Positions 1 to 64,000 of a stretch of 64,000 nucleotides of DNA are shown here, piece by piece. Every line of letters starts with the position of its first letter. Position 1 is the first letter of the stretch. The position numbers and the translations under genes were made by a program. This stretch comes from Haloarcula taiwanensis (GTDB taxonomy: Archaea > Halobacteriota > Halobacteria > Halobacteriales > Haloarculaceae): assembly GCA_002844335.1 (NCBI GenBank), contig CP019154.1, positions 1,116,001 through 1,180,000 on the forward strand, written 5' to 3'. The notes beneath the pieces were generated by a model. That model was not told where the DNA came from. It made no database searches and saw only the letters and a program-made list of their open reading frames with translations.

Positions 1-459
1 GAGGAAGACGGCGGCGAGCGCGAGGTTCGTCACCGGCCCGGCGACGGCGATGAGGCCGTGTTGCTTGGCCGTCAGGCGGCCGCGGTGGACGACCGCACCC
101 GGCGCGGCAAACAGGAAGCCGACGAGACCGCCCAGGACCGCGAACCCGAGCATCCGGTAGTCGGCCTTGAACGCGGCTATCTGGCCGAAGCGGACGGCGA
201 CAACCTTGTGAGCCAGTTCGTGTAGCAGGAAGCCGACACCGACGGTGAGCAGACTGACTGCGAACGTGCTGGCGATTTCGGCACCCGAGAGGCCGCCGAA
301 CTGGCCGAAGACGATGCGCCGGAACTCCCGTTCAAGGAAGAACGTGAACGCCAGCCCGAGCGCGAGCCAGGCGACGAGAAGGTCCCGGAGTTCGCGCTGG
401 CTGAAGCTGAGGCCGCCGATGGTCCGACCCGCAGCGGTTCGCCGTCGTCGACCCGCCAT
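1..459 (-). CDS. M50 family zinc metalloprotease, N-terminal part (runs off the window)
   Basis: Membrane-embedded site-2-protease-like peptidase. Only the first 153 residues are in the window and the C-terminus lies beyond base 1. The reverse strand reads MAGRRRRTAAG at the start, then a hydrophobic segment, then GFLLHELAHKVVAVRFGQ at bases 180-240. This contains the HExxH zinc-binding and catalytic motif inside a membrane helix. It is followed by further hydrophobic segments and a GPVTNLALA stretch typical of the family. The start ATG overlaps the TraB stop (TGATG), so the two genes are translationally coupled. The substrate is unknown. The family call is firm; the biological role is not. 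Confidence 0.85.
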   Translation of the reverse strand, partial: MAGRRRRTAAGRTIGGLSFSQRELRDLLVAWLALGLAFTFFLEREFRRIVFGQFGGLSGAEIASTFAVSLLTVGVGFLLHELAHKVVAVRFGQIAAFKADYRMLGFAVLGGLVGFLFAAPGAVVHRGRLTAKQHGLIAVAGPVTNLALAAVFL

Positions 460-1991
460 CAGAGGACCCCCACGAGTATCTGCGTTCCTTCGCGGACGCC
501 CTGCCAGAGCAGGCGCGAGACGCCCTGCATTCCGCCGATGTCCGACGAGATGTACGGGATCAACACCGGGAAAACGACGTACGACGCGATGGCGCTGCCG
601 ACGTTCGTCAGCGCGACGACGAGAATCAGCCGGAACAGTGGCACCGCACGCATCCGGCTGACGAGGTCCATGACCGGCGACTCCTGGTCGTTGAGTATCT
701 CGTTGAGCGTCGCGATGTCGCTGATGTTGACGGAGATGTACCGGAGTTCGACGTAGCCCGCGAACCAGCCGGCCGCGAGCAGCGGGAACAGGCTGGTCAG
801 CCAGCCGAAGGCACCGGCGGCGGCCGCACTCGACCAGTGTGCGCCGGCCACCTTCGCCAGCCCGCCGGCCAGCACGGCGTTGACGGCGACCAAGGCGACG
901 AAAAGCTCCAGCAGTACCGCCTGGCTCGCGCCGCCGAGGATGAGCAGGCCAAAGAAGACGAGAAAGACGACCCCGAAGCCGTAGCCGACGAGCTTGTACA
1001 GCGACACACGACGGCCCCCCTCGGTGCCGGTGAGCGACTCCATCGGCGGGAGCGTCTCCGGATTGTCGAGATAGTTCTCGATGCCCTCACGGTGGCCAGC
1101 ACCCACAACGGCGAGGACGTGATAGCCGGCCTCGCGGAGGGCGATAAGTCTGTGTGCAATGAACGCATCGCGTTCGTCGATGAGCGCCTCCGCGCCGCCG
1201 GGAGAAAACTGACGGAACTCCTCCATCATCGCGCTGACCACGTCGGTATCCGTCAGTTTCTCCATGTCGAACTCCTCAACGTCGGCCTCGCCGCGGAACT
1301 GGACCAGCAGTGCGGCGATAGGGATTCCGAGACCGGCCGCGGCAACACAGATGAGCAACAGCGTATCGAGCAAGCCCTCGACGGTCCCGCCGAGACCGCC
1401 CGGCAGAACCCCCGAGAGCGCCCCACTCGGGACAATAAACGGACCGCCGAAGGCCCCGGCGACGACCGCAAACAGCCCGCCGAAGACAGCGCCGACAGTC
1501 AGCCCGACGGTCAACGGCGGCCCCATCTCGGCCGCGAGACTGCCGACGAGCTTGAGCTTCTCGACGGCCGTCAGCCGCGCCCAGAACCGCTGGACGGTCG
1601 TCTGAATATCCCGGTCGACGAGTGCGACGCCGAGGCCGAGCCGTTCGGCGGTGTCGATGCCCGCTTTCATATCCGCACCCGGCTCGATGTCGAACCGGTC
1701 GCCCAGTCTGGTCTGGATGTACGACAGCATCCAGTACGCGAGGAACTGAAAGACGGTGTTCCCGCGCAGGAGGTCGCTCGCATCGAGGTCGTCAGGCGTT
1801 TCGCCTTTGATCTGGCGATACCGACCCTCGTCCAGTTCGACGGCGACGATATCGGGCTCGGAGTCCTCAATCGCTGATTCCACTTCCCTGACGCTGTGCT
1901 CGGAAACGTGAGCGGTTCCGACGACATCTACGCGTCCCGCCCCCGACGGTTCCGGGAACTCGTCTGCCGCCGACTCCGCGTGTTCGGTCAT
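459..1991 (-). CDS. TraB family membrane protein
   Basis: TraB/PrgY family protein of about 510 residues. The N-terminal half carries the family signature: GTAHVSEHSVREV near residue 25, VAVELDEGRY near residue 50, and VVGAGHREGI near residue 300, where conserved His, Glu and Gly residues form the presumed active site. The second half has several hydrophobic helices. The family is related to the bacterial pheromone-shutdown protein PrgY and is thought to act as a peptidase-like or regulatory membrane protein; the archaeal function is not known. The longest frame begins with GTG at 1994, but ATG at 1991 directly follows and is preferred. The stop overlaps the start of the M50 protease gene, which suggests one operon and possibly shared membrane proteolysis. 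Confidence 0.85.
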   Translation of the reverse strand: MTEHAESAADEFPEPSGAGRVDVVGTAHVSEHSVREVESAIEDSEPDIVAVELDEGRYRQIKGETPDDLDASDLLRGNTVFQFLAYWMLSYIQTRLGDRFDIEPGADMKAGIDTAERLGLGVALVDRDIQTTVQRFWARLTAVEKLKLVGSLAAEMGPPLTVGLTVGAVFGGLFAVVAGAFGGPFIVPSGALSGVLPGGLGGTVEGLLDTLLLICVAAAGLGIPIAALLVQFRGEADVEEFDMEKLTDTDVVSAMMEEFRQFSPGGAEALIDERDAFIAHRLIALREAGYHVLAVVGAGHREGIENYLDNPETLPPMESLTGTEGGRRVSLYKLVGYGFGVVFLVFFGLLILGGASQAVLLELFVALVAVNAVLAGGLAKVAGAHWSSAAAAGAFGWLTSLFPLLAAGWFAGYVELRYISVNISDIATLNEILNDQESPVMDLVSRMRAVPLFRLILVVALTNVGSAIASYVVFPVLIPYISSDIGGMQGVSRLLWQGVREGTQILVGVL

Positions 1992-2134
1992 CACCCGCGT
2001 TACACATCCGCTTCCCTTACCCTTGTCGGGTCCAGGTGACTACGCTGAAACACCGACCGAAATCATGTTTGTGGCATTGTATGTTCCCGCCACGGGGCGA
2101 AGCTATTACCGACTCTCGTGTTAATACAGCCAGA

Positions 2135-2168
2135 GATGCCGTGGTAACTACTGGACGGTGACGGCATC
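2135..2168. promoter_or_regulatory. Inverted repeat upstream of the PadR gene
   Basis: GATGCCGT (2135-2142) and ACGGCATC (2161-2168) are perfect 8-base inverted arms separated by 18 bases. They lie between the divergent traB-like and padR-like genes. The position fits an operator or a short hairpin. The A+T-rich promoter of the PadR gene (about 2203-2217) lies closer to the start. Confidence 0.35.
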
Positions 2169-2238
2169 TGTAAATACGTAATAGATTTGCTGATTCAAAA
2201 GACTGATATGTATAGAGTCAAACTGTATCGGATATACG

Positions 2239-2514
2239 ATGTATGACCTGACTGGATTCCAGCGGGACCTGCTGTACGTCATTGCAGGCCTTGACGAGCC
2301 CCACGGGTTAGCAATCAAGGAAGAGCTCGAAAACTACTACGAAAGCGAGGTCAACCACGGCCGGCTGTATCCGAACCTTGACACGCTCGTCGAGAAGGCA
2401 CTCATCGAGAAGGGCGAACGCGACCGCCGAACGAACTTTTACACGCTGACCAAGCGCGGCCAGCGCGAACTTGACGCCCGGAAAGAGTGGGAAGCACAGT
2501 ACGTTTCGGCGTAG
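2239..2514 (+). CDS. PadR family transcriptional regulator
   Basis: Winged-helix DNA-binding protein of 91 residues, the length of the minimal PadR domain (PadR-s1 type, no C-terminal dimer extension). Residues 1-30 hold the first helices (LTGFQRDLLYVIAGLDEPHG). Residues 40-65 hold the recognition helix region (VNHGRLYPNLDTLVEKALIEKG), and the wing is DRRTNFYTLTKRG. PadR proteins usually repress neighbouring or their own genes in response to a ligand. The ATG lies about 28 bases after an A+T-rich element (gatatgtatag), consistent with a leaderless transcript. The target is unknown; the divergent TraB gene or the thioesterase downstream are candidates. Confidence 0.9.
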   Translation: MYDLTGFQRDLLYVIAGLDEPHGLAIKEELENYYESEVNHGRLYPNLDTLVEKALIEKGERDRRTNFYTLTKRGQRELDARKEWEAQYVSA

Positions 2515-2571
2515 CCACGTTTTCGAAGCCCGTTCGACAGACTCAACCCAAGTGCTGGCCAACCTCGGGCC

Positions 2572-3015
2572 ATGCCAACGGTACTGGAAACCTATATCGA
2601 GAACCGCTGGATGGTCCAGCCCAACCACTCGAATCATCTGGGTTCAACCCACGGGGGAAACGTCCTGAAATGGATGGACGAACTCGGGGCGATGTCGGCG
2701 ATGCGCTTTGCCGGTGAAACCTGTGTCACCGCGCGGATGGACCAGGTAAACTTCAAGCGACCCATCCCTGTCGGTGACACGGCTCTTATTGAGGCGTTTG
2801 TCTACGACGCTGGCGAGACGAGTGTCAAAGTTCGGCTCCGGGCCGCCCGAGAGAACATCAGAACCGGCGAGACTGAATCGACCGCTGAGTCGTACTCGGT
2901 GTACGTCGCGGTCGACGAGGACCGGAACCCGGTTCTCGTACCCGACGTGGCGACCGAGACTGACCGTGGTGAACAACTGCGACAGCGCGCCCTCGACGGG
3001 GAAGCGAACCGCTGA
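2572..3015 (+). CDS. Acyl-CoA thioesterase, hotdog fold
   Basis: Hotdog-fold thioesterase of 147 residues that probably hydrolyses acyl-CoA to free acid and CoA. The sequence shows the BACH/YciA-type pattern: NHSNHLGSTHGGNVLKWMDELGAMSAMRF at residues 21-50 (an N...GG..L..MDE motif with the catalytic Asp/Glu), then VTARMDQVNFKRPIPVGD, the strand that packs against the active site, then VYDAGETSVKVRL. It starts 57 bases after the PadR gene and may be co-transcribed. The acyl substrate cannot be read from the sequence. Confidence 0.85.
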   Translation: MPTVLETYIENRWMVQPNHSNHLGSTHGGNVLKWMDELGAMSAMRFAGETCVTARMDQVNFKRPIPVGDTALIEAFVYDAGETSVKVRLRAARENIRTGETESTAESYSVYVAVDEDRNPVLVPDVATETDRGEQLRQRALDGEANR

Positions 3016-3126
3016 TACTGTCTGCTGCAATTACCACACTGTCACCTCGGAGCGACGACTACCGTACCGTCACGACGGGACAGCCAACAGTATGAGCTTT
3101 ATTCGGCTCCGCCACGTACCACGACT

Positions 3127-3582
3127 ATGACACTCGATGTTGAGACGCCGGAGCGGCCGGCGCTGTCTACCGGCGTCGCTGCCGATGAGTACGACGATGC
3201 GGACGTACAGGGCGACGAATACCGGCGCGAGGAACTCGCCGAGGCCCTTGACGACGGCGCGTGGGCCGACGCGTTCGAAGAATGGGCCGCGGACGCGTCG
3301 CTCGATGCCGACCAGTGGCAAATCGTCACCGACCTGGGACTCATCGAGGAGTTCGATTTCTTCTGGGACTCCTTCGCAGGTCGCGTCGGCTACCACGCAC
3401 CGGGCTTGCCCGAGGACTGGCGCGAGCGGGAGACCCATCCGGGCATCGACTCCTGGGGGACGGTCTCGGGTATCAACGCCGGCCTGACCGAGTTCGGACA
3501 GGTCGTCTGTGAGGTACTGGCCGACGAGTACATTGACTGGGAAGCGGAAGAAGTCAGCGCGGACGACCTCCCGGACTTTTGA
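3127..3582 (+). CDS. Conserved-looking haloarchaeal protein of unknown function
   Basis: Acidic protein of 151 residues, not recognised. It has no signal peptide or membrane segment. Residues 25-75 are rich in Glu, Asp and Ala and probably helical (REELAEALDDGAWADAFEEWAADASL). The second half is rich in aromatic residues (EEFDFFWDSFAGRVGYHAPGL). There are no metal-binding Cys clusters. A TATA-like element (gctttattcgg, about 3098-3108) sits about 26 bases before the ATG, supporting this start and its own leaderless promoter. The strong haloarchaeal codon pattern supports a real gene. Confidence 0.7.
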   Translation: MTLDVETPERPALSTGVAADEYDDADVQGDEYRREELAEALDDGAWADAFEEWAADASLDADQWQIVTDLGLIEEFDFFWDSFAGRVGYHAPGLPEDWRERETHPGIDSWGTVSGINAGLTEFGQVVCEVLADEYIDWEAEEVSADDLPDF

Positions 3583-3703
3583 GCGCGGTAGCGGTTGCTG
3601 TCGTCAGTGCCGGTGTGGCACTCCAACGCTGTCGGCTCTGACTCGTCCCGAAGACCGGTCAGGGACCGGCAGCCTGATAACGACCCACGCGCTTGGACCA
3701 GAT

Positions 3704-3883
3704 ATGGCTGAAATCGTCACCCCACGCAAACGCGAGTGTGAGCGGTGTGGGCGGGTCGACGAGTGGGACCCGGACCAACACAGCTGGCGTATCGTCACTG
3801 ACGACGGCACCAAGCAATCTGGCGACCCACACTGTCTCCACGAGTGGGATATCAACGGCACGTTCAATCCGCTGGCCGAGTGA
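3704..3883 (+). CDS. Small HEWD-family-like zinc-binding protein
   Basis: Protein of 59 residues with a CERCG motif near residue 11, paired with a single Cys near residue 45, and a C-terminal LHEWDINGTFNP segment. The HEWD signature marks a small haloarchaeal family. Two close cysteines plus a later Cys and His suggest a zinc-ribbon-like fold, though no function is known. The start ATG at 3704 is chosen because a longer in-frame extension upstream has no sensible protein character. Confidence 0.7.
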   Translation: MAEIVTPRKRECERCGRVDEWDPDQHSWRIVTDDGTKQSGDPHCLHEWDINGTFNPLAE

Positions 3884-4017
3884 GTTCGCCGCCCGCTGCT
3901 CCCGACTTTTCGACCGGCAGGCCTGTCACTGTTAGAACGGAGTCAGCCGACAGAATCCAACAAAAAGTCTCGGGTAGGCCGCACAGGCTCCGCCAGTGAC
4001 CAACCGCCGGGACGCAG

Positions 4018-6834
4018 CTATGCCCCCGCTTCAGCCACGCCTTCGGTCACTGGTGCGCGTGATTCACCGCTGGTCTCGTTGCCCTGCTGAATCGTTACCG
4101 GTTCCAGCTCGACGGTCGCGGCGGAGTCGTCCTCACCGATAACCTGTCCCTCGGTGACCTCGGTCGTGCCAGTAAAGCCGGTCCTGTTACCGTTGTTAGT
4201 ACCGACTGCGCTGAACTGGTACTGGGTCTCGGCACGGACACTCACGTTCGTGTAGCCCTCGTCAGTTCCCCAGTCGTCGTAGCCGGTCGTCGAGTAGGGC
4301 ACGGTCATCTCGAAGTTCCCGTTCTGATCTGTCTGGGTCCGCTGGCGGTAGATGAACGTCTTGTTCGTGGCTGGGTTGCGCATCTGGACGGCGGTCTGGA
4401 CTGTCGTGTTGGCCGGTCCGGTCCCTTCAATCGTCGCACCGGGGACGCGCTCGAATATTTTCGTCCAGGCGGAGTGCTGGTATTGCGGACTGTTCGGGAA
4501 CGCCTCAGTCTCACTGGAACCGACCAGACGGTAGTGCTCCATCGCCGGTACACGCTCGCCAGGTGCGTCGCCGTAGCCGCCGAGTTGCGAGGTCGCATCC
4601 TGTTCGACGTACTGACGGGCCAGTTCAAGTGACTGGAACTGGCGGATGACCTGGCCCTGCTGTTGGCCCTCCGGCTCCTGTTCGTTCGTCGGTGCACCAC
4701 GGTACTGCACGCCTTGGCTCGTCTGTTTGTTCTCCCAGTCGATGACAATCGGCTGAGGCTCGGCGGCACTTCCGTGGAAACGGTACAGCCGAGTGACCAT
4801 CGTCTCGTAGTAGGCCTGGTGCTGGAACGTCACCTGGCGGACCCCACCGGCTTGGGACTGGATGTACAGCCGACTGTAGTAATCACTAGTCTGTACTCCG
4901 TCAACGAATGCCGGTGGTGCAAAGAACTTGCCACCGAGGTTTCCGTTGGTCTCAGCCATCTTCCAGTCGACGGCAACGTACCGCGTCTTCGCGTCGTCTT
5001 CGTCTGTGCTATTGAGGATACTGTTGGCCCGCGTCTCGTTCTGTGCGATCAGGAACGGTGCGGCCGTATCCGTTCCCTGCTGGAAGGGGTTCGCGTTCGG
5101 CACCCGTTCGCCTCGCGTCGTAATCCAGTGCCCGTAGTCCCACCACGACAGGACGCCGTACTGCCCCTGCTGGTAGTCGAAGTCGTCCTGTTTCTGATAG
5201 GTGCCGTAGTAATCGAGAGTCGCGTCACCACCGGTGCCGTACGCGCCCTCCGCGGGCGTGTTCCCTTCCATCCACTGTAGGCTCTCGTCCCAGCCCTGAA
5301 TACTCGGCCCGGGACCGGTCGAACCGGCTTCGACCGGCGCTGTGCCGAACGCGAATAGTGGGACGACGATGACGAGAAGTACCGTGAGAATCGTCATGAC
5401 CTGATAGTATTCGATCCCGTCGTCGGCGCTGAAATCGAACCAGTGGATGAATTGGCCGACGACCATTCCCGATAGCACTGCAATCGGCGCGGCCAGATAA
5501 TACGCGAACCGCTGCTGTGTAAACGCGGCAAGTAGAATGAACAGTGCCCAGACGACGACGAGCAGTTCTTCAGCGGGCGCATCGTCGGAGAGGAACTGTT
5601 TTGCGAGCAGAAAGATTCCACCGATAGCCGCAACGATGACAGCAAACCCGTGTGCCTCGAACAGGACCCCAGCGCCCCGTAGCGGCGCGGCCTCGCCGAC
5701 GGTTCCGGCCGTTTCACTGATCGTGAACCCGATGACTCTCGTTACGTTTCGCGTGAAGAAGTCCCACAGGCTGGGAGTCAGCAATGCCATCAGAACAGCC
5801 CCGGACGCGAGGATTCCAAACACGACCGCTGGATACACGTACCGGCCGTATTTGCGCTGCTCCATGAAGCGGGCTAGCCACGCCATGAACACACAACCGA
5901 AGCAAACGGCCAACGCCAGCCCCGGCTGGAGCAGCGACTGGGCGGTCGCTGTGATCTCTAGGACGTTGATTCTCGATGCACTCACCACGGCGGCAGTCGC
6001 CATCGTGATTGCGCCCGCGATAGCTGTGTGTTCTGGGCTGCTGTCGTGAACGTACTCCAGACACAGTCGGAGCAGGAAGAAGACACCGAGTATCCCGAGA
6101 AGGAGCACACCCGGGGGCCAGACCCAGAGATACATCGCAATTGCCACACCGGCCAGCATGGACCAGCTGATGGTGTCCCGGAGTGCGTCTATGTCTCGCT
6201 CGGTGAACTGCTCGTAAATCGGTTTGTCACGTGCGGCGACGCTGACCGCCACCATGACACCGAGGACACCGAGTACCTGAAAGAGCGCTTCGGCGACGTG
6301 GTGGTCAGAGAAACCGACGAGGCTCCGCTGCAAGAGCCACCCGGTCGAGAATGCCATCACAGTAACCGCAGTTACGCCGCCGAGGCGGCCGCCGAGTCGC
6401 CGTCCGATAAGATACGTCGGAATGGCAACTAGCGTCCCGAACACGGCCGGCGCGAACAGAACCGTCATCGCGACTGTCTGGTCACTGGGGGAACCCAGGC
6501 CGATAATCAGGGCCACTGTCGCGATGATCTGGTCGAAAAGCGTCCCGAACTGCCCGTTACTGGTCCCGTATGGGAACGCTGTCCACGGATCGAACGGCAT
6601 CGTCGAGGGCCAGTTTTGTACGACGTACTGGGTCGAACGGTAGTGATACCAGGCATCGTTCCCGCTGAAGAGAACTTCGCCGTCAACAATGAAGTTCTCC
6701 CAGCTCCGGACGCGATTCCACAGCATGAACCCGAGCAGTACCAGGAGGACCGGAATGTGGTACCAGCGCTCGGCCCACTCTAGGGCGGACTCGAGTTCGG
6801 GGTTGTCGTCAAGATAGCCCCGTGATTGACTCAT
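4018..6834 (-). CDS. aglB: Archaeal oligosaccharyltransferase AglB
   Basis: Membrane enzyme of 938 residues that moves lipid-linked glycans onto Asn of N-x-S/T sequons of S-layer and other exported proteins, acting on the outer face of the membrane. The N-terminal half has about a dozen transmembrane helices and the first external loop with the DxD-like GNDAWYHYRST motif near residue 60. The extracytoplasmic catalytic domain has the diagnostic WWDYG motif (VLSWWDYGHWITTRGERV near residue 560). The C-terminal 350 residues form a beta-rich domain, as in other haloarchaeal AglB proteins. It is divergent from an AglG-like transferase with only 57 bases between the start codons. Confidence is very high. 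Confidence 0.97.
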   Translation of the reverse strand: MSQSRGYLDDNPELESALEWAERWYHIPVLLVLLGFMLWNRVRSWENFIVDGEVLFSGNDAWYHYRSTQYVVQNWPSTMPFDPWTAFPYGTSNGQFGTLFDQIIATVALIIGLGSPSDQTVAMTVLFAPAVFGTLVAIPTYLIGRRLGGRLGGVTAVTVMAFSTGWLLQRSLVGFSDHHVAEALFQVLGVLGVMVAVSVAARDKPIYEQFTERDIDALRDTISWSMLAGVAIAMYLWVWPPGVLLLGILGVFFLLRLCLEYVHDSSPEHTAIAGAITMATAAVVSASRINVLEITATAQSLLQPGLALAVCFGCVFMAWLARFMEQRKYGRYVYPAVVFGILASGAVLMALLTPSLWDFFTRNVTRVIGFTISETAGTVGEAAPLRGAGVLFEAHGFAVIVAAIGGIFLLAKQFLSDDAPAEELLVVVWALFILLAAFTQQRFAYYLAAPIAVLSGMVVGQFIHWFDFSADDGIEYYQVMTILTVLLVIVVPLFAFGTAPVEAGSTGPGPSIQGWDESLQWMEGNTPAEGAYGTGGDATLDYYGTYQKQDDFDYQQGQYGVLSWWDYGHWITTRGERVPNANPFQQGTDTAAPFLIAQNETRANSILNSTDEDDAKTRYVAVDWKMAETNGNLGGKFFAPPAFVDGVQTSDYYSRLYIQSQAGGVRQVTFQHQAYYETMVTRLYRFHGSAAEPQPIVIDWENKQTSQGVQYRGAPTNEQEPEGQQQGQVIRQFQSLELARQYVEQDATSQLGGYGDAPGERVPAMEHYRLVGSSETEAFPNSPQYQHSAWTKIFERVPGATIEGTGPANTTVQTAVQMRNPATNKTFIYRQRTQTDQNGNFEMTVPYSTTGYDDWGTDEGYTNVSVRAETQYQFSAVGTNNGNRTGFTGTTEVTEGQVIGEDDSAATVELEPVTIQQGNETSGESRAPVTEGVAEAGA

Positions 6835-6860
6835 TGCACGGAAAAACTGCCAAGGCGCGC

Positions 6861-6871
6861 ATAAGCCTTTT
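6861..6871. promoter_or_regulatory. Shared A+T-rich promoter element between aglB and the AglG-like gene
   Basis: ATAAGCCTTTT lies 26 bases before the + strand ATG (6892) and about 32 bases before the aglB ATG (6834). It is the only A+T-rich element in the 57-base gap, so both divergent genes probably use it, or overlapping boxes within it. Confidence 0.5.
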
Positions 6872-6891
6872 GACCTCTATGCGGGCGCAGG

Positions 6892-7866
6892 ATGGAAACG
6901 CCTAACAGTACCGGTGGCACACCACCGACCATGCGAGTCTCGGTCGTGCTCTGTACGCACACGATGGAGCGATACGACGACTGTCGAGCGGCGGCCGAGA
7001 GCGTCTTAGCCCAGACCTACGACGACGTGGAACTCGTACTGGTTTCGGATGGGAACCGGGACGTGTACGAACAGTACGAATCCGACTTCGGCAACCGAGA
7101 CGATGTCCTGATACACTGTAACGACGAGAACGTCGGACTGCTAGAGAGCCGGAACAATGGGGCCGAAGTCGCCACCGGGGACGTTGTCGCATTCATCGAT
7201 GACGACGCCATCGCTGACGAGAAGTGGGTCATGGCGCTAGTCGATGCCTACCAACAGGAGAACGCGCTCGCGGTCGGCGGCCGAATGACGCCAGCGTGGG
7301 TCGCCGGCAAACCCAGCTTTCTGCCTGCGGAGTTCTACTGGCTTATCGGTGTGACCCACCGCGGATTTGGACCGAACGGCGACCCCGACGAATCCGGCGT
7401 CGTCCGCAATACCTTCGGCTCGAACATCTCCTTCAAACGGGACGTGTTCCTTGAACTGGGCGGCTTTGAGGACGACATCGGCGGCCGACAGGGCGAGAAG
7501 AACCTCCAGGGCGGCGAGACGGAACTCTGTGCGCGCCTGCGTAGCGAATACGACAAAGGGGTGTACTACACCCCCGACGCGCTGGTCGCACACAAGATAT
7601 TCGACTACCGGACCGACCCGGGGTGGCTCGTGGACCGCGCGTTCTGGCAGGGCTACTCCAAGCGCGGGATGGAGGTGTTCGTCCCTGAATCGACCGGCGC
7701 GGAGTCGGACTTCCTGGGGGACCTCCTGTTCCGGTTCGCCCCGTCGCGTCTCCGCGATATCGTCACGTCCCCGTCGCTCGGGGCCGTCCTGCAGTTCCTC
7801 TTCCTCTTTCTGCTCACGGGGAGCGTCGGCGTCGGCTACCTCTATGGGATGTACGTCTGGCGGTAG
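6892..7866 (+). CDS. aglG: AglG-like GT2 glycosyltransferase
   Basis: GT-A fold glycosyltransferase of 324 residues that probably adds a hexuronic acid or hexose to a dolichol-phosphate-linked glycan on the cytoplasmic face. Residues 14-30 (MRVSVVLCTHTMERYDD) and AESVLAQTYDDVELVLVSDG match the haloarchaeal AglG/AglE type. VVAFIDDDAIADEKWV near residue 98 carries the DxD motif. The C-terminus has a hydrophobic helix (FLFLFLLTGSVGVGYLYG). The ATG at 6892 fits the TATA spacing; an internal ATG at 6931 also fits the family's usual start. Position next to aglB supports a role in N-glycosylation. The exact sugar is not determinable and the symbol is by resemblance. Confidence 0.7.
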   Translation: METPNSTGGTPPTMRVSVVLCTHTMERYDDCRAAAESVLAQTYDDVELVLVSDGNRDVYEQYESDFGNRDDVLIHCNDENVGLLESRNNGAEVATGDVVAFIDDDAIADEKWVMALVDAYQQENALAVGGRMTPAWVAGKPSFLPAEFYWLIGVTHRGFGPNGDPDESGVVRNTFGSNISFKRDVFLELGGFEDDIGGRQGEKNLQGGETELCARLRSEYDKGVYYTPDALVAHKIFDYRTDPGWLVDRAFWQGYSKRGMEVFVPESTGAESDFLGDLLFRFAPSRLRDIVTSPSLGAVLQFLFLFLLTGSVGVGYLYGMYVWR

Positions 7867-7887
7867 CCTCAGCCGCGCCCCACTGAC

Positions 7888-9339
7888 TCAGTTCAGCACC
7901 GAGTCCAGTACCTCGGTGGCCTCGTCGAACGTCAGGACGCCGGAGACGTGGCTACCGAGCGCGTAGACGCCGAGGCCCACGAGCGGGAGGATGCTCAGGT
8001 CGATGAACCACGGCCCGTATGGTTCCAGCGCGAGCAACAACAGCGTCGTGCCGAGGCCGAGAGCGAGCACCCGGACTGCCGGGAACCCGGTGAGTGGCTT
8101 GAGACCGACGTTACGCGCCGCTACCACGTGAGTCACCGCCATGAGCCCGTATGCGGTTGAGGTGCCGATAGCCGCGCCGACGATGCCGATTCGCGGTATC
8201 AGCGCTAGGTTCAGGACGACGTTCACCACCACCGACGCGCCGGTCGCGAGCAGCAACTGCCGCAGGTGTCCCCCAGCCTGTAGCACCGGCCAGATGACCC
8301 GCGCAATGGCGAAGCCGAGCACGCCCGGCAGGAGAACCTGGAGCGGTCGGACGCTCGCCTCATACGGTTCGCCGAAGTACACGGTGAGGAACTGCTCGCC
8401 CAGGACGAACACGCCGGCGACGAGCAACACCGTGAGGACGACGACGTACCGGAGGAGCCGCGACAGCAGCGACGTGAGGCGGTCTATCCGCCCGTCGGCC
8501 CAGAGGTCCGCCGTCGACTGAATCATCACCATCTCCATCGCCACCGAGACGACCCACATGAACTCAGAGACCTGCAGTGCCGCCCGGTAGTGACCGGTTG
8601 TCGTTGCGTCCCAGAAGTGACTGACAAGCAGGATGTCGACCTTGTACATGCTTGTCAGGAGGAGCGTGAGTACCATCGACTGGGCCCCGAACCGAACGAG
8701 CGGCCGCGCGTAGGTCCGGAGAGCCAGGCTACGTATCGACGGGAGTACGCCGGCCTCGCGGAACGCAAGTGCCGTCGAGAGCAGGCCGGTGAGCAGGAAC
8801 CCGGTCGCGAACCCGGCGAAGACACCCGGCACGCCGTACCCGGCCCCGGCCAGCCCGAGCCCCACGACGGCAAGGATGACCGACCGGGCCGGGACGAGCG
8901 GTTCGGCGAGTTCCTCCCGCTTGTAGGCGTGGAGCACGCCGCGCCCAAAGTAGTACAGCTGCTCCCCGACGACCGCACCGAGCATCAGGTACAGCGCCGT
9001 CTGGAGCGTCCCGTCGGTAAGCCAGGTTATGAGCCCGACCAGCGCCGGAATCCCGACGAGGAGGCTCCCGACGTGGAGTGCGAAGGACGTGGTGACAACG
9101 CTTGCTCGCTCCTCGCCGCGCTCCCGCGAGGCGTAGGTCTTGGTCGCCTCGAACAGCCCGAGGTTCAGTATCTTCCGGCTCGGGAGGAAAATCGCCATCA
9201 CGAGCGCGTAGGTCCCGAACCCGCCTTCGCCGACGGTACGGACCAGCAACGGGATGAAGACGGCGAAGGTCAGGAGTCGGCCGAGGTCGCCGGTAAACAC
9301 CGAGAGGTAGCCTTTCAGGATGCTGTCGTCATCGGCCAT
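7888..9339 (-). CDS. Wzx/AglR-type lipid-linked oligosaccharide flippase
   Basis: Polytopic membrane protein of 483 residues with about 12-14 hydrophobic helices, of the MATE/polysaccharide-biosynthesis family. It probably turns the dolichol-linked glycan to the outer face for AglB. The N-terminus SILKGYLSVFTGDLGRLLTFAVFIPLLVRTVG and the middle KVDILLVSHFWDATTTGHYRAALQVSE are typical. A longer frame to 9561 exists, but the ATG at 9339 overlaps the upstream stop codon (TGATG) and begins the family-like sequence, so it is preferred. It is the last gene of a four-gene minus-strand operon. Confidence 0.85.
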   Translation of the reverse strand: MADDDSILKGYLSVFTGDLGRLLTFAVFIPLLVRTVGEGGFGTYALVMAIFLPSRKILNLGLFEATKTYASRERGEERASVVTTSFALHVGSLLVGIPALVGLITWLTDGTLQTALYLMLGAVVGEQLYYFGRGVLHAYKREELAEPLVPARSVILAVVGLGLAGAGYGVPGVFAGFATGFLLTGLLSTALAFREAGVLPSIRSLALRTYARPLVRFGAQSMVLTLLLTSMYKVDILLVSHFWDATTTGHYRAALQVSEFMWVVSVAMEMVMIQSTADLWADGRIDRLTSLLSRLLRYVVVLTVLLVAGVFVLGEQFLTVYFGEPYEASVRPLQVLLPGVLGFAIARVIWPVLQAGGHLRQLLLATGASVVVNVVLNLALIPRIGIVGAAIGTSTAYGLMAVTHVVAARNVGLKPLTGFPAVRVLALGLGTTLLLLALEPYGPWFIDLSILPLVGLGVYALGSHVSGVLTFDEATEVLDSVLN

Positions 9340-10442
9340 CACTCGACGTAACCGAGGTCGCGCATCTGCTGTTTGAGGTCCTCGTCGACGTCCTCGCGCT
9401 CGACGTCGACCGTCTCGCCGTTCCGCACCATCGACACGTCGGCGTCGCGGCTCACGATTTTCGTCTCGAAGTCCTGCCACGCGACGGTCGTCGTGCCGTG
9501 CCACGGGGCGATGGTGAGCGTCTGGTCTCGGGGCGTCTCGCGGACGTCTTTCCCGTGCCACTCGGACGGGATCTCGCCGCCGACTTCGGCAAGCAGCGAC
9601 GGGGCGATGTCGAGGACGCTGAGTGGCTCACACAGCGAGAGGTCGTTCGTCGCCACGGGCACGGTGGTCAGCGCGTCGACCACCCGCCGCCGCTGTGGCT
9701 GGTGGAAGTAGTGTCCGTCCTCGCCGAACTCGTCGCCATGGTCCGAACTGAACACCACGAGCGGCTCCGACGAATCCACCGAGTCGACGAGGCGCTCTAT
9801 CTCGGCGTCCGCCCGAGAGAGGGTCTGGCGGTACTTCCGCGTAATCGTCTCCTTCTCGTCGGCAGTGAGCTTCTCAGGGGCGAACAGCGCCTTCCGGTCT
9901 ATCTCCTTGGGCACGGCGTCGTCGCCGAGGCCGTACGGGCGGTGGGTGCCCATCATGTGGAGCCACATGAACCGCGGGCCCGACTCGTCGTTGAACGCCG
10001 CGATGGCGTTGTCGATGAGTTCGTCGTCCGGGAGCCGGTTCGATAGCTTCGCGTGGGGCGGCCGGAAGCGGTGGTAGACCTTCCGGATGAGGTCGAACTG
10101 TGAGGCGAACTGTCGGAGCGGGTTGCCGCGGTTGCCCGCCTCGCAGTAGTTCTCGTAGACGTCAAATCCCGCGTCGAACCCGAACCGCGGGTCAGTGTGG
10201 GGAGACGAGGAGAGGCCAATCGTCGTGTATCCGGCCTGGGAGAAGGCTTCGGCGACTGTCGGGGACATCGCGCGGGACTCGATAGCCCCCTGGTACGAGG
10301 CGGTCAGAATACTGGCGAGGCTCGGTCGCGTGTAGTGGGCCCCGGTCACGCCCCGGTGGTTCGAGAACGTAGAAACGAACTCCATCGCGTCTAGGAAATC
10401 GTGACGGACGGAGTCCGCAGTAACGAAGATGACATCCCTCAT
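9339..10442 (-). CDS. Sulfatase-like alkaline phosphatase superfamily protein with Thr nucleophile
   Basis: Protein of 367 residues. The metal-binding N-terminus is VIFVTADSVRHDF and the second metal site is VVFSSDHGDEFGEDGHYFH, as in sulfatases and phosphoglycerol transferases. At the place of the formylglycine motif CxPxR it has TRPSL followed by ASILTA, so Thr replaces Cys and Leu replaces Arg. It therefore cannot be a standard formylglycine sulfatase; a phosphohydrolase or phosphotransferase is more likely (inference). There is no signal peptide, so it should act in the cytoplasm. The C-terminus is QMRDLGYVE. The frame can be extended to a GTG at 10454, but ATG at 10442 begins the conserved strand. 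Confidence 0.8.
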   Translation of the reverse strand: MRDVIFVTADSVRHDFLDAMEFVSTFSNHRGVTGAHYTRPSLASILTASYQGAIESRAMSPTVAEAFSQAGYTTIGLSSSPHTDPRFGFDAGFDVYENYCEAGNRGNPLRQFASQFDLIRKVYHRFRPPHAKLSNRLPDDELIDNAIAAFNDESGPRFMWLHMMGTHRPYGLGDDAVPKEIDRKALFAPEKLTADEKETITRKYRQTLSRADAEIERLVDSVDSSEPLVVFSSDHGDEFGEDGHYFHQPQRRRVVDALTTVPVATNDLSLCEPLSVLDIAPSLLAEVGGEIPSEWHGKDVRETPRDQTLTIAPWHGTTTVAWQDFETKIVSRDADVSMVRNGETVDVEREDVDEDLKQQMRDLGYVE

Positions 10443-10481
10443 TGCTACCAGCACCGATTGAGAAACACTTGAGTCCTACGG

Positions 10482-11777
10482 TCAGTCCACGTAGCCGAGG
10501 TCTTTCAGCATCTCTTGCGTGTCGGCATCGATGTCCTGGTCGCTGACGTCGCTGCCGGCGCTGTCCCACGCCTGGAGCTTCTCGCGGAGGTCGTCGTACG
10601 GCGTCCCGTCCGTCGCGCCGGCGGCGACGAGGTCGTTCGTCTCCTCGGGGTCCGCCGAGAGGTCGTACAGTTCGTGCTCGGTCCCCTCGCGAATGAGCTT
10701 CCACCCCGGCGTGCGGAGGCCGATGGACTCCGCGAACTCCGGATAGGCGGTCAGGAACGCGTCTCGGTCTCCCGGCGGCGTCCCGTCGTCGTTCACGCGG
10801 AGGCTCCGCCCCTCGAACGCGTCCGGGACCTCGACGTCCAGCAGGTCGAGCACCGTCGGCGCGATGTCGATTGTCCGGACCTGGTCGGAGACGGTCTCCG
10901 CGTCGATGTCCGGGTGGTGGAACGCGAGCGGGACGTGCAGTTCCTCGTCGTAGAGCTGGCGGCCGTGGCCCGTGTAGCCGTGGTCGTCCAGCGCCTCCCC
11001 GTGGTCGGCCGTGAGAATCACGAGCGTCTCCTCGCGGAGGTCCCGCGCTTCGAGTTCGTCGAGTACCTGCTGGACGTACCCGTCGACGAGCTTCATCGCG
11101 GCCGTGTACTCGTCGTGCGTGTCGAGGTCGCCGCGGTCGTAGTTCCGCGGTTCGTGCATGTCGAAGTAGTGGACCCAGCCGAAGAAGGGGCCGTCGACGC
11201 GGTCTAGCTGCTCGACGGCGTCCTGTGTCACGCTCTTTGCCGTCCGACAGTGCAGTCTGATGAGTCCCGTCTGTCGCAGGAGCGACTTGAGGTTCCACTG
11301 CTCGGTCCCGACGTCTTTCACCGCACCGAACACCGTGTTGAACGTCTTCGTGTCGTATATCCGGCTCAGAATCGGGTACAGCGTATCGTAGGAGCCGCCG
11401 CCGTCACAGTACTCGTCGAAGCCCCGGCCCAGCCCCGAGTGCTCGTCGCTGAGGTGGTCGACGCTGACGACGCCGAACGTGTCGTGGCCCGCGTCCTGTA
11501 CCGACTCCGCGAGGACGGGGATAGACTCGTCGAGCCCCCAGCCGTTCTCCTGGACGCCGTGGGTGTGGGGGTACGAGGCGGTCATGAACGACGTGAGGCT
11601 CGGGTCGGTGGTGTTTGCCACGGTGAACGCCCGGTCGAAGTACAACCCCTCGGTCGCCAGCCGTTCGAGCGTCGGGACGATGCCCTCCGAGATGCCCCGC
11701 TGGAGCCAGTCTTCCCGGAGACAGTCGATGCTGACGAGCAGTACGTTCTCGATAGCGTGTGAGTCGAAATCTTGCAT
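10482..11777 (-). CDS. Sulfatase-like alkaline phosphatase superfamily protein with Thr nucleophile
   Basis: Protein of 431 residues in the same operon. N-terminal metal site NVLLVSIDCLREDWL; the active-site loop ANTTDPSLTSFMTASYPHTHG again has Thr where sulfatases have Cys, and Leu where they have Arg. The second metal site is VILTADHGEALDDHGYTGHG. Residues 290-380 contain the sulfatase-like TVLDLLDVEVPDAFEGRSL segment. No signal peptide. C-terminal tail MLKDLGYVD. It probably removes or transfers a phosphate or sulfate group on a glycan precursor or nucleotide sugar. It starts two bases after the upstream glycosyltransferase stop, so the genes are co-expressed. Confidence 0.8.
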   Translation of the reverse strand: MQDFDSHAIENVLLVSIDCLREDWLQRGISEGIVPTLERLATEGLYFDRAFTVANTTDPSLTSFMTASYPHTHGVQENGWGLDESIPVLAESVQDAGHDTFGVVSVDHLSDEHSGLGRGFDEYCDGGGSYDTLYPILSRIYDTKTFNTVFGAVKDVGTEQWNLKSLLRQTGLIRLHCRTAKSVTQDAVEQLDRVDGPFFGWVHYFDMHEPRNYDRGDLDTHDEYTAAMKLVDGYVQQVLDELEARDLREETLVILTADHGEALDDHGYTGHGRQLYDEELHVPLAFHHPDIDAETVSDQVRTIDIAPTVLDLLDVEVPDAFEGRSLRVNDDGTPPGDRDAFLTAYPEFAESIGLRTPGWKLIREGTEHELYDLSADPEETNDLVAAGATDGTPYDDLREKLQAWDSAGSDVSDQDIDADTQEMLKDLGYVD

Positions 11778-11779
11778 TG

Positions 11780-12784
11780 TCAGTCCTCACCGATGATGGC
11801 GTTGACGCGGTACGGTCGCTCGTCCCGGTACTGCTGTTTCACTATCATCTCCGCGAGGAACCCGAACATCACCAGCTGGACGCCGAACAGGACCAGCGCG
11901 ACGGTCAGGATGAGCCGCGGGACGTGCGGTGCCAGCGACTGTCCGAAGGCGTACTTGAGAAACACCATGTGTGACCCGATGAGGCCGCCGGCCGTCATCA
12001 GGACGAGCCCGATACCGCCGAAGAAATGCGACGGCCGGGTGGAAAACCGGTTCCAGAAGACGTGAAACAGGAGGTCGACGAACCCCTTGACCAGCCGCTT
12101 CATCCCGTACTTCGTCTCCCCGGCGGTTCGCGGCCGGTGGTCGACGGGCAGTTCCGTTATTTTGTACCCTCGCTTGTGGAGCTTCGCCGGGATGTACCGG
12201 TGGCCCTCGCCGTAGAGGTCTATCTCCTTCAGCCCCGCAGCTCGGTAGGCGGTCAGCGTGCATCCGAAGTCGTGAATGTCCGGCCCTGTCAGCTTCGCCA
12301 ACCGTGTCTGTATTGCCGACGGAATAGTTTTCGAGAGCGGGTCGTCGCGGTCGCGCCGCCAACCGCTGACGCAGTCGTACCCCTCTTCGAGTTTCGTGAG
12401 GAGCTTCGGGATGTCTGCCGGATTGTTCTGCCGGTCGGCGTCCATCGTCACGATGTATTCCCCTATCGAGTAGTCGATTCCGGCAGCCAGGGCCGCACTT
12501 TGCCCGAAGTTACGTCGAAGTAAGACTCCTGTCACTTCGTCACGGTCCGTCGCGATCTGCTGTATCGTCTCGGCCGTCCCGTCCGTACTCCCATCGTCAA
12601 CGACAACTATCTCGTATGGGCCGTACGTCGTATTCTCACGGAACGTAGACTGGATCTCGTCGACTAGCGGCTCCAGATTCTCGGACTCGTTATATGCAGG
12701 AAGCACAATAGACGTTTGGACGTCACTGTCGGTATCTGTCGCTGATACGGCCGACCCGTCCGGTAGACTCCCTGTTTTTGCCAT
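11780..12784 (-). CDS. GT2 glycosyltransferase with C-terminal membrane helices (GtrB/ArnC type)
   Basis: Enzyme of 334 residues that likely transfers a sugar from a nucleotide donor to dolichyl phosphate. Residues 25-70 have the GT2 start (SIVLPAYNESENLEPLVDEI) and IVVVDDGSTDGTAE; VTMDADRQNNP near residue 115 is the DxD donor site. GEGHRYIPAKLHKRGYKITELPV is the polyprenyl-phosphate GT signature. Two C-terminal hydrophobic helices (SHFFGGIGLVLMTAGGLIG and LILTVALVLFGVQLVMFGFLAEM) match GtrB-like proteins. It leads a four-gene operon; a TATA-like ttaataaatgc on the minus strand lies near 12814-12824. Confidence 0.85.
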   Translation of the reverse strand: MAKTGSLPDGSAVSATDTDSDVQTSIVLPAYNESENLEPLVDEIQSTFRENTTYGPYEIVVVDDGSTDGTAETIQQIATDRDEVTGVLLRRNFGQSAALAAGIDYSIGEYIVTMDADRQNNPADIPKLLTKLEEGYDCVSGWRRDRDDPLSKTIPSAIQTRLAKLTGPDIHDFGCTLTAYRAAGLKEIDLYGEGHRYIPAKLHKRGYKITELPVDHRPRTAGETKYGMKRLVKGFVDLLFHVFWNRFSTRPSHFFGGIGLVLMTAGGLIGSHMVFLKYAFGQSLAPHVPRLILTVALVLFGVQLVMFGFLAEMIVKQQYRDERPYRVNAIIGED

Positions 12785-13017
12785 TCTGAGGGTCTGTATG
12801 TGCTACAAGATGCGCATTTATTAACAGTTGCCATTTGCTACCTGCTCAAATTATGCCGATACCGCGAACATCCCGATCATTAGTCCTTTAGAGTGGTTTT
12901 CAGGCTGACACTCCCCTGATGAAGAGACGTATACAAAATCAACACGCATGCCTGTAATCGGGGTGCTGTCTCCCGGAACCGTACAGACTATTACAGTCAG
13001 TGGTCAATCACGAGGAA

Positions 13018-14718
13018 ATGCCCTCTATCCTGTGGAACAGAATCAGCAAGTCGGTCCGACGTGAGCCGTTTGTGCCGCTCATCGCGCTCGCTGCGTTCCT
13101 GCTGATGGTCTTCGGTACCTGGCGACTGCGGCCGCATCTGACGTTTCCGGACGAAACCGGCGCTATCGAACTCGCTCTCAGGATGGGATACGAGCAGAAC
13201 CCCTTCATCGATAACTTCCGGAAAGGCGGGAACCTCCACCTCTACCTTCTGGCGCTCTCTTTCGTCCCGGTGACGCTGTACTGGCTTGTGACCGGACAGT
13301 TCGGCGACATCATGTCGGGCGCAGCCAGCGTCGGAAGCTCGCCGAGCTGGGGTGTGTCTCCCGACCTTCTCACAGCCTTCTACGACGTGCTGTTCGCCGG
13401 TCGGCTTGTATCTGTCTTGTTCGGTGTCGGGACTGTTGTCGTCCTCTATTACCTTGGTAGAGAACTACTGGACCGCCGTGCCGGAATCCTCGCGTCCGTT
13501 TTTCTCACGACTTCTGTCGGGTATGTCCTCACCGCCCACTACGCTACTGAGGACGTCCCGATGACGTTCTTCCTCATGCTCGGATTCCTGCTAACGGTTC
13601 GTGCGTTTCATTCGAGAGAGACCAGAACGTTGTTGGCTGCCGCACTGGTCGCTGGTTTAGCAGCGTCGACGAAGGCAACCGCCGGGCTCCTCGTCTTGCC
13701 TATTGCTATCGTCATCATCGAACGCCACTGGGACGAATCGGGGACCGTCGGTGAGTTCATCAAAGCGGTTTGGAGGTACCCGACGCTAACTATACTCGGT
13801 TACATCGCCACGACCCCGTCAATCTTTTTCCATCCAGTGTCGTGGGCCGATGAGATTTCTCGGTACGTCGTCCGCAGTACGAGCGACTCCGTCTCGTACA
13901 ACTGGTCTGACCCCGGGTGGCTCATTCAGCTTGCACACCTCGCCGAAGGACAGGGCATCGTACTGTTCCTGTTTTCGATACTGTCCGTACTACTCGTCAT
14001 CGCTTTCCTCTTGCGAGGCACCCTTGACAGTGCGGTCTGGTTGTTGCTTCTCTATGCTATCCCGTACTTCGCAGTCATCACTCAGGGGAACATGACACAG
14101 TTCCCGCGTGTGATGCCGTTATTCCCGGTTCTCGCGGTCCTCGCCGGCGTCGCCGGGTCCGATCTGACCCGATCCGATCGCTCAATGCGCGTGGTCGGCA
14201 TCGGATTTCTCACGCTCGTCGTCGTCTTTTCGGGCGTACACACTGTCGCCGGTGTCGCCGATGTCAGCCAGTCCCGGCAGGAGGCAACTGAGTGGACACA
14301 CGCGAATCTGGATAGCGCTGATACTGTCGACGTGTATTCCCAGCGCGTGTACCTCCCGGAGTTCCCCGAAGAAGCGACCGTGAACCGGTACGTCATTCAT
14401 TCGACGTTCCCTCGCGAGGAGTGGCAGCCGGGGCTTGAACGACTGGACTGTAACGCGCCCGAGTACGTCGTGCTCTCCAGTTACCACTACTTCCGCTTTT
14501 TCAAGGATCCGTCCGTGTACCCGGGTGTGACTGAACGCATGTCGGCGCTGTTTGCCGAGGAGGACTACGAAATCGTCCGGACGTTCGGTCCGCCGGTGGA
14601 CACCGAACTCAGCGCGGAGCGAAAGTTCAGAGACAGCGCCGGACTTTCGTCGTTCCCCGAAGACGGAAACCCGACTATCGTCGTGCTAAAGCGGATAGAC
14701 GATGAACCGGCTTGCTAA
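13018..14718 (+). CDS. GT39/ArnT-like membrane glycosyltransferase
   Basis: Polytopic protein of 566 residues from the ATG at 13018 (the frame extends to a GTG at 13000, which is less likely). After helix 1 the first external loop has TFPDETGAIELALRMGY, with the acidic DE pair that is catalytic in GT39 and ArnT-like GT-C enzymes. About ten hydrophobic helices follow, then a soluble C-terminal domain of about 150 residues. GT39 enzymes use a polyprenyl-phosphate sugar on the outer face. A possible role is adding a terminal sugar to the lipid-linked or protein-linked glycan. A TATA-like actattacag lies about 27 bases before the ATG. Confidence 0.75.
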   Translation: MPSILWNRISKSVRREPFVPLIALAAFLLMVFGTWRLRPHLTFPDETGAIELALRMGYEQNPFIDNFRKGGNLHLYLLALSFVPVTLYWLVTGQFGDIMSGAASVGSSPSWGVSPDLLTAFYDVLFAGRLVSVLFGVGTVVVLYYLGRELLDRRAGILASVFLTTSVGYVLTAHYATEDVPMTFFLMLGFLLTVRAFHSRETRTLLAAALVAGLAASTKATAGLLVLPIAIVIIERHWDESGTVGEFIKAVWRYPTLTILGYIATTPSIFFHPVSWADEISRYVVRSTSDSVSYNWSDPGWLIQLAHLAEGQGIVLFLFSILSVLLVIAFLLRGTLDSAVWLLLLYAIPYFAVITQGNMTQFPRVMPLFPVLAVLAGVAGSDLTRSDRSMRVVGIGFLTLVVVFSGVHTVAGVADVSQSRQEATEWTHANLDSADTVDVYSQRVYLPEFPEEATVNRYVIHSTFPREEWQPGLERLDCNAPEYVVLSSYHYFRFFKDPSVYPGVTERMSALFAEEDYEIVRTFGPPVDTELSAERKFRDSAGLSSFPEDGNPTIVVLKRIDDEPAC

Positions 14719-14823
14719 TGACAACTATATGTCGAAATCACTCCCCGGGACCCGTTCTCTCCGCCCACAGACACTACAGAGTAGCCAGCGAATCACCCGT
14801 GACACCGAACGAAAGTGGATTCT

Positions 14824-15963
14824 ATGACTGACGAATCACTCCCGAGTGTCTGCGTCGTGACCCATCCCCTCGCCGCTGCTGGCGAGAACGCCACACGAAG
14901 CCTGCTCGACATCCTGTCGGCTGTGACATCGGTCGCGCTCGTGACGGCTGATCTGCCGGCTGATTCCGAGATTCGCGACCGGCACGAACTCGTCGAGCTC
15001 ACGCAGAAAGGCGCGGGCGACTCCGTCGTCACCGCCGCCGTCCGGTTCCTGTTGAACCAGCTCCGGATGTGCCGCGTCATCGCCGACCGTGACGAAGACG
15101 TAGTCCTGTTTTTCGGCGCAACGTCGTACCTGCTTCCCATTATCGCGGCTCGGTTGCTCGGTAAAACGGTTCTCGTCGAACCCCGCGGTGATGTGCCGCT
15201 GACGCTCCGGCTGAACTGGGAACAGCAGTTGCCGGACCCGGTGGCTGCCGGGCTCGCCAGTGCCGTCCGTGCACTTGAACGAGCCGGCTTCGCCGCGGCT
15301 CACGGGGTCATCACATACACGCCCGAGATGGCCCGCCAACTGGACCTGCATCCGGAATCCCCGACCGTGTATCCGACGGGGGCGCGCTACGTCCGGACGG
15401 ATGAATTTCGCGTCCAGCAGCCCTACGCCGACCGCGACCGCATCGTCGGGTTCCTCGGTCGGCTTGACGAAGAAAAGAACGTCCGCGAACTCGCTGCTGT
15501 CGCCACAGAGCTACCCGACGACGTGACCTTCCGGTTCATCGGCGACGGTGACCTCCGGGAGTGGCTGGAAACCGAACTCGCGTCTGAAATCGAGCGCGGC
15601 GCAGTCGAACTCACCGGCTGGGTGGATCACGACGATGTGCCCGACCAACTCAACGATCTCTCGCTGCTCGTGTTGCCGTCACAGCCGACGGAGGGACTAC
15701 CGACGACAATACTGGAAGCGCTGGCCTGCGGAACGCCGGTACTGGCCTCACCGGTTTCGGGCGTTCCAGACGTTGTCCGCGAGGGCGAAACCGGCTTCCT
15801 GCTTGATTCACGGGAGCCGCCGGCGCTTCGACAGACTATACTCGATAGTCTGGACCGAGACGATCTTGACAACATCAGCGAGAACGGACGCAACCGAATC
15901 GAGACTGAGTACAGCTTTGAGGCGGCCTGTGAGCGGTACAGGTCGATACTCAAGCGGCTGTAG
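14824..15963 (+). CDS. GT4 glycosyltransferase
   Basis: GT-B fold glycosyltransferase of 379 residues. The N-terminal domain begins PSVCVVTHPLAAAGENATRS. The C-terminal donor domain contains RIVGFLGRLDEEKNV, FRFIGDGDLREWLE and the EGLPTTILEALACGTPVLASPVSGVPDVVREGETGFLL stretch with the E-x7-E motif that binds the nucleotide sugar. No membrane segment. GTG at 14815 is an alternative start. Lies 105 bases after the GT39-like gene and probably belongs to the same glycan pathway. Sugar specificity unknown. Confidence 0.88.
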   Translation: MTDESLPSVCVVTHPLAAAGENATRSLLDILSAVTSVALVTADLPADSEIRDRHELVELTQKGAGDSVVTAAVRFLLNQLRMCRVIADRDEDVVLFFGATSYLLPIIAARLLGKTVLVEPRGDVPLTLRLNWEQQLPDPVAAGLASAVRALERAGFAAAHGVITYTPEMARQLDLHPESPTVYPTGARYVRTDEFRVQQPYADRDRIVGFLGRLDEEKNVRELAAVATELPDDVTFRFIGDGDLREWLETELASEIERGAVELTGWVDHDDVPDQLNDLSLLVLPSQPTEGLPTTILEALACGTPVLASPVSGVPDVVREGETGFLLDSREPPALRQTILDSLDRDDLDNISENGRNRIETEYSFEAACERYRSILKRL

Positions 15964-16127
15964 GTGTGCTATCTTGCTGATTGGCCAGCGTTCCGATAGT
16001 CGGCACGTCACCTATCGCCTCACAGGCTGATTAGGCGCGTTACCACGGTATACGCTGATTTACACACCCACTCACAGAGATATCAACAAGTTCTAATAAC
16101 GTCTTGTCCATCTCCTGATGCATACGG

Positions 16128-17564
16128 ATGCGAATCGGACAAACATCGTTCATCTCTTTCGTTTCGAAGGGGCTCTCTTCTGCGGCCGGCTTCATCGCCA
16201 CGATCCTGTTCGCACGATTACTCGGTGCGGAAGTCCTCGGGAGATACTATCTCTTGCTCTCTATCGTTGCGTGGCTCTCGCTTCTGGGATCTATCGGAAT
16301 CGGCAGCGCGATTACGAAACGGGTCAGCGAGGGGACGGACATAGGGGAGTACAAGCTTGCGGGGGGGCTCACAATTGCAGCCATCGGTGGCGTAATCATT
16401 GTCGGTCTGTTGCTGTTTCAGGACGTCGTCACCAGCAGCTTTGATGTCGACCATATCGGGTTCGTAATTATCCTTCTCGCGGTTGGACTACTCGGGTCGT
16501 ACGTCGATGCGATGCTCAACGGGGCCCACATGGTCCACGTCGCGGCGGTGCTCAAGGTTGCACGACGAATCGCCAGGACGGTCCTGCAGGTCGGAGGTGT
16601 ACTTCTCAGCTTCGGATTGACTGCGCTCGTCATGGGGTATGCGCTGGGTGGCCTCGTCCTCGTGGTCGCCGGGCTCTACGTTCTCGGTGGACCGTACAAC
16701 CTTCCGGAGAAGAAACACTTCGAGCGTCTCGTCGACTACGCGAAGTACGCTTGGATGGGGCGGCTCGAAGGGAAAACGTTCCAGCAAGCCGACGTTATCA
16801 TTCTCGGGCTGTTCGTGCCGAGTTCGCTCGTCGGCGTCTATGGGATCACCTGGAACATCGCGAACTTCCTCATTATCTTCAGTACGTCGATCAGTGGCGC
16901 GCTGTTTCCAGAACTGAGCAAGCTGTCGGTAGACGATCGAGACCAACAGGTCGCATCCCTCGTAGAGGATGCGCTCTCGTACACCGGGTTGGTGACGATA
17001 CCCGGTCTCGTCGGCGGGCTGTTGTTGTCCAATCGCATCCTTCGAATCTACGGTGACGAGTTCGTACAGGGGGCACAGGTCCTCGGGCTGCTTATTCTCT
17101 CTGTGTTGTTCTACGGCTACCAGAAGCAGTTCACGAACGCGCTCGGGGGGATCGACCAACCGAAGGCGGCGTTCAAGGTAAACGGGATACTGATCGCCTC
17201 GAACGTGACACTGAACGCGGCGCTTGTCTATACCATCGGTATGACCGGGGCTGCGCTGGCGTCCGCGCTGTCTTCGCTCCTGAGCCTGATCGGTGGCTAT
17301 CTCATCCTTGGCAGACATCTCGACTTCAGTGTTCCAGTCACCGAAATCTTGCGACAGATTGGTGCGACGGTAGCGATGGGGATACTCGTCACCGTTCTCA
17401 ACGGTGTGCTAACGCGGGCGAACGAACCGTTCCCCAACGAGGTCGCGACGACCGCACTTATCATCCTTGGGGCGGCCACCTATTTCGCAGTGTTAGTGTC
17501 TATCTCGTCTCAGTTCCGGACTGTAGTCCTCGACAACATCCCGCAAGTCGCTTCACTGCGATAA
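16128..17564 (+). CDS. Wzx-type polysaccharide flippase (second copy in the island)
   Basis: Polytopic membrane protein of 478 residues with about 14 helices. N-terminus TSFISFVSKGLSSAAGFIATILFARLLGAEVLGRYYLLL is characteristic of the polysaccharide-biosynthesis flippase family. The middle segment QQADVIILGLFVPSSLVGVYGITWNIANFL matches the PF01943/PF14667 type pattern. A TATA-like ttctaataacg lies about 32 bases before the ATG. It is only distantly similar by eye to the flippase at 7888-9339, so the window encodes two different flippases, perhaps for two lipid-linked glycans. Its 3' end meets a convergent sulfatase-like gene 13 bases away. Confidence 0.87.
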   Translation: MRIGQTSFISFVSKGLSSAAGFIATILFARLLGAEVLGRYYLLLSIVAWLSLLGSIGIGSAITKRVSEGTDIGEYKLAGGLTIAAIGGVIIVGLLLFQDVVTSSFDVDHIGFVIILLAVGLLGSYVDAMLNGAHMVHVAAVLKVARRIARTVLQVGGVLLSFGLTALVMGYALGGLVLVVAGLYVLGGPYNLPEKKHFERLVDYAKYAWMGRLEGKTFQQADVIILGLFVPSSLVGVYGITWNIANFLIIFSTSISGALFPELSKLSVDDRDQQVASLVEDALSYTGLVTIPGLVGGLLLSNRILRIYGDEFVQGAQVLGLLILSVLFYGYQKQFTNALGGIDQPKAAFKVNGILIASNVTLNAALVYTIGMTGAALASALSSLLSLIGGYLILGRHLDFSVPVTEILRQIGATVAMGILVTVLNGVLTRANEPFPNEVATTALIILGAATYFAVLVSISSQFRTVVLDNIPQVASLR

Positions 17565-17577
17565 CCGGTGAAGCTGA

Positions 17578-19002
17578 TTACCGGAGATAGCCCAGCTCTT
17601 CCAGCTGTTTTTCGACATCATCATCAAGCGCCTGTCCGTCCTTCTGATCCTTCCGAACGCCCTTAGTTTCGAAGCTGTCGTAAACGGCTCCCAGAGACGA
17701 TTCCTCGTCGTCTCGCGGATAGGACACCTGAGCGTTCTCTATCAGTATCGTTCGCGCCGTCGATCCGTGGTCGGCGACCTTTCTGACGCGGTCGCCGTCC
17801 TGTCGATAGACCGCTCGCCACGGGCCGCCGTATTTCGACCGGTCCTGACACGCTGCCGGTAACACTCGTTCCGGCTGTTCGAGACGGTGGGTCATGGCAA
17901 TCGCATGATCGTCGACGGTGAACGATCCACGCTCGCCGTCGATCTCGTTTCTGACTACGTCGGGGAACCGGGTGAGGCTCGCGATCCGGTTCTCGACGAC
18001 GCCGTCTGACTCGCCCGGCCGGCTAACGACGAGCGGGACGTGCGTCTGTACCTCGCTGATCCCCCAGCTGTGGTCCGCGACCTGAACACTGGGGTCGATA
18101 CGACTTCGCTCGCCGAATCCCTCGCCATGGTCGCTTGTGATGACCAGCAGTGTTTCGTCTAGATCGCCTCGGTCCCTGAGCGCCGCTGTGAGGGACTCCA
18201 TCGCGGCATCGAGTTGCCTGATACACCCGTCGTAGAGACTCTCCACCGCCCGGAGCTTCCACCAGTCCCCGTCGGTGGCAATCTCTCGTGACGGTGGGGC
18301 CGGCAGGGAATCGTGGAGGGCCTGTAACTCGTCGCCACCCCACTGATCGTACTCCGCGCCCGGCTCGTACGGGTAGTGTGCGCCCATCAGGTTGAGACAC
18401 GCCGCCCATGGCCCGTTCCGGGACCCTGACCAGTCCAGAAACGAATCGATGTATTCAGTGGCTGACTCGTCTTCCGCCTCGGTTCCGCCGTCGTAATACT
18501 GGAAGTACAGCCCGTTGATCACCGACCGCAGCGGCGCATCGCTGTTGAAACACCGAGTGAGGTACTCGCGGTTCGTCTGATGCCCTTCGACATCTGAGGG
18601 TGCGATTCCCTCCTCAAAGTAGCGGTGACCCGGGTCCTGTCGCGGCCCGTCGACAGTCTGGAACGGTTCGACGAGGTTCGAGGAGACGCTGACGACGACG
18701 TTTGGGGTGAAGACACCCGTCTCATAGCCGTAGTCGTCCGCGAGCTCGCGCCAGATCGTGCTCTCCGGGTCCAGTTCCGATTCGTGCTTGGTCACGCCGT
18801 GCTCAGGGACGTGATAACCGGTAAAAATGCTCGCGTGGCTCGCAACGCTGTGAATACTCGGCGCACGCGCCTGTTCGTACACCTCTGCCTCGTCGGCGAA
18901 CCGTTCGAGAAACGGCGTCGTCCGGGCACCGTACCCGTAGAGACTCATGTTTTTCGCCCGGACGCTATCGAGAATGACGAGGAGAACGTTCGGCGGATCC
19001 AT
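17578..19002 (-). CDS. Sulfatase-like alkaline phosphatase superfamily protein with Ser nucleophile
   Basis: Protein of 474 residues from the ATG at 19002; an upstream TTG start at 19026 is unlikely. N-terminal metal site NVLLVILDSVRAKNMSLYGY. The active-site loop is ARAPSIHSVASHASIFTG, where Ser replaces the formylglycine Cys and His replaces Arg. The second metal site is LVITSDHGEGFGERS. It is a close relative of the gene at 21358-22812: shared blocks include GPWAACLNLMGAHYPYEPG and the length. No signal peptide. C-terminal tail QLEELGYLR. Likely a cytoplasmic phospho- or sulfo-transfer or hydrolysis enzyme in glycan synthesis. Confidence 0.8.
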   Translation of the reverse strand: MDPPNVLLVILDSVRAKNMSLYGYGARTTPFLERFADEAEVYEQARAPSIHSVASHASIFTGYHVPEHGVTKHESELDPESTIWRELADDYGYETGVFTPNVVVSVSSNLVEPFQTVDGPRQDPGHRYFEEGIAPSDVEGHQTNREYLTRCFNSDAPLRSVINGLYFQYYDGGTEAEDESATEYIDSFLDWSGSRNGPWAACLNLMGAHYPYEPGAEYDQWGGDELQALHDSLPAPPSREIATDGDWWKLRAVESLYDGCIRQLDAAMESLTAALRDRGDLDETLLVITSDHGEGFGERSRIDPSVQVADHSWGISEVQTHVPLVVSRPGESDGVVENRIASLTRFPDVVRNEIDGERGSFTVDDHAIAMTHRLEQPERVLPAACQDRSKYGGPWRAVYRQDGDRVRKVADHGSTARTILIENAQVSYPRDDEESSLGAVYDSFETKGVRKDQKDGQALDDDVEKQLEELGYLR

Positions 19003-19090
19003 TGTGTTGAGTGACCGGAGTGGCAATAATATGTCTTTCGTGAACTGCGGCGCGTAAAATACCGAGCGTGATCAATGCCAAAACGCCAGA

Positions 19091-19100
19091 TATAACGGTT
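19091..19100 (+). promoter_or_regulatory. TATA-like element of the GT4 gene
   Basis: TATAACGGTT lies about 32 bases before the ATG at 19128. It supports that ATG over the upstream GTG of the same frame. Confidence 0.5.
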
Positions 19101-19127
19101 AACTCCACCACTGCTCCACCACCACTC

Positions 19128-20309
19128 ATGCCGCGGGTTCTCGTCGGGCCGACCAAGGCGGATATGTCCAACGACGAATACGGGAAGAGCTACAATCTCT
19201 TGAATAATCTCTACGACGACGACTTTACTGTCGACACGTACACGCGGACGGTCTCCGACCGGCTTGACCCCGAAAACGTCACTGTGTACCCGCTCGGTGG
19301 CGCTAACCGGATCGCGTACTACGTGAAGTTGTACCGGACGCTTCTGGGAGATTTACGCACTGGTCCTGTAGACATATACCACCATATGAACCTTAGCTAT
19401 CGGTGGTTCAATCCGCTTCTGGTTTCGGGCCTTCAGGGAGACGTCCCGATCGTCATCGGACCATGTCAGGCGGGACACGCGATTATGGCTGAGGAGTTCA
19501 ACCGCATGGTCTCCTCGTGGGTGGGGTCGGATCTGCCGCGTCCACTTACGGACCCGCTACACGCGGCTGTCGACGCAACGCGTGACGCGGTTCTGGACCC
19601 GCCCCGGATGGAACTATTCGAGCGAACGCTGGAAGCCGCTGACCGGGTCGTCGTCGTCCACGAGGAAGCTCGGGACGTGTACGCCGAGTTGGTCGACGAG
19701 TCAAAGCTCCGGACGATCCCGCTCGGCGTGGATCCGGATCTCTTCGAGTACAGCGAGCCTGCCGACTCCAAGGTGCTCGTGGCTATCGGGAGTCTCAGGG
19801 AACGGAAGGGCTACGATATCCTGTTCGATGCACTTGACATAATCCGACAGGAGCATCCAGATGTCCATCTCAACATCTTCGGTGATGGGCCGCTGGAAGA
19901 CGAACTGCACGAGCAGGTTGAGCACCTCGATCTGGAGGAGAACGTCACGTTCCACGGGTACGTCGACCAGTCAATCGTCCGGGAACACCTGTCGCAGGCG
20001 CGTGCCTTCATCCACCCGTCCCGGTCGGAGAGCTTCTCCCTCGTCCGTCTGGAAGCGATGTCAACCGGCTGTCCGGTGGTCGTCACCGATATATCCGGGG
20101 CGCGCGAGATGGTCCGCGACGGGGAGGAGGGCTTTGTCGTTCCGACAGAGTCACCGGAACCAATCGCAGACGCCGTCACCACCTTGCTCTCCGATTACGA
20201 ACTCACGAAACATATAGCCAGACAGGCACGAGACCGTGTTGAGGAGAAGTACGACTGGCAGAAAATCGCGGAGGAGTACCTCGACCTGTACCGTTCGCTG
20301 TCTGGCTAA
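19128..20309 (+). CDS. GT4 glycosyltransferase
   Basis: GT-B fold glycosyltransferase of 393 residues. Begins MPRVLVGPTKADMSNDEYGKSYN. The C-terminal domain contains VLVAIGSLRERKGYDILFDAL, LNIFGDGPLEDEL, VTFHGYVDQ and SRSESFSLVRLEAMSTGCPVVVTDISGAREMVRDGEEGFV, where the E-x7-E type motif binds the donor sugar nucleotide. The upstream GTG at 19068 would add 20 residues of non-family sequence. It sits between two paralogous sulfatase-like genes and is followed by a phosphodiesterase-like gene, suggesting one sub-pathway. Confidence 0.88.
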   Translation: MPRVLVGPTKADMSNDEYGKSYNLLNNLYDDDFTVDTYTRTVSDRLDPENVTVYPLGGANRIAYYVKLYRTLLGDLRTGPVDIYHHMNLSYRWFNPLLVSGLQGDVPIVIGPCQAGHAIMAEEFNRMVSSWVGSDLPRPLTDPLHAAVDATRDAVLDPPRMELFERTLEAADRVVVVHEEARDVYAELVDESKLRTIPLGVDPDLFEYSEPADSKVLVAIGSLRERKGYDILFDALDIIRQEHPDVHLNIFGDGPLEDELHEQVEHLDLEENVTFHGYVDQSIVREHLSQARAFIHPSRSESFSLVRLEAMSTGCPVVVTDISGAREMVRDGEEGFVVPTESPEPIADAVTTLLSDYELTKHIARQARDRVEEKYDWQKIAEEYLDLYRSLSG

Positions 20310-20377
20310 GGTCGCACCGACGTCTATCGCGTGCATCGAAAGGTCTTAAGCCGTCGACTGAGACGTTCGAGGTAAAT

Positions 20378-21355
20378 ATGGTCCTCGTAGTGCTGGGTAT
20401 CGATGCACTCGACCCGGAACTAGTAGACTCGACGGCACATCCGAATTTGACGCTCGCTGATCACCACGCTATCGAGACGATCAGGAGCGTCGAGGGCGGC
20501 CCCAGCACGCACGAACTCTGGCCGACGATCATTACCGGCCTCAGGCCACCGGAACACGGGATCACGCTCGACAACGGCGTCGCCTGGGAGAACCCTGCCC
20601 TCCGATTCGGGAGCGCTGCCGCGGATTACCTCCTCCCGTCGGGGCTGCAGACGCGTCTCGGGGCGTGGCTACTGAATAACACCGAACAGGACGCGTTTCG
20701 GATCCCGGCGACGTATTACGAGGAGAACGGCCTGTCGACAGTGTTCGACGGCCGAGAGGCGGCACCAATCGGCATCCCGAACTACGTGATCGACCCGGAC
20801 ACCGAGGACCGCGAGCACAGCCTTCGGCGAAACCTCGGCGACCTCTTCGAGCGCGACCTCGAAGCGAAAGGCGGGCACTCGTCGACGGACCCGGCGCTGT
20901 TCTACGAGCAGTGCCTCGAAATGTCGATGGTTCGCCTCGCTCGCGCACGACGGGCGCTCAGAGGCGGCCGACACGAACTGGTGTTTGCATACACGAGCGG
21001 GCTCGACCTCGTCGGCCACGTCGCGTACGAACAGCCATCGCTGCAGGACCGCGCCTACGAGGAACTCGACGAGTTCGTCGGCGAGGTCCGTGACGACCTC
21101 GGTGACAACGACGAGCTACTGCTCGTCAGCGACCACGGTCTGCAGGACGGGGTCCACACCGACGAGGCGATGATTGCGGGGACCGACGCGGCCATGGTCG
21201 ACGCGATCGAGAGCGTCGTCGACGTCCGTGCGGCCATCGAAGCAGAACTCGACGGGACCGACCACACGTCGACGCCGCAGGTGACGGCGTCGCACGACGG
21301 CGACCGGTCAGGGGAGGAAGTCAAGGAGCATCTCGAAGACCTCGGGTATATGTAG
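20378..21355 (+). CDS. Type I phosphodiesterase/nucleotide pyrophosphatase-like protein
   Basis: Alkaline phosphatase superfamily protein of 325 residues. N-terminal metal site VLVVLGIDALDPELVD. The nucleophile region is GPSTHELWPTIITGLRPPEHGIT, where the Thr of WPTIITG aligns with the nucleophile of nucleotide pyrophosphatases. AYTSGLDLVGHVAYEQ and LLLVSDHGLQDGVHTDE supply further metal ligands. No signal peptide. The C-terminus HLEDLGYM matches the tails of the four sulfatase-like proteins nearby. The stop is followed two bases later by the next start, so it is co-transcribed with the Ser-type enzyme at 21358. TATA-like ggtcttaagcc lies about 31 bases before the ATG. Confidence 0.8.
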   Translation: MVLVVLGIDALDPELVDSTAHPNLTLADHHAIETIRSVEGGPSTHELWPTIITGLRPPEHGITLDNGVAWENPALRFGSAAADYLLPSGLQTRLGAWLLNNTEQDAFRIPATYYEENGLSTVFDGREAAPIGIPNYVIDPDTEDREHSLRRNLGDLFERDLEAKGGHSSTDPALFYEQCLEMSMVRLARARRALRGGRHELVFAYTSGLDLVGHVAYEQPSLQDRAYEELDEFVGEVRDDLGDNDELLLVSDHGLQDGVHTDEAMIAGTDAAMVDAIESVVDVRAAIEAELDGTDHTSTPQVTASHDGDRSGEEVKEHLEDLGYM

Positions 21356-21357
21356 CT

Positions 21358-22812
21358 ATGTCGGACGATCCAAACGTCTTGCTGGTCATCCTCGACAGCG
21401 CCCGGGCACAGAACCTCAGCGCCTACGGCCACGTCAACGAGACGACGCCGTTTCTGGACTCCTTTGCCGCGGAGCGGGCGACACTGTACGAGCAGGCCCG
21501 GGCCCCCGGTGCGCGGAGCGTCACGAGCCACGCGAGCATCTTCTCCGGTCTACACGTCGAAGAACACGGCGTCGTCTCGGCGGGCCACCGGCTGGACCCC
21601 TCGGCGTCGGTATTCTCGCAGTTGCGCGAGGACGGCTACGAAACGGGCGTGTTCACCGAGAACGACTGGCTGACGGCCGTCGATGTCGGACTCCGGGACG
21701 GGTTCGACGAGGTCGTCGGTGCACGGAACGTCCCGTTCCCGGGCGCAGTCAATCCCCACGAGTTCGTCTCGAACGAGGGGCGGGGCCAGTACGCGGAGTT
21801 CGTCAAACTCGCGCTAACAGACGACGCGCCGCTCCGGTCGCTGGCAAACGGTGTGGCGACGAAACTCCAGTCCGATTACAAGCGGCTCCTCCCGGACAGC
21901 GTCAGAGCGTCGACGCCGGCGGACGTCTACGTGGATTCGCTGCTGGACTGGAGCGACCGGCAGGAGGGGCCGTGGGCGGCGTGTCTCAACCTGATGGACG
22001 CACACATTCCGTACGAACCGATGCCCGAATACGACCAGTGGGGCGGCTCGGAGGCGTCGTCGCTGCAGGCCTCCTTCGAGGACCAGAAGTGGGACTTCAA
22101 CGGCGGCCACCGGCCGTGGTGGCAAAAGAAGGCGGTGGAGTCGTTGTACGATGGGGCGATTCGCCAGATGGACGCGGAGCTCGAACGGTTGGTTTCGGCA
22201 CTGGAACAGCGTGGCGAACTCGAAAACACCCTCCTCGTCATCACGAGCGACCACGGTGAAGGATTCGGCGAACGGAGCGACGTGCGGCCGGGCGTCCGGG
22301 TCGCAGAGCACGGCGTCACGATTCACGACAGCGTGCTCCACGTCCCGCTCATCGTGCGCCATCCGGGCCAGACCGAACCCCAACGGGTCGACGGTCCCGC
22401 GTCGCTGGTCGAATTTCCGCGGGTCGTGAATCGGCTTCGAGACGGAGACCGGCAGCCGGCCGGCTTCTGTCCTGACGGGCCGGTCCTCGCCACTGCGGTC
22501 GGCCTCGACGAACCGCTGCAGGAGCGTGCCGGTGCGTACGTCGACGACCTGTCGCCGTGGACTGCCACGTCGCGAGCGGTGTTCGAAGACGATAGCGAGG
22601 GCGTTGTCAAGTACTGTACTAGCCGCGACCACGCCGCCACAGTTGTCAGCCGCGACGCCCAGACGTCCTACAAGGTTTCCGACGACGGTGCGGAACACGT
22701 CGACCGTGCGTTCGAGTCGATAAAGGAACGCGACGTCAAGACGGCGGGCGAGGACTTCGACGACCTCGACGACAGGACATACCAGCGACTGGAGGACCTT
22801 GGCTACGTCTGA
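21358..22812 (+). CDS. Sulfatase-like alkaline phosphatase superfamily protein with Ser nucleophile
   Basis: Protein of 484 residues, paralogue of the gene at 17578-19002. N-terminal metal site NVLLVILDSARAQNLSAYGH. Active-site loop ARAPGARSVTSHASIFSG, with Ser at the formylglycine position and His in place of Arg. Second metal site LVITSDHGEGFGERSD. Blocks GPWAACLNLMDAHIPYEP and EYDQWGGSEASSL are shared with the paralogue. C-terminal tail RLEDLGYV. No signal peptide. Its last 10 bases overlap the convergent TrmB-like gene. Standard formylglycine sulfatase chemistry is not expected from the sequence. Confidence 0.8.
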   Translation: MSDDPNVLLVILDSARAQNLSAYGHVNETTPFLDSFAAERATLYEQARAPGARSVTSHASIFSGLHVEEHGVVSAGHRLDPSASVFSQLREDGYETGVFTENDWLTAVDVGLRDGFDEVVGARNVPFPGAVNPHEFVSNEGRGQYAEFVKLALTDDAPLRSLANGVATKLQSDYKRLLPDSVRASTPADVYVDSLLDWSDRQEGPWAACLNLMDAHIPYEPMPEYDQWGGSEASSLQASFEDQKWDFNGGHRPWWQKKAVESLYDGAIRQMDAELERLVSALEQRGELENTLLVITSDHGEGFGERSDVRPGVRVAEHGVTIHDSVLHVPLIVRHPGQTEPQRVDGPASLVEFPRVVNRLRDGDRQPAGFCPDGPVLATAVGLDEPLQERAGAYVDDLSPWTATSRAVFEDDSEGVVKYCTSRDHAATVVSRDAQTSYKVSDDGAEHVDRAFESIKERDVKTAGEDFDDLDDRTYQRLEDLGYV

Positions 22813-23651
22813 CGGGCCGTGTCGACGCTCTCATACTCCCAGATCAGATCGAAGTAGCGCTGCATCCCAGCGACGAACGAGCCGTTGTCCGTGAGTGCGG
22901 CCTGCCGCATGTGGTTGGGAACGTCCGGCTCCTCGACCAGTAGAATCGCCTCACCGCTGTCGTAGTCCATGCTCGGATCGACGAGCGTCCCGCGCCAGGG
23001 GAGTTTCTCCGTGCTGAATCGCAGGTCGACAGCAGGGTACTCCGAGGCCAGTTGGTCGACGATGTCGGCCTGAACAGCAGCCTTCTCCGCTGGTAGCTCG
23101 TCGGGATGCAAGAAGAGAACGCTGACCTCGACTCCACGGTCGAGTGTCTCCGCCAGTGCGCGTTCGACGCTATCGAGGTAGGCGAAGCTATTGGTGATGA
23201 CACGAAGCGTCGCTTCGGCGTCATCATACAGCCGGCGGGTCTCGCGTTCGCTTGGTTCGCCCACGTCGACGACGTGGAACAGTTCTGCCGTCGGCGAGAT
23301 GTCTTCGCTTGCCCGTTCAAACCGTGGTTCGTACTCGGCGAGGAAGGCTTCGCGGTAGGAGTCGATGTCTGTGGCAAACGATTCGTATGATTGCCTGCGG
23401 TTCTCGACGGCCCGGTCGAGGATTTCGCCAGGCGATTTCGGCTGGTACTCTTTGGGACGGCCGGGAATCACCTTGATGAATCCGCGGTCGGAGAGCGACT
23501 CCAGCACGCCGTAGACGCGGGCCTTGGGGATGCTGCTCGCTTCCGCGAGATTCGGGGCCGTCGTTCGGCCGAGCGAGAGCAGCTGTTCCAGCGCTGTCGC
23601 CTCGTATTCGGTCAGCCCGACTAGGTCGAACACGTCCGCAGGGTCGCTCAT
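22803..23651 (-). CDS. TrmB family transcriptional regulator
   Basis: Regulator of 282 residues. Residues 8-75 form the TrmB winged helix (VGLTEYEATALEQLLSLGRTTAPNLAEASSIPKARVYGVLESLSDRGFIKVIPGRPKEYQP). A coiled linker follows (ILDRAVENRRQSYESFATDIDSYREAFL). Residues 115-275 are a PLD-like fold domain such as TrmB proteins carry (VITNSFAYLDSVERALAETLDRGVEVSVLFL). It lacks the longer C-terminal sugar-binding extension of full-length TrmB. It lies divergent from a 35-residue gene whose start abuts a palindrome of the TrmB type, so local regulation is likely. The effector may be a sugar or sugar nucleotide (inference). Confidence 0.88.
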   Translation of the reverse strand: MSDPADVFDLVGLTEYEATALEQLLSLGRTTAPNLAEASSIPKARVYGVLESLSDRGFIKVIPGRPKEYQPKSPGEILDRAVENRRQSYESFATDIDSYREAFLAEYEPRFERASEDISPTAELFHVVDVGEPSERETRRLYDDAEATLRVITNSFAYLDSVERALAETLDRGVEVSVLFLHPDELPAEKAAVQADIVDQLASEYPAVDLRFSTEKLPWRGTLVDPSMDYDSGEAILLVEEPDVPNHMRQAALTDNGSFVAGMQRYFDLIWEYESVDTARQT

Positions 23652-23725
23652 ACACGCTCATGTGTGGCAGGGAATGTAAAACGCGTCGCCCGCCGCCCAA
23701 ATCTATTAGTGGGTGGCGGCGAGTA

Positions 23726-23746
23726 GTTACTCGCAGAGTGAGTAAC
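23726..23746. promoter_or_regulatory. TrmB-like palindromic operator
   Basis: GTTACTC-N7-GAGTAAC is a perfect 21-base inverted repeat ending on the base before the ATG at 23747. It contains TACT-N8-GAGTA, the form published for the Halobacterium TrmB site (TACT-N7/8-GAGTA). It lies 75 bases ahead of the trmB-like start on the other strand. A bound protein here would sit over the transcript or translation start of the small gene, as for repression. Confidence 0.65.
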
Positions 23747-23854
23747 ATGACTGCGACATCCCAGACAGAGGAAGACGATCACCTGGCAGACATCGAAGAC
23801 GGCTGTGGCTGTGCGGAGGTCTGGGAGCACATGAGCGAGCAGCGCAACGACTGA
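23747..23854 (+). CDS. 35-residue acidic Cys-containing small protein
   Basis: Reads MTATSQTEEDDHLADIEDG then CGCAEVWEHMSEQRND. Acidic, with a central CGC pair followed by AEVWEH. Two close cysteines and a His could bind a metal or be redox-active, but the function is not known. Evidence that it is real: normal haloarchaeal codon use, a perfect palindromic operator directly before the ATG, and its position divergent from the TrmB-like regulator and before a glycosyltransferase. A longer frame to 23660 exists, but that part has no protein-like character. Confidence 0.6.
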   Translation: MTATSQTEEDDHLADIEDGCGCAEVWEHMSEQRND

Positions 23855-23943
23855 CACGGCTGTTGTCAGCGCTTCCTGGCAGTCACCGCTTTTTTATCGG
23901 CGACTGCGAGAATCTGACCGAAAACCCGCACGCGGGCAGACCC

Positions 23944-23953
23944 GCATTTATTT
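23944..23953 (+). promoter_or_regulatory. TATA-like element of the GT2 gene at 23980
   Basis: GCATTTATTT lies about 30 bases before the ATG at 23980 and supports that start over the longer frame beginning at 23863. Confidence 0.5.
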
Positions 23954-23979
23954 GTCTTCGCGTGGATGACGTTGAGTCA

Positions 23980-25026
23980 ATGGCCGACCGAGACGACGTC
24001 TGTATACTGTTGCCGACGTTCAACGAGGCAGAGACCATCGAGTCGGTCGTGTCCGGGTTTCGTGAGCAGGGCTTTACCAACGTTCTCGTCATTGACGGCG
24101 GCTCGACCGACGGAACACAGGAGGCTGCCGAGTCAGCCGGCGCGCGAGTCGTCGAACAGTCCGGCTCGGGGAAGGGGCAGGCCGTCAGAGAGGCGGTGAC
24201 GCGTCACATCGAGCAGCCGTACGTCCTGATGGCCGACGGCGACGCGACCTATCGGCCCGACGAGGCGGACAGGCTACTCGAACCGCTGTTGTCAGGCCAG
24301 GCCGCCCACGTCATCGGAAACCGGTTTGCGGATATGCGACCCGGCGCGATGACGAAACTGAATCAGATCGGCAACCGCATCATTAACAGTGCCTTCGAAA
24401 CGATTCACGGACGGGACCTCACCGATATCCTCTCCGGGTATCGAGCCTTTACGCGCCAGTCCTTCCAGCGGAGCTCGCTGACGGCTTCTGGCTTCGGTAT
24501 CGAGACGGAGATGGCCGTCGAGTGTGTCAAACACAATATCTCGACGACGGTGGTGCCGATCACCTACCAGCCCCGGCCCGACGAGTCCGACACGAACCTC
24601 CGTCCGTTCCGGGACGGCGCGACAATCATCCTGACGCTGTACCAGATGGCAAAGACCAACAATCCACTGTTTTATTTTGGGAGCGTTGGCCTCGGGAGCA
24701 CTGTGGTCGGGTTCCTCCTCGGCGCGTACGTGGCCTATGACTGGGTCGTCAACAGCATCTCACACGAGGTGATCGCAGTTGTCGGCTCGTTCGCCATTCT
24801 GCTGGGGATTCAGCTCCTCATGTTCGGCGTCCTGTCTGATATGCTCGTGGCGGTAAACCGCGAACAGACACGCCGCCTAGAGGACATTGCTGTCCAGCTC
24901 ACACACGAGACCCGCGATCAGCCGGCGGACGTGTTCGACGACCAGCCGGTCGGTGACGCGGAGGGTACCGGAGAGAGTGATACAGAGACAACGCCAGCGG
25001 TCTCTCCGCACCAGCCCGACGAGTAG
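23980..25026 (+). CDS. AglJ-like dolichyl-phosphate GT2 glycosyltransferase
   Basis: Enzyme of 348 residues. The N-terminal GT2 domain has VCILLPTFNEAETIESVVSGF, VLVIDGGSTDGTQEAAESAGARVVEQSGSGKGQAVREAV and the donor site LMADGDATYRPDEA. GRDLTDILSGYRAFTRQSFQ is typical of dolichyl-phosphate sugar transferases. Two C-terminal hydrophobic helices lie near residues 230-290. It resembles haloarchaeal AglJ, which charges dolichyl phosphate with the first hexose of the N-glycan; the symbol is withheld because the assignment rests on resemblance. The last 50 residues are an acidic disordered tail. The ATG at 23980 is chosen by TATA spacing. Confidence 0.75.
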   Translation: MADRDDVCILLPTFNEAETIESVVSGFREQGFTNVLVIDGGSTDGTQEAAESAGARVVEQSGSGKGQAVREAVTRHIEQPYVLMADGDATYRPDEADRLLEPLLSGQAAHVIGNRFADMRPGAMTKLNQIGNRIINSAFETIHGRDLTDILSGYRAFTRQSFQRSSLTASGFGIETEMAVECVKHNISTTVVPITYQPRPDESDTNLRPFRDGATIILTLYQMAKTNNPLFYFGSVGLGSTVVGFLLGAYVAYDWVVNSISHEVIAVVGSFAILLGIQLLMFGVLSDMLVAVNREQTRRLEDIAVQLTHETRDQPADVFDDQPVGDAEGTGESDTETTPAVSPHQPDE

Positions 25027-25027
25027 T

Positions 25028-25354
25028 TTAGAACGGGACCAGCGCGCGGAGCTGGGAGAGCAGACTGTTTCTGGTCGCTTCCCGTTTGCGCTCGAATATC
25101 GGATGGAGATCGTTGAGTAGCTCCTGCTCGTTGTCGAATTCCGTGGCGTTCGTCTCGTCAAGCGCCTCGGCGACGGTCATCGAGTGGCCCGACGCGTCGA
25201 ACGGGACCGTGATGTGGCCGGCGGCGTCCCGGACCTCCCTCGCGGTCGCGGGATACTCGATGTCCACGTCCGACAGGCGGGCGTCGAGTGCCGCGATACC
25301 GAACTCGATGACGTCTGGCTCGTCGCTGTTATCGGCTGGTGGCCGTACTCCCAT
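25028..25354 (-). CDS. Small acidic haloarchaeal protein (DUF5789-like)
   Basis: Protein of 108 residues beginning MGVRPPADNSDEPDVIEFG. The pattern GIAALDARLSDVDIEYPATAREVRDAAGHITVPFD, then helical VAEALDETNATEFDNEQELLNDLHPIF, resembles the small haloarchaeal DUF5789 family. No metal motif or membrane helix. The longer frame to 25699 only shadows the HxlR gene. Function unknown. Its 3' end is 1 base from the convergent glycosyltransferase. Confidence 0.6.
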   Translation of the reverse strand: MGVRPPADNSDEPDVIEFGIAALDARLSDVDIEYPATAREVRDAAGHITVPFDASGHSMTVAEALDETNATEFDNEQELLNDLHPIFERKREATRNSLLSQLRALVPF

Positions 25355-25400
25355 TGGTAAAGCGATGGGGCCGGGGGATAGAAAAGTCTGCGTTGTCCAG

Positions 25401-25751
25401 TCAGTTCTTGCACCCGGCCAGCCACTCCTCAGCCCAGTCCTCGATTTCGTCGAACACCGGACAGAGGGATTCACCCTTTGACGTGAGTCGGTAGTACGTC
25501 GCGACTGGCGCGTCTTCTTCGAGCCGTCGGTCGACAAAGTCCATCTCCTGGAGATCATCGAGGACCCGCGAGAGGGTACGAGAACTGGCATCGGTGGCCC
25601 GTTTGAGTTCGTTGAACCGCTGTTCGCCGTTCTGGAGTTCGTGGAGCACGACCAGTCGCCAGCGCGACCCGATCTGTTCCAGTGACTCGATGACGGCACA
25701 CGGCCCGCTCTCCTCTTCCTCGTCCGCGGCAGTGAATACTTCAGATGACAT
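25401..25751 (-). CDS. HxlR family transcriptional regulator
   Basis: Winged-helix regulator of 116 residues. CAVIESLEQIGSRWRLVVLHELQNGEQRFNELKRATDASSRTLSRVLDDLQEMDFVDRR is the HxlR DNA-binding domain, with the usual Cys near the N-terminus (residue 18) that in relatives senses oxidants or electrophiles. Wing: APVATYYRLTSKGESL. Start at 25751 follows the family start; the frame extends to 25964 only as non-family sequence. It is divergent from the DoxX gene with a palindrome between them, so it probably regulates that gene and itself. Confidence 0.9.
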   Translation of the reverse strand: MSSEVFTAADEEEESGPCAVIESLEQIGSRWRLVVLHELQNGEQRFNELKRATDASSRTLSRVLDDLQEMDFVDRRLEEDAPVATYYRLTSKGESLCPVFDEIEDWAEEWLAGCKN

Positions 25752-25793
25752 CAGTGCTACCTGGTATCCCCATTGTCCGGGAACGTACAAATA

Positions 25794-25809
25794 GGTTCGG
25801 ATACGAACC
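25794..25809. promoter_or_regulatory. Palindrome between hxlR-like and doxX-like genes
   Basis: GGTTCG-GATA-CGAACC is a perfect inverted repeat with 6-base arms, 43 bases ahead of the HxlR start and 79 bases ahead of the DoxX start. A partial second copy (gcggttcgacag, near 25836) follows. Likely the HxlR operator. Confidence 0.5.
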
Positions 25810-25887
25810 AAGTAACGTAATGAAACCACTAATCGCGGTTCGACAGTCTCGTAGCGAAACGACTCCGGCCATGGAGGTGAGCGCCTG

Positions 25888-26307
25888 ATGGCGTTTGAGT
25901 CCGCCGGAGCGGGCGAGCTGTTCTTGCTGGGCCGACTCCTGTTCGGTGGGGTGCTTGCCTTCATGGGCCTGAACCACTTCCAGAACGCCGGCCAGATGAC
26001 GCCCTACGCGGCGGCGAAAGGGCTCCCGGCACCCGCGGCGTCGGTCTACGGGAGCGGCGGATTGCTCCTCGTCAGCGGCGTCCTCGTCATCCTCGGCGCG
26101 TACCCCGTCATCGCGGCCGGGGCGCTGGCGACGTTCCTCGTCGCTTCCGCCGTCATGATGCACAACTTCTGGGCGGTCCCGGACGAGCAGGTACAGGACG
26201 AGATGACGCAGTTCCTCAAGAACATCGCCCTCGCCGGCGGCGCGCTGTCGCTGCTTGCGGTAGCTGGTACGTCGTGGCCGTACAGCGTCGGCCTGTCTAT
26301 GTTCTGA
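25888..26307 (+). CDS. DoxX family membrane protein
   Basis: Protein of 139 residues with four hydrophobic helices. Residues 10-35 (LFLLGRLLFGGVLAFMGLNHF) and GLPAPAASVYGSGGLLLVSGVLVILG carry the DoxX pattern. DoxX-like proteins are quinone- or redox-linked membrane proteins; the haloarchaeal role is not established. It is divergent from an HxlR regulator, a pairing common for redox-stress genes, which suggests control by oxidants (inference). Confidence 0.85.
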   Translation: MAFESAGAGELFLLGRLLFGGVLAFMGLNHFQNAGQMTPYAAAKGLPAPAASVYGSGGLLLVSGVLVILGAYPVIAAGALATFLVASAVMMHNFWAVPDEQVQDEMTQFLKNIALAGGALSLLAVAGTSWPYSVGLSMF

Positions 26308-26416
26308 GGTCCCGCGTCTACCACAGTCGGTTGCCTTCGCCCAGCACCATCAGTCACTGTTGGCGAGTGACACCTGTCGCCATCCATAAGCCGTCGCGTA
26401 CCCGAACTGTGCGTGA

Positions 26417-28069
26417 ATGATGCAGTCGCTGCCGACGCCGGCCATGCCCGCGTGGCTCCCATGGCAGGAAGCGGTCGTCCTCGTCGTGGTGCTTGTCATC
26501 CTTCTTGCCGTCCGCCGACTCTCGGGTGTACGACTGGGCGATGGTGTACGGGCGCGACTCCTGCTTGGGGTCCCGTGGGGGACGCTGGTGACAATTGCGG
26601 GTGTCACGGCGGTGTACCTGTTCCTGCAGGGCGCATGGTGGCACCCGCGGGACCCGCTTGTGACCCCGTTCCGGACGTGGTCGTACTTCTACCCGTTCGG
26701 GATGCTCACGGGGGCGTTCACTCACGGCAGTCAGGGCCACATCACGGGCAACCTCATGGGCACACTGGTGTACGGAACGGTCGCGGAGTACGTCTGGGGC
26801 CACTACCCTCGCAAGCGGGGTGTCCAGACCTTCACGTCGCTTCGGACGAACCCGTTTGCCAGGATTCTGGTTGTTCCCGTCGCCATGTTCGTCGTGGGTG
26901 TGTTCTCCGCGGTGTTCGCTATCGGGCCGATTGTGGGCTTTTCCGGCGTGGTGTTTGCCATTGCCGGGTTCGCGCTCGTGACGCGGCCGACGCTGTTTCT
27001 CGGTGCATTTCTCGGAACCCGCGTGCTCGACCTCCTGTATTCGGCACTCCGATATCCGGTGTCGACGGCCGCTGGCCAGACCCGGTTTGTGACGCCGTGG
27101 TGGTCGAACATCGCTATCCAGGGGCACGCTATCGGCATACTCGCAGGCGTCGTCGTGGCGCTCGCGTTGCTTCGGAGCCGGGACGAACACCCGGACATGT
27201 TGCGGGTGTTCTTTGCGACGCTCGTGTTCGCCGTCGCACAGGGCCTCTGGGCGGTGTACATCCCGCTCGGCAGCGGCCGGTTTCGGTTGTTCCGCTGGGC
27301 TGGGACGGCACTGGTGTTTCTCCTCGCGCTCGTCGTCGCCGCCGCGACCGTCGGCTCTGACCGGCGCCTTCGCCCGTCGTTCGACCGCCACCCGGCATCA
27401 CTCGCAGTGATAGTGCTGCTCGTCGTCCTCGGTGCACTGAGTCTCGCTGCCGTCCCGACGAACGTCGTCGACCTGCAAGCGGACCAGCTCCCCGAAGACG
27501 GCATCGAGGTCAGAGACTACGTGGTGGCCTATGACGAGAACGTTCCGAACGCGTACTTCGAGAGTATCTGGGTGCCTACGCAGCAAGCGGAGACAACCGT
27601 CAACGCCAGCGGCGTCATCGTCGCTAGTGCAGAGCGGGAGGTCTGGATCGCCGCCGTCCAGCCGGGTCAGCTCGCAGTTAACGGCAAGGAGCGTGTCACG
27701 GTCGGTGGCTCGACCTGGCGTGAATCGGTGTACGCGAACCGGACGGACTGGTCGGTGCTTGGCAATGCCAGCGTCTACCGGGTTCAGCTCAGGCGCGAGA
27801 GGGGCCAGTCTCGGACCGCGTACACCTCGGAGCCATCGACGGCGGACGTGATACTCGACGGGCGGAACGTGACCGTGGCGGCCCGGCAGAACGGATTCGA
27901 CGTGGTCGTAACACGGGGGAATGAAACGGTCGGGCAAGCACCGCTTCCGGCGAACATGACGCGGACGCGAATCGGCGGGCTGACCTTCGAGCGGAACCGC
28001 TCGCGGCTGTACGCGGGGACAGATGGGACTCGTGTGAAGATTGCGGAGCGCCGCCAGCAAGCGGCCTAG
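26417..28069 (+). CDS. Rhomboid family intramembrane serine protease with large external domain
   Basis: Protein of 550 residues. Residues 15-300 contain seven or more helices. SQGHITGNLMG near residue 95 gives the HxxxN oxyanion motif, GPIVGFSGVVFAIAG near residue 175 the GxSG catalytic Ser, and IAIQGHAIGILAG near residue 236 the catalytic His. Rhomboids cut single-span membrane proteins within the bilayer. The last 200 residues after the final helix form a beta-rich, probably external domain with at least five N-glycosylation sequons (NAS, NRT, NVT, NET, NMT). The frame starts ATGATG; either ATG may be used. The 3' end overlaps the convergent methyltransferase by 4 bases. Confidence 0.88.
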   Translation: MMQSLPTPAMPAWLPWQEAVVLVVVLVILLAVRRLSGVRLGDGVRARLLLGVPWGTLVTIAGVTAVYLFLQGAWWHPRDPLVTPFRTWSYFYPFGMLTGAFTHGSQGHITGNLMGTLVYGTVAEYVWGHYPRKRGVQTFTSLRTNPFARILVVPVAMFVVGVFSAVFAIGPIVGFSGVVFAIAGFALVTRPTLFLGAFLGTRVLDLLYSALRYPVSTAAGQTRFVTPWWSNIAIQGHAIGILAGVVVALALLRSRDEHPDMLRVFFATLVFAVAQGLWAVYIPLGSGRFRLFRWAGTALVFLLALVVAAATVGSDRRLRPSFDRHPASLAVIVLLVVLGALSLAAVPTNVVDLQADQLPEDGIEVRDYVVAYDENVPNAYFESIWVPTQQAETTVNASGVIVASAEREVWIAAVQPGQLAVNGKERVTVGGSTWRESVYANRTDWSVLGNASVYRVQLRRERGQSRTAYTSEPSTADVILDGRNVTVAARQNGFDVVVTRGNETVGQAPLPANMTRTRIGGLTFERNRSRLYAGTDGTRVKIAERRQQAA

Positions 28070-28692
28070 GTCCAGTCGATGCGGTACACTTCTGCGGTAA
28101 TCGCCTGACGGTCCGATTCGTGGAACTCGAACTGTCGCGGCAGGTCGAACTCCGTCTCGAAGGCATGGGTCACTTCGCCGCCGTTGTCCCCGGCGAAGGA
28201 TTCGACGAACGACTGGCTTCCGTCGTTGTGAATCGAGTACGACACGGCTGCGATGGACGCAGCAGTTTCGAGGAACCGTCGGTCGGCGTGTTCGTTGTCC
28301 GACTGCGCGCCGAAGGGCGGGTTCATCACGACGGTCGTTTCCTCGACAGGCGGGGACAGCGGAGCGGTGGTGGCATCTGCCCGAACCCACGACACTGGGG
28401 TCGTCGAACCGACCTTCCGCTCGTTTTTGCGCGCCGTCGACAGCGGCGCGGGGTCGATGTCCAGCCCCACAACCCGCGCCGGCGACCGCAACGCTGCACC
28501 CAGCGCCAACATCCCGGTGCCACAGCCCAGATCGACGACCATCCGTCCCTGAATGTCGCCTTGAAGATCCGCAGTATGGACCAGATGGGCCGCCAGATTC
28601 GGCGGAGTCCGGTACTGTTCGAGACTGGCCCGCGGATTGTCGAATCCGGCGACAACGGCGAGTTGCTGGGCGAGCGCACTCTTTGTCGGCAT
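28066..28692 (-). CDS. METTL5-like N6-adenine RNA methyltransferase
   Basis: Rossmann-fold methyltransferase of 208 residues. LEQYRTPPNLAAHLVHTA near residue 25, VVDLGCGTGMLALGAALRSPARVVGLDID (SAM site) and VVMNPPFGAQ (the NPPF catalytic motif of N6-adenine methylases) are clear. The pattern matches the archaeal and eukaryotic METTL5 group that modifies small-subunit rRNA, or a related archaeal RNA methylase. The start MPTKSALAQQLAVVAGF at 28692 is preferred to 28719 because it begins the family sequence. Confidence 0.88.
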   Translation of the reverse strand: MPTKSALAQQLAVVAGFDNPRASLEQYRTPPNLAAHLVHTADLQGDIQGRMVVDLGCGTGMLALGAALRSPARVVGLDIDPAPLSTARKNERKVGSTTPVSWVRADATTAPLSPPVEETTVVMNPPFGAQSDNEHADRRFLETAASIAAVSYSIHNDGSQSFVESFAGDNGGEVTHAFETEFDLPRQFEFHESDRQAITAEVYRIDWT

Positions 28693-28742
28693 TACCTGAA
28701 ATACGCAGAAATCATTCAAAAACGTTTGGAAATGCCCACTGG

Positions 28743-30302
28743 TTATGCTACCGGGAGCGTAACGACGAACTCGCTGCCGCCGAGGTCGCTGTCTTCGACC
28801 CAGATGTCGCCGCCGTAGTTGTTGACCATCACCGACACGAAGTACAATCCGAACCCTGTCCCCGTCGACTCGGGTCCACGCTCTCCCTTCTCGAAGATTG
28901 CCTCACGCTCTGCGGGCGGTATCCCGGGTCCGTCGTCAGCGATGCGAAGATGGACCATCGAGCCGACGCGGTCCGTCGTCACCTCGATTGTGGTGCCTGG
29001 ACCGCCGTGCTCGACAGCGTTCGTCAAGATATTTCCGACGACATCGTCGAGGAGGTCGTCAGCCACGACCACGGTATCGCCATGGATGTCTGTTCTGAGC
29101 GTACAGTCTTCAGCCATTGAAACCGCTTTTTTCGTTGCCCCTTCGACGACCGGCCCTAATTCTATCGTCTCTGCCTCGGTCAGCTCATCGTCTGACATCG
29201 TGCTCAGGACGCTCCGGACCTTCTGTGTGAGGTCGACGATGTCCTGACTCCAGTCCAGAATCGTCTCGGCGTAGGCCGCCTGTGTCCCAGTAAGTGCATC
29301 TGCCAGCGTTTCTGCGCGCGCCTCGATGACTGTCATCCCGTTGAGGATGTCGTGCCTGAGAATACTGTTGAAAAACTCCATTTGCTCTTCGCGGCGCTTG
29401 AGATCCGTGATGTCCGTCCCCTCGACGATTACCTTCTGGACGGTCCCGTCGACCATTACCGGCCGGGCCACGACGGCGGTCGAGATACGCTGGCCGTCTG
29501 CACCGACATGCTCGGCCTCGAACCTGACCATCTCGCCCTCACTCGCCCGCTCAACAGCGTTCTGGCAACGGCACGCTACTTCGTCACTGTGGTTCCACCA
29601 GGGCGTTTCCCAGAACAGTTCCCCGAGGACGGCGTCGTCATCGGCGTCGATGAATCCGAGGGCTGTTGTGTTCGCCCTGAGAAGGTTTCCGTCAGCGTTG
29701 AGAATACCGATGAACGTCTCCGGTGAGTTGAACGTCGCTTCCAGCAGTCGCTGGCTCTGCTCGCGTGTATCAACAGCTAGCTCGCGTTCGATCTCTGCTT
29801 CGACCCACTGCGTGAGATGTTCGAACAGCGTCTGCTGCCAGTCCGAGAACTCCGAAATCGACTCGCTGTCGTTGACGAAACACAGCGTTCCGTACTCCGC
29901 CCCGTCCGCCCGCAACGTCGCGCCGACGTAGGCCTCTAGTCCGAACCGCTCGTAGGCAGGGTCAGTCGCCATTTCCTCACTTGCGTTGGTGACTATGTAC
30001 ATCCCGGATTCGCTGAGGGTGTGTCTACAGTACGTCTCGGAACGTGGTGTCTCGTCACCCGCCGTAATCGTGGATTGTAGACCGCTACTGGCGACGATTT
30101 CGTGGCTGTCGCCAGCGATCACTGCGATGTGTCCGTTCGGAAACCCGAGGTGTTCTCGACCGACGGCCAAAACTGGCTCGACGCGCTCCCGAAACGAGGT
30201 TCCGCTGGCCGCCATCGCCGCAGTGAGGTCCTGCATAGCCGCAAGATAGCGATCCTGTTCTTCCGGGTCGCTACCCTCGGCACCGTCCAGCGGATCATTC
30301 AT
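28743..30302 (-). CDS. GAF-PAS sensor histidine kinase
   Basis: Soluble kinase of 519 residues from ATG 30302 (an in-frame ATG at 30335 is an alternative). Order of domains: GAF at about 20-180 (TYCRHTLSESGMYIVTNASEE, a light- or ligand-sensing type), PAS at about 190-305 (FIGILNADGNLLRANTTALGFIDADDDAVLG), HisKA with FFNSILRHDILNGMTVIEA near 320, HATPase with NILTNAVEHGG and IADDGPGIPPAEREAIFEKGERG near 440-490. No membrane helix. Its kinase module is strikingly close to that of the receiver-kinase at 30399-31478. The signal is unknown. Confidence 0.9.
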   Translation of the reverse strand: MNDPLDGAEGSDPEEQDRYLAAMQDLTAAMAASGTSFRERVEPVLAVGREHLGFPNGHIAVIAGDSHEIVASSGLQSTITAGDETPRSETYCRHTLSESGMYIVTNASEEMATDPAYERFGLEAYVGATLRADGAEYGTLCFVNDSESISEFSDWQQTLFEHLTQWVEAEIERELAVDTREQSQRLLEATFNSPETFIGILNADGNLLRANTTALGFIDADDDAVLGELFWETPWWNHSDEVACRCQNAVERASEGEMVRFEAEHVGADGQRISTAVVARPVMVDGTVQKVIVEGTDITDLKRREEQMEFFNSILRHDILNGMTVIEARAETLADALTGTQAAYAETILDWSQDIVDLTQKVRSVLSTMSDDELTEAETIELGPVVEGATKKAVSMAEDCTLRTDIHGDTVVVADDLLDDVVGNILTNAVEHGGPGTTIEVTTDRVGSMVHLRIADDGPGIPPAEREAIFEKGERGPESTGTGFGLYFVSVMVNNYGGDIWVEDSDLGGSEFVVTLPVA

Positions 30303-30398
30303 AGCCGGAGACTCGACCTCCCCGGAATTGAACATTCGGCCCCGTTTCTCAGAAGCTGAAATGCGGCTGACCGGTAACAGTGTGGCAATCGATTCCCT

Positions 30399-31478
30399 CT
30401 ACGGAGTCGCGTGTGGGAGTTCGATATAAAACGCTGCGCCACCAAGGTCGCTGTCCTCGACCCAGACATCGCCACCGTAGCTCCGGACCATCGTGTCCAC
30501 GAAGTAGAGCCCGAAGCCGGTGCCGCCGGACTCAGAGCCCTTCTCGCCGCGCTCGAAGATGCGCCGGGCCTCGCTGCTCGGAATGCCGTCCCCGTCGTCG
30601 GCGAGACAGACTGTGACAACCCCGTCCTCGACCCTCGTCGTCACATCGATGGTCACATCGGCACCACCGTGTTCGACTGCGTTGAGAAAGAGGTTCGCGA
30701 ACACGTCGTCGAGCAGTTCGTCGGCGACGACGGTAACGGCCTCCGATTCGACGGTGACAGTACAGTCGTCACCGACCGACCGGGCGCGCTCCGCCGCGGC
30801 CGTGAGGACGGCCTGTAGCTCCCGGTGTTCGTGGCTTCGCCCGTCCTCGTCGGTGACCGTCTCCAGCACTGACCGGACCTTCTCCGTGAGGTCGATCAGG
30901 TCGTCGCTCCACTGGACGATGGTCGACGCGTACTCGCGTTCCTGGCTGTCGAGCGTGTCTTCGAGGAGTTCGCCGCGTGCCCGAATGACGTTCATCCCGT
31001 TGAGGATATCGTGTTGCAGGATGCTGTTGAAGAAGTCCATCTGGTCTGTCTGGCGCTGAATCGCACGCTGCTGGCGGCTCCTGACGACTGCGTACCGGAG
31101 TGCCCTCACGAGTCGGTCACCGTCCAGATCCGCTTTCGGCAGATAGTCCTGTGCGCCGCGGTTGATCGCTTCGATAGCCATCTCCCGGTCCTGCATGCCC
31201 GTGAGAACGATGATCGGCACTCCCCTGACCATCTCGGTTGCCCGGTCGAGTGTCGCGAGCCCTGTTGACTCGGGGAGTCCGAGGTCCAGCAGCACCACGT
31301 CGTAGGCTGTGTCCGGCTGTTCACCGACCGGCGCCAAGGACTCGACGTGGGAAATCGTCACGTCATCGACGAAGTGCGCTACGGCTGGCGAGTTCAGGTG
31401 ATGCTCGACGAGCTGAGCGTCGCCCGGATTGTCTTCGACGAGGAGCACGTTGAGGTGTATCGTCTCAGTCATCGTCAT
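30399..31478 (-). CDS. Receiver-histidine kinase hybrid
   Basis: Protein of 359 residues with an N-terminal receiver domain ([18 protein letters not shown], phospho-acceptor in [13 protein letters not shown] near residue 64, conserved Lys in [11 protein letters not shown]) followed by HisKA ([19 protein letters not shown]) and HATPase ([37 protein letters not shown]). It has no sensor domain, so it is likely driven by phosphotransfer from a partner. The start overlaps the upstream response regulator stop by 4 bases, which makes one operon with 31475-31921 and 31914-33845. Confidence 0.92.
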
Positions 31479-31921
31479 TTCGGTGGCCGCTTGACTACCG
31501 TGAGGAAGAACTCCTCGACGCTGCTCACGATGTCGACGAAGCCGTCGAAGTCGACTGGCTTCGTCAGATAGGCGTTCGCGTGGAGGTCGTACGATTCGAT
31601 GATGTCTTCCTCCGCCTCAGAACTGGTCAACACGACGACCGGAATCCGCCGAAGCGACTCGTCGTCTTTCATCTCTTCGAGGACCTCTTGCCCTCCTTTA
31701 CGTGGCATATTGAGGTCGAGTAACAACAGATCAGGCCGCGGTGCGTCGTCGTACTCGCCTTCCTGACGGAGGAACGCCAGTGCCTCGACACCGTTGTTGA
31801 CGACGTGCAGGTTGTTCAGCACCTTGCCCTTCTCCAGCGCTTTCTCGGTCAGCTTGACATCGCCGGGATTGTCCTCCGCCAGTAGAATCTCCACCGGCCG
31901 TCCCTCGCTGGATTCAGTCAT
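31475..31921 (-). CDS. Stand-alone response regulator (Rcp1-like receiver)
   Basis: Single receiver domain of 148 residues with no output domain. [18 protein letters not shown] (acidic pair), [16 protein letters not shown] (phospho-acceptor Asp near residue 70), [13 protein letters not shown] (Thr/Ser switch) and [12 protein letters not shown] (Lys). The long beta4-alpha4 region and the NPGD start are typical of phytochrome-partner receivers of the Rcp1 type. It overlaps the kinase gene upstream by 8 bases and the receiver-kinase downstream by 4, so all three are translated together. Confidence 0.92.
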
Positions 31922-33845
31922 CGCCGCACACCTCCGTTACCGCGGGCAACGTAAACTTGAACGTCGCGCCGTCGTCCGACGGTTCGACCCAGATGCGTCC
32001 GTCGTGGCGCAGGACAATTCGCTGGCAGACGGCTAGCCCGATGCCGGTTCCTTCCGTGTCGTGGGCTCCGGCCCGGTGGAAGATGTCGAACACCTCCTCG
32101 CGGTCCGCCGCCGGAATCCCCGGCCCGTTGTCCGAGACGGTGAACACAACATCGTCGTCATCTCTGTCTGCGCTGACCTCGATACGTGGCTCCATGCCGG
32201 CTTCCACGGCGTACTCGATAGCGTTTTCCAGTAGATTCTGGAATACCTGCCCGACCTGGTTCGGATCGGCTTCGACGGGTGGCAGTGCCCCCACTGTGAT
32301 GGTCGCGTCTACCTCTTCTATTCGCATCTGTAAGGCGTCCAGCGTCCGGTCGATCACCGCGTCCGGGTCCGTCTCCTCGAACTCGCTTGAGGTTGTCTCG
32401 ACCCGCGAGTACCGGAGCAGGGCATTGACCATCTCCTGCATTCGGCGAGCCCCGTCGATGGCAAAGGCCATGTACTCGGCGGCCTCGTCATCAAGCTCGT
32501 CGCCGTATTCGCTGTCCAGCAGGTCCACGTAGCTTGATACCATCCGGAGGGGCTCCTGCAGGTCGTGTGAGGCGATGTAGGCGAACTGCTGGAGCGCCTC
32601 GTTCGACCGTTCGAGTTCCGTCTGCTTTGATTTGAGCCGCGTCTCCCGTTCGACCCGGTCAAGCGCTGCGGCCCCAGTACTCGCAAGAATATCGAGCAAG
32701 AACCGGTCGTGGCTGTCGAAGGATTCGACAGTCGGCGAGCCGATACACAGCATCCCGTAGTCCTCGAGCGGGAGAAACAGCACCGTCCGCAACGATGCCT
32801 GTGGCGATGACGGGTTCGATAGCGCCTGATAGTCCTCGACGACGGTCGGACTACCATCGTGGAACAGGCGGTTCTCGTCGCTTTCGGGACCCATCGGTGG
32901 GAGATCCGACGCTGCCTCCACCGCCGCGAAGTCGACCGCTTCGTCCGTCGCACCAATCGGATAGAGGGTGTCGTCGTCACTGTCGTAGGACCACATCGCT
33001 GCCAGTGGCTGGTCGATGATGCGCTGTGCGATCTGTGTCACCGTGTCCGCGACCGCCTGCTCCGTGCGGGTGTACAGCAGTTCATTCGTCGCTTCGCTGA
33101 GTGTTTCGATGCGCGCCTCACGCTGTTTGAGGTCAGTGATGTCGCGGGCGACGCTGACGACCTGCGTCAGTTCTCCGTCATCGCCGAACACTGGCCGATA
33201 CCACGTCTCGAAGACGAGGCCATCCACTTTCTGTGTCACGCGGACCTCTTCGCCGTCCAGCGCTTGCTCGACAGCGGCGACGATGTCCGGATACTGGCCG
33301 TACGCCTCGAACACCGAGACGCCTTCGAGTTCGCCGGGTTCTAAACCGAGTTCGGCCAGTCCCTTCCCGGCCGAGTAGGTGAAGACGCCATCGGAGTCGA
33401 GAGTGAACACAACGACCGGAAGGTTCTCGATCAGTGTCTGGAGTTGCTGGCTCCGTTCAGTATGTTTGCGTTCCTGTCGCCGGATTTCGGTCACATCGTG
33501 AATGAACGCCACAACACGAGTTACGTCGTCGATAACGGCGCGCTCGAGCGACACTTCGACCCGCCGGCTCTCCCCATCCGGACCCTCTGTCGTCCACTCG
33601 ACCTGTGTCGACCCCGACGTGGCTGCCTCCGCAATCAGGGCGTTTGCGTCCGCCGTCGAGAACCCCGGCGGGCTGAACTCGCCGACGTGCATCCCGACGA
33701 CATCCGCCGGGGGACACCCGAGCAACGCGCCCGCTGCCTCGTTAGCCCTGACAACAGTCCCAGTGTCGGCGTCGTGGATCATAATCGGGTCCGGGTTCAC
33801 CTCGAAAACGTCGCGGAAAAGAGTAGTGTCCTCCGTAGAAGCCAT
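31914..33845 (-). CDS. PAS-PAS-GAF sensor histidine kinase
   Basis: Kinase of 643 residues. PAS 1 at about 8-125 ([27 protein letters not shown]), PAS 2 at about 135-250 ([21 protein letters not shown]), GAF at about 255-400 ([30 protein letters not shown], bacterio-opsin-activator-like), HisKA near 425 ([23 protein letters not shown], phytochrome-type) and HATPase ([30 protein letters not shown]). No membrane helix. TATA-like cttatattcc on the minus strand about 27 bases before the ATG. It leads the three-gene phosphorelay operon. Confidence 0.92.
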
Positions 33846-33905
33846 ACAGAGATTCGGCTGGCGGAATATAAGACTGTATTCCCGCCGTTCTCAGGTCTGA
33901 GAACG

Positions 33906-34952
33906 CTACCAGGTGCCGTGGAAGGTGTCGAACTCCAGGGATTCTAGCGGCTTCTCGCCGATGGCAATCTCGTACTCTCCGGGGGTGAGCATCGGCTTCT
34001 TGAACTGCGGGCCGTCGTCGGTCGTGATGCGCGGACAGCCGGTGTTGACGTAGGCGTCCATCCCGAAGTTCGTCAGCCGGTCCGGTGTCACCTCATCCAT
34101 GGTGATGAGGTATGCGTTCTCGTTGTTCTCGACGATTTCCTGGGCCTTGTCCCAGCGGCCCTGCCCGATTTTGGTACAGAAGATAACCCCCCAAGACTCG
34201 GCGTCCATCGCGCGGTGGACCGCGCCGTAGCGCTGCTTCATGAACTTCTCCGTGTCAGCGACGGTAACGACGTTGTTGACCGGGTCCGCGATGACGACGT
34301 GCTTCTCAGGGTGTTCCATCGCCAGCCCGAGCGGGTGGAACTTCCCGCCACCGACGTACAGCATCTGGTCGGCGTCCACGTCGGCGCTGGCGTAGTTACA
34401 GCCAAGCACCTGCCCCTCGTGGGTCAGCCGCTCGTCGCCGCGGCGCGTGTGGACCGTGTAGCCGCGCTCCTCTAGCCACTCGCGCATCTCCTCGAACTTG
34501 TTCATGTGCTGGGCCGTCGTCACCAGCCCCACGTCGGGGTCCTCTTCGGGGTCGGCGAGTTGCTCCTCACGGGCCTGCTCCATAATGGGGAAGACGTCGA
34601 CGTTGGAGAACAGCGGCACGTAGATAATCTTGTCAGACTCCTTCATCGGTGAGTGACCGAAGTGGACGAACACGTCCGTCCGGCGCATCATGTACGTATC
34701 GAGGTCACAGGCCCCATAACAGGGCTGGCCCGAGAGCAACACCGTCACGTCGTCAGGCAGTTCCTCGCGGAGGTCGTCGGCCACGGCCGGGCCGCGGCGT
34801 TTCAGTCCCTCGGGGAACTGCAGGCCCACCTTCTCTGCGTCGCGCTCCTCGACAGCTTCGATGATTCGGTCGAGCTCGTAATCCCACTCGCGGTCGTGTT
34901 TGAGCGACAGTCCGGTGTTCCGGAGGTCGCCGTCAGTCCGCTCTTGACTCAT
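33906..34952 (-). CDS. dph2: Diphthamide synthase Dph2 (2-(3-amino-3-carboxypropyl)histidine synthase)
   Basis: Radical iron-sulfur enzyme of 348 residues that moves the 3-amino-3-carboxypropyl group of SAM to a His of elongation factor 2, the first step of diphthamide. Three cysteines that hold the [4Fe-4S] cluster are visible: LSGQPCYGACDLD near residue 78, GQVLGCNYASADVD near residue 185 and NTGCPRITTDD near residue 305. VGLQFPEGLKRRG is the family N-terminus. It is a homodimer in archaea. It lies apart from the flanking signal-transduction genes in function. Confidence 0.95.
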   Translation of the reverse strand: MSQERTDGDLRNTGLSLKHDREWDYELDRIIEAVEERDAEKVGLQFPEGLKRRGPAVADDLREELPDDVTVLLSGQPCYGACDLDTYMMRRTDVFVHFGHSPMKESDKIIYVPLFSNVDVFPIMEQAREEQLADPEEDPDVGLVTTAQHMNKFEEMREWLEERGYTVHTRRGDERLTHEGQVLGCNYASADVDADQMLYVGGGKFHPLGLAMEHPEKHVVIADPVNNVVTVADTEKFMKQRYGAVHRAMDAESWGVIFCTKIGQGRWDKAQEIVENNENAYLITMDEVTPDRLTNFGMDAYVNTGCPRITTDDGPQFKKPMLTPGEYEIAIGEKPLESLEFDTFHGTW

Positions 34953-35007
34953 TGAAACCCTGTACCCGTTCGAGCGTCATAACCCCCGTGTTTCGATGAG
35001 CGGGCAG

Positions 35008-36324
35008 TCACCTCATGATCTCGGCGAGTCGGCGCTCGACACGCTCGACGTTTTCCTCTAAGTCCCGGGCCATCTGATGTTGGGTTTCGTTTTCGTCAGC
35101 CAGCTCGTCGATGGACTCGGACACCTCGGCGGCACGCTGGGCGATTTCGTCGATCATGCTGGCGATTTCCTCGGCACTTGCGGCCTGGTCGTCAGTCGCC
35201 GCCGCAACCTCGCCGATGCCCTGTTCGGTTTCCGACGCGGCGTCGAGAATGGCCTCCTGATTGTCAAGCACCGTCTCGAGGTCAGTAAGCGCCTGCTGGA
35301 TCGCGTCCGTCGTTTCCTCGACGTTTTCGGCGGTGTCGTCGGCCATTTCGCGGACCTCCCCCACGATACGCTCGACCTCGTCGGCGTGCTGCTTGGACTC
35401 GTCGGCCAGTTCCTTGATCTCGTCGGCGACGACCGCGAACCCGTCGCTGTCGCTGTTGCTCCGCGCAGCTTCGATGTTGGCGTTCAGTGCCAGCATGTTC
35501 GTCTGGTCCGCGATGTCGTTGATGACCTCGACAAACTCGTCGATTTCTTCGATGTGGCCCCGGAGCTCCGCCGAGTCCGACGCGACCTGTTCGGCGGACT
35601 CAGTCGCATCCTCGACGCGTTCGATGGTTTCCTCGGCTGTTTCGACGGATTCCTCGGCGAGTTCCCTGGCCTCACCGCTCTGGCTGCTCACTTCCTCGGC
35701 GCTGGAGGCGATTTCCTCGACGGTGGCGCTGAATCCGGAGACCTCGGACTGGACCTCGTCGAGATTGTCGGACTGCTCTCCGGCCATCTCCTTGATCTCG
35801 TCGGACTGCTCGGTAACGGCTGCGGCGGAGTCGCTGATTTCGCTGACCGCCGACTCGACGTCTGTCGCCATCTGTGACTGGAGGTTCTGGAGCGCTTCGC
35901 GCTGTTCAACGATATCGCTGAAATCGATCAGTAACTCCAGTGCTCCGATAGCCTCCCCGCCGGGACCCATGAGTGGGACAGCAACCGCCCGCGCGTGGGC
36001 CATCGTCCCGTCGGGCCGCTCGGCGGAGCGGAACTCGTCCTCGCGGACTGGCTCCCCTGTCCTGATGACCTCCTGAGCGAGCGTCTCGTCTTGACCTTCT
36101 GTGCCAAACACATCGTAGGCGTTCATCCCGACCGCCTCACTCGCCGGAAGGCCGAGAATGTTTGCCACTGCTTGATTCCAGTGTGTGATATCGCCGTCCG
36201 CATCAACCACGAACGCCGGCTCGGGTAAATCCGCGACAAGCGACTCGAACGCATGGAGCCAGAACTCTCCGCTGTTGTCCATTGACTCTGGTAGTAGACC
36301 GCTTTCAGGTGCAGTTTCCGCCAT
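35008..36324 (-). CDS. Soluble PAS-containing chemotaxis transducer
   Basis: Cytoplasmic Htr-type protein of 438 residues, no membrane helices. PAS at about 28-145 (EPAFVVDADGDITHWNQAVANILGLPASEAVGMNAYDVFG). The rest is a long coiled coil with the conserved hairpin ADQTNMLALNANIEAARS then GFAVVADEIKELADESK near residue 280-320, which binds CheA and CheW. The C-terminus is MARDLEENVERVERRLAEIMR. It likely reports an internal redox or metabolic state to the archaellum motor. Start 36324 fits a TATA on the minus strand at 36348-36356; an internal ATG at 36282 is an alternative. Confidence 0.92.
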   Translation of the reverse strand: MAETAPESGLLPESMDNSGEFWLHAFESLVADLPEPAFVVDADGDITHWNQAVANILGLPASEAVGMNAYDVFGTEGQDETLAQEVIRTGEPVREDEFRSAERPDGTMAHARAVAVPLMGPGGEAIGALELLIDFSDIVEQREALQNLQSQMATDVESAVSEISDSAAAVTEQSDEIKEMAGEQSDNLDEVQSEVSGFSATVEEIASSAEEVSSQSGEARELAEESVETAEETIERVEDATESAEQVASDSAELRGHIEEIDEFVEVINDIADQTNMLALNANIEAARSNSDSDGFAVVADEIKELADESKQHADEVERIVGEVREMADDTAENVEETTDAIQQALTDLETVLDNQEAILDAASETEQGIGEVAAATDDQAASAEEIASMIDEIAQRAAEVSESIDELADENETQHQMARDLEENVERVERRLAEIMR

Positions 36325-36338
36325 TGTGGGTGATATCT

Positions 36339-36361
36339 CGGAAACGGATATACCGTTTTCG
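36339..36361. promoter_or_regulatory. Inverted repeat over the transducer promoter
   Basis: CGGAAACGG-ATATA-CCGTTTTCG: 9-base arms match at 8 positions around a central ATATA that lies about 26 bases before the transducer ATG. The arms therefore frame the probable TATA box. Likely an operator. Confidence 0.45.
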
Positions 36362-36497
36362 ACCGATTATGCGAGTTGATAACTGGATTGGGTCGCCTTT
36401 CCCGCGGGTGAAGCTACAGCCCGATCAGTATAGCGACGGTCCTGGCCGGAACAACCCGGTTTCGGCAGGCCTATACCGCCCGAGCCCATACACGACG

Positions 36498-36899
36498 ATG
36501 ATGAGCATCGAGACCGATACCGCCGCTGATATCGACGGTGACCACGTCGAAGCGCTCGCTACAGAGTTCGGCGAGGCAATCGCCGAGCTGCCGGTGTACC
36601 AGCGATTCAAGGAGACGAAAGACGCCGTCGAGAACCACGACGAGGCGCAGGCGGCTATCAAGGAGTTCGAGCAGATCCGAGAGGAATTCATGCTCGCCCG
36701 TCAGACCGGGAACGCTTCGCAGGAAGACCTCCGGAAAGTCCAGCAAAAGCAGGAGGAACTCCACGACATCCCGGTAATGAGCGACTATCTGGAGGCTCAG
36801 AACGAACTCGAACTGCGCCTGCAGGAACTCAACGAGATTGTCTCTGAGGAACTGGCCGTTGACTTCGGGCAGAAAGCCGGCGGTTGCTGCGAGGACTGA
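36498..36899 (+). CDS. YlbF/YmcA family protein with C-terminal Cys pair
   Basis: All-helical protein of 133 residues. EALATEFGEAIAELPVYQRFKETKDAVENHDEAQAAIKEFEQIREEF and LRKVQQKQEELHDIPVMSDYLEAQNELELRLQELNEIVSEEL are the YlbF helices. It ends GQKAGGCCED. The paired Cys at the C-terminus could hold a metal or iron-sulfur cluster; bacterial YlbF-YmcA-YaaT complexes carry clusters and act in RNA maturation. The archaeal role is open. Start ATG 36498 or 36501; gcctataccg about 26 bases upstream fits a TATA box. A T-rich run follows the stop. Confidence 0.8.
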   Translation: MMSIETDTAADIDGDHVEALATEFGEAIAELPVYQRFKETKDAVENHDEAQAAIKEFEQIREEFMLARQTGNASQEDLRKVQQKQEELHDIPVMSDYLEAQNELELRLQELNEIVSEELAVDFGQKAGGCCED

Positions 36900-36908
36900 A
36901 CACCGGGA

Positions 36909-36913
36909 TTTTT
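36909..36913 (+). terminator. T-run terminator candidate after the YlbF gene
   Basis: TTTTT follows the stop codon by 9 bases. Archaeal termination often uses such runs without a hairpin; not more than a candidate. Confidence 0.3.
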
Positions 36914-37010
36914 GCGGTCGCGGTTCTGCTGACCCTGAGGCAGCTGGTCAGAAGCGGCGATACCGCCGCCAGCTATCGCCAGTCAGCGGTCCACTCGACT
37001 GACTGGGCGG

Positions 37011-37460
37011 TTACTCCTCGACTTCAGTTTTCACTACGACCGCCGGTCGTTCGCTCAGCCTGAGCACTTTGTCTGTGATGCTGCCGAGAAGGCTCCGGTA
37101 CTCCGCCGGCCGCCGCTTCGTCCCGAGTACGAGCAGATCGACGTCCGCCTCGTCGGCGGTTTCGATGATGGACTCGGCTGGCCGTCCGTGTTTCAGGGTC
37201 GTCGTTGCGTCGACGCCGGCCGACTCTGCGTCGGCCTGTATCCGGGCCAGCGTCTCCTGACCCGTCTCTTCGAGGCCGTGTTCCGGTCCTTCCGACTCGT
37301 CGACGTACTCGTCGCCGCTGTAGGCCGTGTACACGTCTTCGTCGACGACATACAGCACGTGGAGGTCCGCATCGTGTTCCGCTGCGAGGGCAATTGCGTG
37401 GGATTCGGCATTGGTTGACGCTGCTGTCCCATCCGATGCGAGGAGGATATGATCGTACAT
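37011..37460 (-). CDS. Universal stress protein UspA family
   Basis: Protein of 149 residues. N-terminus MYDHILLASDGTAASTNAESHAIALAAEHDADLHVLYVV; C-terminal ATP-binding signature VDLLVLGTKRRPAEYRSLLGSITDKVLRLSERPAVVV, which matches the G-x2-G-x9-G-S/T pattern only in part (the first Gly is followed by TKRR, not RRG). The frame extends far upstream to 38405, but that is antisense to the hydrolase gene. A TATA-like cagtttatttccc on the minus strand lies about 29 bases before the ATG. It may bind nucleotide. Confidence 0.9.
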   Translation of the reverse strand: MYDHILLASDGTAASTNAESHAIALAAEHDADLHVLYVVDEDVYTAYSGDEYVDESEGPEHGLEETGQETLARIQADAESAGVDATTTLKHGRPAESIIETADEADVDLLVLGTKRRPAEYRSLLGSITDKVLRLSERPAVVVKTEVEE

Positions 37461-37640
37461 ACAGGTCACATTTCTCTCAGGTGGGAAATAAACTGAGGGC
37501 TCCGTTCTCAGACAGCGGGAGACACTACGACCATCGTGGAACTGGGTCCGGATGTCAGGCCGAACCATCCGTACAGCATCCAGCGGCCCCGGCACAGCGT
37601 CTTCGAAACACCTTAGCGACCGGGCGTGGCATCTCCCGGC

Positions 37641-38474
37641 ATGACAGTCGAATCTGATTGGGACGACTGGCTCCCGCGTGCGGTGGAGTCGGCGACGCCT
37701 GACGGGCTGGCGATCTGGTATCTTGGCTGCAACGGCTTCATCGTGAAATCGAGCGGCGGGACGACCGTCTTCATTGACCCGTACCTCGGTACGGGCGACC
37801 CGCCGCGAACCGTCCGGATGGTTCCAGTGCCGTTCAACCCTGAGGACATCACTGAGTGTGACGCCGTTCTGGGCACCCACGAACACACCGACCACGTTCA
37901 CGGGCCGTCTCAGGCCCCGATTCTCGCCGGGACGGGCGCGGACTACTACACCACTGACAGCGGTCACGACGTCATCCGCGAGGAGGCGTGGCTGGAGAAC
38001 TACAGCGTTACTGACGATCAACTCCACGAGGTCACGGAGGGCGACACGCTCGATATCGGTGACGTGACCGTCCACGTCGAACCGGCCAACGACCCCGACG
38101 CCGAGCATCCGGTGTCGTACGTGTTCGAACATGACTCCGGGACGTTCTTCCACGGCGGCGACGCCCGTCCCGGCGAATTCGAAGCTATCGGCGAGCGCTA
38201 CGACATCGATGTCGGCGTCCTCGCGTTCGGAACGGTCGGGATGATCGACGACAAGGAAACCGGCGAACCCACGCGAACACAGTGGTATAACGATGAGAAC
38301 ATGATCATCGAAGCCGCGAACGAACTCCAGCTTGACACCCTTGTCCCGACCCACTGGGATATGTGGAAGGGGATGACCACGGAGCCGACCGTCTTGCACA
38401 ACCACGCCAACAGCTTCGCATATCCATCGGCGCTTTCAATAGTTGAAATCGGCGACCGGTACGATCTCGACTGA
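37641..38474 (+). CDS. UlaG-like metallo-beta-lactamase fold hydrolase
   Basis: Protein of 277 residues. YLGCNGFIVKSSGGTTVFIDPYLG is the UlaG-type N-terminus; DAVLGTHEHTDHVHG holds the HxHxDH metal motif near residue 82; FEHDSGTFFHGGDARPGEFEA gives a further metal-binding Asp; TLVPTHWDMWKGM gives the last His. UlaG hydrolyses L-ascorbate-6-phosphate lactone; in haloarchaea the substrate is unknown and may be another lactone or sugar ester. ATG at 37641 is preferred to GTG at 37626. Confidence 0.85.
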   Translation: MTVESDWDDWLPRAVESATPDGLAIWYLGCNGFIVKSSGGTTVFIDPYLGTGDPPRTVRMVPVPFNPEDITECDAVLGTHEHTDHVHGPSQAPILAGTGADYYTTDSGHDVIREEAWLENYSVTDDQLHEVTEGDTLDIGDVTVHVEPANDPDAEHPVSYVFEHDSGTFFHGGDARPGEFEAIGERYDIDVGVLAFGTVGMIDDKETGEPTRTQWYNDENMIIEAANELQLDTLVPTHWDMWKGMTTEPTVLHNHANSFAYPSALSIVEIGDRYDLD

Positions 38475-38605
38475 GAGCGGCCTGCCAGTGGCACACGGAC
38501 GGCCTGCCCTGACTTCCGGGATCACGCCCTGTTCATGTTCCTGAACGTATGTATATAGATTATATTAACTGATAGGTTGTAGAAAAAAGGCGTAAATGTT
38601 GGTCA

Positions 38606-38622
38606 GGTACGTACCTTTAATA
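38606..38622 (+). promoter_or_regulatory. Palindrome and TATA box of the coiled-coil protein gene
   Basis: The perfect palindrome GGTACGTACC (38606-38615) directly precedes TTTAATA (38616-38622), which lies 27 bases before the ATG at 38646. A regulator bound at the palindrome would cover the BRE site. Confidence 0.5.
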
Positions 38623-38645
38623 CTATTGCTGAGACCATACAGACC

Positions 38646-39749
38646 ATGAGCAATTCGCAAGCCTACGATGAAGTCACTGTCGCCGCAGATGGCGTGACAG
38701 TGACCAAGCGGTTCGAGGCGGACGAGTTTCCCGTGCCCGCCATAGCATTTAATCTCACGTCGCGACGGTCCGTTCCGGTGACAGTCAGGCTGGTCGACAC
38801 CGTGCCGGCGGATGTCGCCGTCGAAGACCTGGGCTTTCACCCCGAGTACGGCAGTGAGTACTGGGACATCAACGAAGACCGGATCGCCTTCGAAAAGGAA
38901 CTCGAACCGGAAGCCGACTACACGACCGTCTACGGTATTCGTGCGACGGGAACTGACGACGTCGAGAAGTTCCTGACAGAACCCGACATCGAGCGTGTGA
39001 ACCCGCCTCTAGACGAGGACGAGGAAGACCTCGTCGGTGGCGGCGACGAGGCTGTTCGGGACGTCATCGCCGGTGACGCCGACAGCGTTCCCGGCCTCGA
39101 AGACGATGACGACGAAGACATCGAGACCCTCGACCTCTCGGACCCGAACAACCCGGATTCAGGCGTCGAAGCCCCCGAAGCGAGCAACGCTGCACCGGCA
39201 GACTCCGAGGTCCAATCCGGCGCTGTTGTCGCGACGATGGCACAGGAAATCCGGGATCAGAACGTCTCCCCGGAAGACGTGAAGCTACTCAAGCGTGCGC
39301 TTGACGCCGTCTCCGAAGATGAAGACGACGGTAACACCGGCGGCGTCAACGACGCCCGGATCCAGCGCATCCAGAGCGACGTCGCGGACCTCCGTGCGTA
39401 CACCGACGCGCTCGAAGAATTCCTCGAAGAGAACGGTACCGGCGAGGACATGATCCAGGAGTTCGGCGAGCGTCTCGACTCCTTCGAAGCGGCTCTTGAG
39501 GATTTCCAGGACGAAGTCCAGTCGGCGACGAAGACAGCCACGTCTGCCTCCGATCAGGTCGACGACCTCTCCGAGGAAGTCGAGAGTGTCGAAGGGCAGC
39601 TCGACGACCTCGAAGACGACATCGAAGCCGTCCGCGCGGAAATCGACGACGGTGACCTCGCCGACCGGATCGACGAAACCGAATCGGAAATCGAGGAACT
39701 CAAACAGTGGCGCGAACAGCTGTCGTCGGTTATCGGCGGCGGCGATTAA
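38646..39749 (+). CDS. Unknown protein: beta domain, acidic linker, long coiled coil
   Basis: Protein of 367 residues, not recognised. Residues 1-110 look like a beta-sandwich (VTVAADGVTVTKRFEADEF, PVTVRLVDTVPADVAVEDLGFHPEYGSEYW), similar in feel to DUF11-like domains. Residues 120-185 are an acidic low-complexity linker (EDDDDEDIETLDLSD). Residues 225-360 are a coiled coil with heptads (VDDLSEEVESVEGQLDDLEDDIEAVRAEIDD). No signal peptide or membrane segment. Downstream of it is another unknown gene with 39 bases between them. It may be a structural or scaffold protein. Confidence 0.75.
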   Translation: MSNSQAYDEVTVAADGVTVTKRFEADEFPVPAIAFNLTSRRSVPVTVRLVDTVPADVAVEDLGFHPEYGSEYWDINEDRIAFEKELEPEADYTTVYGIRATGTDDVEKFLTEPDIERVNPPLDEDEEDLVGGGDEAVRDVIAGDADSVPGLEDDDDEDIETLDLSDPNNPDSGVEAPEASNAAPADSEVQSGAVVATMAQEIRDQNVSPEDVKLLKRALDAVSEDEDDGNTGGVNDARIQRIQSDVADLRAYTDALEEFLEENGTGEDMIQEFGERLDSFEAALEDFQDEVQSATKTATSASDQVDDLSEEVESVEGQLDDLEDDIEAVRAEIDDGDLADRIDETESEIEELKQWREQLSSVIGGGD

Positions 39750-39788
39750 CCGAACTCGTTTTACCGGTCCCCCGTCTGTGCCTGCATA

Positions 39789-40685
39789 ATGACGACGACG
39801 AGAGTGGCTGTGCCGCGCAAAGGCCGGCCCCTCGAAGCAGTGCTGGAGCGACTCGCCGGGCGCACAGGGACGACCGAGCTGGTCGACGATATCATCTCGA
39901 CGCTTCGCTACGAGAAGGCTGTCACCAAGGGCAACCAAGACGCGGTCGCCGACGTGTACCATCGCATCAGCGACTACTCCTCGCTTGATGAGCCATACAG
40001 GCCGGAGTACACGCTGCTCCGTGACGACCGCGACGGGATGCCTCGACGGATCGTCTTCGACAGCGTCACAATTCCGACAGCGTACGGTGATGTCCAACTG
40101 GTCGGCCGCGAGGAGCCGTTCCGGGCGCTCCGGACTCATGAGTTCGCGCTCGGATTCGACAGCGCCGACCTCGTACTCGAAGAAGTCGTCCAGCTTCGGG
40201 ACGACCCGCTGACCGCCATCCACGAAATCAACGACCGTATCGACCCGCTTGATACGGACGTACGGGTCGTAACCGGGCTGGGCGATACAGTGTACCACAC
40301 GCTGCTTGCGACGCCGGATGTCATCGATGCACAGGACGGTCCTCTCGACCGGGCCTTCGTCACCAACTACGAGGGCGACCTGTGTATCTCACCGCGGTAC
40401 GAACGGCTCGTCGAAGCCGTCCTCGGGACGAGCGCACTCGATGGTGTCTCCTTTACGTATCCCACCGAAGGCGGCGAGGAAGAAGAAGATATTGCGGCGA
40501 CTGGTATCGGTGTCTACCTTACTGTCACGGGATCGACTGCACGCGATCACGGCCTCGAACTCGGCGAGCGGCTGTTCCCCAGTGAGACCGTGCTGCTGGA
40601 GAACGCCCACGAGCGTACCGAGACGACGGAACAGGTCGCCAGTCTGTTCGAAGACCCCGAAGAGACGGCGCTGCAATCGGTCTGA
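39789..40685 (+). CDS. Unknown protein with HisG-like N-terminus
   Basis: Protein of 298 residues. The start RVAVPRKGRPLEAVLERLAGR resembles the N-terminus of ATP phosphoribosyltransferase HisG (IALPNKGRL type). The rest (VVTGLGDTVYHTLLATPDVIDAQDGPLDRAFVTNYEGDLCISPRY) does not show the full HisG catalytic pattern. It may be a periplasmic-binding-protein-like fold with altered function. Not recognised with certainty. TATA-like gttttaccg lies about 29 bases before the ATG, so it may have its own promoter even though it follows the coiled-coil gene closely. Confidence 0.65.
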   Translation: MTTTRVAVPRKGRPLEAVLERLAGRTGTTELVDDIISTLRYEKAVTKGNQDAVADVYHRISDYSSLDEPYRPEYTLLRDDRDGMPRRIVFDSVTIPTAYGDVQLVGREEPFRALRTHEFALGFDSADLVLEEVVQLRDDPLTAIHEINDRIDPLDTDVRVVTGLGDTVYHTLLATPDVIDAQDGPLDRAFVTNYEGDLCISPRYERLVEAVLGTSALDGVSFTYPTEGGEEEEDIAATGIGVYLTVTGSTARDHGLELGERLFPSETVLLENAHERTETTEQVASLFEDPEETALQSV

Positions 40686-40697
40686 GACGCCGTCGTC

Positions 40698-41642
40698 TCA
40701 GAGACGCCGCCGCTCGATGAGTTTTGCCGCGACGCCGACGGGCACGACGACCCACGCCAGGAGCCCCGCGGCGACCATCGGCGTAGTCAGCCCGGCCTGT
40801 GCCAGCACGCTGCCGAAGCCGCCGGCGACCACGTCCACCTGCGAGAGCGCGAGCACGCGGAAGCAGTCCACCGGGTTGAGCAGTATCGCCGCGGCGATAG
40901 CGCCGGACCCGAGGTCGAACCCAGCGACGGCCCCCAGCGCGACCAGGTCGTGCAACAGCGCGACCCACAGCCAGATGGCCAGCGCGGCACCGAGTGCGTG
41001 TGTTTTCGTCCGTGCGACCGTCGAGACCAGTACCGCGACGCCGAGCATCGCGCAGGCGGTCAGGACCGCGGCGAGGGCGACGGCCGCGTACTGGCCGACG
41101 CTGGCGAGACCGAGATAGCGAACGGTCAACAGTGCGCCGGGAACGAAGCCGAGCAACATCGCGCCGGACAACACCGCCGCCCGGCCGATGGCAGTGCCGA
41201 CGACGACACGGCCTTTCGTCACCGGGAGCGCGAGCAGGAGTTCGAGCGAGCCGCGCTCGTCGGCCCCGACGATGGCGTCGTAACCGACCGCCAGCGCGGC
41301 CAGGGGGACGAGGTAGACGCCGAGTTCCGCGATGGTCGCAATGACCGCGTCGAAGCGACCCGGGCCGACTGAACTCGCCCCGAACTGGACGACGGCGGTG
41401 GTAAAGAGGCCGAACAGTAGCGCCACGCCGAGCGCCCATCGGCTCCGGACGGCCAGCCGGTACTCACGGCGCGCGATGGTGAACAGGCTGCTGTCGGCAA
41501 GTCGGGCGAACGCCGATTCGTCGGCAGCGTCTGTGGTCGTGCTTCCCTCGGTACCGCCATCGTGCAGCCGGGTACCCGGAGCGTCGGCCGCGACGACGCC
41601 GCCGTCGGGTGTCGGATCTGTCGAGGAGTCGTCTCCCATCAT
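40698..41642 (-). CDS. nosY: NosY-like ABC-2 type permease
   Basis: Membrane component of 314 residues of the NosDFY complex that supplies the copper-sulfur (CuZ) centre of nitrous oxide reductase. After an N-terminal soluble stretch of about 50 residues come six hydrophobic helices. FTIARREYRLAVRSRWALGVALLFGLF and GADERGSLELLLALPVTKGRVVVGT are the ABC-2 permease signature of NosY. The start codon overlaps the nosF stop by 4 bases. Last gene of the nos operon. Confidence 0.85.
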   Translation of the reverse strand: MMGDDSSTDPTPDGGVVAADAPGTRLHDGGTEGSTTTDAADESAFARLADSSLFTIARREYRLAVRSRWALGVALLFGLFTTAVVQFGASSVGPGRFDAVIATIAELGVYLVPLAALAVGYDAIVGADERGSLELLLALPVTKGRVVVGTAIGRAAVLSGAMLLGFVPGALLTVRYLGLASVGQYAAVALAAVLTACAMLGVAVLVSTVARTKTHALGAALAIWLWVALLHDLVALGAVAGFDLGSGAIAAAILLNPVDCFRVLALSQVDVVAGGFGSVLAQAGLTTPMVAAGLLAWVVVPVGVAAKLIERRRL

Positions 41643-42634
41643 GCCGGCTCGCCTCCCGAGTCCTCGGCGGCCGCAGCCGCAGTGCTGTCGGAACCGGTGC
41701 GCTCGTCGCCGTCGGCCGCCCCGACGACCTCGTGGAATGCGGCTTCGAGACCCGGTTCGCGGACCTCGAAACGGTCGATATCGTACTTGTCGCCGACGGC
41801 CGTCAGGAGGTCGTAGGCGTCGGTGGGGGCGGTGGTGACAGTCAGGTCGACGCCGCCGCGGCTGACACTCGACGCACCCTCGTAGTCTCGAAGCATGCCT
41901 GCCACGTCGCTCGCAGCCGCCTCAGACGTGAGCGACAGCGACACTGTCACCTCGTCGGCGGCGGCGCGGCGAAGCTCTTCGACCGGCCCCGCAGTCGCCA
42001 CCTGTCCGTCCGCGATGATGACCGCCTCCGAGCAGAGCCGCTGAATCTCCCCGAGCGCGTGCGAGGAGAAGACGATAGTCACGTCGGTCTCCGCCGCCAG
42101 CGACTCCACAACCTCGTGGAACGCCCGGATACCGTCGGGGTCGAGTCCCGCGGTCGGTTCGTCGAGGATCAGCACGGCCGGCTCGCCGACGAGCGCAGTG
42201 CCGAGGCCGAGCCGTCGGTTCATCCCGTTGGAGTAGCCGCCGACGCGGCGGTCCGCGGCGTCTGCGAGTCCCACGGTGTGCAGGATGCGCTCGACGTGGT
42301 GGCTCCGGTCTTCCCGTGGTACCGAGCGCATCCGGGCGTGGAAGCGGAGTATCTCGCGTCCGGTCAGGCTCGGCGGGAAGCCGGCGTGTTCCGGCAGGTA
42401 GCGCACCCGCTCGCGGACGGTGGTACCGCCGGTCGGGTCCGCGCCGGCGACGGAGACGCTGCCATCGTCAGGCCGGTTCAGCCCGACGAGTAGCTTGAAC
42501 AGCGTCGTCTTGCCGGCACCGTTCGTGCCGAACACGCCGAGGGTCGTCCCCTGTTCGACCGAGAGATTCAGTCCGTCGAGCGCCTGCACGTCGCCGTAGG
42601 CTTTCGATACGTCGTCGACTTCAATCACGTTCAT
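41639..42634 (-). CDS. nosF: NosF-like ABC transporter ATPase
   Basis: ATP-binding protein of 331 residues that partners NosY and NosD. Walker A: GTNGAGKTTL near residue 37; signature: GGYSNGMNRRLGLGTAL near residue 134; Walker B: AVLILDEPTAGLDPDG near residue 155; switch His: VFSSHALGE. A C-terminal extension of about 110 residues (GGVDLTVTTAPTDAYDLLTAVGDKYDI) follows. Start at 42634 matches the family; the upstream extension of the frame to 42742 is antisense-like. Overlaps nosD by 14 bases. Confidence 0.9.
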   Translation of the reverse strand: MNVIEVDDVSKAYGDVQALDGLNLSVEQGTTLGVFGTNGAGKTTLFKLLVGLNRPDDGSVSVAGADPTGGTTVRERVRYLPEHAGFPPSLTGREILRFHARMRSVPREDRSHHVERILHTVGLADAADRRVGGYSNGMNRRLGLGTALVGEPAVLILDEPTAGLDPDGIRAFHEVVESLAAETDVTIVFSSHALGEIQRLCSEAVIIADGQVATAGPVEELRRAAADEVTVSLSLTSEAAASDVAGMLRDYEGASSVSRGGVDLTVTTAPTDAYDLLTAVGDKYDIDRFEVREPGLEAAFHEVVGAADGDERTGSDSTAAAAAEDSGGEPA

Positions 42635-44012
42635 AGTATTTCCTCCAGTCCTCGTGGGGCGGTTCGGTGAGCGGACGGGCGTCGACCACGCCGGGCGACT
42701 GGACGACCGGCACGGACGACTCGGCCAGCCGAACGGCATCAAAGGCCGGACTGCTTGCGAACACTCGCGCGGCGGGCTTCTCGGCGGTGACCTGCTGGAC
42801 GGTCCCGGCTGGCTGGTAGCGCGTGTCGCCGACGCCGTCGTCGTCGATGTCGGTCGGGTTCGCCCGGGACCAGTAGTTCCCGACGCTCTCGTTCCAGTGG
42901 ACCTGGTCGCTCATGACCGCAAGGACCGGCCTGTCGTTGCGGATAAAACTGTTCTCGGTCACGGTGCCGTCGGTACTCCCTGCGGCGATATGGACGCCGA
43001 TATCGTTACCGACGACGAGGTTATCGACGATGCGGTTGCTGACGGAGTTGTAGACAAACAGCCCGTTCTCGTTGTTGACGAGGTGGTTGCCGCGGATGTC
43101 CGTGTCGTCGATGCTCTTGACGAGGATCCCGTGGCCGGACTGCCCGCTGTTGTTCACCGCCACGTTGTCCTTGATGACGAGGTGTTTCGACACCATCAGC
43201 GCGTACCCGACGTCGTTGTCGAAGGCGGTGTTGTTCCGCAGGTTCGAGTCGTCCGAGTACATGTAGTGGACCCCGTACCGGAGGTCCCACATCGTGTTCT
43301 CGCTGGCGTTGACGTCTTTCGCCCAGTTGAAGTAGAGTCCGTCCCGGACAGTGGTGATGTCGTTGTTCCGGATGACGCTGTCCTCGGTCTTCCATATCTG
43401 GATACCGTTGCCACGCTTGGTCAACTGCCGTATCTCCTCGCGGCCGACGATGGTGTTGCTCCGTATCTCGGTGTCGTCGACGCCGTTGAGCCAGATACCG
43501 AAGGTCATGTCGGTCACGCGGCTGTCGCGGACGGAGACCTCGCTTGCGTTGACGAATATCGCGGCGTCGTTGTCGGCGGTACTGTAGCCGCTGTTTCGGA
43601 CCCAGAGGCCCGTCACGGAGACGCCCCGTGCTTCGACGGCGAGCACATCGCCGTCGCCGTCGCCGTGTAGCAGCGCCGATCCGGGACCGCTCCCGGCCAG
43701 CGTGACGTTCGGCGTTGTCACGACGAGCGTCTCGTCAAAGCGACCGTCGAGCGTGACGGTATCGCCGGGGCTCGCGGCATCGACCGCCGCCTGCGCGCTG
43801 TCGTAGGTCTCGCCGTCGACCGTCGCGGTCCCCTCGGCCGATGGGGCGGTGAACGAGTCGGTGTCAGGCACGTCGGGGTCGAAGTTGAGGCTGTCGCGGG
43901 CGCTGTCGGCTTCGCCGGCGCTGGCCATCCCGACAGCGACGACCGACAGCACGAGCAGGGCTGCGGTCCCGATGGCGAACACACGCTCGGAATCGTGGGA
44001 CAGTGGGATCAT
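42621..44012 (-). CDS. nosD: NosD-like copper/sulfur chaperone, parallel beta-helix
   Basis: Exported protein of 463 residues. Residues 10-32 form a signal helix (VFAIGTAALLVLSVVAVGMASAG). The central 260 residues are a right-handed beta-helix of repeated turns (VRDSRVTDMTFGIWLNGVDDTEIRSN, IRNNDITTVRDGLYFNW, LRNNTAFDNDVGYALMVS). GNYWSRANPTDIDDDGVGDTRYQP near residue 372 is the NosD-type C-terminal signature. It helps build the CuZ centre on NosZ outside the cell membrane. It overlaps the unknown membrane gene by 4 bases. Confidence 0.92.
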   Translation of the reverse strand: MIPLSHDSERVFAIGTAALLVLSVVAVGMASAGEADSARDSLNFDPDVPDTDSFTAPSAEGTATVDGETYDSAQAAVDAASPGDTVTLDGRFDETLVVTTPNVTLAGSGPGSALLHGDGDGDVLAVEARGVSVTGLWVRNSGYSTADNDAAIFVNASEVSVRDSRVTDMTFGIWLNGVDDTEIRSNTIVGREEIRQLTKRGNGIQIWKTEDSVIRNNDITTVRDGLYFNWAKDVNASENTMWDLRYGVHYMYSDDSNLRNNTAFDNDVGYALMVSKHLVIKDNVAVNNSGQSGHGILVKSIDDTDIRGNHLVNNENGLFVYNSVSNRIVDNLVVGNDIGVHIAAGSTDGTVTENSFIRNDRPVLAVMSDQVHWNESVGNYWSRANPTDIDDDGVGDTRYQPAGTVQQVTAEKPAARVFASSPAFDAVRLAESSVPVVQSPGVVDARPLTEPPHEDWRKYYERD

Positions 44013-44800
44013 GAGTGTGTTTCCGGGTGGTTTGGTTCAGCCGCAGTGGTCGTCGGGCGGTGCGGGGCGTCTCCCTCGTCGTCGGTGTCGCCGTCACGGT
44101 CCCGAACGGCGTCGGGAAGCCCGGTGAGCCCGCTACGGAATCGGGCCGGGAGTTCGCTGAACGTCGCGGCCTGATCGCGGTAGTAGTACGAAACCGCAAG
44201 CAGTCCAACAGCTGTGGCGGCCATGTATGCGCCGAGGCCGAACCGGGAGACGCTGGTGATATTGGCGACCTGGTACTGCCCCCACAGTGGCGGCGTGAAG
44301 CCGTCGACGCCCATCACCGGCGCTCCGGGGTCGAGCGTGTGACCAGCCTGCCAGAGGCGGTACTGGATATCGGCCAGCATCACGGTGAACACCAACACGG
44401 TGCCGCCGAACTGGTATTTCAGGCCGCGTTTGAGTTTCTCGGTAGTCGGTGCGACAGCGACGAACACCGACAGCAGCGACACGCCAATGAACGCCACCGG
44501 ACCCAGCGCCCACTCGGGCACGTCGATGGCGTTCTCCTCAACGGGGAAGTTGGGCTCGACTAACACCGGGTCGGGGAAGTAGAACCCGACGTAGTGGTTC
44601 AGTCGCGCCATCTCGGTGAAATCCCCGGCCAGGTGCGGGTAGGCGTACAGAGAGACGCGGAGCGTCGTGCTCGGGTACTGCACCGCATCAACGCTGATGC
44701 GCCACATCGGGAACGCGAGCGCCGCGACGAACAGCAGCGCCGCTACCACGGGGAGGCCCCGCCTGATCTCGCGGAAGTCGTCAAGGGTGGGTCGTTGCAT
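44009..44800 (-). CDS. Unknown membrane protein of the nos operon
   Basis: Protein of 263 residues with about five hydrophobic helices (LPVVAALLFVAALAFPMWRI, VAFIGVSLLSVFVAVAP, GGTVLVFTVMLADIQYRLW, YMAATAVGLLAVSYYY) and a long external loop (ISVDAVQYPSTTLRVSLYAYPHLAGDFTEMARLNHYVGFYF). HTLDPGAPVMGVDGFTPPLWG and His residues in the loops could bind copper. It sits between nosZ and nosD, where bacteria carry NosR or NosL, but resembles neither. It may supply copper or electrons; this is inference from context. Confidence 0.75.
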   Translation of the reverse strand: MQRPTLDDFREIRRGLPVVAALLFVAALAFPMWRISVDAVQYPSTTLRVSLYAYPHLAGDFTEMARLNHYVGFYFPDPVLVEPNFPVEENAIDVPEWALGPVAFIGVSLLSVFVAVAPTTEKLKRGLKYQFGGTVLVFTVMLADIQYRLWQAGHTLDPGAPVMGVDGFTPPLWGQYQVANITSVSRFGLGAYMAATAVGLLAVSYYYRDQAATFSELPARFRSGLTGLPDAVRDRDGDTDDEGDAPHRPTTTAAEPNHPETHS

Positions 44801-44829
44801 GGCTGGACACCTCCGAGGTGAATCGTGAC

Positions 44830-46809
44830 TTACCCCTCCGCCGGTTCGACGATCATCCGGCTGCGCATCTCTAAGTGCAGGGCGCTACAGAAGTACGTGC
44901 AGTAGATCCAGTACACGCCAGGGTCGTCAGCCGTGAACGTGACCTCGCGGGTGTCCTGTGGGGCCACGGCGTAGTTGATGTCGTGTTCGGGGATGGCGAC
45001 GCCGTGGATGATGTCCTGCACGCCCTCGATGTTGGTCGTGGACAGTTTCACCTCGTCGCCCTCCTGGACCGTGAAGTCCGGCAGGCCGAACTCCGAGCGC
45101 TTGGTCGTCATCTTGACGTGGACGCTGTTCTCGCCCGTGCGCTCGACGCCGGAGTCCTCCTCGGTGATGTAGGTCTCTTCGTAGTCGGCCTTGTCGTAGA
45201 CCTTCTTCGCGTCTATCTTGTCCTTGTGGGCGAAGACGCAGTCGTGTGGCTCGGGGTAGGCCGGGTGGTCCGCGACCAGTTCCATCTCCGCCTCGCCCTG
45301 CCCGATGTGGATGAGCTGGTCGTTGTCGGGCATAATCGGGCCGACCGGAAGGAACCGGTCTTTCGAGAGCTTGTTGAGACTGACGAGCCACTCGCCGTCG
45401 GGATCGGTCGTCATCGCCTCCAGCGCCTGGATGTGGCCCGGGTTGTAGTGGACATCCTGTTTCTCGATGATGGGGTCTTCTGACCCCTCCTCGGCCTCGA
45501 CGGCGGCCTGAATATCCCACTTGACGGCCTGCGAGTCGATGAACAGCGACGTGTAGGCGTGGCCGTTGCCGTCGAAAGTAGTGTGCAGCGGGCCGAGTCC
45601 GACGCGCGGTCGCCCGGCGACGACGTCCTCCGGGTCGGAGGAATCGGCCAGTGCCTCCAAGTCGATCATCGTCACCGTCGGCGAGAGCTTCCCCGCGACG
45701 AAGGCGTAGTCGCCGTTGGGTCCGACCTCGACGCAGTGGGGGCTTTTCGGCGTCGGAATGTACTTCACGATGGGGCGGTCACCCTGATTGAGCGAACTGC
45801 CCTGCGTGCCGTCGACGACCGGAATACCGTTGACTTCCTCGTAGTTGCCGTTCTCGACGGCCTGCTCGATGGCCGGGATGTCGAAGGCCTTGACGTTGTC
45901 CCGGTCGTCCTTCGTCATGCCCTGAATGTCGGTGGCCTCCTCGCTGTTGTACGCCGAGGAGATGGCCCACCGACCCTCTTTGCCGGTGTCGACGATGTCG
46001 AGGTTGCCGTCGACCTTGACCTGCCACTGGGTCTCCATCGACTCGGGGTCGACGGCGACGAACAGCGACGTGTAGTTGTCCGGGTTCTTGGCGTCGGTCC
46101 CGTCGTTGGGCAGCGGCGCGCGGAACTCGCCGTTGCCGAGCACGTACTTCGTGTCCGGCGAGAGGACACAGCAGCCGTGGATGGCCTGCATGTTCGGCAC
46201 GTCCGTGATGGCGTCCGTCTCGAAGTACGTGAGGTTCACGCGGGCGATGCGACCGTTCGCCTTGTCGTTGACGTACAGGTACTCGCCGTCGTAGTCCCCG
46301 TCTGTCTCCGAGAGGTTCGGGTGGTGGTTGTCACCCCAGGAGTAGCCGCCGCTCTCTTCGAGCAGTTCCTTGGTATCATCGGTGAAACCATAGCCCGACG
46401 CACAGTCGGTGTTAAACACCGGAATGCGGGTGAGTTCGCGCATCGACGGGATGCCGATGACCCGCAGTTCGCCGGAGTGGCCGCCGGACCAGAAGCCGTA
46501 GTATTCGTCGTGTTCGCCCGGTTCGACCGTGTGGCTCGCGCCGCTGCCAGAGGGCGTCGACTGGCTGCCGGCGCTGCCATCGCCGCCGGTCAGCGCCGAA
46601 CAGCCCGCAACGGAGCCCATCGCACCAGCGGCTACGCCGGCCTTCATGAAGTCTCGGCGACCGAGCGAGAGGCCGGGCAGTCCCAGCGAGATGTCGTCGT
46701 CTGCAGCCGTCTCATCCGGGGACTCGACATCAGCCAGTACCGAGTCGAGCGTTTCTTCGTACTCTTCGAGGACTTCGTTCGGGTCGCGGGGAGTCTCGTT
46801 TTCACTCAT
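44830..46809 (-). CDS. nosZ: Nitrous oxide reductase NosZ
   Basis: Reduces N2O to N2, the last step of denitrification. Protein of 659 residues. The N-terminus is unusually long before the twin-arginine motif: GRRDFMKAGVAAGAMGSVAGC near residues 50-72, indicating Tat export. The seven-blade propeller carries the CuZ histidines (DNHHPNLSETDGDYDGE, NMQAIHGCCVLSPDT, YNPGHIQALEAM, PEPHDCVFAHKD). The C-terminal cupredoxin domain ends with the CuA site IYCTYFCSALHLEM. It is the second gene of the operon, with the stop of the cupredoxin gene 1 base away. Confidence 0.96.
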   Translation of the reverse strand: MSENETPRDPNEVLEEYEETLDSVLADVESPDETAADDDISLGLPGLSLGRRDFMKAGVAAGAMGSVAGCSALTGGDGSAGSQSTPSGSGASHTVEPGEHDEYYGFWSGGHSGELRVIGIPSMRELTRIPVFNTDCASGYGFTDDTKELLEESGGYSWGDNHHPNLSETDGDYDGEYLYVNDKANGRIARVNLTYFETDAITDVPNMQAIHGCCVLSPDTKYVLGNGEFRAPLPNDGTDAKNPDNYTSLFVAVDPESMETQWQVKVDGNLDIVDTGKEGRWAISSAYNSEEATDIQGMTKDDRDNVKAFDIPAIEQAVENGNYEEVNGIPVVDGTQGSSLNQGDRPIVKYIPTPKSPHCVEVGPNGDYAFVAGKLSPTVTMIDLEALADSSDPEDVVAGRPRVGLGPLHTTFDGNGHAYTSLFIDSQAVKWDIQAAVEAEEGSEDPIIEKQDVHYNPGHIQALEAMTTDPDGEWLVSLNKLSKDRFLPVGPIMPDNDQLIHIGQGEAEMELVADHPAYPEPHDCVFAHKDKIDAKKVYDKADYEETYITEEDSGVERTGENSVHVKMTTKRSEFGLPDFTVQEGDEVKLSTTNIEGVQDIIHGVAIPEHDINYAVAPQDTREVTFTADDPGVYWIYCTYFCSALHLEMRSRMIVEPAEG

Positions 46810-46810
46810 A

Positions 46811-47323
46811 TCAGACCACCTTGATTGTGCCGACCATCCCGTTCATCTCGTGGGGGATGCAGTAGTACTCGTACGTTCCGGTCGTCTCCAGCGTGACCTC
46901 GTAGCTCTCGCCTTTCGGGATATTTCCTTTCTGCCCGTTGCTGTAGCCGTCCTTCGCGGCCTGCAGGGAGTCGAACCCACCGGAGGCGAAGTAATCCGCG
47001 CCATCGGGAATCTTGTCCTCATAGGCCGTCACCGTGTGGCCGATGCTACCGACGTTCTCGAACGTGACTGTCGTCCCTGCCTCGACCTTGATTTTCTTTG
47101 GCTCGTATGCCAGTCCGTCCGTCATTTCGACAGTACTTGTCTCGGCCCACTCGGAGCCGCTCCCGCCGTCGCCGGACTCGGTCTCACCGCCGTCTGCGCC
47201 GTCACCGCCGCTACCCGAGTCGCCGTCACTGCCACTGTCGGACCCGCCGCCTGATGAACAGCCAGCTAGTGTGACTCCAGCCGCGAGAGCCAGACCGCGA
47301 ACGAATGTTCTACGTGTTTCCAT
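46811..47323 (-). CDS. Cupredoxin (halocyanin-like) electron carrier of the nos operon
   Basis: Lipoprotein-type blue copper protein of 170 residues. Residues 1-22 are a signal with lipobox (RGLALAAGVTLAGCSS); RRTF at residues 4-7 could be a Tat motif. A Ser/Gly/Asp linker follows (to about residue 55). The cupredoxin domain has FENVGSIGHTVTAYED (first His ligand) and YEYYCIPHEMNGMVGTIKV (Cys, His and Met ligands). It probably carries electrons to NosZ CuA at the outer membrane surface. First gene of the nos operon. Confidence 0.92.
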   Translation of the reverse strand: METRRTFVRGLALAAGVTLAGCSSGGGSDSGSDGDSGSGGDGADGGETESGDGGSGSEWAETSTVEMTDGLAYEPKKIKVEAGTTVTFENVGSIGHTVTAYEDKIPDGADYFASGGFDSLQAAKDGYSNGQKGNIPKGESYEVTLETTGTYEYYCIPHEMNGMVGTIKVV

Positions 47324-47357
47324 GGTAGCTCACGGCTGCAACTCGAAGACCTACCTG

Positions 47358-47365
47358 TATATATA
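47358..47365 (-). promoter_or_regulatory. TATA box of the nos operon
   Basis: TATATATA about 38 bases before the cupredoxin ATG, giving a leader of about 12 bases. Confidence 0.65.
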
Positions 47366-47398
47366 GGGACCCGCACTCTCATTTCGCAGGAAGTGGGG

Positions 47399-47410
47399 CG
47401 AATATGTTCG
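47399..47410. promoter_or_regulatory. NarO-type site of the nos operon
   Basis: CGAA-TATG-TTCG matches exactly the CGAA-N4-TTCG motif reported upstream of denitrification genes and bound or required by NarO in Haloferax. It lies about 34 bases upstream of the TATA box. A wider inverted repeat (ATGTTCG 47404-47410 and CGAACAT 47439-47445) overlaps it. Confidence 0.7.
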
Positions 47411-47562
47411 TCGGTAAATAGTGAATGGTAACTACTCGCGAACATCGCCGCAGAGTACAACAACTGTGCAATCGTCTCCGTACTCTCTGGGGTGGGTGGT
47501 GGGTGCCGGCGTCGGATGCACCGCGCTTCGGTGACACGGTCTGCTGTAGGCACCGCCTTCGT

Positions 47563-48288
47563 TCAACTGTCCACAGACTCTTGTAGCCGTGCGAGACTGG
47601 TCAACACCGGATACGTCCAGAGTTGGTCTTCGTACATATACGTGCAGAACTCGTGTGTTTCGAACCGGTGAACGCTAGAGTGGAGTTGATCCTGCCGGTC
47701 CTGTAAAATCGCAGCAATGTCGCTCTGGAACGTTTCACGATACCACTCGGGCACGACCGTACTGTCGAGTGTCTCAATAATCTCCTGCAGACTGCCGTGG
47801 TACTCCTGTATCGATTCTTGTTCGATTTTGACAGCGCGGTCCAGCGACGTCCGTTCGTCGATTGCTTGCTCAGCCGCAGCTACGAGTGACCGTTTGAGCG
47901 GCGGGGAAAATCCGACGTTCGTCTCAGGGTGAAATAGTGCTGCGTAGTCCTGTCCAAACTCGATCGCGACGTTTTCGACCAGCGATTCATCGTACACTGA
48001 CTCGTAGTGGTCGACAGCTAGCACCGTGTCGGTGTAAGCGTCTCGTAGCGCTTTGACGGGGTCGGGTGCGGGTTGTCGGCTTCGCGGACCGACGGGGGAG
48101 GAGGGCTGTTCAACGGGGTCGAGGGCGCGGAGGCGCTGCAGGAATTCTTCGAGACCAGCCTGCTCGGCGGCAAGTTCAGTATGCTCCTCGTCAAGCACAG
48201 TGAGAGCCGTCTCTACCGGCTCGAGGATGTGGTCTCGCCATGTGTGCAGGAACCACTGCGCGCCGTCCTGCGCAGGCGTCGTTGCCAT
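47563..48288 (-). CDS. Unknown haloarchaeal helical protein (possibly DUF7260 type)
   Basis: Protein of 241 residues, helical, with coiled-coil stretches at 20-55 (LEPVETALTVLDEEHTELAAEQAGLEEFLQRL) and 155-200. It has a conserved-looking core AYTDTVLAVDHYESVYDESLVENVAIEFGQDYAALF and a C-terminal FETHEFCTYMYEDQLWTYPVLTSLARLQE. No membrane segment. It resembles a recurrent uncharacterised haloarchaeal family, perhaps DUF7260; the number is from memory. Its promoter TATA lies inside an inverted repeat at 48304-48331. Confidence 0.65.
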   Translation of the reverse strand: MATTPAQDGAQWFLHTWRDHILEPVETALTVLDEEHTELAAEQAGLEEFLQRLRALDPVEQPSSPVGPRSRQPAPDPVKALRDAYTDTVLAVDHYESVYDESLVENVAIEFGQDYAALFHPETNVGFSPPLKRSLVAAAEQAIDERTSLDRAVKIEQESIQEYHGSLQEIIETLDSTVVPEWYRETFQSDIAAILQDRQDQLHSSVHRFETHEFCTYMYEDQLWTYPVLTSLARLQESVDS

Positions 48289-48303
48289 GCTAGTGTATCG
48301 TCT

Positions 48304-48331
48304 GGTAACAACAATAAGTGTTTTAGTTACC
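48304..48331. promoter_or_regulatory. Inverted repeat flanking the TATA box of the 241-residue gene
   Basis: GGTAAC (48304-48309) and GTTACC (48326-48331) frame the minus-strand acttattgttgtt element, about 26 bases before the ATG at 48288. A regulator bound to both arms would cover the promoter. Confidence 0.4.
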
Positions 48332-48677
48332 GGACAACACCGCTCTGTTCCGGACGGCTATTTATATAGTCCCGGCGTCGTTGCCGGGGCCATCGTGCGG
48401 TTTCGATATATTGGTATTTTCAATCCTCATAGAATACCAGGCGCCTCGGTGAACTGGCATGATTTATCTAGTTTTCCGGCAGGTATATCTGAGTATGTCC
48501 ATATACGACCAAATATGCACCAGTAAATCCGTAACACGGATTTTTGAAATAGTAATGCTGTATTCGTTAGTGGTATTGAATTATATCTATATAAACTCGG
48601 CATAATGAGATAGAGAAATCTCATTTGGATCCATATTCCCAGAGATACACATTTCGATACATTCCGGTCCTGTCGTC

Positions 48678-48739
48678 CAGTCAATTGGTTGCGGGCAATT
48701 TTGCGGTGCTAAGTATTGCTACCAGTCAGTTGGTAGCGG
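48678..48739. repeat. Direct repeat pair upstream of the IclR gene
   Basis: CCAGTCAATTGGTTGCGG (48678-48695) and CCAGTCAGTTGGTAGCGG (48722-48739) agree at 16 of 18 bases and start 44 bases apart (about four helical turns). Each contains the near-palindrome CCA...TGG. They lie 40-57 bases before the TATA box of the regulator, so they are probable IclR operators. Confidence 0.55.
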
Positions 48740-48778
48740 CTGAGCGATTGCTCTGGCCGCACATCGCTCACATCCGGG

Positions 48779-48790
48779 TTTTTAAATAAT
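48779..48790 (+). promoter_or_regulatory. TATA box of the IclR gene
   Basis: TTTTTAAATAAT is centred about 27 bases before the ATG at 48812, as for a leaderless transcript. Confidence 0.6.
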
Positions 48791-48811
48791 GACGGCAACT
48801 CTACTCGGGTA

Positions 48812-49618
48812 ATGACCGACGACGCCGACACACAAAACACGGGCCGACGGATACAGTCCGTGGAGAACGCCTGTGAGATTATTGAAGCTGTTCAGGAGTC
48901 ACATAGCGCGACGTTGCAGGAGTTGAGCGAGCGAATCGAACTCTCCCAGGGAACGCTTCACACGTATCTTGCGACGCTGACCGACTGCGGCTTTCTCTCG
49001 AAGGACGACGACACGTACCAGCTTGGCTTTCGGTTCGTCACGATGGGTGAACACGTCCGAAACGAGACGGAACTCTATACCGCCGGCCAAGAGGAAGTGG
49101 ACAAGCTGGCGGACAAATCCGGCGAGTACGTCCATCTGGTCGTTGAGAACGACGGGCGCGAAGTCGCCATCTACGAGCGGCGAGGGGAGCATGCCGTCGG
49201 GATGGACTATCACCTCCAGCTGCGGGAAGCACCACAGCATCTCCACGACAGCGCGTCTGGGAAGGCGATCCTCTCGTGTCTCCCAGACGAGCGTGTCAAG
49301 AGAATTATCGACCGAGAAGGGCTCTCACGACAGACACAGCACACGATTACGGACCGAGAGACGCTCTGCGACGAGCTAGAGACCATCCGGGAGCGGGGAT
49401 ACGCGACGAACGACGAGGAAGAAATCCGCGGTCTCCGGGCAGTCGGTGCGCCGATACTGGACAACGATGGGACCGTCGTCGGCGCGGTCAGTGTGACTGC
49501 ACCGACCAGCCGTCTGAAAGGAGCCCGCTTCGACACTGAGATCCCCGAGATGGTGATGGAAGCTGCGAACCTCATCGAAGTCAATCTCGAAATGACGTCG
49601 TTCGACCGCGGCACATAA
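48812..49618 (+). CDS. IclR family transcriptional regulator
   Basis: Regulator of 268 residues. Residues 13-70 are the winged helix (RIQSVENACEIIEAVQESHSATLQELSERIELSQGTLHTYLATLTDCGFLSKDDDTYQLGFRF). The C-terminal effector domain has YVHLVVENDGREVAIYERRGEHAVG, LHDSASGKAILSCLPDERV, RERGYATNDEEEIRGLRAVGAPI and VVGAVSVTAPTSRL. IclR proteins sense small acids. It precedes the glutamate dehydrogenase, arginase and aminotransferase genes, so it may control amino-acid breakdown (inference). Direct repeats upstream suggest autoregulation. Confidence 0.92.
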   Translation: MTDDADTQNTGRRIQSVENACEIIEAVQESHSATLQELSERIELSQGTLHTYLATLTDCGFLSKDDDTYQLGFRFVTMGEHVRNETELYTAGQEEVDKLADKSGEYVHLVVENDGREVAIYERRGEHAVGMDYHLQLREAPQHLHDSASGKAILSCLPDERVKRIIDREGLSRQTQHTITDRETLCDELETIRERGYATNDEEEIRGLRAVGAPILDNDGTVVGAVSVTAPTSRLKGARFDTEIPEMVMEAANLIEVNLEMTSFDRGT

Positions 49619-50328
49619 TCGCGGTGTCTGACACCTGTCGCTCTGTGTCGGCGACGACCGCTACCCAACAACGGCGTTCAGTCTCCGTGATTTGGATACC
49701 TCAAATCTCTGCTGTCCGACTGTGACTGCGGAACGGAGCGATTCTCCCGGTGACTGAACCACAATAACAGTCGTACCACCGTTAGGAAGACCCTTGGATG
49801 GGCGTCTCCAGCCCGACAGCAGGCCTACAGGCTGTCTCCGGCGTCTCACAGGGGAATCTAGGTGGTATGCTCATGGACGGGAGTCTGCCACCGCCGTGCT
49901 CTGTTTATTTTTGATTTGGTCAAAAAGTCTATCCACCCTCTCTTCGGTACGTAGATTAGATCACAGCACACACGCGTCGATATCTTCGCGGTCATGTCCA
50001 CTTTTATCGGCTCAGTGTCGCTTTTTCTATTGAATATACCAAGTTCGATTTTGCGAAATCTTCCGCATAGACAGCGAGAGTTTGGCCCATAATCCCGCAA
50101 GCACTTCTCACGAGAGTCTTCGATTGGTTTTGCTATTTTCAAATAGTTTGCTCCGGAGACACTCCCAAATATTTATTAACAATACCGGTATTGATGCCGA
50201 TACACTGTCTCACTCCAGCCATTGGATGCTGACAGTCAGGACGGAACCGGCAGCTGAACAACGCAGCGTACTCGCCCCGTTGGTCCCGAATCGAGTGGGC
50301 GTACGCACCGCCGAACCCACAAACACTC
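49619..50328. other. Intergenic region and long leader before glutamate dehydrogenase
   Basis: About 710 bases without a convincing gene; the frames present are short and lack protein character. Visible signals: palindrome CTATTT-TC-AAATAG (50133-50146), TATA and palindrome at 50167-50192, and a predicted leader of about 130 bases before the gdh ATG. A small frame ATG 50193 MPIHCLTPAIGC is in the leader. Confidence 0.55.
50167..50192 (+). promoter_or_regulatory. TATA box and palindrome of the glutamate dehydrogenase promoter
   Basis: AAATATTTATTA (50167-50178) is followed by the perfect 12-base palindrome AATACCGGTATT (50181-50192), which falls between TATA and the expected transcript start near 50198, a typical place for a repressor. 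Confidence 0.5.
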
Positions 50329-51612
50329 ATGAGCACACAGACGGAGCCACCAGAGCAAGCGCCAGATGAGGACGAATCGCCAATCGCGACTGCCCGCCGC
50401 CAACTGGAGCGGGCGGCCGAACACCTCGACCTTTCCGAGGGGCTGCTTGAGCAGCTCCGCCATCCATCGAAAACCGTCGAGGTATCTGTCCCGATCCGCC
50501 GAGCCGACGGGAGTGTCGAGGTGTTTAACGGGTATCGCGTCCAGCATTTCGAGGTTAGAGGCCCGTACAAGGGCGGTATGCGATACCACCCGAGCGTCTC
50601 CGCAGAGGAGTGTACGGCGCTGGCGATGTTGATGACGTGGAAGTGTGCGGTGATGGACCTTCCCTTCGGCGGTGCGAAGGGCGGAATCGTCGTCGACCCG
50701 TCGACGCTCACTGCACAGGAAACCGAGCAACTGACCCGCCGGTTCGCTGAGGAACTACGCGAAGTCGTCGGGCCGACGAAAGACATCCCCGCACCTGACA
50801 TGGGGACCGACGAGCAGACCGTCGCCTGGTTCATGGACGCGTATTCGATGCAGGAAGGCGAGACAGTCCCCGGCATTGTGACCGGCAAACCAACAGCGGT
50901 CGGCGGCACACACGGCCGTGAAGAGGCACCCGGCCGAAGCGTCGCCATCGTCGCCCGCGAAGCGCTCGACTACTATGACGGAAATGTCGACGGTGCCACC
51001 GTCGCTGTACAGGGCTTCGGTGCTGTCGGCGCGAACGCCGCACGTCTGCTCGATTCCTGGGGCGCATCCGTCGTCGCTGTCAGCGACGTCGACGGCGGTA
51101 TCTACGATGAATCCGGCCTCGATGTCGAATCAATCTCCGCTGACGGCGACGAACACGGCCAGCTGGGGGACGTTGACGCACCGCGTCAGCTATCCAACGC
51201 CGAGTTGCTGGAACTCGATGTCGATGTCTTGATTCCCGCGGCGGTCGGAAACGTATTGACCAAACAAAACGCTGCGGACGTGCAGGCAAGCATTATCGTC
51301 GAAGGTGCGAACGGGCCGACAACGACAGCAGCCGACGCTGTGTTCAAAGAGCGCGACATCCCAGTTATCCCAGACATCCTCGCCAACGCCGGTGGCGTCA
51401 CTGCGAGCTACTTCGAATGGCTCCAGCACATTAACCGGCGGAGCTGGTCCCGCGAGGAGGTCAACGAAGAACTCGAAGCCGAAATGCTCGATGCATGGGA
51501 GGCGCTCCAGACCGAAGTCGAGGACCGCGATGTCACGTGGCGAACGGCGGCCTACATCGTTGCGCTCTCGCGAATCGGTGACGCTATGAACGCCCGCGGG
51601 CTATGGCCGTAG
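50329..51612 (+). CDS. gdhA: Glutamate dehydrogenase (Glu/Leu/Phe/Val family)
   Basis: Enzyme of 427 residues that interconverts glutamate and 2-oxoglutarate with NAD(P). [47 protein letters not shown] holds the substrate Lys residues and [27 protein letters not shown]; the Rossmann start [41 protein letters not shown] and [18 protein letters not shown]. In this place it probably oxidises glutamate formed by the aminotransferase. Seven bases from the arginase gene, so same transcript. Haloarchaea carry several paralogues; the letter in the symbol is not secure. Confidence 0.95.
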
Positions 51613-51618
51613 CAACGG

Positions 51619-52566
51619 ATGTCGCTTCAGTCTACTCACTCGCGAGACCACAGTCGTTCCGTGTCACCTGTCGCGGTGCTCGGTGTCCCCTTCGCGCTCG
51701 GCGCTGACCGGCGTGGCGTCGACATGGGACCGTCGGCGATTCGCTACGGCGGCCTCAGTACCGCGCTCGATACGGCCGGCATCGAATACACTGACGCCGG
51801 GGATCTAGCACTGCCGACGCTACAGTCGCAGTCAGCGACTCCCGACGACAGTGCGAAGTACCTCGATGCGATCGCCGAAATGACCGACACCCTTGCCGAC
51901 CGGGTGGCGACCGAGATAGCCGACGGGAGCGTGCCGCTGGTGTTAGGTGGCGACCACTCTATCGCCATGGGCACTATGCGCGGTGCAGCCCAGACGTCTG
52001 AACTCGGCGTCATCTGGTTCGACGCGCACGGCGATTACAACACCCCGACTACGTCGCCCAGCGGCAACGTCCACGGCATGCCGCTCGCGGCCGCCCACGG
52101 CTACGGCGACTTCGCAGAGATGCCGTGGGCCACCGCCCCGAGCGTCGCCGAGGAGAACACCGTCATCGTCGGCGCGCGGAGCCTCGACGCTGACGAACGA
52201 GCGGTCCTCCGTGAGAGCGATATCTCCGTCTTTACGATGGCAGATATCGATAAACGGGGTATCGAGCCAGTCACCGACGAGGCACTCGACATCGCGACTG
52301 ACGGCGTCGACGACATCCACGTCAGCCTCGACCTCGACTGGCTTGACCCGGAGGACGCACCGGGAGTCGGGACACCGGTACCCGGTGGCGTCACCTACCG
52401 GGAGGCGCATACGGCGATGGAACGGGTCGCCGACCGCGACGCCGCCGAGTCGGTGCTGCGCTCGCTCGATGTCGTCGAAGTCAATCCCATCCTCGACCAG
52501 CGCAACACGACGGGCGAACGAGCGGCCGAACTCGCCGCCAGCGCGTTCGGCAAGCGGATTCTGTAG
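51619..52566 (+). CDS. Arginase/agmatinase family ureohydrolase
   Basis: Manganese enzyme of 315 residues. VLGVPFALGADRRGVDMGPSAIRYGG; LGGDHSIAMGTM; WFDAHGDYNTP and HVSLDLDWLDPEDAPGVGTPVPGG are the metal-binding motifs, all intact. The N-terminal pattern and the neighbours (class III aminotransferase, amino acid ABC transporter) favour arginase, giving ornithine and urea. Agmatinase or formiminoglutamase remain possible. Follows gdh closely, 92 bases before the aminotransferase. Confidence 0.9.
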   Translation: MSLQSTHSRDHSRSVSPVAVLGVPFALGADRRGVDMGPSAIRYGGLSTALDTAGIEYTDAGDLALPTLQSQSATPDDSAKYLDAIAEMTDTLADRVATEIADGSVPLVLGGDHSIAMGTMRGAAQTSELGVIWFDAHGDYNTPTTSPSGNVHGMPLAAAHGYGDFAEMPWATAPSVAEENTVIVGARSLDADERAVLRESDISVFTMADIDKRGIEPVTDEALDIATDGVDDIHVSLDLDWLDPEDAPGVGTPVPGGVTYREAHTAMERVADRDAAESVLRSLDVVEVNPILDQRNTTGERAAELAASAFGKRIL

Positions 52567-52658
52567 CTCTTTTCGAACCGCGGCAGGTACCCGGTCGTGT
52601 GGCCGCACGCTGGCCCGGAACACAGTGATTTATTACCAATGATTGCTACTGTGATAAC

Positions 52659-53981
52659 ATGGACCGCAATACTGCAGAGCCGCGTGTCGATAGCCTTCCT
52701 GGCCCACAGAGCAGCGAGTGGGTCGAGTACCACCACGAGACCGCCGCGCCGAGCACGTACGTGTACGATTTCGTCTGGGACATCACCGAAGACGCAATCG
52801 GTCCGTTCTGCACAGACGCGGACGGCAACGTCCTGCTCGATTTCACCTGCCACGTCGCCGCGTCGCCGCTCGGCTACAATAACCCGAAAGTGCTCGACAG
52901 GGCCGACGAGTTTGACATGGTCGACCCGCTGAAAATCGCCGGTCAGGACTTCTACGTCAGTACCGGTGGGTCGCCCGACGAAACGTCGCTGCCGGGCCCT
53001 GCCCACTTGATGGATCGGCTGACCGATATTACCAGCCACTACGACTTCGACACCGTCTTCCTCTCGAACTCCGGCGCTGAGGCCGTCGAAAACGCAATGA
53101 AGATCTGTTACGATAACTGCGAGACGCCGAAGTACGGCATTACCTTCGACGGCGCGTTCCACGGACGGACCCTCGGAGCGCTTTCACTGAACCGTTCGAA
53201 GTCCGTCTACCGCCGGAAGTTCCCCGAACTCAGCGGGATTCACGACGTGGAGTACTCAGAGGCCGGCGTCGAGCGCCTCCGTTCGAAACTCGACGCAGAT
53301 ACCGGCCATATCCCGCCCGAAGAAGTCGCGTTCCTCATTCTGGAGCCGATACAGGGCGAAGGCGGCTACCGCGTCCCGAGCCCCGAGTTCCTCTCGGCCG
53401 TCGACGACCTCTGCCGGGAACACGACATTCCGATCATCGCCGACGAAATCCAGTCGGGAGCCGGCCGCACTGGCGAGATGTGGGCCGTCGACCACTACGA
53501 CATCGAACCGGATGTCATCACGAGCGCCAAAGCGCTCCGGGTCGGCGCGACCATCTCCCGGTCGGACATCTTCCCGTCCGAAACGTCGCGGCTCTCCTCA
53601 ACGTGGGGGGCTGGCGACATCCTCGGCTCGATGCGTGGCGCGCTGACCCTCGCCGCTATCGAGGACCACGACCTGCTGGACAACGCCGCCGAGAAAGGGA
53701 CGTACTTCATGGACCGACTCCGCGATATCTCGGCAGACCGTCCGCTGGTCGAAGACGTTCGCGGCCTCGGCCTTATGACCGCGGTGGAATTTGATACGGC
53801 TGACCGACGCGATGCCGTGATGGAAACAGCGCTCCAGCACGGTCTCCTCACGCTCGGCTGTGGCCAGAAATCCCTCCGACTGCTCCCGCCGCTTGATGTC
53901 ACCGAGCGCGAGCTGGAACTCTGTGTCGACATCCTCGATTCGGTCTTTACCGAGGTTGCAGACGCTGTCGCGTCGGCCTGA
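52659..53981 (+). CDS. Class III aminotransferase, probably ornithine aminotransferase
   Basis: PLP enzyme of 440 residues. VFLSNSGAEAVENAMKICYDN (phosphate-binding), TFDGAFHGRTLGALSLN, LILEPIQGEGGYRVPSPEFL, IIADEIQSGAGRTGEMWAVDHY (Asp binding the pyridine N) and VITSAKALRVGATIS (Schiff-base Lys). Between an arginase and glutamate dehydrogenase an ornithine-to-glutamate-semialdehyde role is the best guess; acetylornithine or 4-aminobutyrate specificity cannot be excluded. It has its own TATA-like gatttattacc about 30 bases upstream, so it may be separately transcribed. Confidence 0.88.
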   Translation: MDRNTAEPRVDSLPGPQSSEWVEYHHETAAPSTYVYDFVWDITEDAIGPFCTDADGNVLLDFTCHVAASPLGYNNPKVLDRADEFDMVDPLKIAGQDFYVSTGGSPDETSLPGPAHLMDRLTDITSHYDFDTVFLSNSGAEAVENAMKICYDNCETPKYGITFDGAFHGRTLGALSLNRSKSVYRRKFPELSGIHDVEYSEAGVERLRSKLDADTGHIPPEEVAFLILEPIQGEGGYRVPSPEFLSAVDDLCREHDIPIIADEIQSGAGRTGEMWAVDHYDIEPDVITSAKALRVGATISRSDIFPSETSRLSSTWGAGDILGSMRGALTLAAIEDHDLLDNAAEKGTYFMDRLRDISADRPLVEDVRGLGLMTAVEFDTADRRDAVMETALQHGLLTLGCGQKSLRLLPPLDVTERELELCVDILDSVFTEVADAVASA

Positions 53982-54040
53982 CTCTCGCTACTTCTGCGGT
54001 AACCGAAATGTTAAAATATGATTGATTCGACTGTGGCACT

Positions 54041-54829
54041 ATGCCACGAGAGGCACGCGTAGACAGACGGAGGTATCTGCAGGCAATCGGTGGCACTGTC
54101 GCGACCCTGTCAGTCGCCGGCTGTCAATCGGGCAGCGGTGACTCACAGACGCTCACTGCGGGAACGGCGCCGGGCTTTCCGCCGTTTGAGATGAAACAGG
54201 ACGGCGAACTCGTCGGCTTCGACGTCGAGCTACTGGAAGCCGTTGTCGCGGCGACGGAGTACGAGCTGAGCGGCTGGGAGGAACTGGAGTTCAAATCACT
54301 TATTCCCGCGTTGAACAACGGCAACGTCGACGTCGTCGCGGCTGGCATGACGATAAACGATGACCGCGACGAGGCAATCGACTTCTCTGACCCATACTAC
54401 AGCTCGAATCAGGCCATCATCGTCCGGGAGAGCGGGTCGTTCTCGCCGTCGTCGCTGGCTGACCTCTCCGGGGCGACGGTCGGGGCACAGAAAGGGACGA
54501 CCGGTGAATCCGTGATCAAAGACCAGCTCATCGAAGCCGGGACGATTCAGGCGTCTCAGTACAACGCGTACGGCAACTACGTGCTCGCCGTCGAGGACCT
54601 GCTGAACGAAAACGTCGATGTCATCATCATCGACGTCCCCGTGGCGAACTCGTTCGTGGCAGATCGCCCCATCAAGTCTGCGTTCGTCCACGAGACTGGC
54701 GAGCAGTTCGGCTTCGGGATTCAGTCCGGTGACGACGAACTCGCGGGCGCGCTCAACAGCGGGCTGACCACAGTTGAGGACGACGGGACGTACCGGGACC
54801 TGACCGAGAAGTGGTTCGGACAGAAGTGA
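54041..54829 (+). CDS. Polar amino acid ABC transporter substrate-binding lipoprotein
   Basis: Protein of 262 residues. The N-terminus RRRYLQAIGGTVATLSVAGCQS combines a Tat-like RR motif with a lipobox Cys near residue 28. The mature part is a PF00497-type binding protein: FPPFEMKQDGELVGFDVELLEAV, DVVAAGMTINDDRDEAIDFSDPYYSSNQAIIV, LSGATVGAQKGTTGESVIKD, IIDVPVANSFV. Likely binds basic amino acids in this context. Four bases before the permease gene. TATA-like gttaaaatatg about 27 bases before the ATG. Confidence 0.92.
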   Translation: MPREARVDRRRYLQAIGGTVATLSVAGCQSGSGDSQTLTAGTAPGFPPFEMKQDGELVGFDVELLEAVVAATEYELSGWEELEFKSLIPALNNGNVDVVAAGMTINDDRDEAIDFSDPYYSSNQAIIVRESGSFSPSSLADLSGATVGAQKGTTGESVIKDQLIEAGTIQASQYNAYGNYVLAVEDLLNENVDVIIIDVPVANSFVADRPIKSAFVHETGEQFGFGIQSGDDELAGALNSGLTTVEDDGTYRDLTEKWFGQK

Positions 54830-54833
54830 GGCC

Positions 54834-55514
54834 ATGGCAGCAATCCTACTCCAGACCGCTGACTGGCTGTTCGTCATCGACAATCTGGGCCTGTTGCTCG
54901 GCGGGACAGCTGTCACCATCGCGCTCACTGTCGCCAGTATTCTCCTTGGATTCGCCATCGGGTTCCCGGCCGGTGCGATAGAGGTGTACGGCTCGGAAAG
55001 GGCCAGTCGGCTGGTCGAACAGGTCGGGGTTGTCCTTCGCGGCACCCCGCTGTTGGTCATCATTATGATCCTGTACTTCGGCCTGTCCGTTTCCAGCAGC
55101 GCATTTGTCACGGCGACTATCGCGCTCGGACTCCGGAGTGCCGCTTACCAGTCACAGATTTTCCGCGGTGCGCTCCAGAGCGTCGACGACGGGCAACTGG
55201 AAGCGGCCCGCGCCGTCGCTATGTCCCGGTTCGAAGCGATCCGGTACGTCGTCGTCCCGCAGGCGCTCCGCCGGAGTGTGCCGGGATTCCAGAACGAGTT
55301 CACTATCGTCCTCAAGGACACGAGCATCGCCATCGTCATCGGCATCGGCGAACTGCTGACGACGGGTCAGAACCTCTACGAAGGCGGACAGTCGACCGCG
55401 GCGCTGGAGATATTCCTCGCCGTCAGCCTCGTTTATTTCGTGCTGACGTTCGCGACGAACCGGTCGCTCGATAGACTCAGTGACTACTACGCAGTACCGG
55501 AGGGAACGACATGA
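54834..55514 (+). CDS. Amino acid ABC transporter permease (HisM/HisQ type)
   Basis: Membrane protein of 226 residues, five helices. GGTAVTIALTVASILLGFAIGFPAGAIEVYGS; EQVGVVLRGTPLLVIIMILYFGLSV; the EAA loop EAARAVAMSRFEAIRYVVVPQALRRSVPGFQNEFTIVLKDTSIAIVIGIGELL. Stop overlaps the ATPase start (ATGA). Confidence 0.93.
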   Translation: MAAILLQTADWLFVIDNLGLLLGGTAVTIALTVASILLGFAIGFPAGAIEVYGSERASRLVEQVGVVLRGTPLLVIIMILYFGLSVSSSAFVTATIALGLRSAAYQSQIFRGALQSVDDGQLEAARAVAMSRFEAIRYVVVPQALRRSVPGFQNEFTIVLKDTSIAIVIGIGELLTTGQNLYEGGQSTAALEIFLAVSLVYFVLTFATNRSLDRLSDYYAVPEGTT

Positions 55515-56263
55515 CACAGCCATTACTCTCAATCGACGACCTGCACAAGTCCTACGGGAGCGAAGAAGTACTGGAAGGCGTTGGCCTCGATATGGATCAG
55601 GGAGACGTGACGGTTCTCATCGGCCCGAGCGGCTCAGGGAAGTCAACGCTGCTCCGGTGTGTGAACCGCCTGACCGAGATCAACAGTGGTCAAATTGTTC
55701 TCGATGGGCGGGACGTGACCGGGGCCGACACCGATGTCAACGAACTGCGAAAGCAAGTCGGCATGGTGTTTCAGGATTTCAACCTCTTTGCGCACCTGAC
55801 GGCGCTCGAAAACGTCACGCTCGGCCCGAAAAAAGTGCTCGGCATGGACGCTGCTGACGCCGAGGCGGCCGGACGGGACCACCTCGAACAGGTCGGATTA
55901 CTGGAACAGGCGGACTCGTACCCCGCTGAACTCTCCGGCGGACAGAAACAGCGCGTCGGCATCGCACGCGCACTCGCAATGGACCCAGAGCTGCTGCTGT
56001 TCGACGAGCCGACCAGCGCACTCGACCCCGAACTCGTCGGCGAAGTCGTCGAGGTAATGCGTGACCTCGCCGCCGAGGGCATCACCATGCTCGTCGTCAG
56101 CCACGAGATGGACTTCGCCCGGTCGGCCGCATCTGACATCGTGTTCCTCGACGACGGTGAAATCGTCGAACACGGCCCGCCGGAGCAACTGTTCCGGAAC
56201 CCCACAGCGGACCGAACCGAACAGTTCCTGAGCAGATTGCACGCACACGAGGCGACGCCATGA
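55511..56263 (+). CDS. Amino acid ABC transporter ATPase (HisP/GlnQ type)
   Basis: Protein of 250 residues. Walker A GPSGSGKSTLLR near residue 37; Q-loop MVFQDFNLFAHLTALENV; signature LSGGQKQRVGIARALAMDPE; Walker B LLLFDEPTSALDPEL; H-loop MLVVSHEMDFARSAA. The DFNLFAHLTALENV stretch is typical of polar amino acid importers. Overlaps both neighbours by 4 bases. Confidence 0.95.
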   Translation: MTQPLLSIDDLHKSYGSEEVLEGVGLDMDQGDVTVLIGPSGSGKSTLLRCVNRLTEINSGQIVLDGRDVTGADTDVNELRKQVGMVFQDFNLFAHLTALENVTLGPKKVLGMDAADAEAAGRDHLEQVGLLEQADSYPAELSGGQKQRVGIARALAMDPELLLFDEPTSALDPELVGEVVEVMRDLAAEGITMLVVSHEMDFARSAASDIVFLDDGEIVEHGPPEQLFRNPTADRTEQFLSRLHAHEATP

Positions 56264-57243
56264 GCACGGCCGAATCGACGACATCACCGAACCCGGGACT
56301 CCGTGACCGCGTCGGCACAGTGTTCACTATCCGCCCACTTACCGTGGGTCTAGCGCTGTTCTGGGTCTGGGTTCTCGCTCGCTGGACCACCGATTTCGTC
56401 CTCGCAGGGCTACTCGGGCTCGACCGCGGCACACCGTTCATCCCGGCAGCTCCGTTTCTGACAACAGCGGACACTATCAGCTCGCTCGCCGCGTCACTCG
56501 GTGCGGCCGGAGCGCCACTCGCGTGGGTCGCTGACACGCTCCGGTTCGCCGCCGACGCGACGGCGTACCTGCCGGCGCTGGCCCAGGGCATCTGGACGAC
56601 GGTTCTACTCACGGTCTTCAGCGTCTGTCTCGGATTCACGCTGGCGCTTCCGCTTAGCGTCGTTCGCGTGTACGGTGGACGGTGGGCTCGCTGGCTCGCG
56701 CTGTCGTACACTGAACTCATCCGCGGGACGCCGCTGCTCGCCCAGTTGTTCGTGCTTTACTTCGCGACCTCACTCACGCAGGTTCTCAGAGGTGTCCCGG
56801 GGGTTGGTGTCGGCTTCGTTCCGGCGCAGGCGTTCTGGGTGGCCGTGATCAGTTTCACGCTGAACAGCGCTGCCTACCAGTCCGAATACCTGCGTGCGTC
56901 GCTGGAATCAGTCGACGGCGGTCAGTTGACTGCCGCACGCGCCATCGGACTCTCAAAGCTCGAGGGAATACGGTACGTCGTTGTTCCCCAGGGCCTTCGG
57001 CTCGCGCTGCCCAGTTGGACGAACGAACTCGTGTATCTCATTAAGTACTCCTCACTGGCGAGTTTCATCACTGTACAGGAGCTGTACGGCAGAACAAGTA
57101 CTATCGCGAACGAAACGTACCAGTATACGGAACTCTTCGTGCTGGTGGCGATACTGTACTTGGCCCTTGTCGTGTCGGCATCGGCATTGATGGACCGCGT
57201 CGAATCGCACACTGCAACCGCCGGTGTCGGACACACGAGATAA
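56260..57243 (+). CDS. Second amino acid ABC transporter permease, with N-terminal extension
   Basis: Protein of 327 residues, about 100 longer than its partner at 54834. The extra N-terminal part has a hydrophobic helix (VGLALFWVWVLARWTTDFVLAGLLG) and an amphipathic loop (residues 50-105). The typical permease part: IWTTVLLTVFSVCLGFTLALPLSVVRVYG, YTELIRGTPLLAQLFVLYF and the EAA loop TAARAIGLSKLEGIRYVVVPQGLRLALPSWTNELVYLIKYSSLASFI. Probably forms a heterodimer with the first permease. Ends the transporter operon. Confidence 0.92.
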   Translation: MSTAESTTSPNPGLRDRVGTVFTIRPLTVGLALFWVWVLARWTTDFVLAGLLGLDRGTPFIPAAPFLTTADTISSLAASLGAAGAPLAWVADTLRFAADATAYLPALAQGIWTTVLLTVFSVCLGFTLALPLSVVRVYGGRWARWLALSYTELIRGTPLLAQLFVLYFATSLTQVLRGVPGVGVGFVPAQAFWVAVISFTLNSAAYQSEYLRASLESVDGGQLTAARAIGLSKLEGIRYVVVPQGLRLALPSWTNELVYLIKYSSLASFITVQELYGRTSTIANETYQYTELFVLVAILYLALVVSASALMDRVESHTATAGVGHTR

Positions 57244-57288
57244 TGATTACCCTCTTGGGGCCTCCGATCAACTATTATAACACATCCT

Positions 57289-58005
57289 ATGAGTCACGCT
57301 GATAGCGCCGGAGCACGGCTCACACTCGACCTGTGGCACCCGAACTGCTGGGCTATCGAGGCGACCGACCGCACGGACGGCGGCATTCTGGCGCACACGG
57401 TCCAACAGACCGTTCAGTCGTCGACAGTATCGGTCAACGGTGTGTTTACAGTGTATGGAGCTACGAAGTCGGCTGTCGAAGACTGCCTCGACGCAGTCCG
57501 TGCCTCACCCCACGCCGGAGAGATACAGGAACTCCAAGCACGGATCGGACACAAGCGCGATGCACCCGGCACCGTCGTCAGACAGTTTCTGCTAGAGTAC
57601 GATCCAGACGAACTAGTCTGCCCGACGCTCCTTGAACACGGGTTCGTCCACAGTGCGCCTGTTCGTATCGAAGACGGTCGCGAACGCTGGCAAGTGAGTT
57701 TCACCGGCGAGCGGCCCGAAATTCAGTCAGCACTCGATGCCGTCGAAGCTGACGCCGACGCTGACGTGTCGGTCGAATCCATTGTCACGCCTGACAGCGA
57801 TTCTGACCGGTCGGTGGGTAGGCTACGAACTGACTCGCTGACGCCGGCGCAGCGACGAGCCTTCGAAGCGGCCCGCGAAGCGGGCTACTATCAGTGGCCG
57901 CGCGGGATCTCGGTTCGCGAACTCGCCGCACAGATGGATATCTCGAAGACGACGCTCCTCGAGCACCTCCGAACTGCCGAGTCGAAACTTCTGGATCCCG
58001 AGTAG
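57289..58005 (+). CDS. HTH-10 family (bacterio-opsin activator-like) regulator
   Basis: Protein of 238 residues. The N-terminal 160 residues are a variable sensing part (LTLDLWHPNCWAIEATDRTDGGILAHTV, beta-rich). The C-terminal DNA-binding domain LTPAQRRAFEAAREAGYYQWPRGISVRELAAQMDISKTTLLEHLRTAESKLL is the HTH-10 type that is almost confined to haloarchaea. TATA-like actattataaca about 14-25 bases before the ATG. It likely controls the transporter and catabolic genes just upstream, and the N-terminal domain may sense an amino acid (inference). Confidence 0.92.
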   Translation: MSHADSAGARLTLDLWHPNCWAIEATDRTDGGILAHTVQQTVQSSTVSVNGVFTVYGATKSAVEDCLDAVRASPHAGEIQELQARIGHKRDAPGTVVRQFLLEYDPDELVCPTLLEHGFVHSAPVRIEDGRERWQVSFTGERPEIQSALDAVEADADADVSVESIVTPDSDSDRSVGRLRTDSLTPAQRRAFEAAREAGYYQWPRGISVRELAAQMDISKTTLLEHLRTAESKLLDPE

Positions 58006-58254
58006 CCCTATCAGTGGCGCTTTCTTCGGATGGATTTTCCTGAGACGGCTGTAGTCATGGCACCTGCAGTTTCTTGCGGGGCAGCTCGTACGAGCCCGTG
58101 ATAGCCTGGCTCGCTTGAGACAACTGAAATCGTCCGCTGAGCCAGTGCAGTTGCCAGGCAGTATCTGCTTAATTCGATATAGCGGTATGTGATTTACAAG
58201 TCCAGCACCCACCATCTTGGCTACGGCTAAAGCATGATAGAAATAACAAATCAG

Positions 58255-59292
58255 TCACAGCAGCGAGTAGATTTCAGCCTCGTACACATCCCTGACCCGA
58301 GTCCCCCATTCGTGGGTGTACGTGTCGATGACATCCTGTGCCACGTCGCCTCTGAGGTACTTGACGACACCGCGGTCGCCAGTCCGATCCCGGAGATGTG
58401 TCGTGAAGAAGTGTCGAAAGTAGTGCGGTGTCACGTTTTCTTCGGCCCCCCCACCGTCCGTGTACCACCCGAACTCGCGAGCGTGGGATTCGACGATGTG
58501 GTGTACCATGTTCGGCGTGAGTCGCTCTCCCCAGCTGTCGCTTGTGGACACAAACAGCGGCGCTGCGGGGGACTGCGTGTCCGGTCGAATCGCGAGCCAG
58601 CGTCGCAACACTGCGCCTAGCTCTGCGTCGACTGGAATCGTTGTCTCGCGCTTGCGCTTGTTGGATGCGGTCCGCTCTTCGCCGTTACTAGCCTCACCAC
58701 GAGTCGGGTCTGCCGCGATGAACAATGAGTCCGGACGCCCATCAAGCCCCGGTCGGACCGGAATATCTGGTCTGGGGCCGGGGGTGTCGAGGTTGAGGTC
58801 CCGGATGTCGAGGTTACACAGTTCGCCGGCCCGCATTCCCGTTTTCAACAGTGTCACTGTGATAGCTCGCTCAAGTGGGTGTGAAATGCTATCAACGAAC
58901 GCACGCATCGATTGGAGGTCTACCTCCCGACGGGTCGGGTCGGTGTTGATCGATTCGTCCATCTCCTCCATGACTAACGTCATCGGGTTCGAATCGAAGA
59001 CGCCGACCTGAGTCATGTACGCAAAAAACCGGTGCAGATAGGATGCATACGTTGCGACAGTGCTTTCCTCGGCATCTCCACGGATACTGTGGACGTATGC
59101 CATACAGTCGCGGTGGGAAGCCTCCTGAACAGGAAGGGGCTGGCTGCTATCCGACAGATAGGACTCGAAGTCTCGCAGGACGCGCTCATAGGAGGCACGA
59201 GTCCGGTCGCTCTTTCCGTGGTACCTGATGTCATCGAGGAAATAGCCGATCGGGTCCGATTCGGCGTCTGGTGTGGCTGTATCCGTGCTCAT
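58255..59292 (-). CDS. Tyrosine recombinase / integrase (XerC/D-like)
   Basis: Protein of 345 residues. The N-terminal SAM-like core-binding domain is at 10-115 (YHGKSDRTRASYERVLRDFESYL). Catalytic residues: Arg in LLKTGMRAGELCNLDIRDL near residue 155, HxxR in TPHYFRHFFTTHLRD near residue 290, and Tyr in DVIDTYTHEWG near residue 325. GD replaces the usual GH of the LGH motif, a change seen in haloarchaeal members. The start overlaps the stop of the partner gene by 4 bases. It may be the integrase of an old element to its left or right, or a housekeeping recombinase. Confidence 0.92.
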   Translation of the reverse strand: MSTDTATPDAESDPIGYFLDDIRYHGKSDRTRASYERVLRDFESYLSDSSQPLPVQEASHRDCMAYVHSIRGDAEESTVATYASYLHRFFAYMTQVGVFDSNPMTLVMEEMDESINTDPTRREVDLQSMRAFVDSISHPLERAITVTLLKTGMRAGELCNLDIRDLNLDTPGPRPDIPVRPGLDGRPDSLFIAADPTRGEASNGEERTASNKRKRETTIPVDAELGAVLRRWLAIRPDTQSPAAPLFVSTSDSWGERLTPNMVHHIVESHAREFGWYTDGGGAEENVTPHYFRHFFTTHLRDRTGDRGVVKYLRGDVAQDVIDTYTHEWGTRVRDVYEAEIYSLL

Positions 59293-59744
59293 TCGTCTCG
59301 AACGTACCCTCCATGTCGCCCGCTGTACTGCACTTCGTTGTTGGACTGCAGTTCCTGCAGCGTGTCTTCGAGTCGTTCCTCGATATCGTCGGTCAACTCG
59401 GCGAGCAGGTCATCCCACTCGTAATACTCCCCGTCAGCCAGGATGTCTCGCACCCGGTCTTTCAGCCCGTCACCCCCGGGGGTAGCGCCCGGAGAACGGG
59501 GCTTCTCGCTATCGCTCTCTATGGCGTCCGATTCAGCCGTCTCGGACACTGCTGGCTCGAAACCGCTTCGGCCTGCCTGTACCATCGTCCGGACGAACTC
59601 GCTTTGACTCATATCCAACTCCTCGGCGTGGGCCTGCCACTGTTCCTTCTGATAGGCCGGAATGTACGTTCGAACCGTCGTTCGCTCACTGTCACTGGAC
59701 ACAGTTTCCCCTCGGACGCCGGGAACTTCAATGTAGTCCCACAT
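59289..59744 (-). CDS. Integrase partner: ribbon-helix-helix-like protein (DUF5805 type)
   Basis: Protein of 151 residues. TTVRTYIPAYQKEQWQAHAEELDMSQSEFVRTMVQAG (residues 22-58) has a ribbon-helix-helix pattern; the middle is a disordered linker; the C-terminal LKDRVRDILADGEYYEWDDLLAELTDDIEERLEDTLQELQSNNEVQYSGRHGGYVR looks like a winged helix. This is the usual partner encoded before haloarchaeal integrases. It probably binds its own promoter or the recombination site. Overlaps the integrase gene (ATGA). Confidence 0.8.
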   Translation of the reverse strand: MWDYIEVPGVRGETVSSDSERTTVRTYIPAYQKEQWQAHAEELDMSQSEFVRTMVQAGRSGFEPAVSETAESDAIESDSEKPRSPGATPGGDGLKDRVRDILADGEYYEWDDLLAELTDDIEERLEDTLQELQSNNEVQYSGRHGGYVRDE

Positions 59745-61230
59745 TCAGAGATAAAAGCCTTTATTTGGGTATATGATACCCTATTTCGCCGCATATGTGG
59801 CAGATATTCTATAATTTTGCGGAAATATAAGCATACACTCACAAATATAATAAATGCCAGAAAGCTGGCCCCATTTGTTGGTTCGCCCAGACGGGGGTTG
59901 ATCTGGCACGCCGTGAAGTGTCGATACGGTACTCCGAATGACCTGGCTGCCCTGCGCGGTTGCTTCTTTGGCCGTCTCACGCACAAACATCCGCGGCCCC
60001 AATGACACATGTGCTGCCGCTGTTGGCATCCTACGGTGAAACAGTTCGGTCCTCTCCGTAGACACCCCAACCGGTCACTGAGCTCTTGGCAGACTATTCT
60101 AGTATGCTGGGCGACACCATCTCTCGCACTACTCTCTGAGACGCTGCGATTCCAACAGTCGTGGTCGTCCTATCCAAAGCTATGCATCTATTTGCATGTT
60201 TTACTGGCGTTTCAGACTCGTTTCCGACACTGTGCGGCTGGCGGAATCGCACTGCAGACGGTCCTGCTACGGTGTTGTCCGGCCTGTCCCGCCACACGCA
60301 GAGAGTCTTAGTCGGCCACGCTCCGACTTGCCATCAACATCCACTGTCCACACCATCTCCGTATAGCAATTCCAGCAGGCACGACGTACTGCTTTTCCTC
60401 GTGACTGCGCGGTTCCCGGGATCGCTTCCAGCACAGTCGCTAGAAACGCTTACGACTGTCTCGATCCTCCCGGAAATCGTCCGGAAAACTCCACCTTCAG
60501 CGGTTCCGGAAGGCTTCGTTTCTCAGATAGTCGCTGTATTTTCGCGTCATTTCATTGCGTCACTGACCATCTCATGACTTTTGTACAGACCTATTTGCCT
60601 GTCGTGATGGTGTAGCTGCCTTGCCACTCCCTGGGCGGCCGTGTCGTCGGGCAGTTGCGTGTCCTCCGCCAGAAGCAGTCATCAGTAAGCTCGGAAGAGG
60701 CACCCGGTGTTTCGTACCACAACCCAACGACTCTATCCCGTGTTGTCGAGCTACTTCGGGTTAGCAGCGATGTAGAACTGGAAACATCCTGTGGTTGTCT
60801 GCTCACAGTGAACTTCCGATCAGCATCTCAGGCCCTCGGGACTGCCAATCTCTTTTATCGCTCTACGATATGCTGCGAATGCTGCCCTTGCGTACACGCC
60901 CGTTGCCCTCGTTGCAACGGAAATCCGGTAGGTGTTCTGCAACCGATGTCCTCCGTCTGGAAGACTTTCTTCGTCTTCAAGTATTCGTGCCACGTGTCGC
61001 TGTTCCGTGTCACCTATTGAGTAGCAGGCCATCGAAAAAACATCGCACTGTCTTGGGGCGGTCTGTACGACTCTGTCCGCTCCTGTATAGTACCACCAAG
61101 CGTCCGATCGCTGGGACGCAACATCGAGCTATAGAGTACCGAACCGAAACCCTCCTGCATTAGCGTGTCGAGACTGAAACTAGCGATATGCGTTCCCGAC
61201 GACACGCGTCCGCTCAGGTGGGTGAGTCCG
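59745..61230. other. Gene-poor region, likely decayed DNA
   Basis: About 1.5 kb with no frame of convincing codon use on either strand. Frames up to 153 codons occur but are rich in Cys, Ser, Arg and His in patterns typical of chance translation, and the base composition is lower in G+C than that of the neighbours. Beyond the operator at 59767-59781 and a few TATA-like runs, no structure is seen. Short minus-strand stretches with protein-like character (around 60600-60800 and 60820-61030) may be relics. Confidence 0.6.
59767..59781. promoter_or_regulatory. Operator-like palindrome of the integrase operon
   Basis: GGGTAT-ATG-ATACCC is a perfect 15-base inverted repeat, 22-37 bases before the ATG at 59744, and covers the probable TATA (catatac on the minus strand). 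Autoregulation by the ribbon-helix-helix-like protein is likely. Confidence 0.5.
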
Positions 61231-61353
61231 GTGGCTAACGACGCACTTGTTCTTTTGTTCATGATTGCGATCGTTCTGGTAGTCATGATTGTGACCCTTA
61301 TTGGTGGGTTCTATCTGGTTAAGTATCTCGTCGAGCGCACGTTCAATTCGTAA
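61231..61353 (+). CDS. Small single-span membrane protein (40 residues)
   Basis: Begins with GTG and reads MANDALVLLFMIAIVLVVMIVTL then IGGFYLVKYLVERTFNS: a 25-residue hydrophobic helix with a short basic tail. The frame runs from 61165, but the first 22 residues are not protein-like. It is too regular a membrane helix to be an accident, yet the start (GTG 61231 or ATG 61261) and function are uncertain. Confidence 0.5.
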   Translation: MANDALVLLFMIAIVLVVMIVTLIGGFYLVKYLVERTFNS

Positions 61354-61769
61354 GCGTGGCTCACCAAAGCGCTCTAACTAGCTGACACTTTAATTACTAT
61401 CGGTAATTCCGATGGCCGCCCCAGTGATGTACTCGGAACAAGTAAACTGCATATGACTATATGAATTAAGGGACAATCAGTCCTGCACAGGTTCGGAACG
61501 TGGAACCTACAAACCGAGATATTTCTAATATTTATTATAGGGAGTTAATACCTCATGAGTTATTGAAGCGCCCCAAGGCTGTAGATCAGCAAACAAACAG
61601 CGTCAACTAATGCCAGTTTCTTAAATAATATGCCCTGTGAAATCCTCGTTGGGTAACACACTCCTGTCCCGTTCCAGTCAATACAATGATTGTAACTCAA
61701 AGGCCACAAATGTCACAGGTTGGCCGAGACCCACTTCGGGGTTGAAACTAAAGGCGTCAAAAGGATACA
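61354..61769. other. A+T-rich non-coding stretch with a CRISPR-repeat-like unit
   Basis: About 415 bases without a gene. It holds TATA-like atatttattatag (61525-61537), tttcttaaataatatg (61617-61632), a perfect palindrome TACAAT-G-ATTGTA (61682-61694) and a 30-base unit at 61719-61748 resembling a haloarchaeal CRISPR repeat. Confidence 0.5.
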
Positions 61770-62240
61770 CTACCGATTGTCAGCCGTTGGGTCGGCTTCC
61801 TCATTCACCAAGCGATACACTCCGAGCACTAATAGGACTATCCCAGCGAGCCCAGCCCCGTAGCCGAGTGCATCCACGAGGCCACAGAGTTTGCATCTTG
61901 AGGCGGTGATTATACTGTATACCGTCCCGTTTTTTTCCACAAGGGCAGTGGCCGATGTGTCTCCAGTTGGATACTCGAAATCTGGCGGTGACTGATACAC
62001 CCGAATAAATTCATCAGCACGAAGTCCTTGGTCAAACAACTCTTGGCCCCCCTCTGAAAGGTCACTGTACCTGAGCACCTCATCATCGGGAGAGACAACC
62101 GATTCATCCACCTCCGTGACGAGAACTTGGGTTCCCGTATCGGGGGCAACAAAAAGGAGTAGGCCAGATATGACGAGTGCTGCTACTCCAATTATAATGA
62201 GAGCCCGGCCGCTGAATCGAAATCCTGCTGGTGATCCCAT
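61770..62240 (-). CDS. Two-helix membrane protein of unknown function (DUF7979-like)
   Basis: Protein of 156 residues. Helix 1 at residues 13-32 (ALIIIGVAALVISGLLLFVA), an external domain of about 75 residues (SDLSEGGQELFDQGLRADEFIRVYQSPPDFEY), a CKLC Cys pair near residue 115, then helix 2 (GYGAGLAGIVLLVLGVYRLV). The SEGGQELFDQ motif recurs in small haloarchaeal membrane proteins (perhaps DUF7979; number from memory). TATA-like actttattc on the minus strand about 26 bases before the ATG. Confidence 0.65.
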   Translation of the reverse strand: MGSPAGFRFSGRALIIIGVAALVISGLLLFVAPDTGTQVLVTEVDESVVSPDDEVLRYSDLSEGGQELFDQGLRADEFIRVYQSPPDFEYPTGDTSATALVEKNGTVYSIITASRCKLCGLVDALGYGAGLAGIVLLVLGVYRLVNEEADPTADNR

Positions 62241-63016
62241 TTTGTAGCCTGTCTGGAATGAATAAAGTATGTTTTCTAGATTCCTAATACGTCAGCTGAG
62301 GTAGCAAGCGCATCTTCCGTGCAAGAACTTATATCGGTTATGGCACCGTTGGCCTCCTGTTCGGGATTACCCGAGCGGTTGTCGCAAGGTGGTGGGTTCC
62401 CCGATGCGATAGCGGTTGCATACCAGATTTGTGCTGGTGATGCGTTATTGTGTGAAGTGATTTCACCAAGAGAGTGGTCCTTGGAATGAGCTTGGGAACA
62501 ACCGCTGACGGTGTATCAATATTATCCACCAGAGGCGAGTGGAGGGCATTGTGGATGACAGTGAGCTCAAATTTATCATTTCGACCCACTAGACGCGACC
62601 GCGTAAGTTCCGGGTTCATCCGAAATCGGTAGTAACACGTCCGGTATTTCGACCTTTTTTTACGATCATTCTTCTGTAAATCGTAGTTCTCTGTATCGAT
62701 TGTGCTGGCGAGCAATTGTTTCTGCAGCTAGTAGCTCGAATCCCGGCTTCTCTCCCTGTTTGTCTGTTATTACCCCTACCCTCAGAATCTGTGAGTCCGT
62801 ATTCGGATTGGAGATCCGCCCCCCAGTAGAAGGCATCTGGTGTAGCATGTCGGCAGCGATCTGAACGGACCGAGCCGGGATAGTTCATCCTCGTGGCGAG
62901 GATATCTCTTCTCACGAGCCACTCGAATTCAGCGTTAGGCTCCCGTGAAAACGATGGCTGTCAACCGAAACCAGCGATGTATGGTCGACCGACCCGGACT
63001 TCCGCTAGAACACCTG
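62241..63016. other. Gene-poor region with probable gene relics
   Basis: About 775 bases. A plus-strand frame 62280-62489 (from ATG 62340: MAPLASCSGLPERLSQGG, then FPDAIAVAYQICAGDALLCE) looks partly protein-like but has no promoter in the right place. A minus-strand frame 62666-62848 ends ELLAAETIARQHNRYRELRF and also looks like a gene fragment. Neither could be assigned; decayed genes are the best reading. Confidence 0.5.
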
Positions 63017-63442
63017 TCAGTCTCGGTTTCTTCCGGTCGCTACGCCCAGAACCGTCGTCTCAGCGTCGAAATACGCCGGCGCGTCGGTTTCGATTTCGAA
63101 TTCAAGAACGGTTTCGAGATCGCCAGAGTCTTCGGCGAATTGCTCTGCAAGATCTGTATATCCCTCAGCGAGTGTCCGGTATTCCTCTATTGTTGCCTGT
63201 TTCGATTGCGCTCGCTCCTGCTTAGCCTCGATTTCGCCGATAGTAGCTTCCGTATCACTGTCGGGGCGCTCGGAACTCTCGGTCAATGTCGCGCGAGCGT
63301 TGGCAGTGTCCTGTTCGATTTCTTCGAGCAAATCGGAGAGCACCGCGCTCTGTCGATCTATGTGACCCGCAAGAATCGCAGCCTGTGTTCGACAGTACTC
63401 GGCGAGTTCAGCCCGTGAAATATCGCCTACGTCGTCGCTCAT
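63017..63442 (-). CDS. Coiled-coil protein of unknown function next to a transducer
   Basis: Acidic helical protein of 141 residues: ISRAELAEYCRTQAAILAGHIDRQSAVLSDLLEEIEQDTANARATL and IGEIEAKQERAQSKQATIEEYRTLAEGYTDLAEQFAED, two long helices with heptad spacing. No membrane segment. It follows the transducer gene by 56 bases on the same strand, so it may be a signalling accessory. Not recognised. Confidence 0.65.
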   Translation of the reverse strand: MSDDVGDISRAELAEYCRTQAAILAGHIDRQSAVLSDLLEEIEQDTANARATLTESSERPDSDTEATIGEIEAKQERAQSKQATIEEYRTLAEGYTDLAEQFAEDSGDLETVLEFEIETDAPAYFDAETTVLGVATGRNRD

Positions 63443-63498
63443 TGAATGCGGTACGTCGCCAGCGCGAAAGTCGGTTTCGGTGAAAGCGGCGACGCGGG

Positions 63499-64000
63499 TT
63501 ACTCTTCTTCCTCTTCACCGAGACTCTGTGACGGACCACCCGAGAAGACGAACTCGTGTTCGGCCTCGGTTTCGAAGCGGTTCAGGATGTCACCGAGTGG
63601 CTTCGCGTAGCGTTTGAGCTGTTCGGCCCGCGAAGACACCTCGTTGAGCTCTGCGGCCTGCTCTTCAGCTGCGCCAGCGACGGTCTGAGTCTCGGCCATC
63701 ATCTGGTCACTCGTTTCAGCGGCCGACTGCAGTGTCGTTGCAACCGTTCGGAACCGGTCAAGTGAGTCACCCAGATCGATGTCCGGATTGTCCGCGTCCA
63801 GTTCTTCTAGCGTGTCCACGAGGGTGTCGAGGTCCTCCGAGATGGTAGCGAGACGATCCTTCTGATCGTAGGCGTCGTCGGAGATTTTCTGTGTCGATTC
63901 GGCGACCTGCTCGGACGCGTCACGGACGGACTCCGCACTGGACAGAACGACATCCCCGGATTCCGCGACTTCATCGGCGAAGCTGTTGAGCTGGCCGATT
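63499..64000 (-). CDS. Chemotaxis-type transducer, C-terminal end (runs off the window)
   Basis: The reading frame is open from 63499 to the window edge. It reads IGQLNSFADEVAESGDVVLSSAESV, DASEQVAESTQKISDDAYDQKDRLATISEDLDTLVDTL, then QTVAGAAEEQAAELNEVSSRAEQLKRYAKPLGDILNRFETEAEHEF and an acidic EEEEE end. The long Ala/Ser/Glu/Asp coiled coil matches the membrane-distal arm of methyl-accepting transducers. The signalling hairpin and sensor must lie beyond base 64000. Confidence 0.75.
   Translation of the reverse strand, partial: IGQLNSFADEVAESGDVVLSSAESVRDASEQVAESTQKISDDAYDQKDRLATISEDLDTLVDTLEELDADNPDIDLGDSLDRFRTVATTLQSAAETSDQMMAETQTVAGAAEEQAAELNEVSSRAEQLKRYAKPLGDILNRFETEAEHEFVFSGGPSQSLGEEEEE

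Follow-up and report, generated by a model that had tools for sequence, protein, structure and literature searches.

In the haloarchaea Hbt. salinarum and Har. hispanica the transcriptional regulator TrmB (VNG_1451C / HAH_1548) has a PF01978 winged helix with a DNA-contacting Tyr. It recognizes TACTC...GAGTA half-sites and represses when the site is downstream of the TATA box; its regulon extends widely over carbon metabolism. The TrmB proteins of Pyrococcus and Thermococcus have a TACT-N3-AGTA operator and are local operon repressors, which act near their own target. TrmBL2 of the Thermococcales (PDB 5box/5bpd/5bqt) has a winged helix-turn-helix (wHTH), a long helix and a PLD-like domain, and it lacks the 70 C-terminal residues that bear the sugar-binding domain of TrmB (PMC4158304). 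It is a chromatin protein that binds coding as well as intergenic DNA (PMC4158304). OxsR of Hfx. volcanii is also a haloarchaeal PF01978 protein without a sugar domain; it consists of a single wHTH with a sensor Cys, its motif is CG-rich, and the place of the motif relative to the TATA box sets the direction of regulation.

Here we describe a locus of Haloarcula taiwanensis in which a further member of this family is divergent from a very small gene with a palindrome at its start. The window, i.e. the whole stretch of 64,000 nucleotides that was analysed, contains the following features:

22803-23651, minus strand: TrmB-family regulator, 282 aa, TrmBL2-like (PF01978; orthologs; model and fold match)
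23703-23709, plus strand: TATA-like box CTATTAG of the presumed microprotein promoter, about 32 nt before the GTG at 23738, read from the sequence
23726-23746, no strand: putative operator GTTACTC-N7-GAGTAAC; the GTG of the microprotein and the predicted transcription start fall within it
23738-23854, plus strand: microprotein gene, predicted direct target, 38 aa from GTG (GTG kept in 24/24 relatives; family alignment; homologs in 265/293 genomes)
23980-25026, plus strand: aglJ, S-layer N-glycosyltransferase (TIGR04182, 462.5 bits, above the cut-off of 325)

We consider it highly likely that the palindrome is the operator of the divergent TrmBL2-like repressor, and that this protein governs a small regulon composed of the microprotein and an operon for sulfo-sugar synthesis (sqd). 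If so, a hitherto uncharacterised branch of the TrmB family would gain a precisely defined operator and regulon; its member described here is built like TrmBL2, a chromatin protein, yet seems to be a specific repressor. The archaeal sulfo-sugar pathway would likewise gain a transcriptional switch; among open-access full texts a single paper was found that deals with both TrmB and sulfoquinovose, and no such regulator is described in it.

The regulator

The 282-aa protein matches PF01978 with E 5e-19 and 68.3 bits (cut-off 25.6). The initial annotation had described it as a short TrmB-family protein without the long sugar-binding end, and this description is supported: the profile of the TrmB sugar-binding domain (PF11495) gave no match to the regulator, and its AlphaFold model (pLDDT 88) has a wHTH, a long helix and a PLD-like domain. 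A Foldseek search with this model found TrmBL2 as the best match (E 4e-18), followed by TrmB; the profile search agrees (TrmBL2, 3e-20), at an identity of about 23%. Hence the predicted structure contains the wHTH and the truncated PLD-like C-terminal domain of the TrmBL2 type, while the putative binding site (GTTACTC-N7-GAGTAAC) is a palindromic operator of the TACT..AGTA type, as in the TrmB family.

The regulator is nonetheless distinct from each described system. It belongs to a different ortholog group than the haloarchaeal TrmB proteins, since its match to the NF047392 profile reaches only 37.7 bits, over residues 7-92, and the cut-off is 500 bits. Its Tyr47 is invariant and the next residue, Gly48, nearly so; the DNA-contacting pair of Pfu TrmB (Y50, D51) has Asp at this position, and the haloarchaeal TrmB proteins also have the Tyr-Asp pair. 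In place of a wide carbon-metabolism regulon there are two exact operator sites in the genome. The TACT/AGTA half-site and the location near its own target are shared with Pyrococcus and Thermococcus TrmB, but there the spacing is N3 instead of N7, the arms are shorter and a sugar-binding domain is present. Unlike OxsR, the regulator has no Cys, and its site is a TTACTC palindrome. TrmBL2, finally, is its nearest solved relative by fold, yet the regulator is tied to one specific putative operator and a small regulon.

The palindrome and the microprotein gene

The palindrome GTTACTCGCAGAGTGAGTAAC (23726-23746) has two perfect 7-bp arms. It contains TACT-N8-GAGTA, and an ATG follows directly at 23747, all in exact agreement with the form and the position given in the initial annotation. 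Even when three mismatches are allowed, this is the only match in the window. A genome scan for the 21-base motif, which had been proposed as a check, was extended to 293 genomes of the order with the reversed pattern as control. The 3.72-Mb genome contains two exact copies of the 21-mer; the reversed pattern occurs neither there nor in any of the 293 genomes. With 6 forward matches in the genome, the loose form TACT-N8-GAGTA falls short of its reversed control, which has 10, so that the evidence comes from the full 21-mer and not from the published form as such. All 24/24 genus-level relatives (Haloarcula) have the same left, non-coding arm, while an extra GAGTA at 23721-23725 is not conserved in relatives.

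Other copies were also seen. A site with one mismatch in the same genome (C1:2534138, L046) has no related gene downstream and looks like a chance occurrence. Two further genomes, G041 and G243, have a third exact 21-bp site (L206:3223 and L207:3164) in similar surroundings. A TATA-like box precedes it, but no gene was recognised downstream, and it may belong to an overlooked small gene or a non-coding RNA.

The small gene had been annotated as a 35-residue gene abutting the operator. That it is a real coding gene is supported by the pairwise codon differences, which are concentrated at third positions (96, 22 and 217 at positions 1, 2 and 3). Its start, however, is probably not the ATG at 23747, which gives the 35 aa, but the in-frame GTG at 23738 inside the right arm. 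The corresponding GTG is kept in 24/24 genus-level relatives, roughly half of which have no ATG at the later position; together with the GT before it (GTGAGTAAC) the right arm would therefore encode Met-Ser-Asn, and the product would have 38 aa. In other genera an ATG occupies the equal place (ATGAGTAAC) or lies 1 nt beyond the site. In 52 microprotein contexts a TATA-like element precedes the site by about 24 nt.

The next gene, aglJ, may not be a target of the operator, because it has its own TATA-like element at about 23947-23954, some 30 nt before its ATG; ATTTATTT is kept in relatives.

The second site and the sqd operon

The second exact copy lies at C1:446978-446998 of the genome (L045:8979-8999) and ends 1 nt before the ATG of sqd, which encodes a UDP-sulfoquinovose-synthase-like protein of 390 aa. 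The product matches NF041015 with E 6e-105 and 351 bits over 1-379 of 384 positions, which is below the equivalog cut-off of 575 bits. It aligns with Arabidopsis SQD1 over residues 3-364 (E 9e-72) and keeps the SAPYS..RA.YTQHNN and YxxxK stretches of that enzyme. It is thus similar to Agl3/SQD1/SqdB in this alignment and these stretches but differs in scoring under the NF041015 cut-off. Because of the homology to SQD1 it probably functions as a UDP-sulfoquinovose synthase; the predicted enzyme could also serve sulfo-quinovosamine.

The gene heads a glycosylation cluster with two epimerase genes and an STT3/AglB-like gene, and a gene for an AglM-type UDP-glucose dehydrogenase is nearby. The S-layer N-glycan of Har. 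hispanica is 6-sulfo-QuiN-(1,6)-[Glc-(1,2)-]Gal (PMC9943897), so that the surface coat of a close relative contains a sulfo-sugar. The idea that the regulator and its target are attached to a glycosylation island therefore holds in spirit, but the more telling target, the UDP-sulfoquinovose synthase operon, lies outside the window, and aglJ is a doubtful one.

A virus-like run of genes (L045:9868-18761, judged by eye) directly adjoins the sqd operon in this genome; it includes a packaging-ATPase-like protein at L045:12940-13560.

Position of the site and mode of regulation

All sites in the microprotein and sqd promoters are downstream of the TATA-like box and upstream of the start codon, where they overlap the transcription start predicted from TATA spacing alone. 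For TrmB-family regulators this is the repressing position (PMC10817205, PMC4158304), from which we infer repression by occlusion of initiation. Bound as a dimer to the two TTACTC half-sites in this position, the regulator would block transcription initiation and so repress the microprotein and sqd. Its small regulon would comprise the 38-aa microprotein and the operon that begins with the UDP-sulfoquinovose-synthase-like gene; this operon would make an activated sulfo-sugar. Since the sugar-binding subdomain of TrmB is missing from the regulator, repression would presumably be lifted by a signal tied to the supply of sulfite or nucleotide sugars. The sequences themselves show where the site lies, which two targets it has, how well it is conserved and that it depends on the presence of the regulator; that the protein binds there and represses, to which signal it responds and what the microprotein does are conclusions drawn from this.

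The regulator could also bind and activate, or be a dual regulator, at these promoters. Members of the TrmB family can activate, and TrmB of Har. hispanica activates HAH_0188 through a motif at an unusual position. We regard this as improbable here; the sites are all located over the predicted transcription start, between TATA box and start codon, where binding of TrmB-family proteins represses.

The exact site occurs only together with the regulator

The initial annotation had suggested a dedicated pair of regulator and target. The distribution of the two elements supports this proposal: among 293 genomes 87 have both the exact site and an ortholog of the regulator, 0 have the site only, 14 the regulator only and 192 neither (p 4e-60, with counts per genome and relatives that are not independent). 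The site is thus nested in the presence of the regulator. Eleven genera are mixed for the regulator; none of them has a site-bearing species without it (discordant = 0). Of the genomes with sqd, 86/100 that also have the regulator contain the exact site, against 0/22 of those that lack the regulator (p 4e-15). The 14 genomes with the regulator and no exact site yielded 13 promoters that could be scored; each has 12-13/14 matches at the same position. The scores of the 66 distinct sqd promoters are bimodal, with 48 at 11-14 and 18 at 6-10; in 37 of the 48 high-scoring promoters the site ends 1-2 nt before the ATG. The 20 regulator-less sqd promoters have a mean score of 7.8, which is about the shuffle level, and regulator-less genomes possess at most distant paralogs of the regulator. 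This co-occurrence argues for specific DNA binding by the regulator as opposed to chromatin binding in the style of TrmBL2.

Some points weigh against the proposed reading. TrmBL2, the nearest solved relative by fold, is a chromatin protein that binds DNA inside genes as well as between them. Among the regulator-less genomes, G195 has a site of 13/14 in front of sqd (L216), and weak sites of 10-11/14 occur in two others. No orthologous regulator was found in G195; possibly it was lost recently or a paralogue has taken over.

The 293 genomes also bear on a second explanation, in which the canonical, sugar-sensing TrmB binds the site as a member of its gluconeogenic regulon and the adjoining TrmB-like gene is unrelated. 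The protein concerned is encoded in the genome of Haloarcula taiwanensis:

C1:1456109-1457149: canonical TrmB (ortholog of HAH_1548, NF047392)

The site contains the published haloarchaeal form TACT-N7-8-GAGTA, for which reason cross-binding by canonical TrmB in some condition is possible, and canonical TrmB has been linked to S-layer glycosylation in Hbt. salinarum. As the actual regulator, however, it is very unlikely. NF047392 was found in 244/293 genomes, and its presence is not associated with that of the site (72/87 against 172/206, p 0.87); canonical TrmB is absent in 15 genomes with the site, the adjoining regulator in none. We take G012, whose genome has both sites (C3:1152668 and C3:468797), to be the genetic model Har. 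hispanica ATCC 33960, and in this species the cluster HAH_0486-0496 holds the sqd operon by position. Its aglJ is HAH_1214 (PMC9943897). The 15 ChIP peaks of Har. hispanica TrmB (PMC10817205) omit both aglJ/HAH_1214 and the sqd cluster. Together, co-occurrence and published peaks led us to reject canonical TrmB as the binder, and binding by another TrmB paralogue, which the initial annotation had named as refuting its proposal, is made unlikely.

That the inverted repeat is an RNA hairpin for translation control is barely credible in spite of its perfect 7-bp stem and 7-nt loop at the start codon: 0/7 pairs have a compensated change across 48 sqd sites, the observed changes break pairs and affect nearly always the left arm only, transcription is predicted to start inside the site so that the stem would not be transcribed as a whole, and the presence of the site tracks a DNA-binding protein.

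Gene order in other archaea

The neighbourhood of the regulator differs between lineages. In Haloarcula, Halorientalis and Halosimplex it adjoins the microprotein gene and aglJ; in Natrinema, Halovivax, Halostella, Haladaptatus and others it adjoins sqd, in most of them also with two epimerase genes. Homologs in Archaeoglobi adjoin sqd too, with other inverted repeats before that gene. The adjacency in haloarchaeal genera as well as in Archaeoglobi indicates that the link between regulator and sqd is probably older than the link to the microprotein and aglJ.

The repeats in the Archaeoglobi MAGs L171, L172 and L174 are TTGCTAC...GTAGCAA and TTACCACT...AGTGGTGA; the operator may have changed in this group while the pairing with sqd stayed. 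In the window, genes of the sulfatase/phosphodiesterase family (17578-19026, 20378-21355 and 21358-22812, in the stretch 17578-22812) adjoin the regulator gene, with a glycosyltransferase gene at 19068-20309 among them. Several Haloarcula species likewise have the last of these sulfatase-like genes beside the regulator.

The microprotein family

The microprotein gave no match in searches against Pfam and NCBIfam. It belongs to a family that is present in 265/293 genomes and whose alignment has the pattern HLxDxxDGCGCxE[IV]WEHLSEQR, with invariant Gly22, Gly24 and Cys25. Of 20 sampled haloarchaeal genomes, picked mostly among those without the regulator, 18 encode a paralog at a distance of 0.7-0.9 kb from a siroheme nitrite/sulfite reductase gene:

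L198:4780-7371, L199:4877-7468, L208, L209 and L247-L266: microprotein paralog and siroheme reductase

The closest PDB relatives of this siroheme enzyme are nitrite reductases, and either nitrite or sulfite may be its substrate. UDP-sulfoquinovose synthases use sulfite, and the transfer of sulfite in vivo has been described as unknown (PMC4388408). The location of the paralog hints, as a hypothesis, at a role in sulfite handling. In a tentative and rather unlikely extension the microproteins would be a new haloarchaeal sulfite-handling family, with one paralog as sulfite donor or partner of UDP-sulfoquinovose synthase and the other serving the siroheme reductase, and the repressor would match sulfo-sugar output to sulfite supply. 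In any case, the analysis brings to notice a near-universal haloarchaeal microprotein that occurs beside one sulfite-using enzyme and one enzyme of the nitrite/sulfite reductase family, a setting that bears on the delivery of sulfite to UDP-sulfoquinovose synthases in vivo (PMC4388408).

An identity of the microprotein with HAH_0188 or HAH_2805, two small proteins of Har. hispanica under TrmB control, is unsupported, because aglJ is HAH_1214 and the positions obtained by interpolation disagree. A third microprotein paralog is present in Har. hispanica (L200:6011-6109; C3, about 2,706,000) near a gene for an Obg/Era-type GTPase. In its promoter GTAAC-N5-GTAAC, a direct repeat in contrast to the palindrome at 23726-23746, immediately precedes the ATG.
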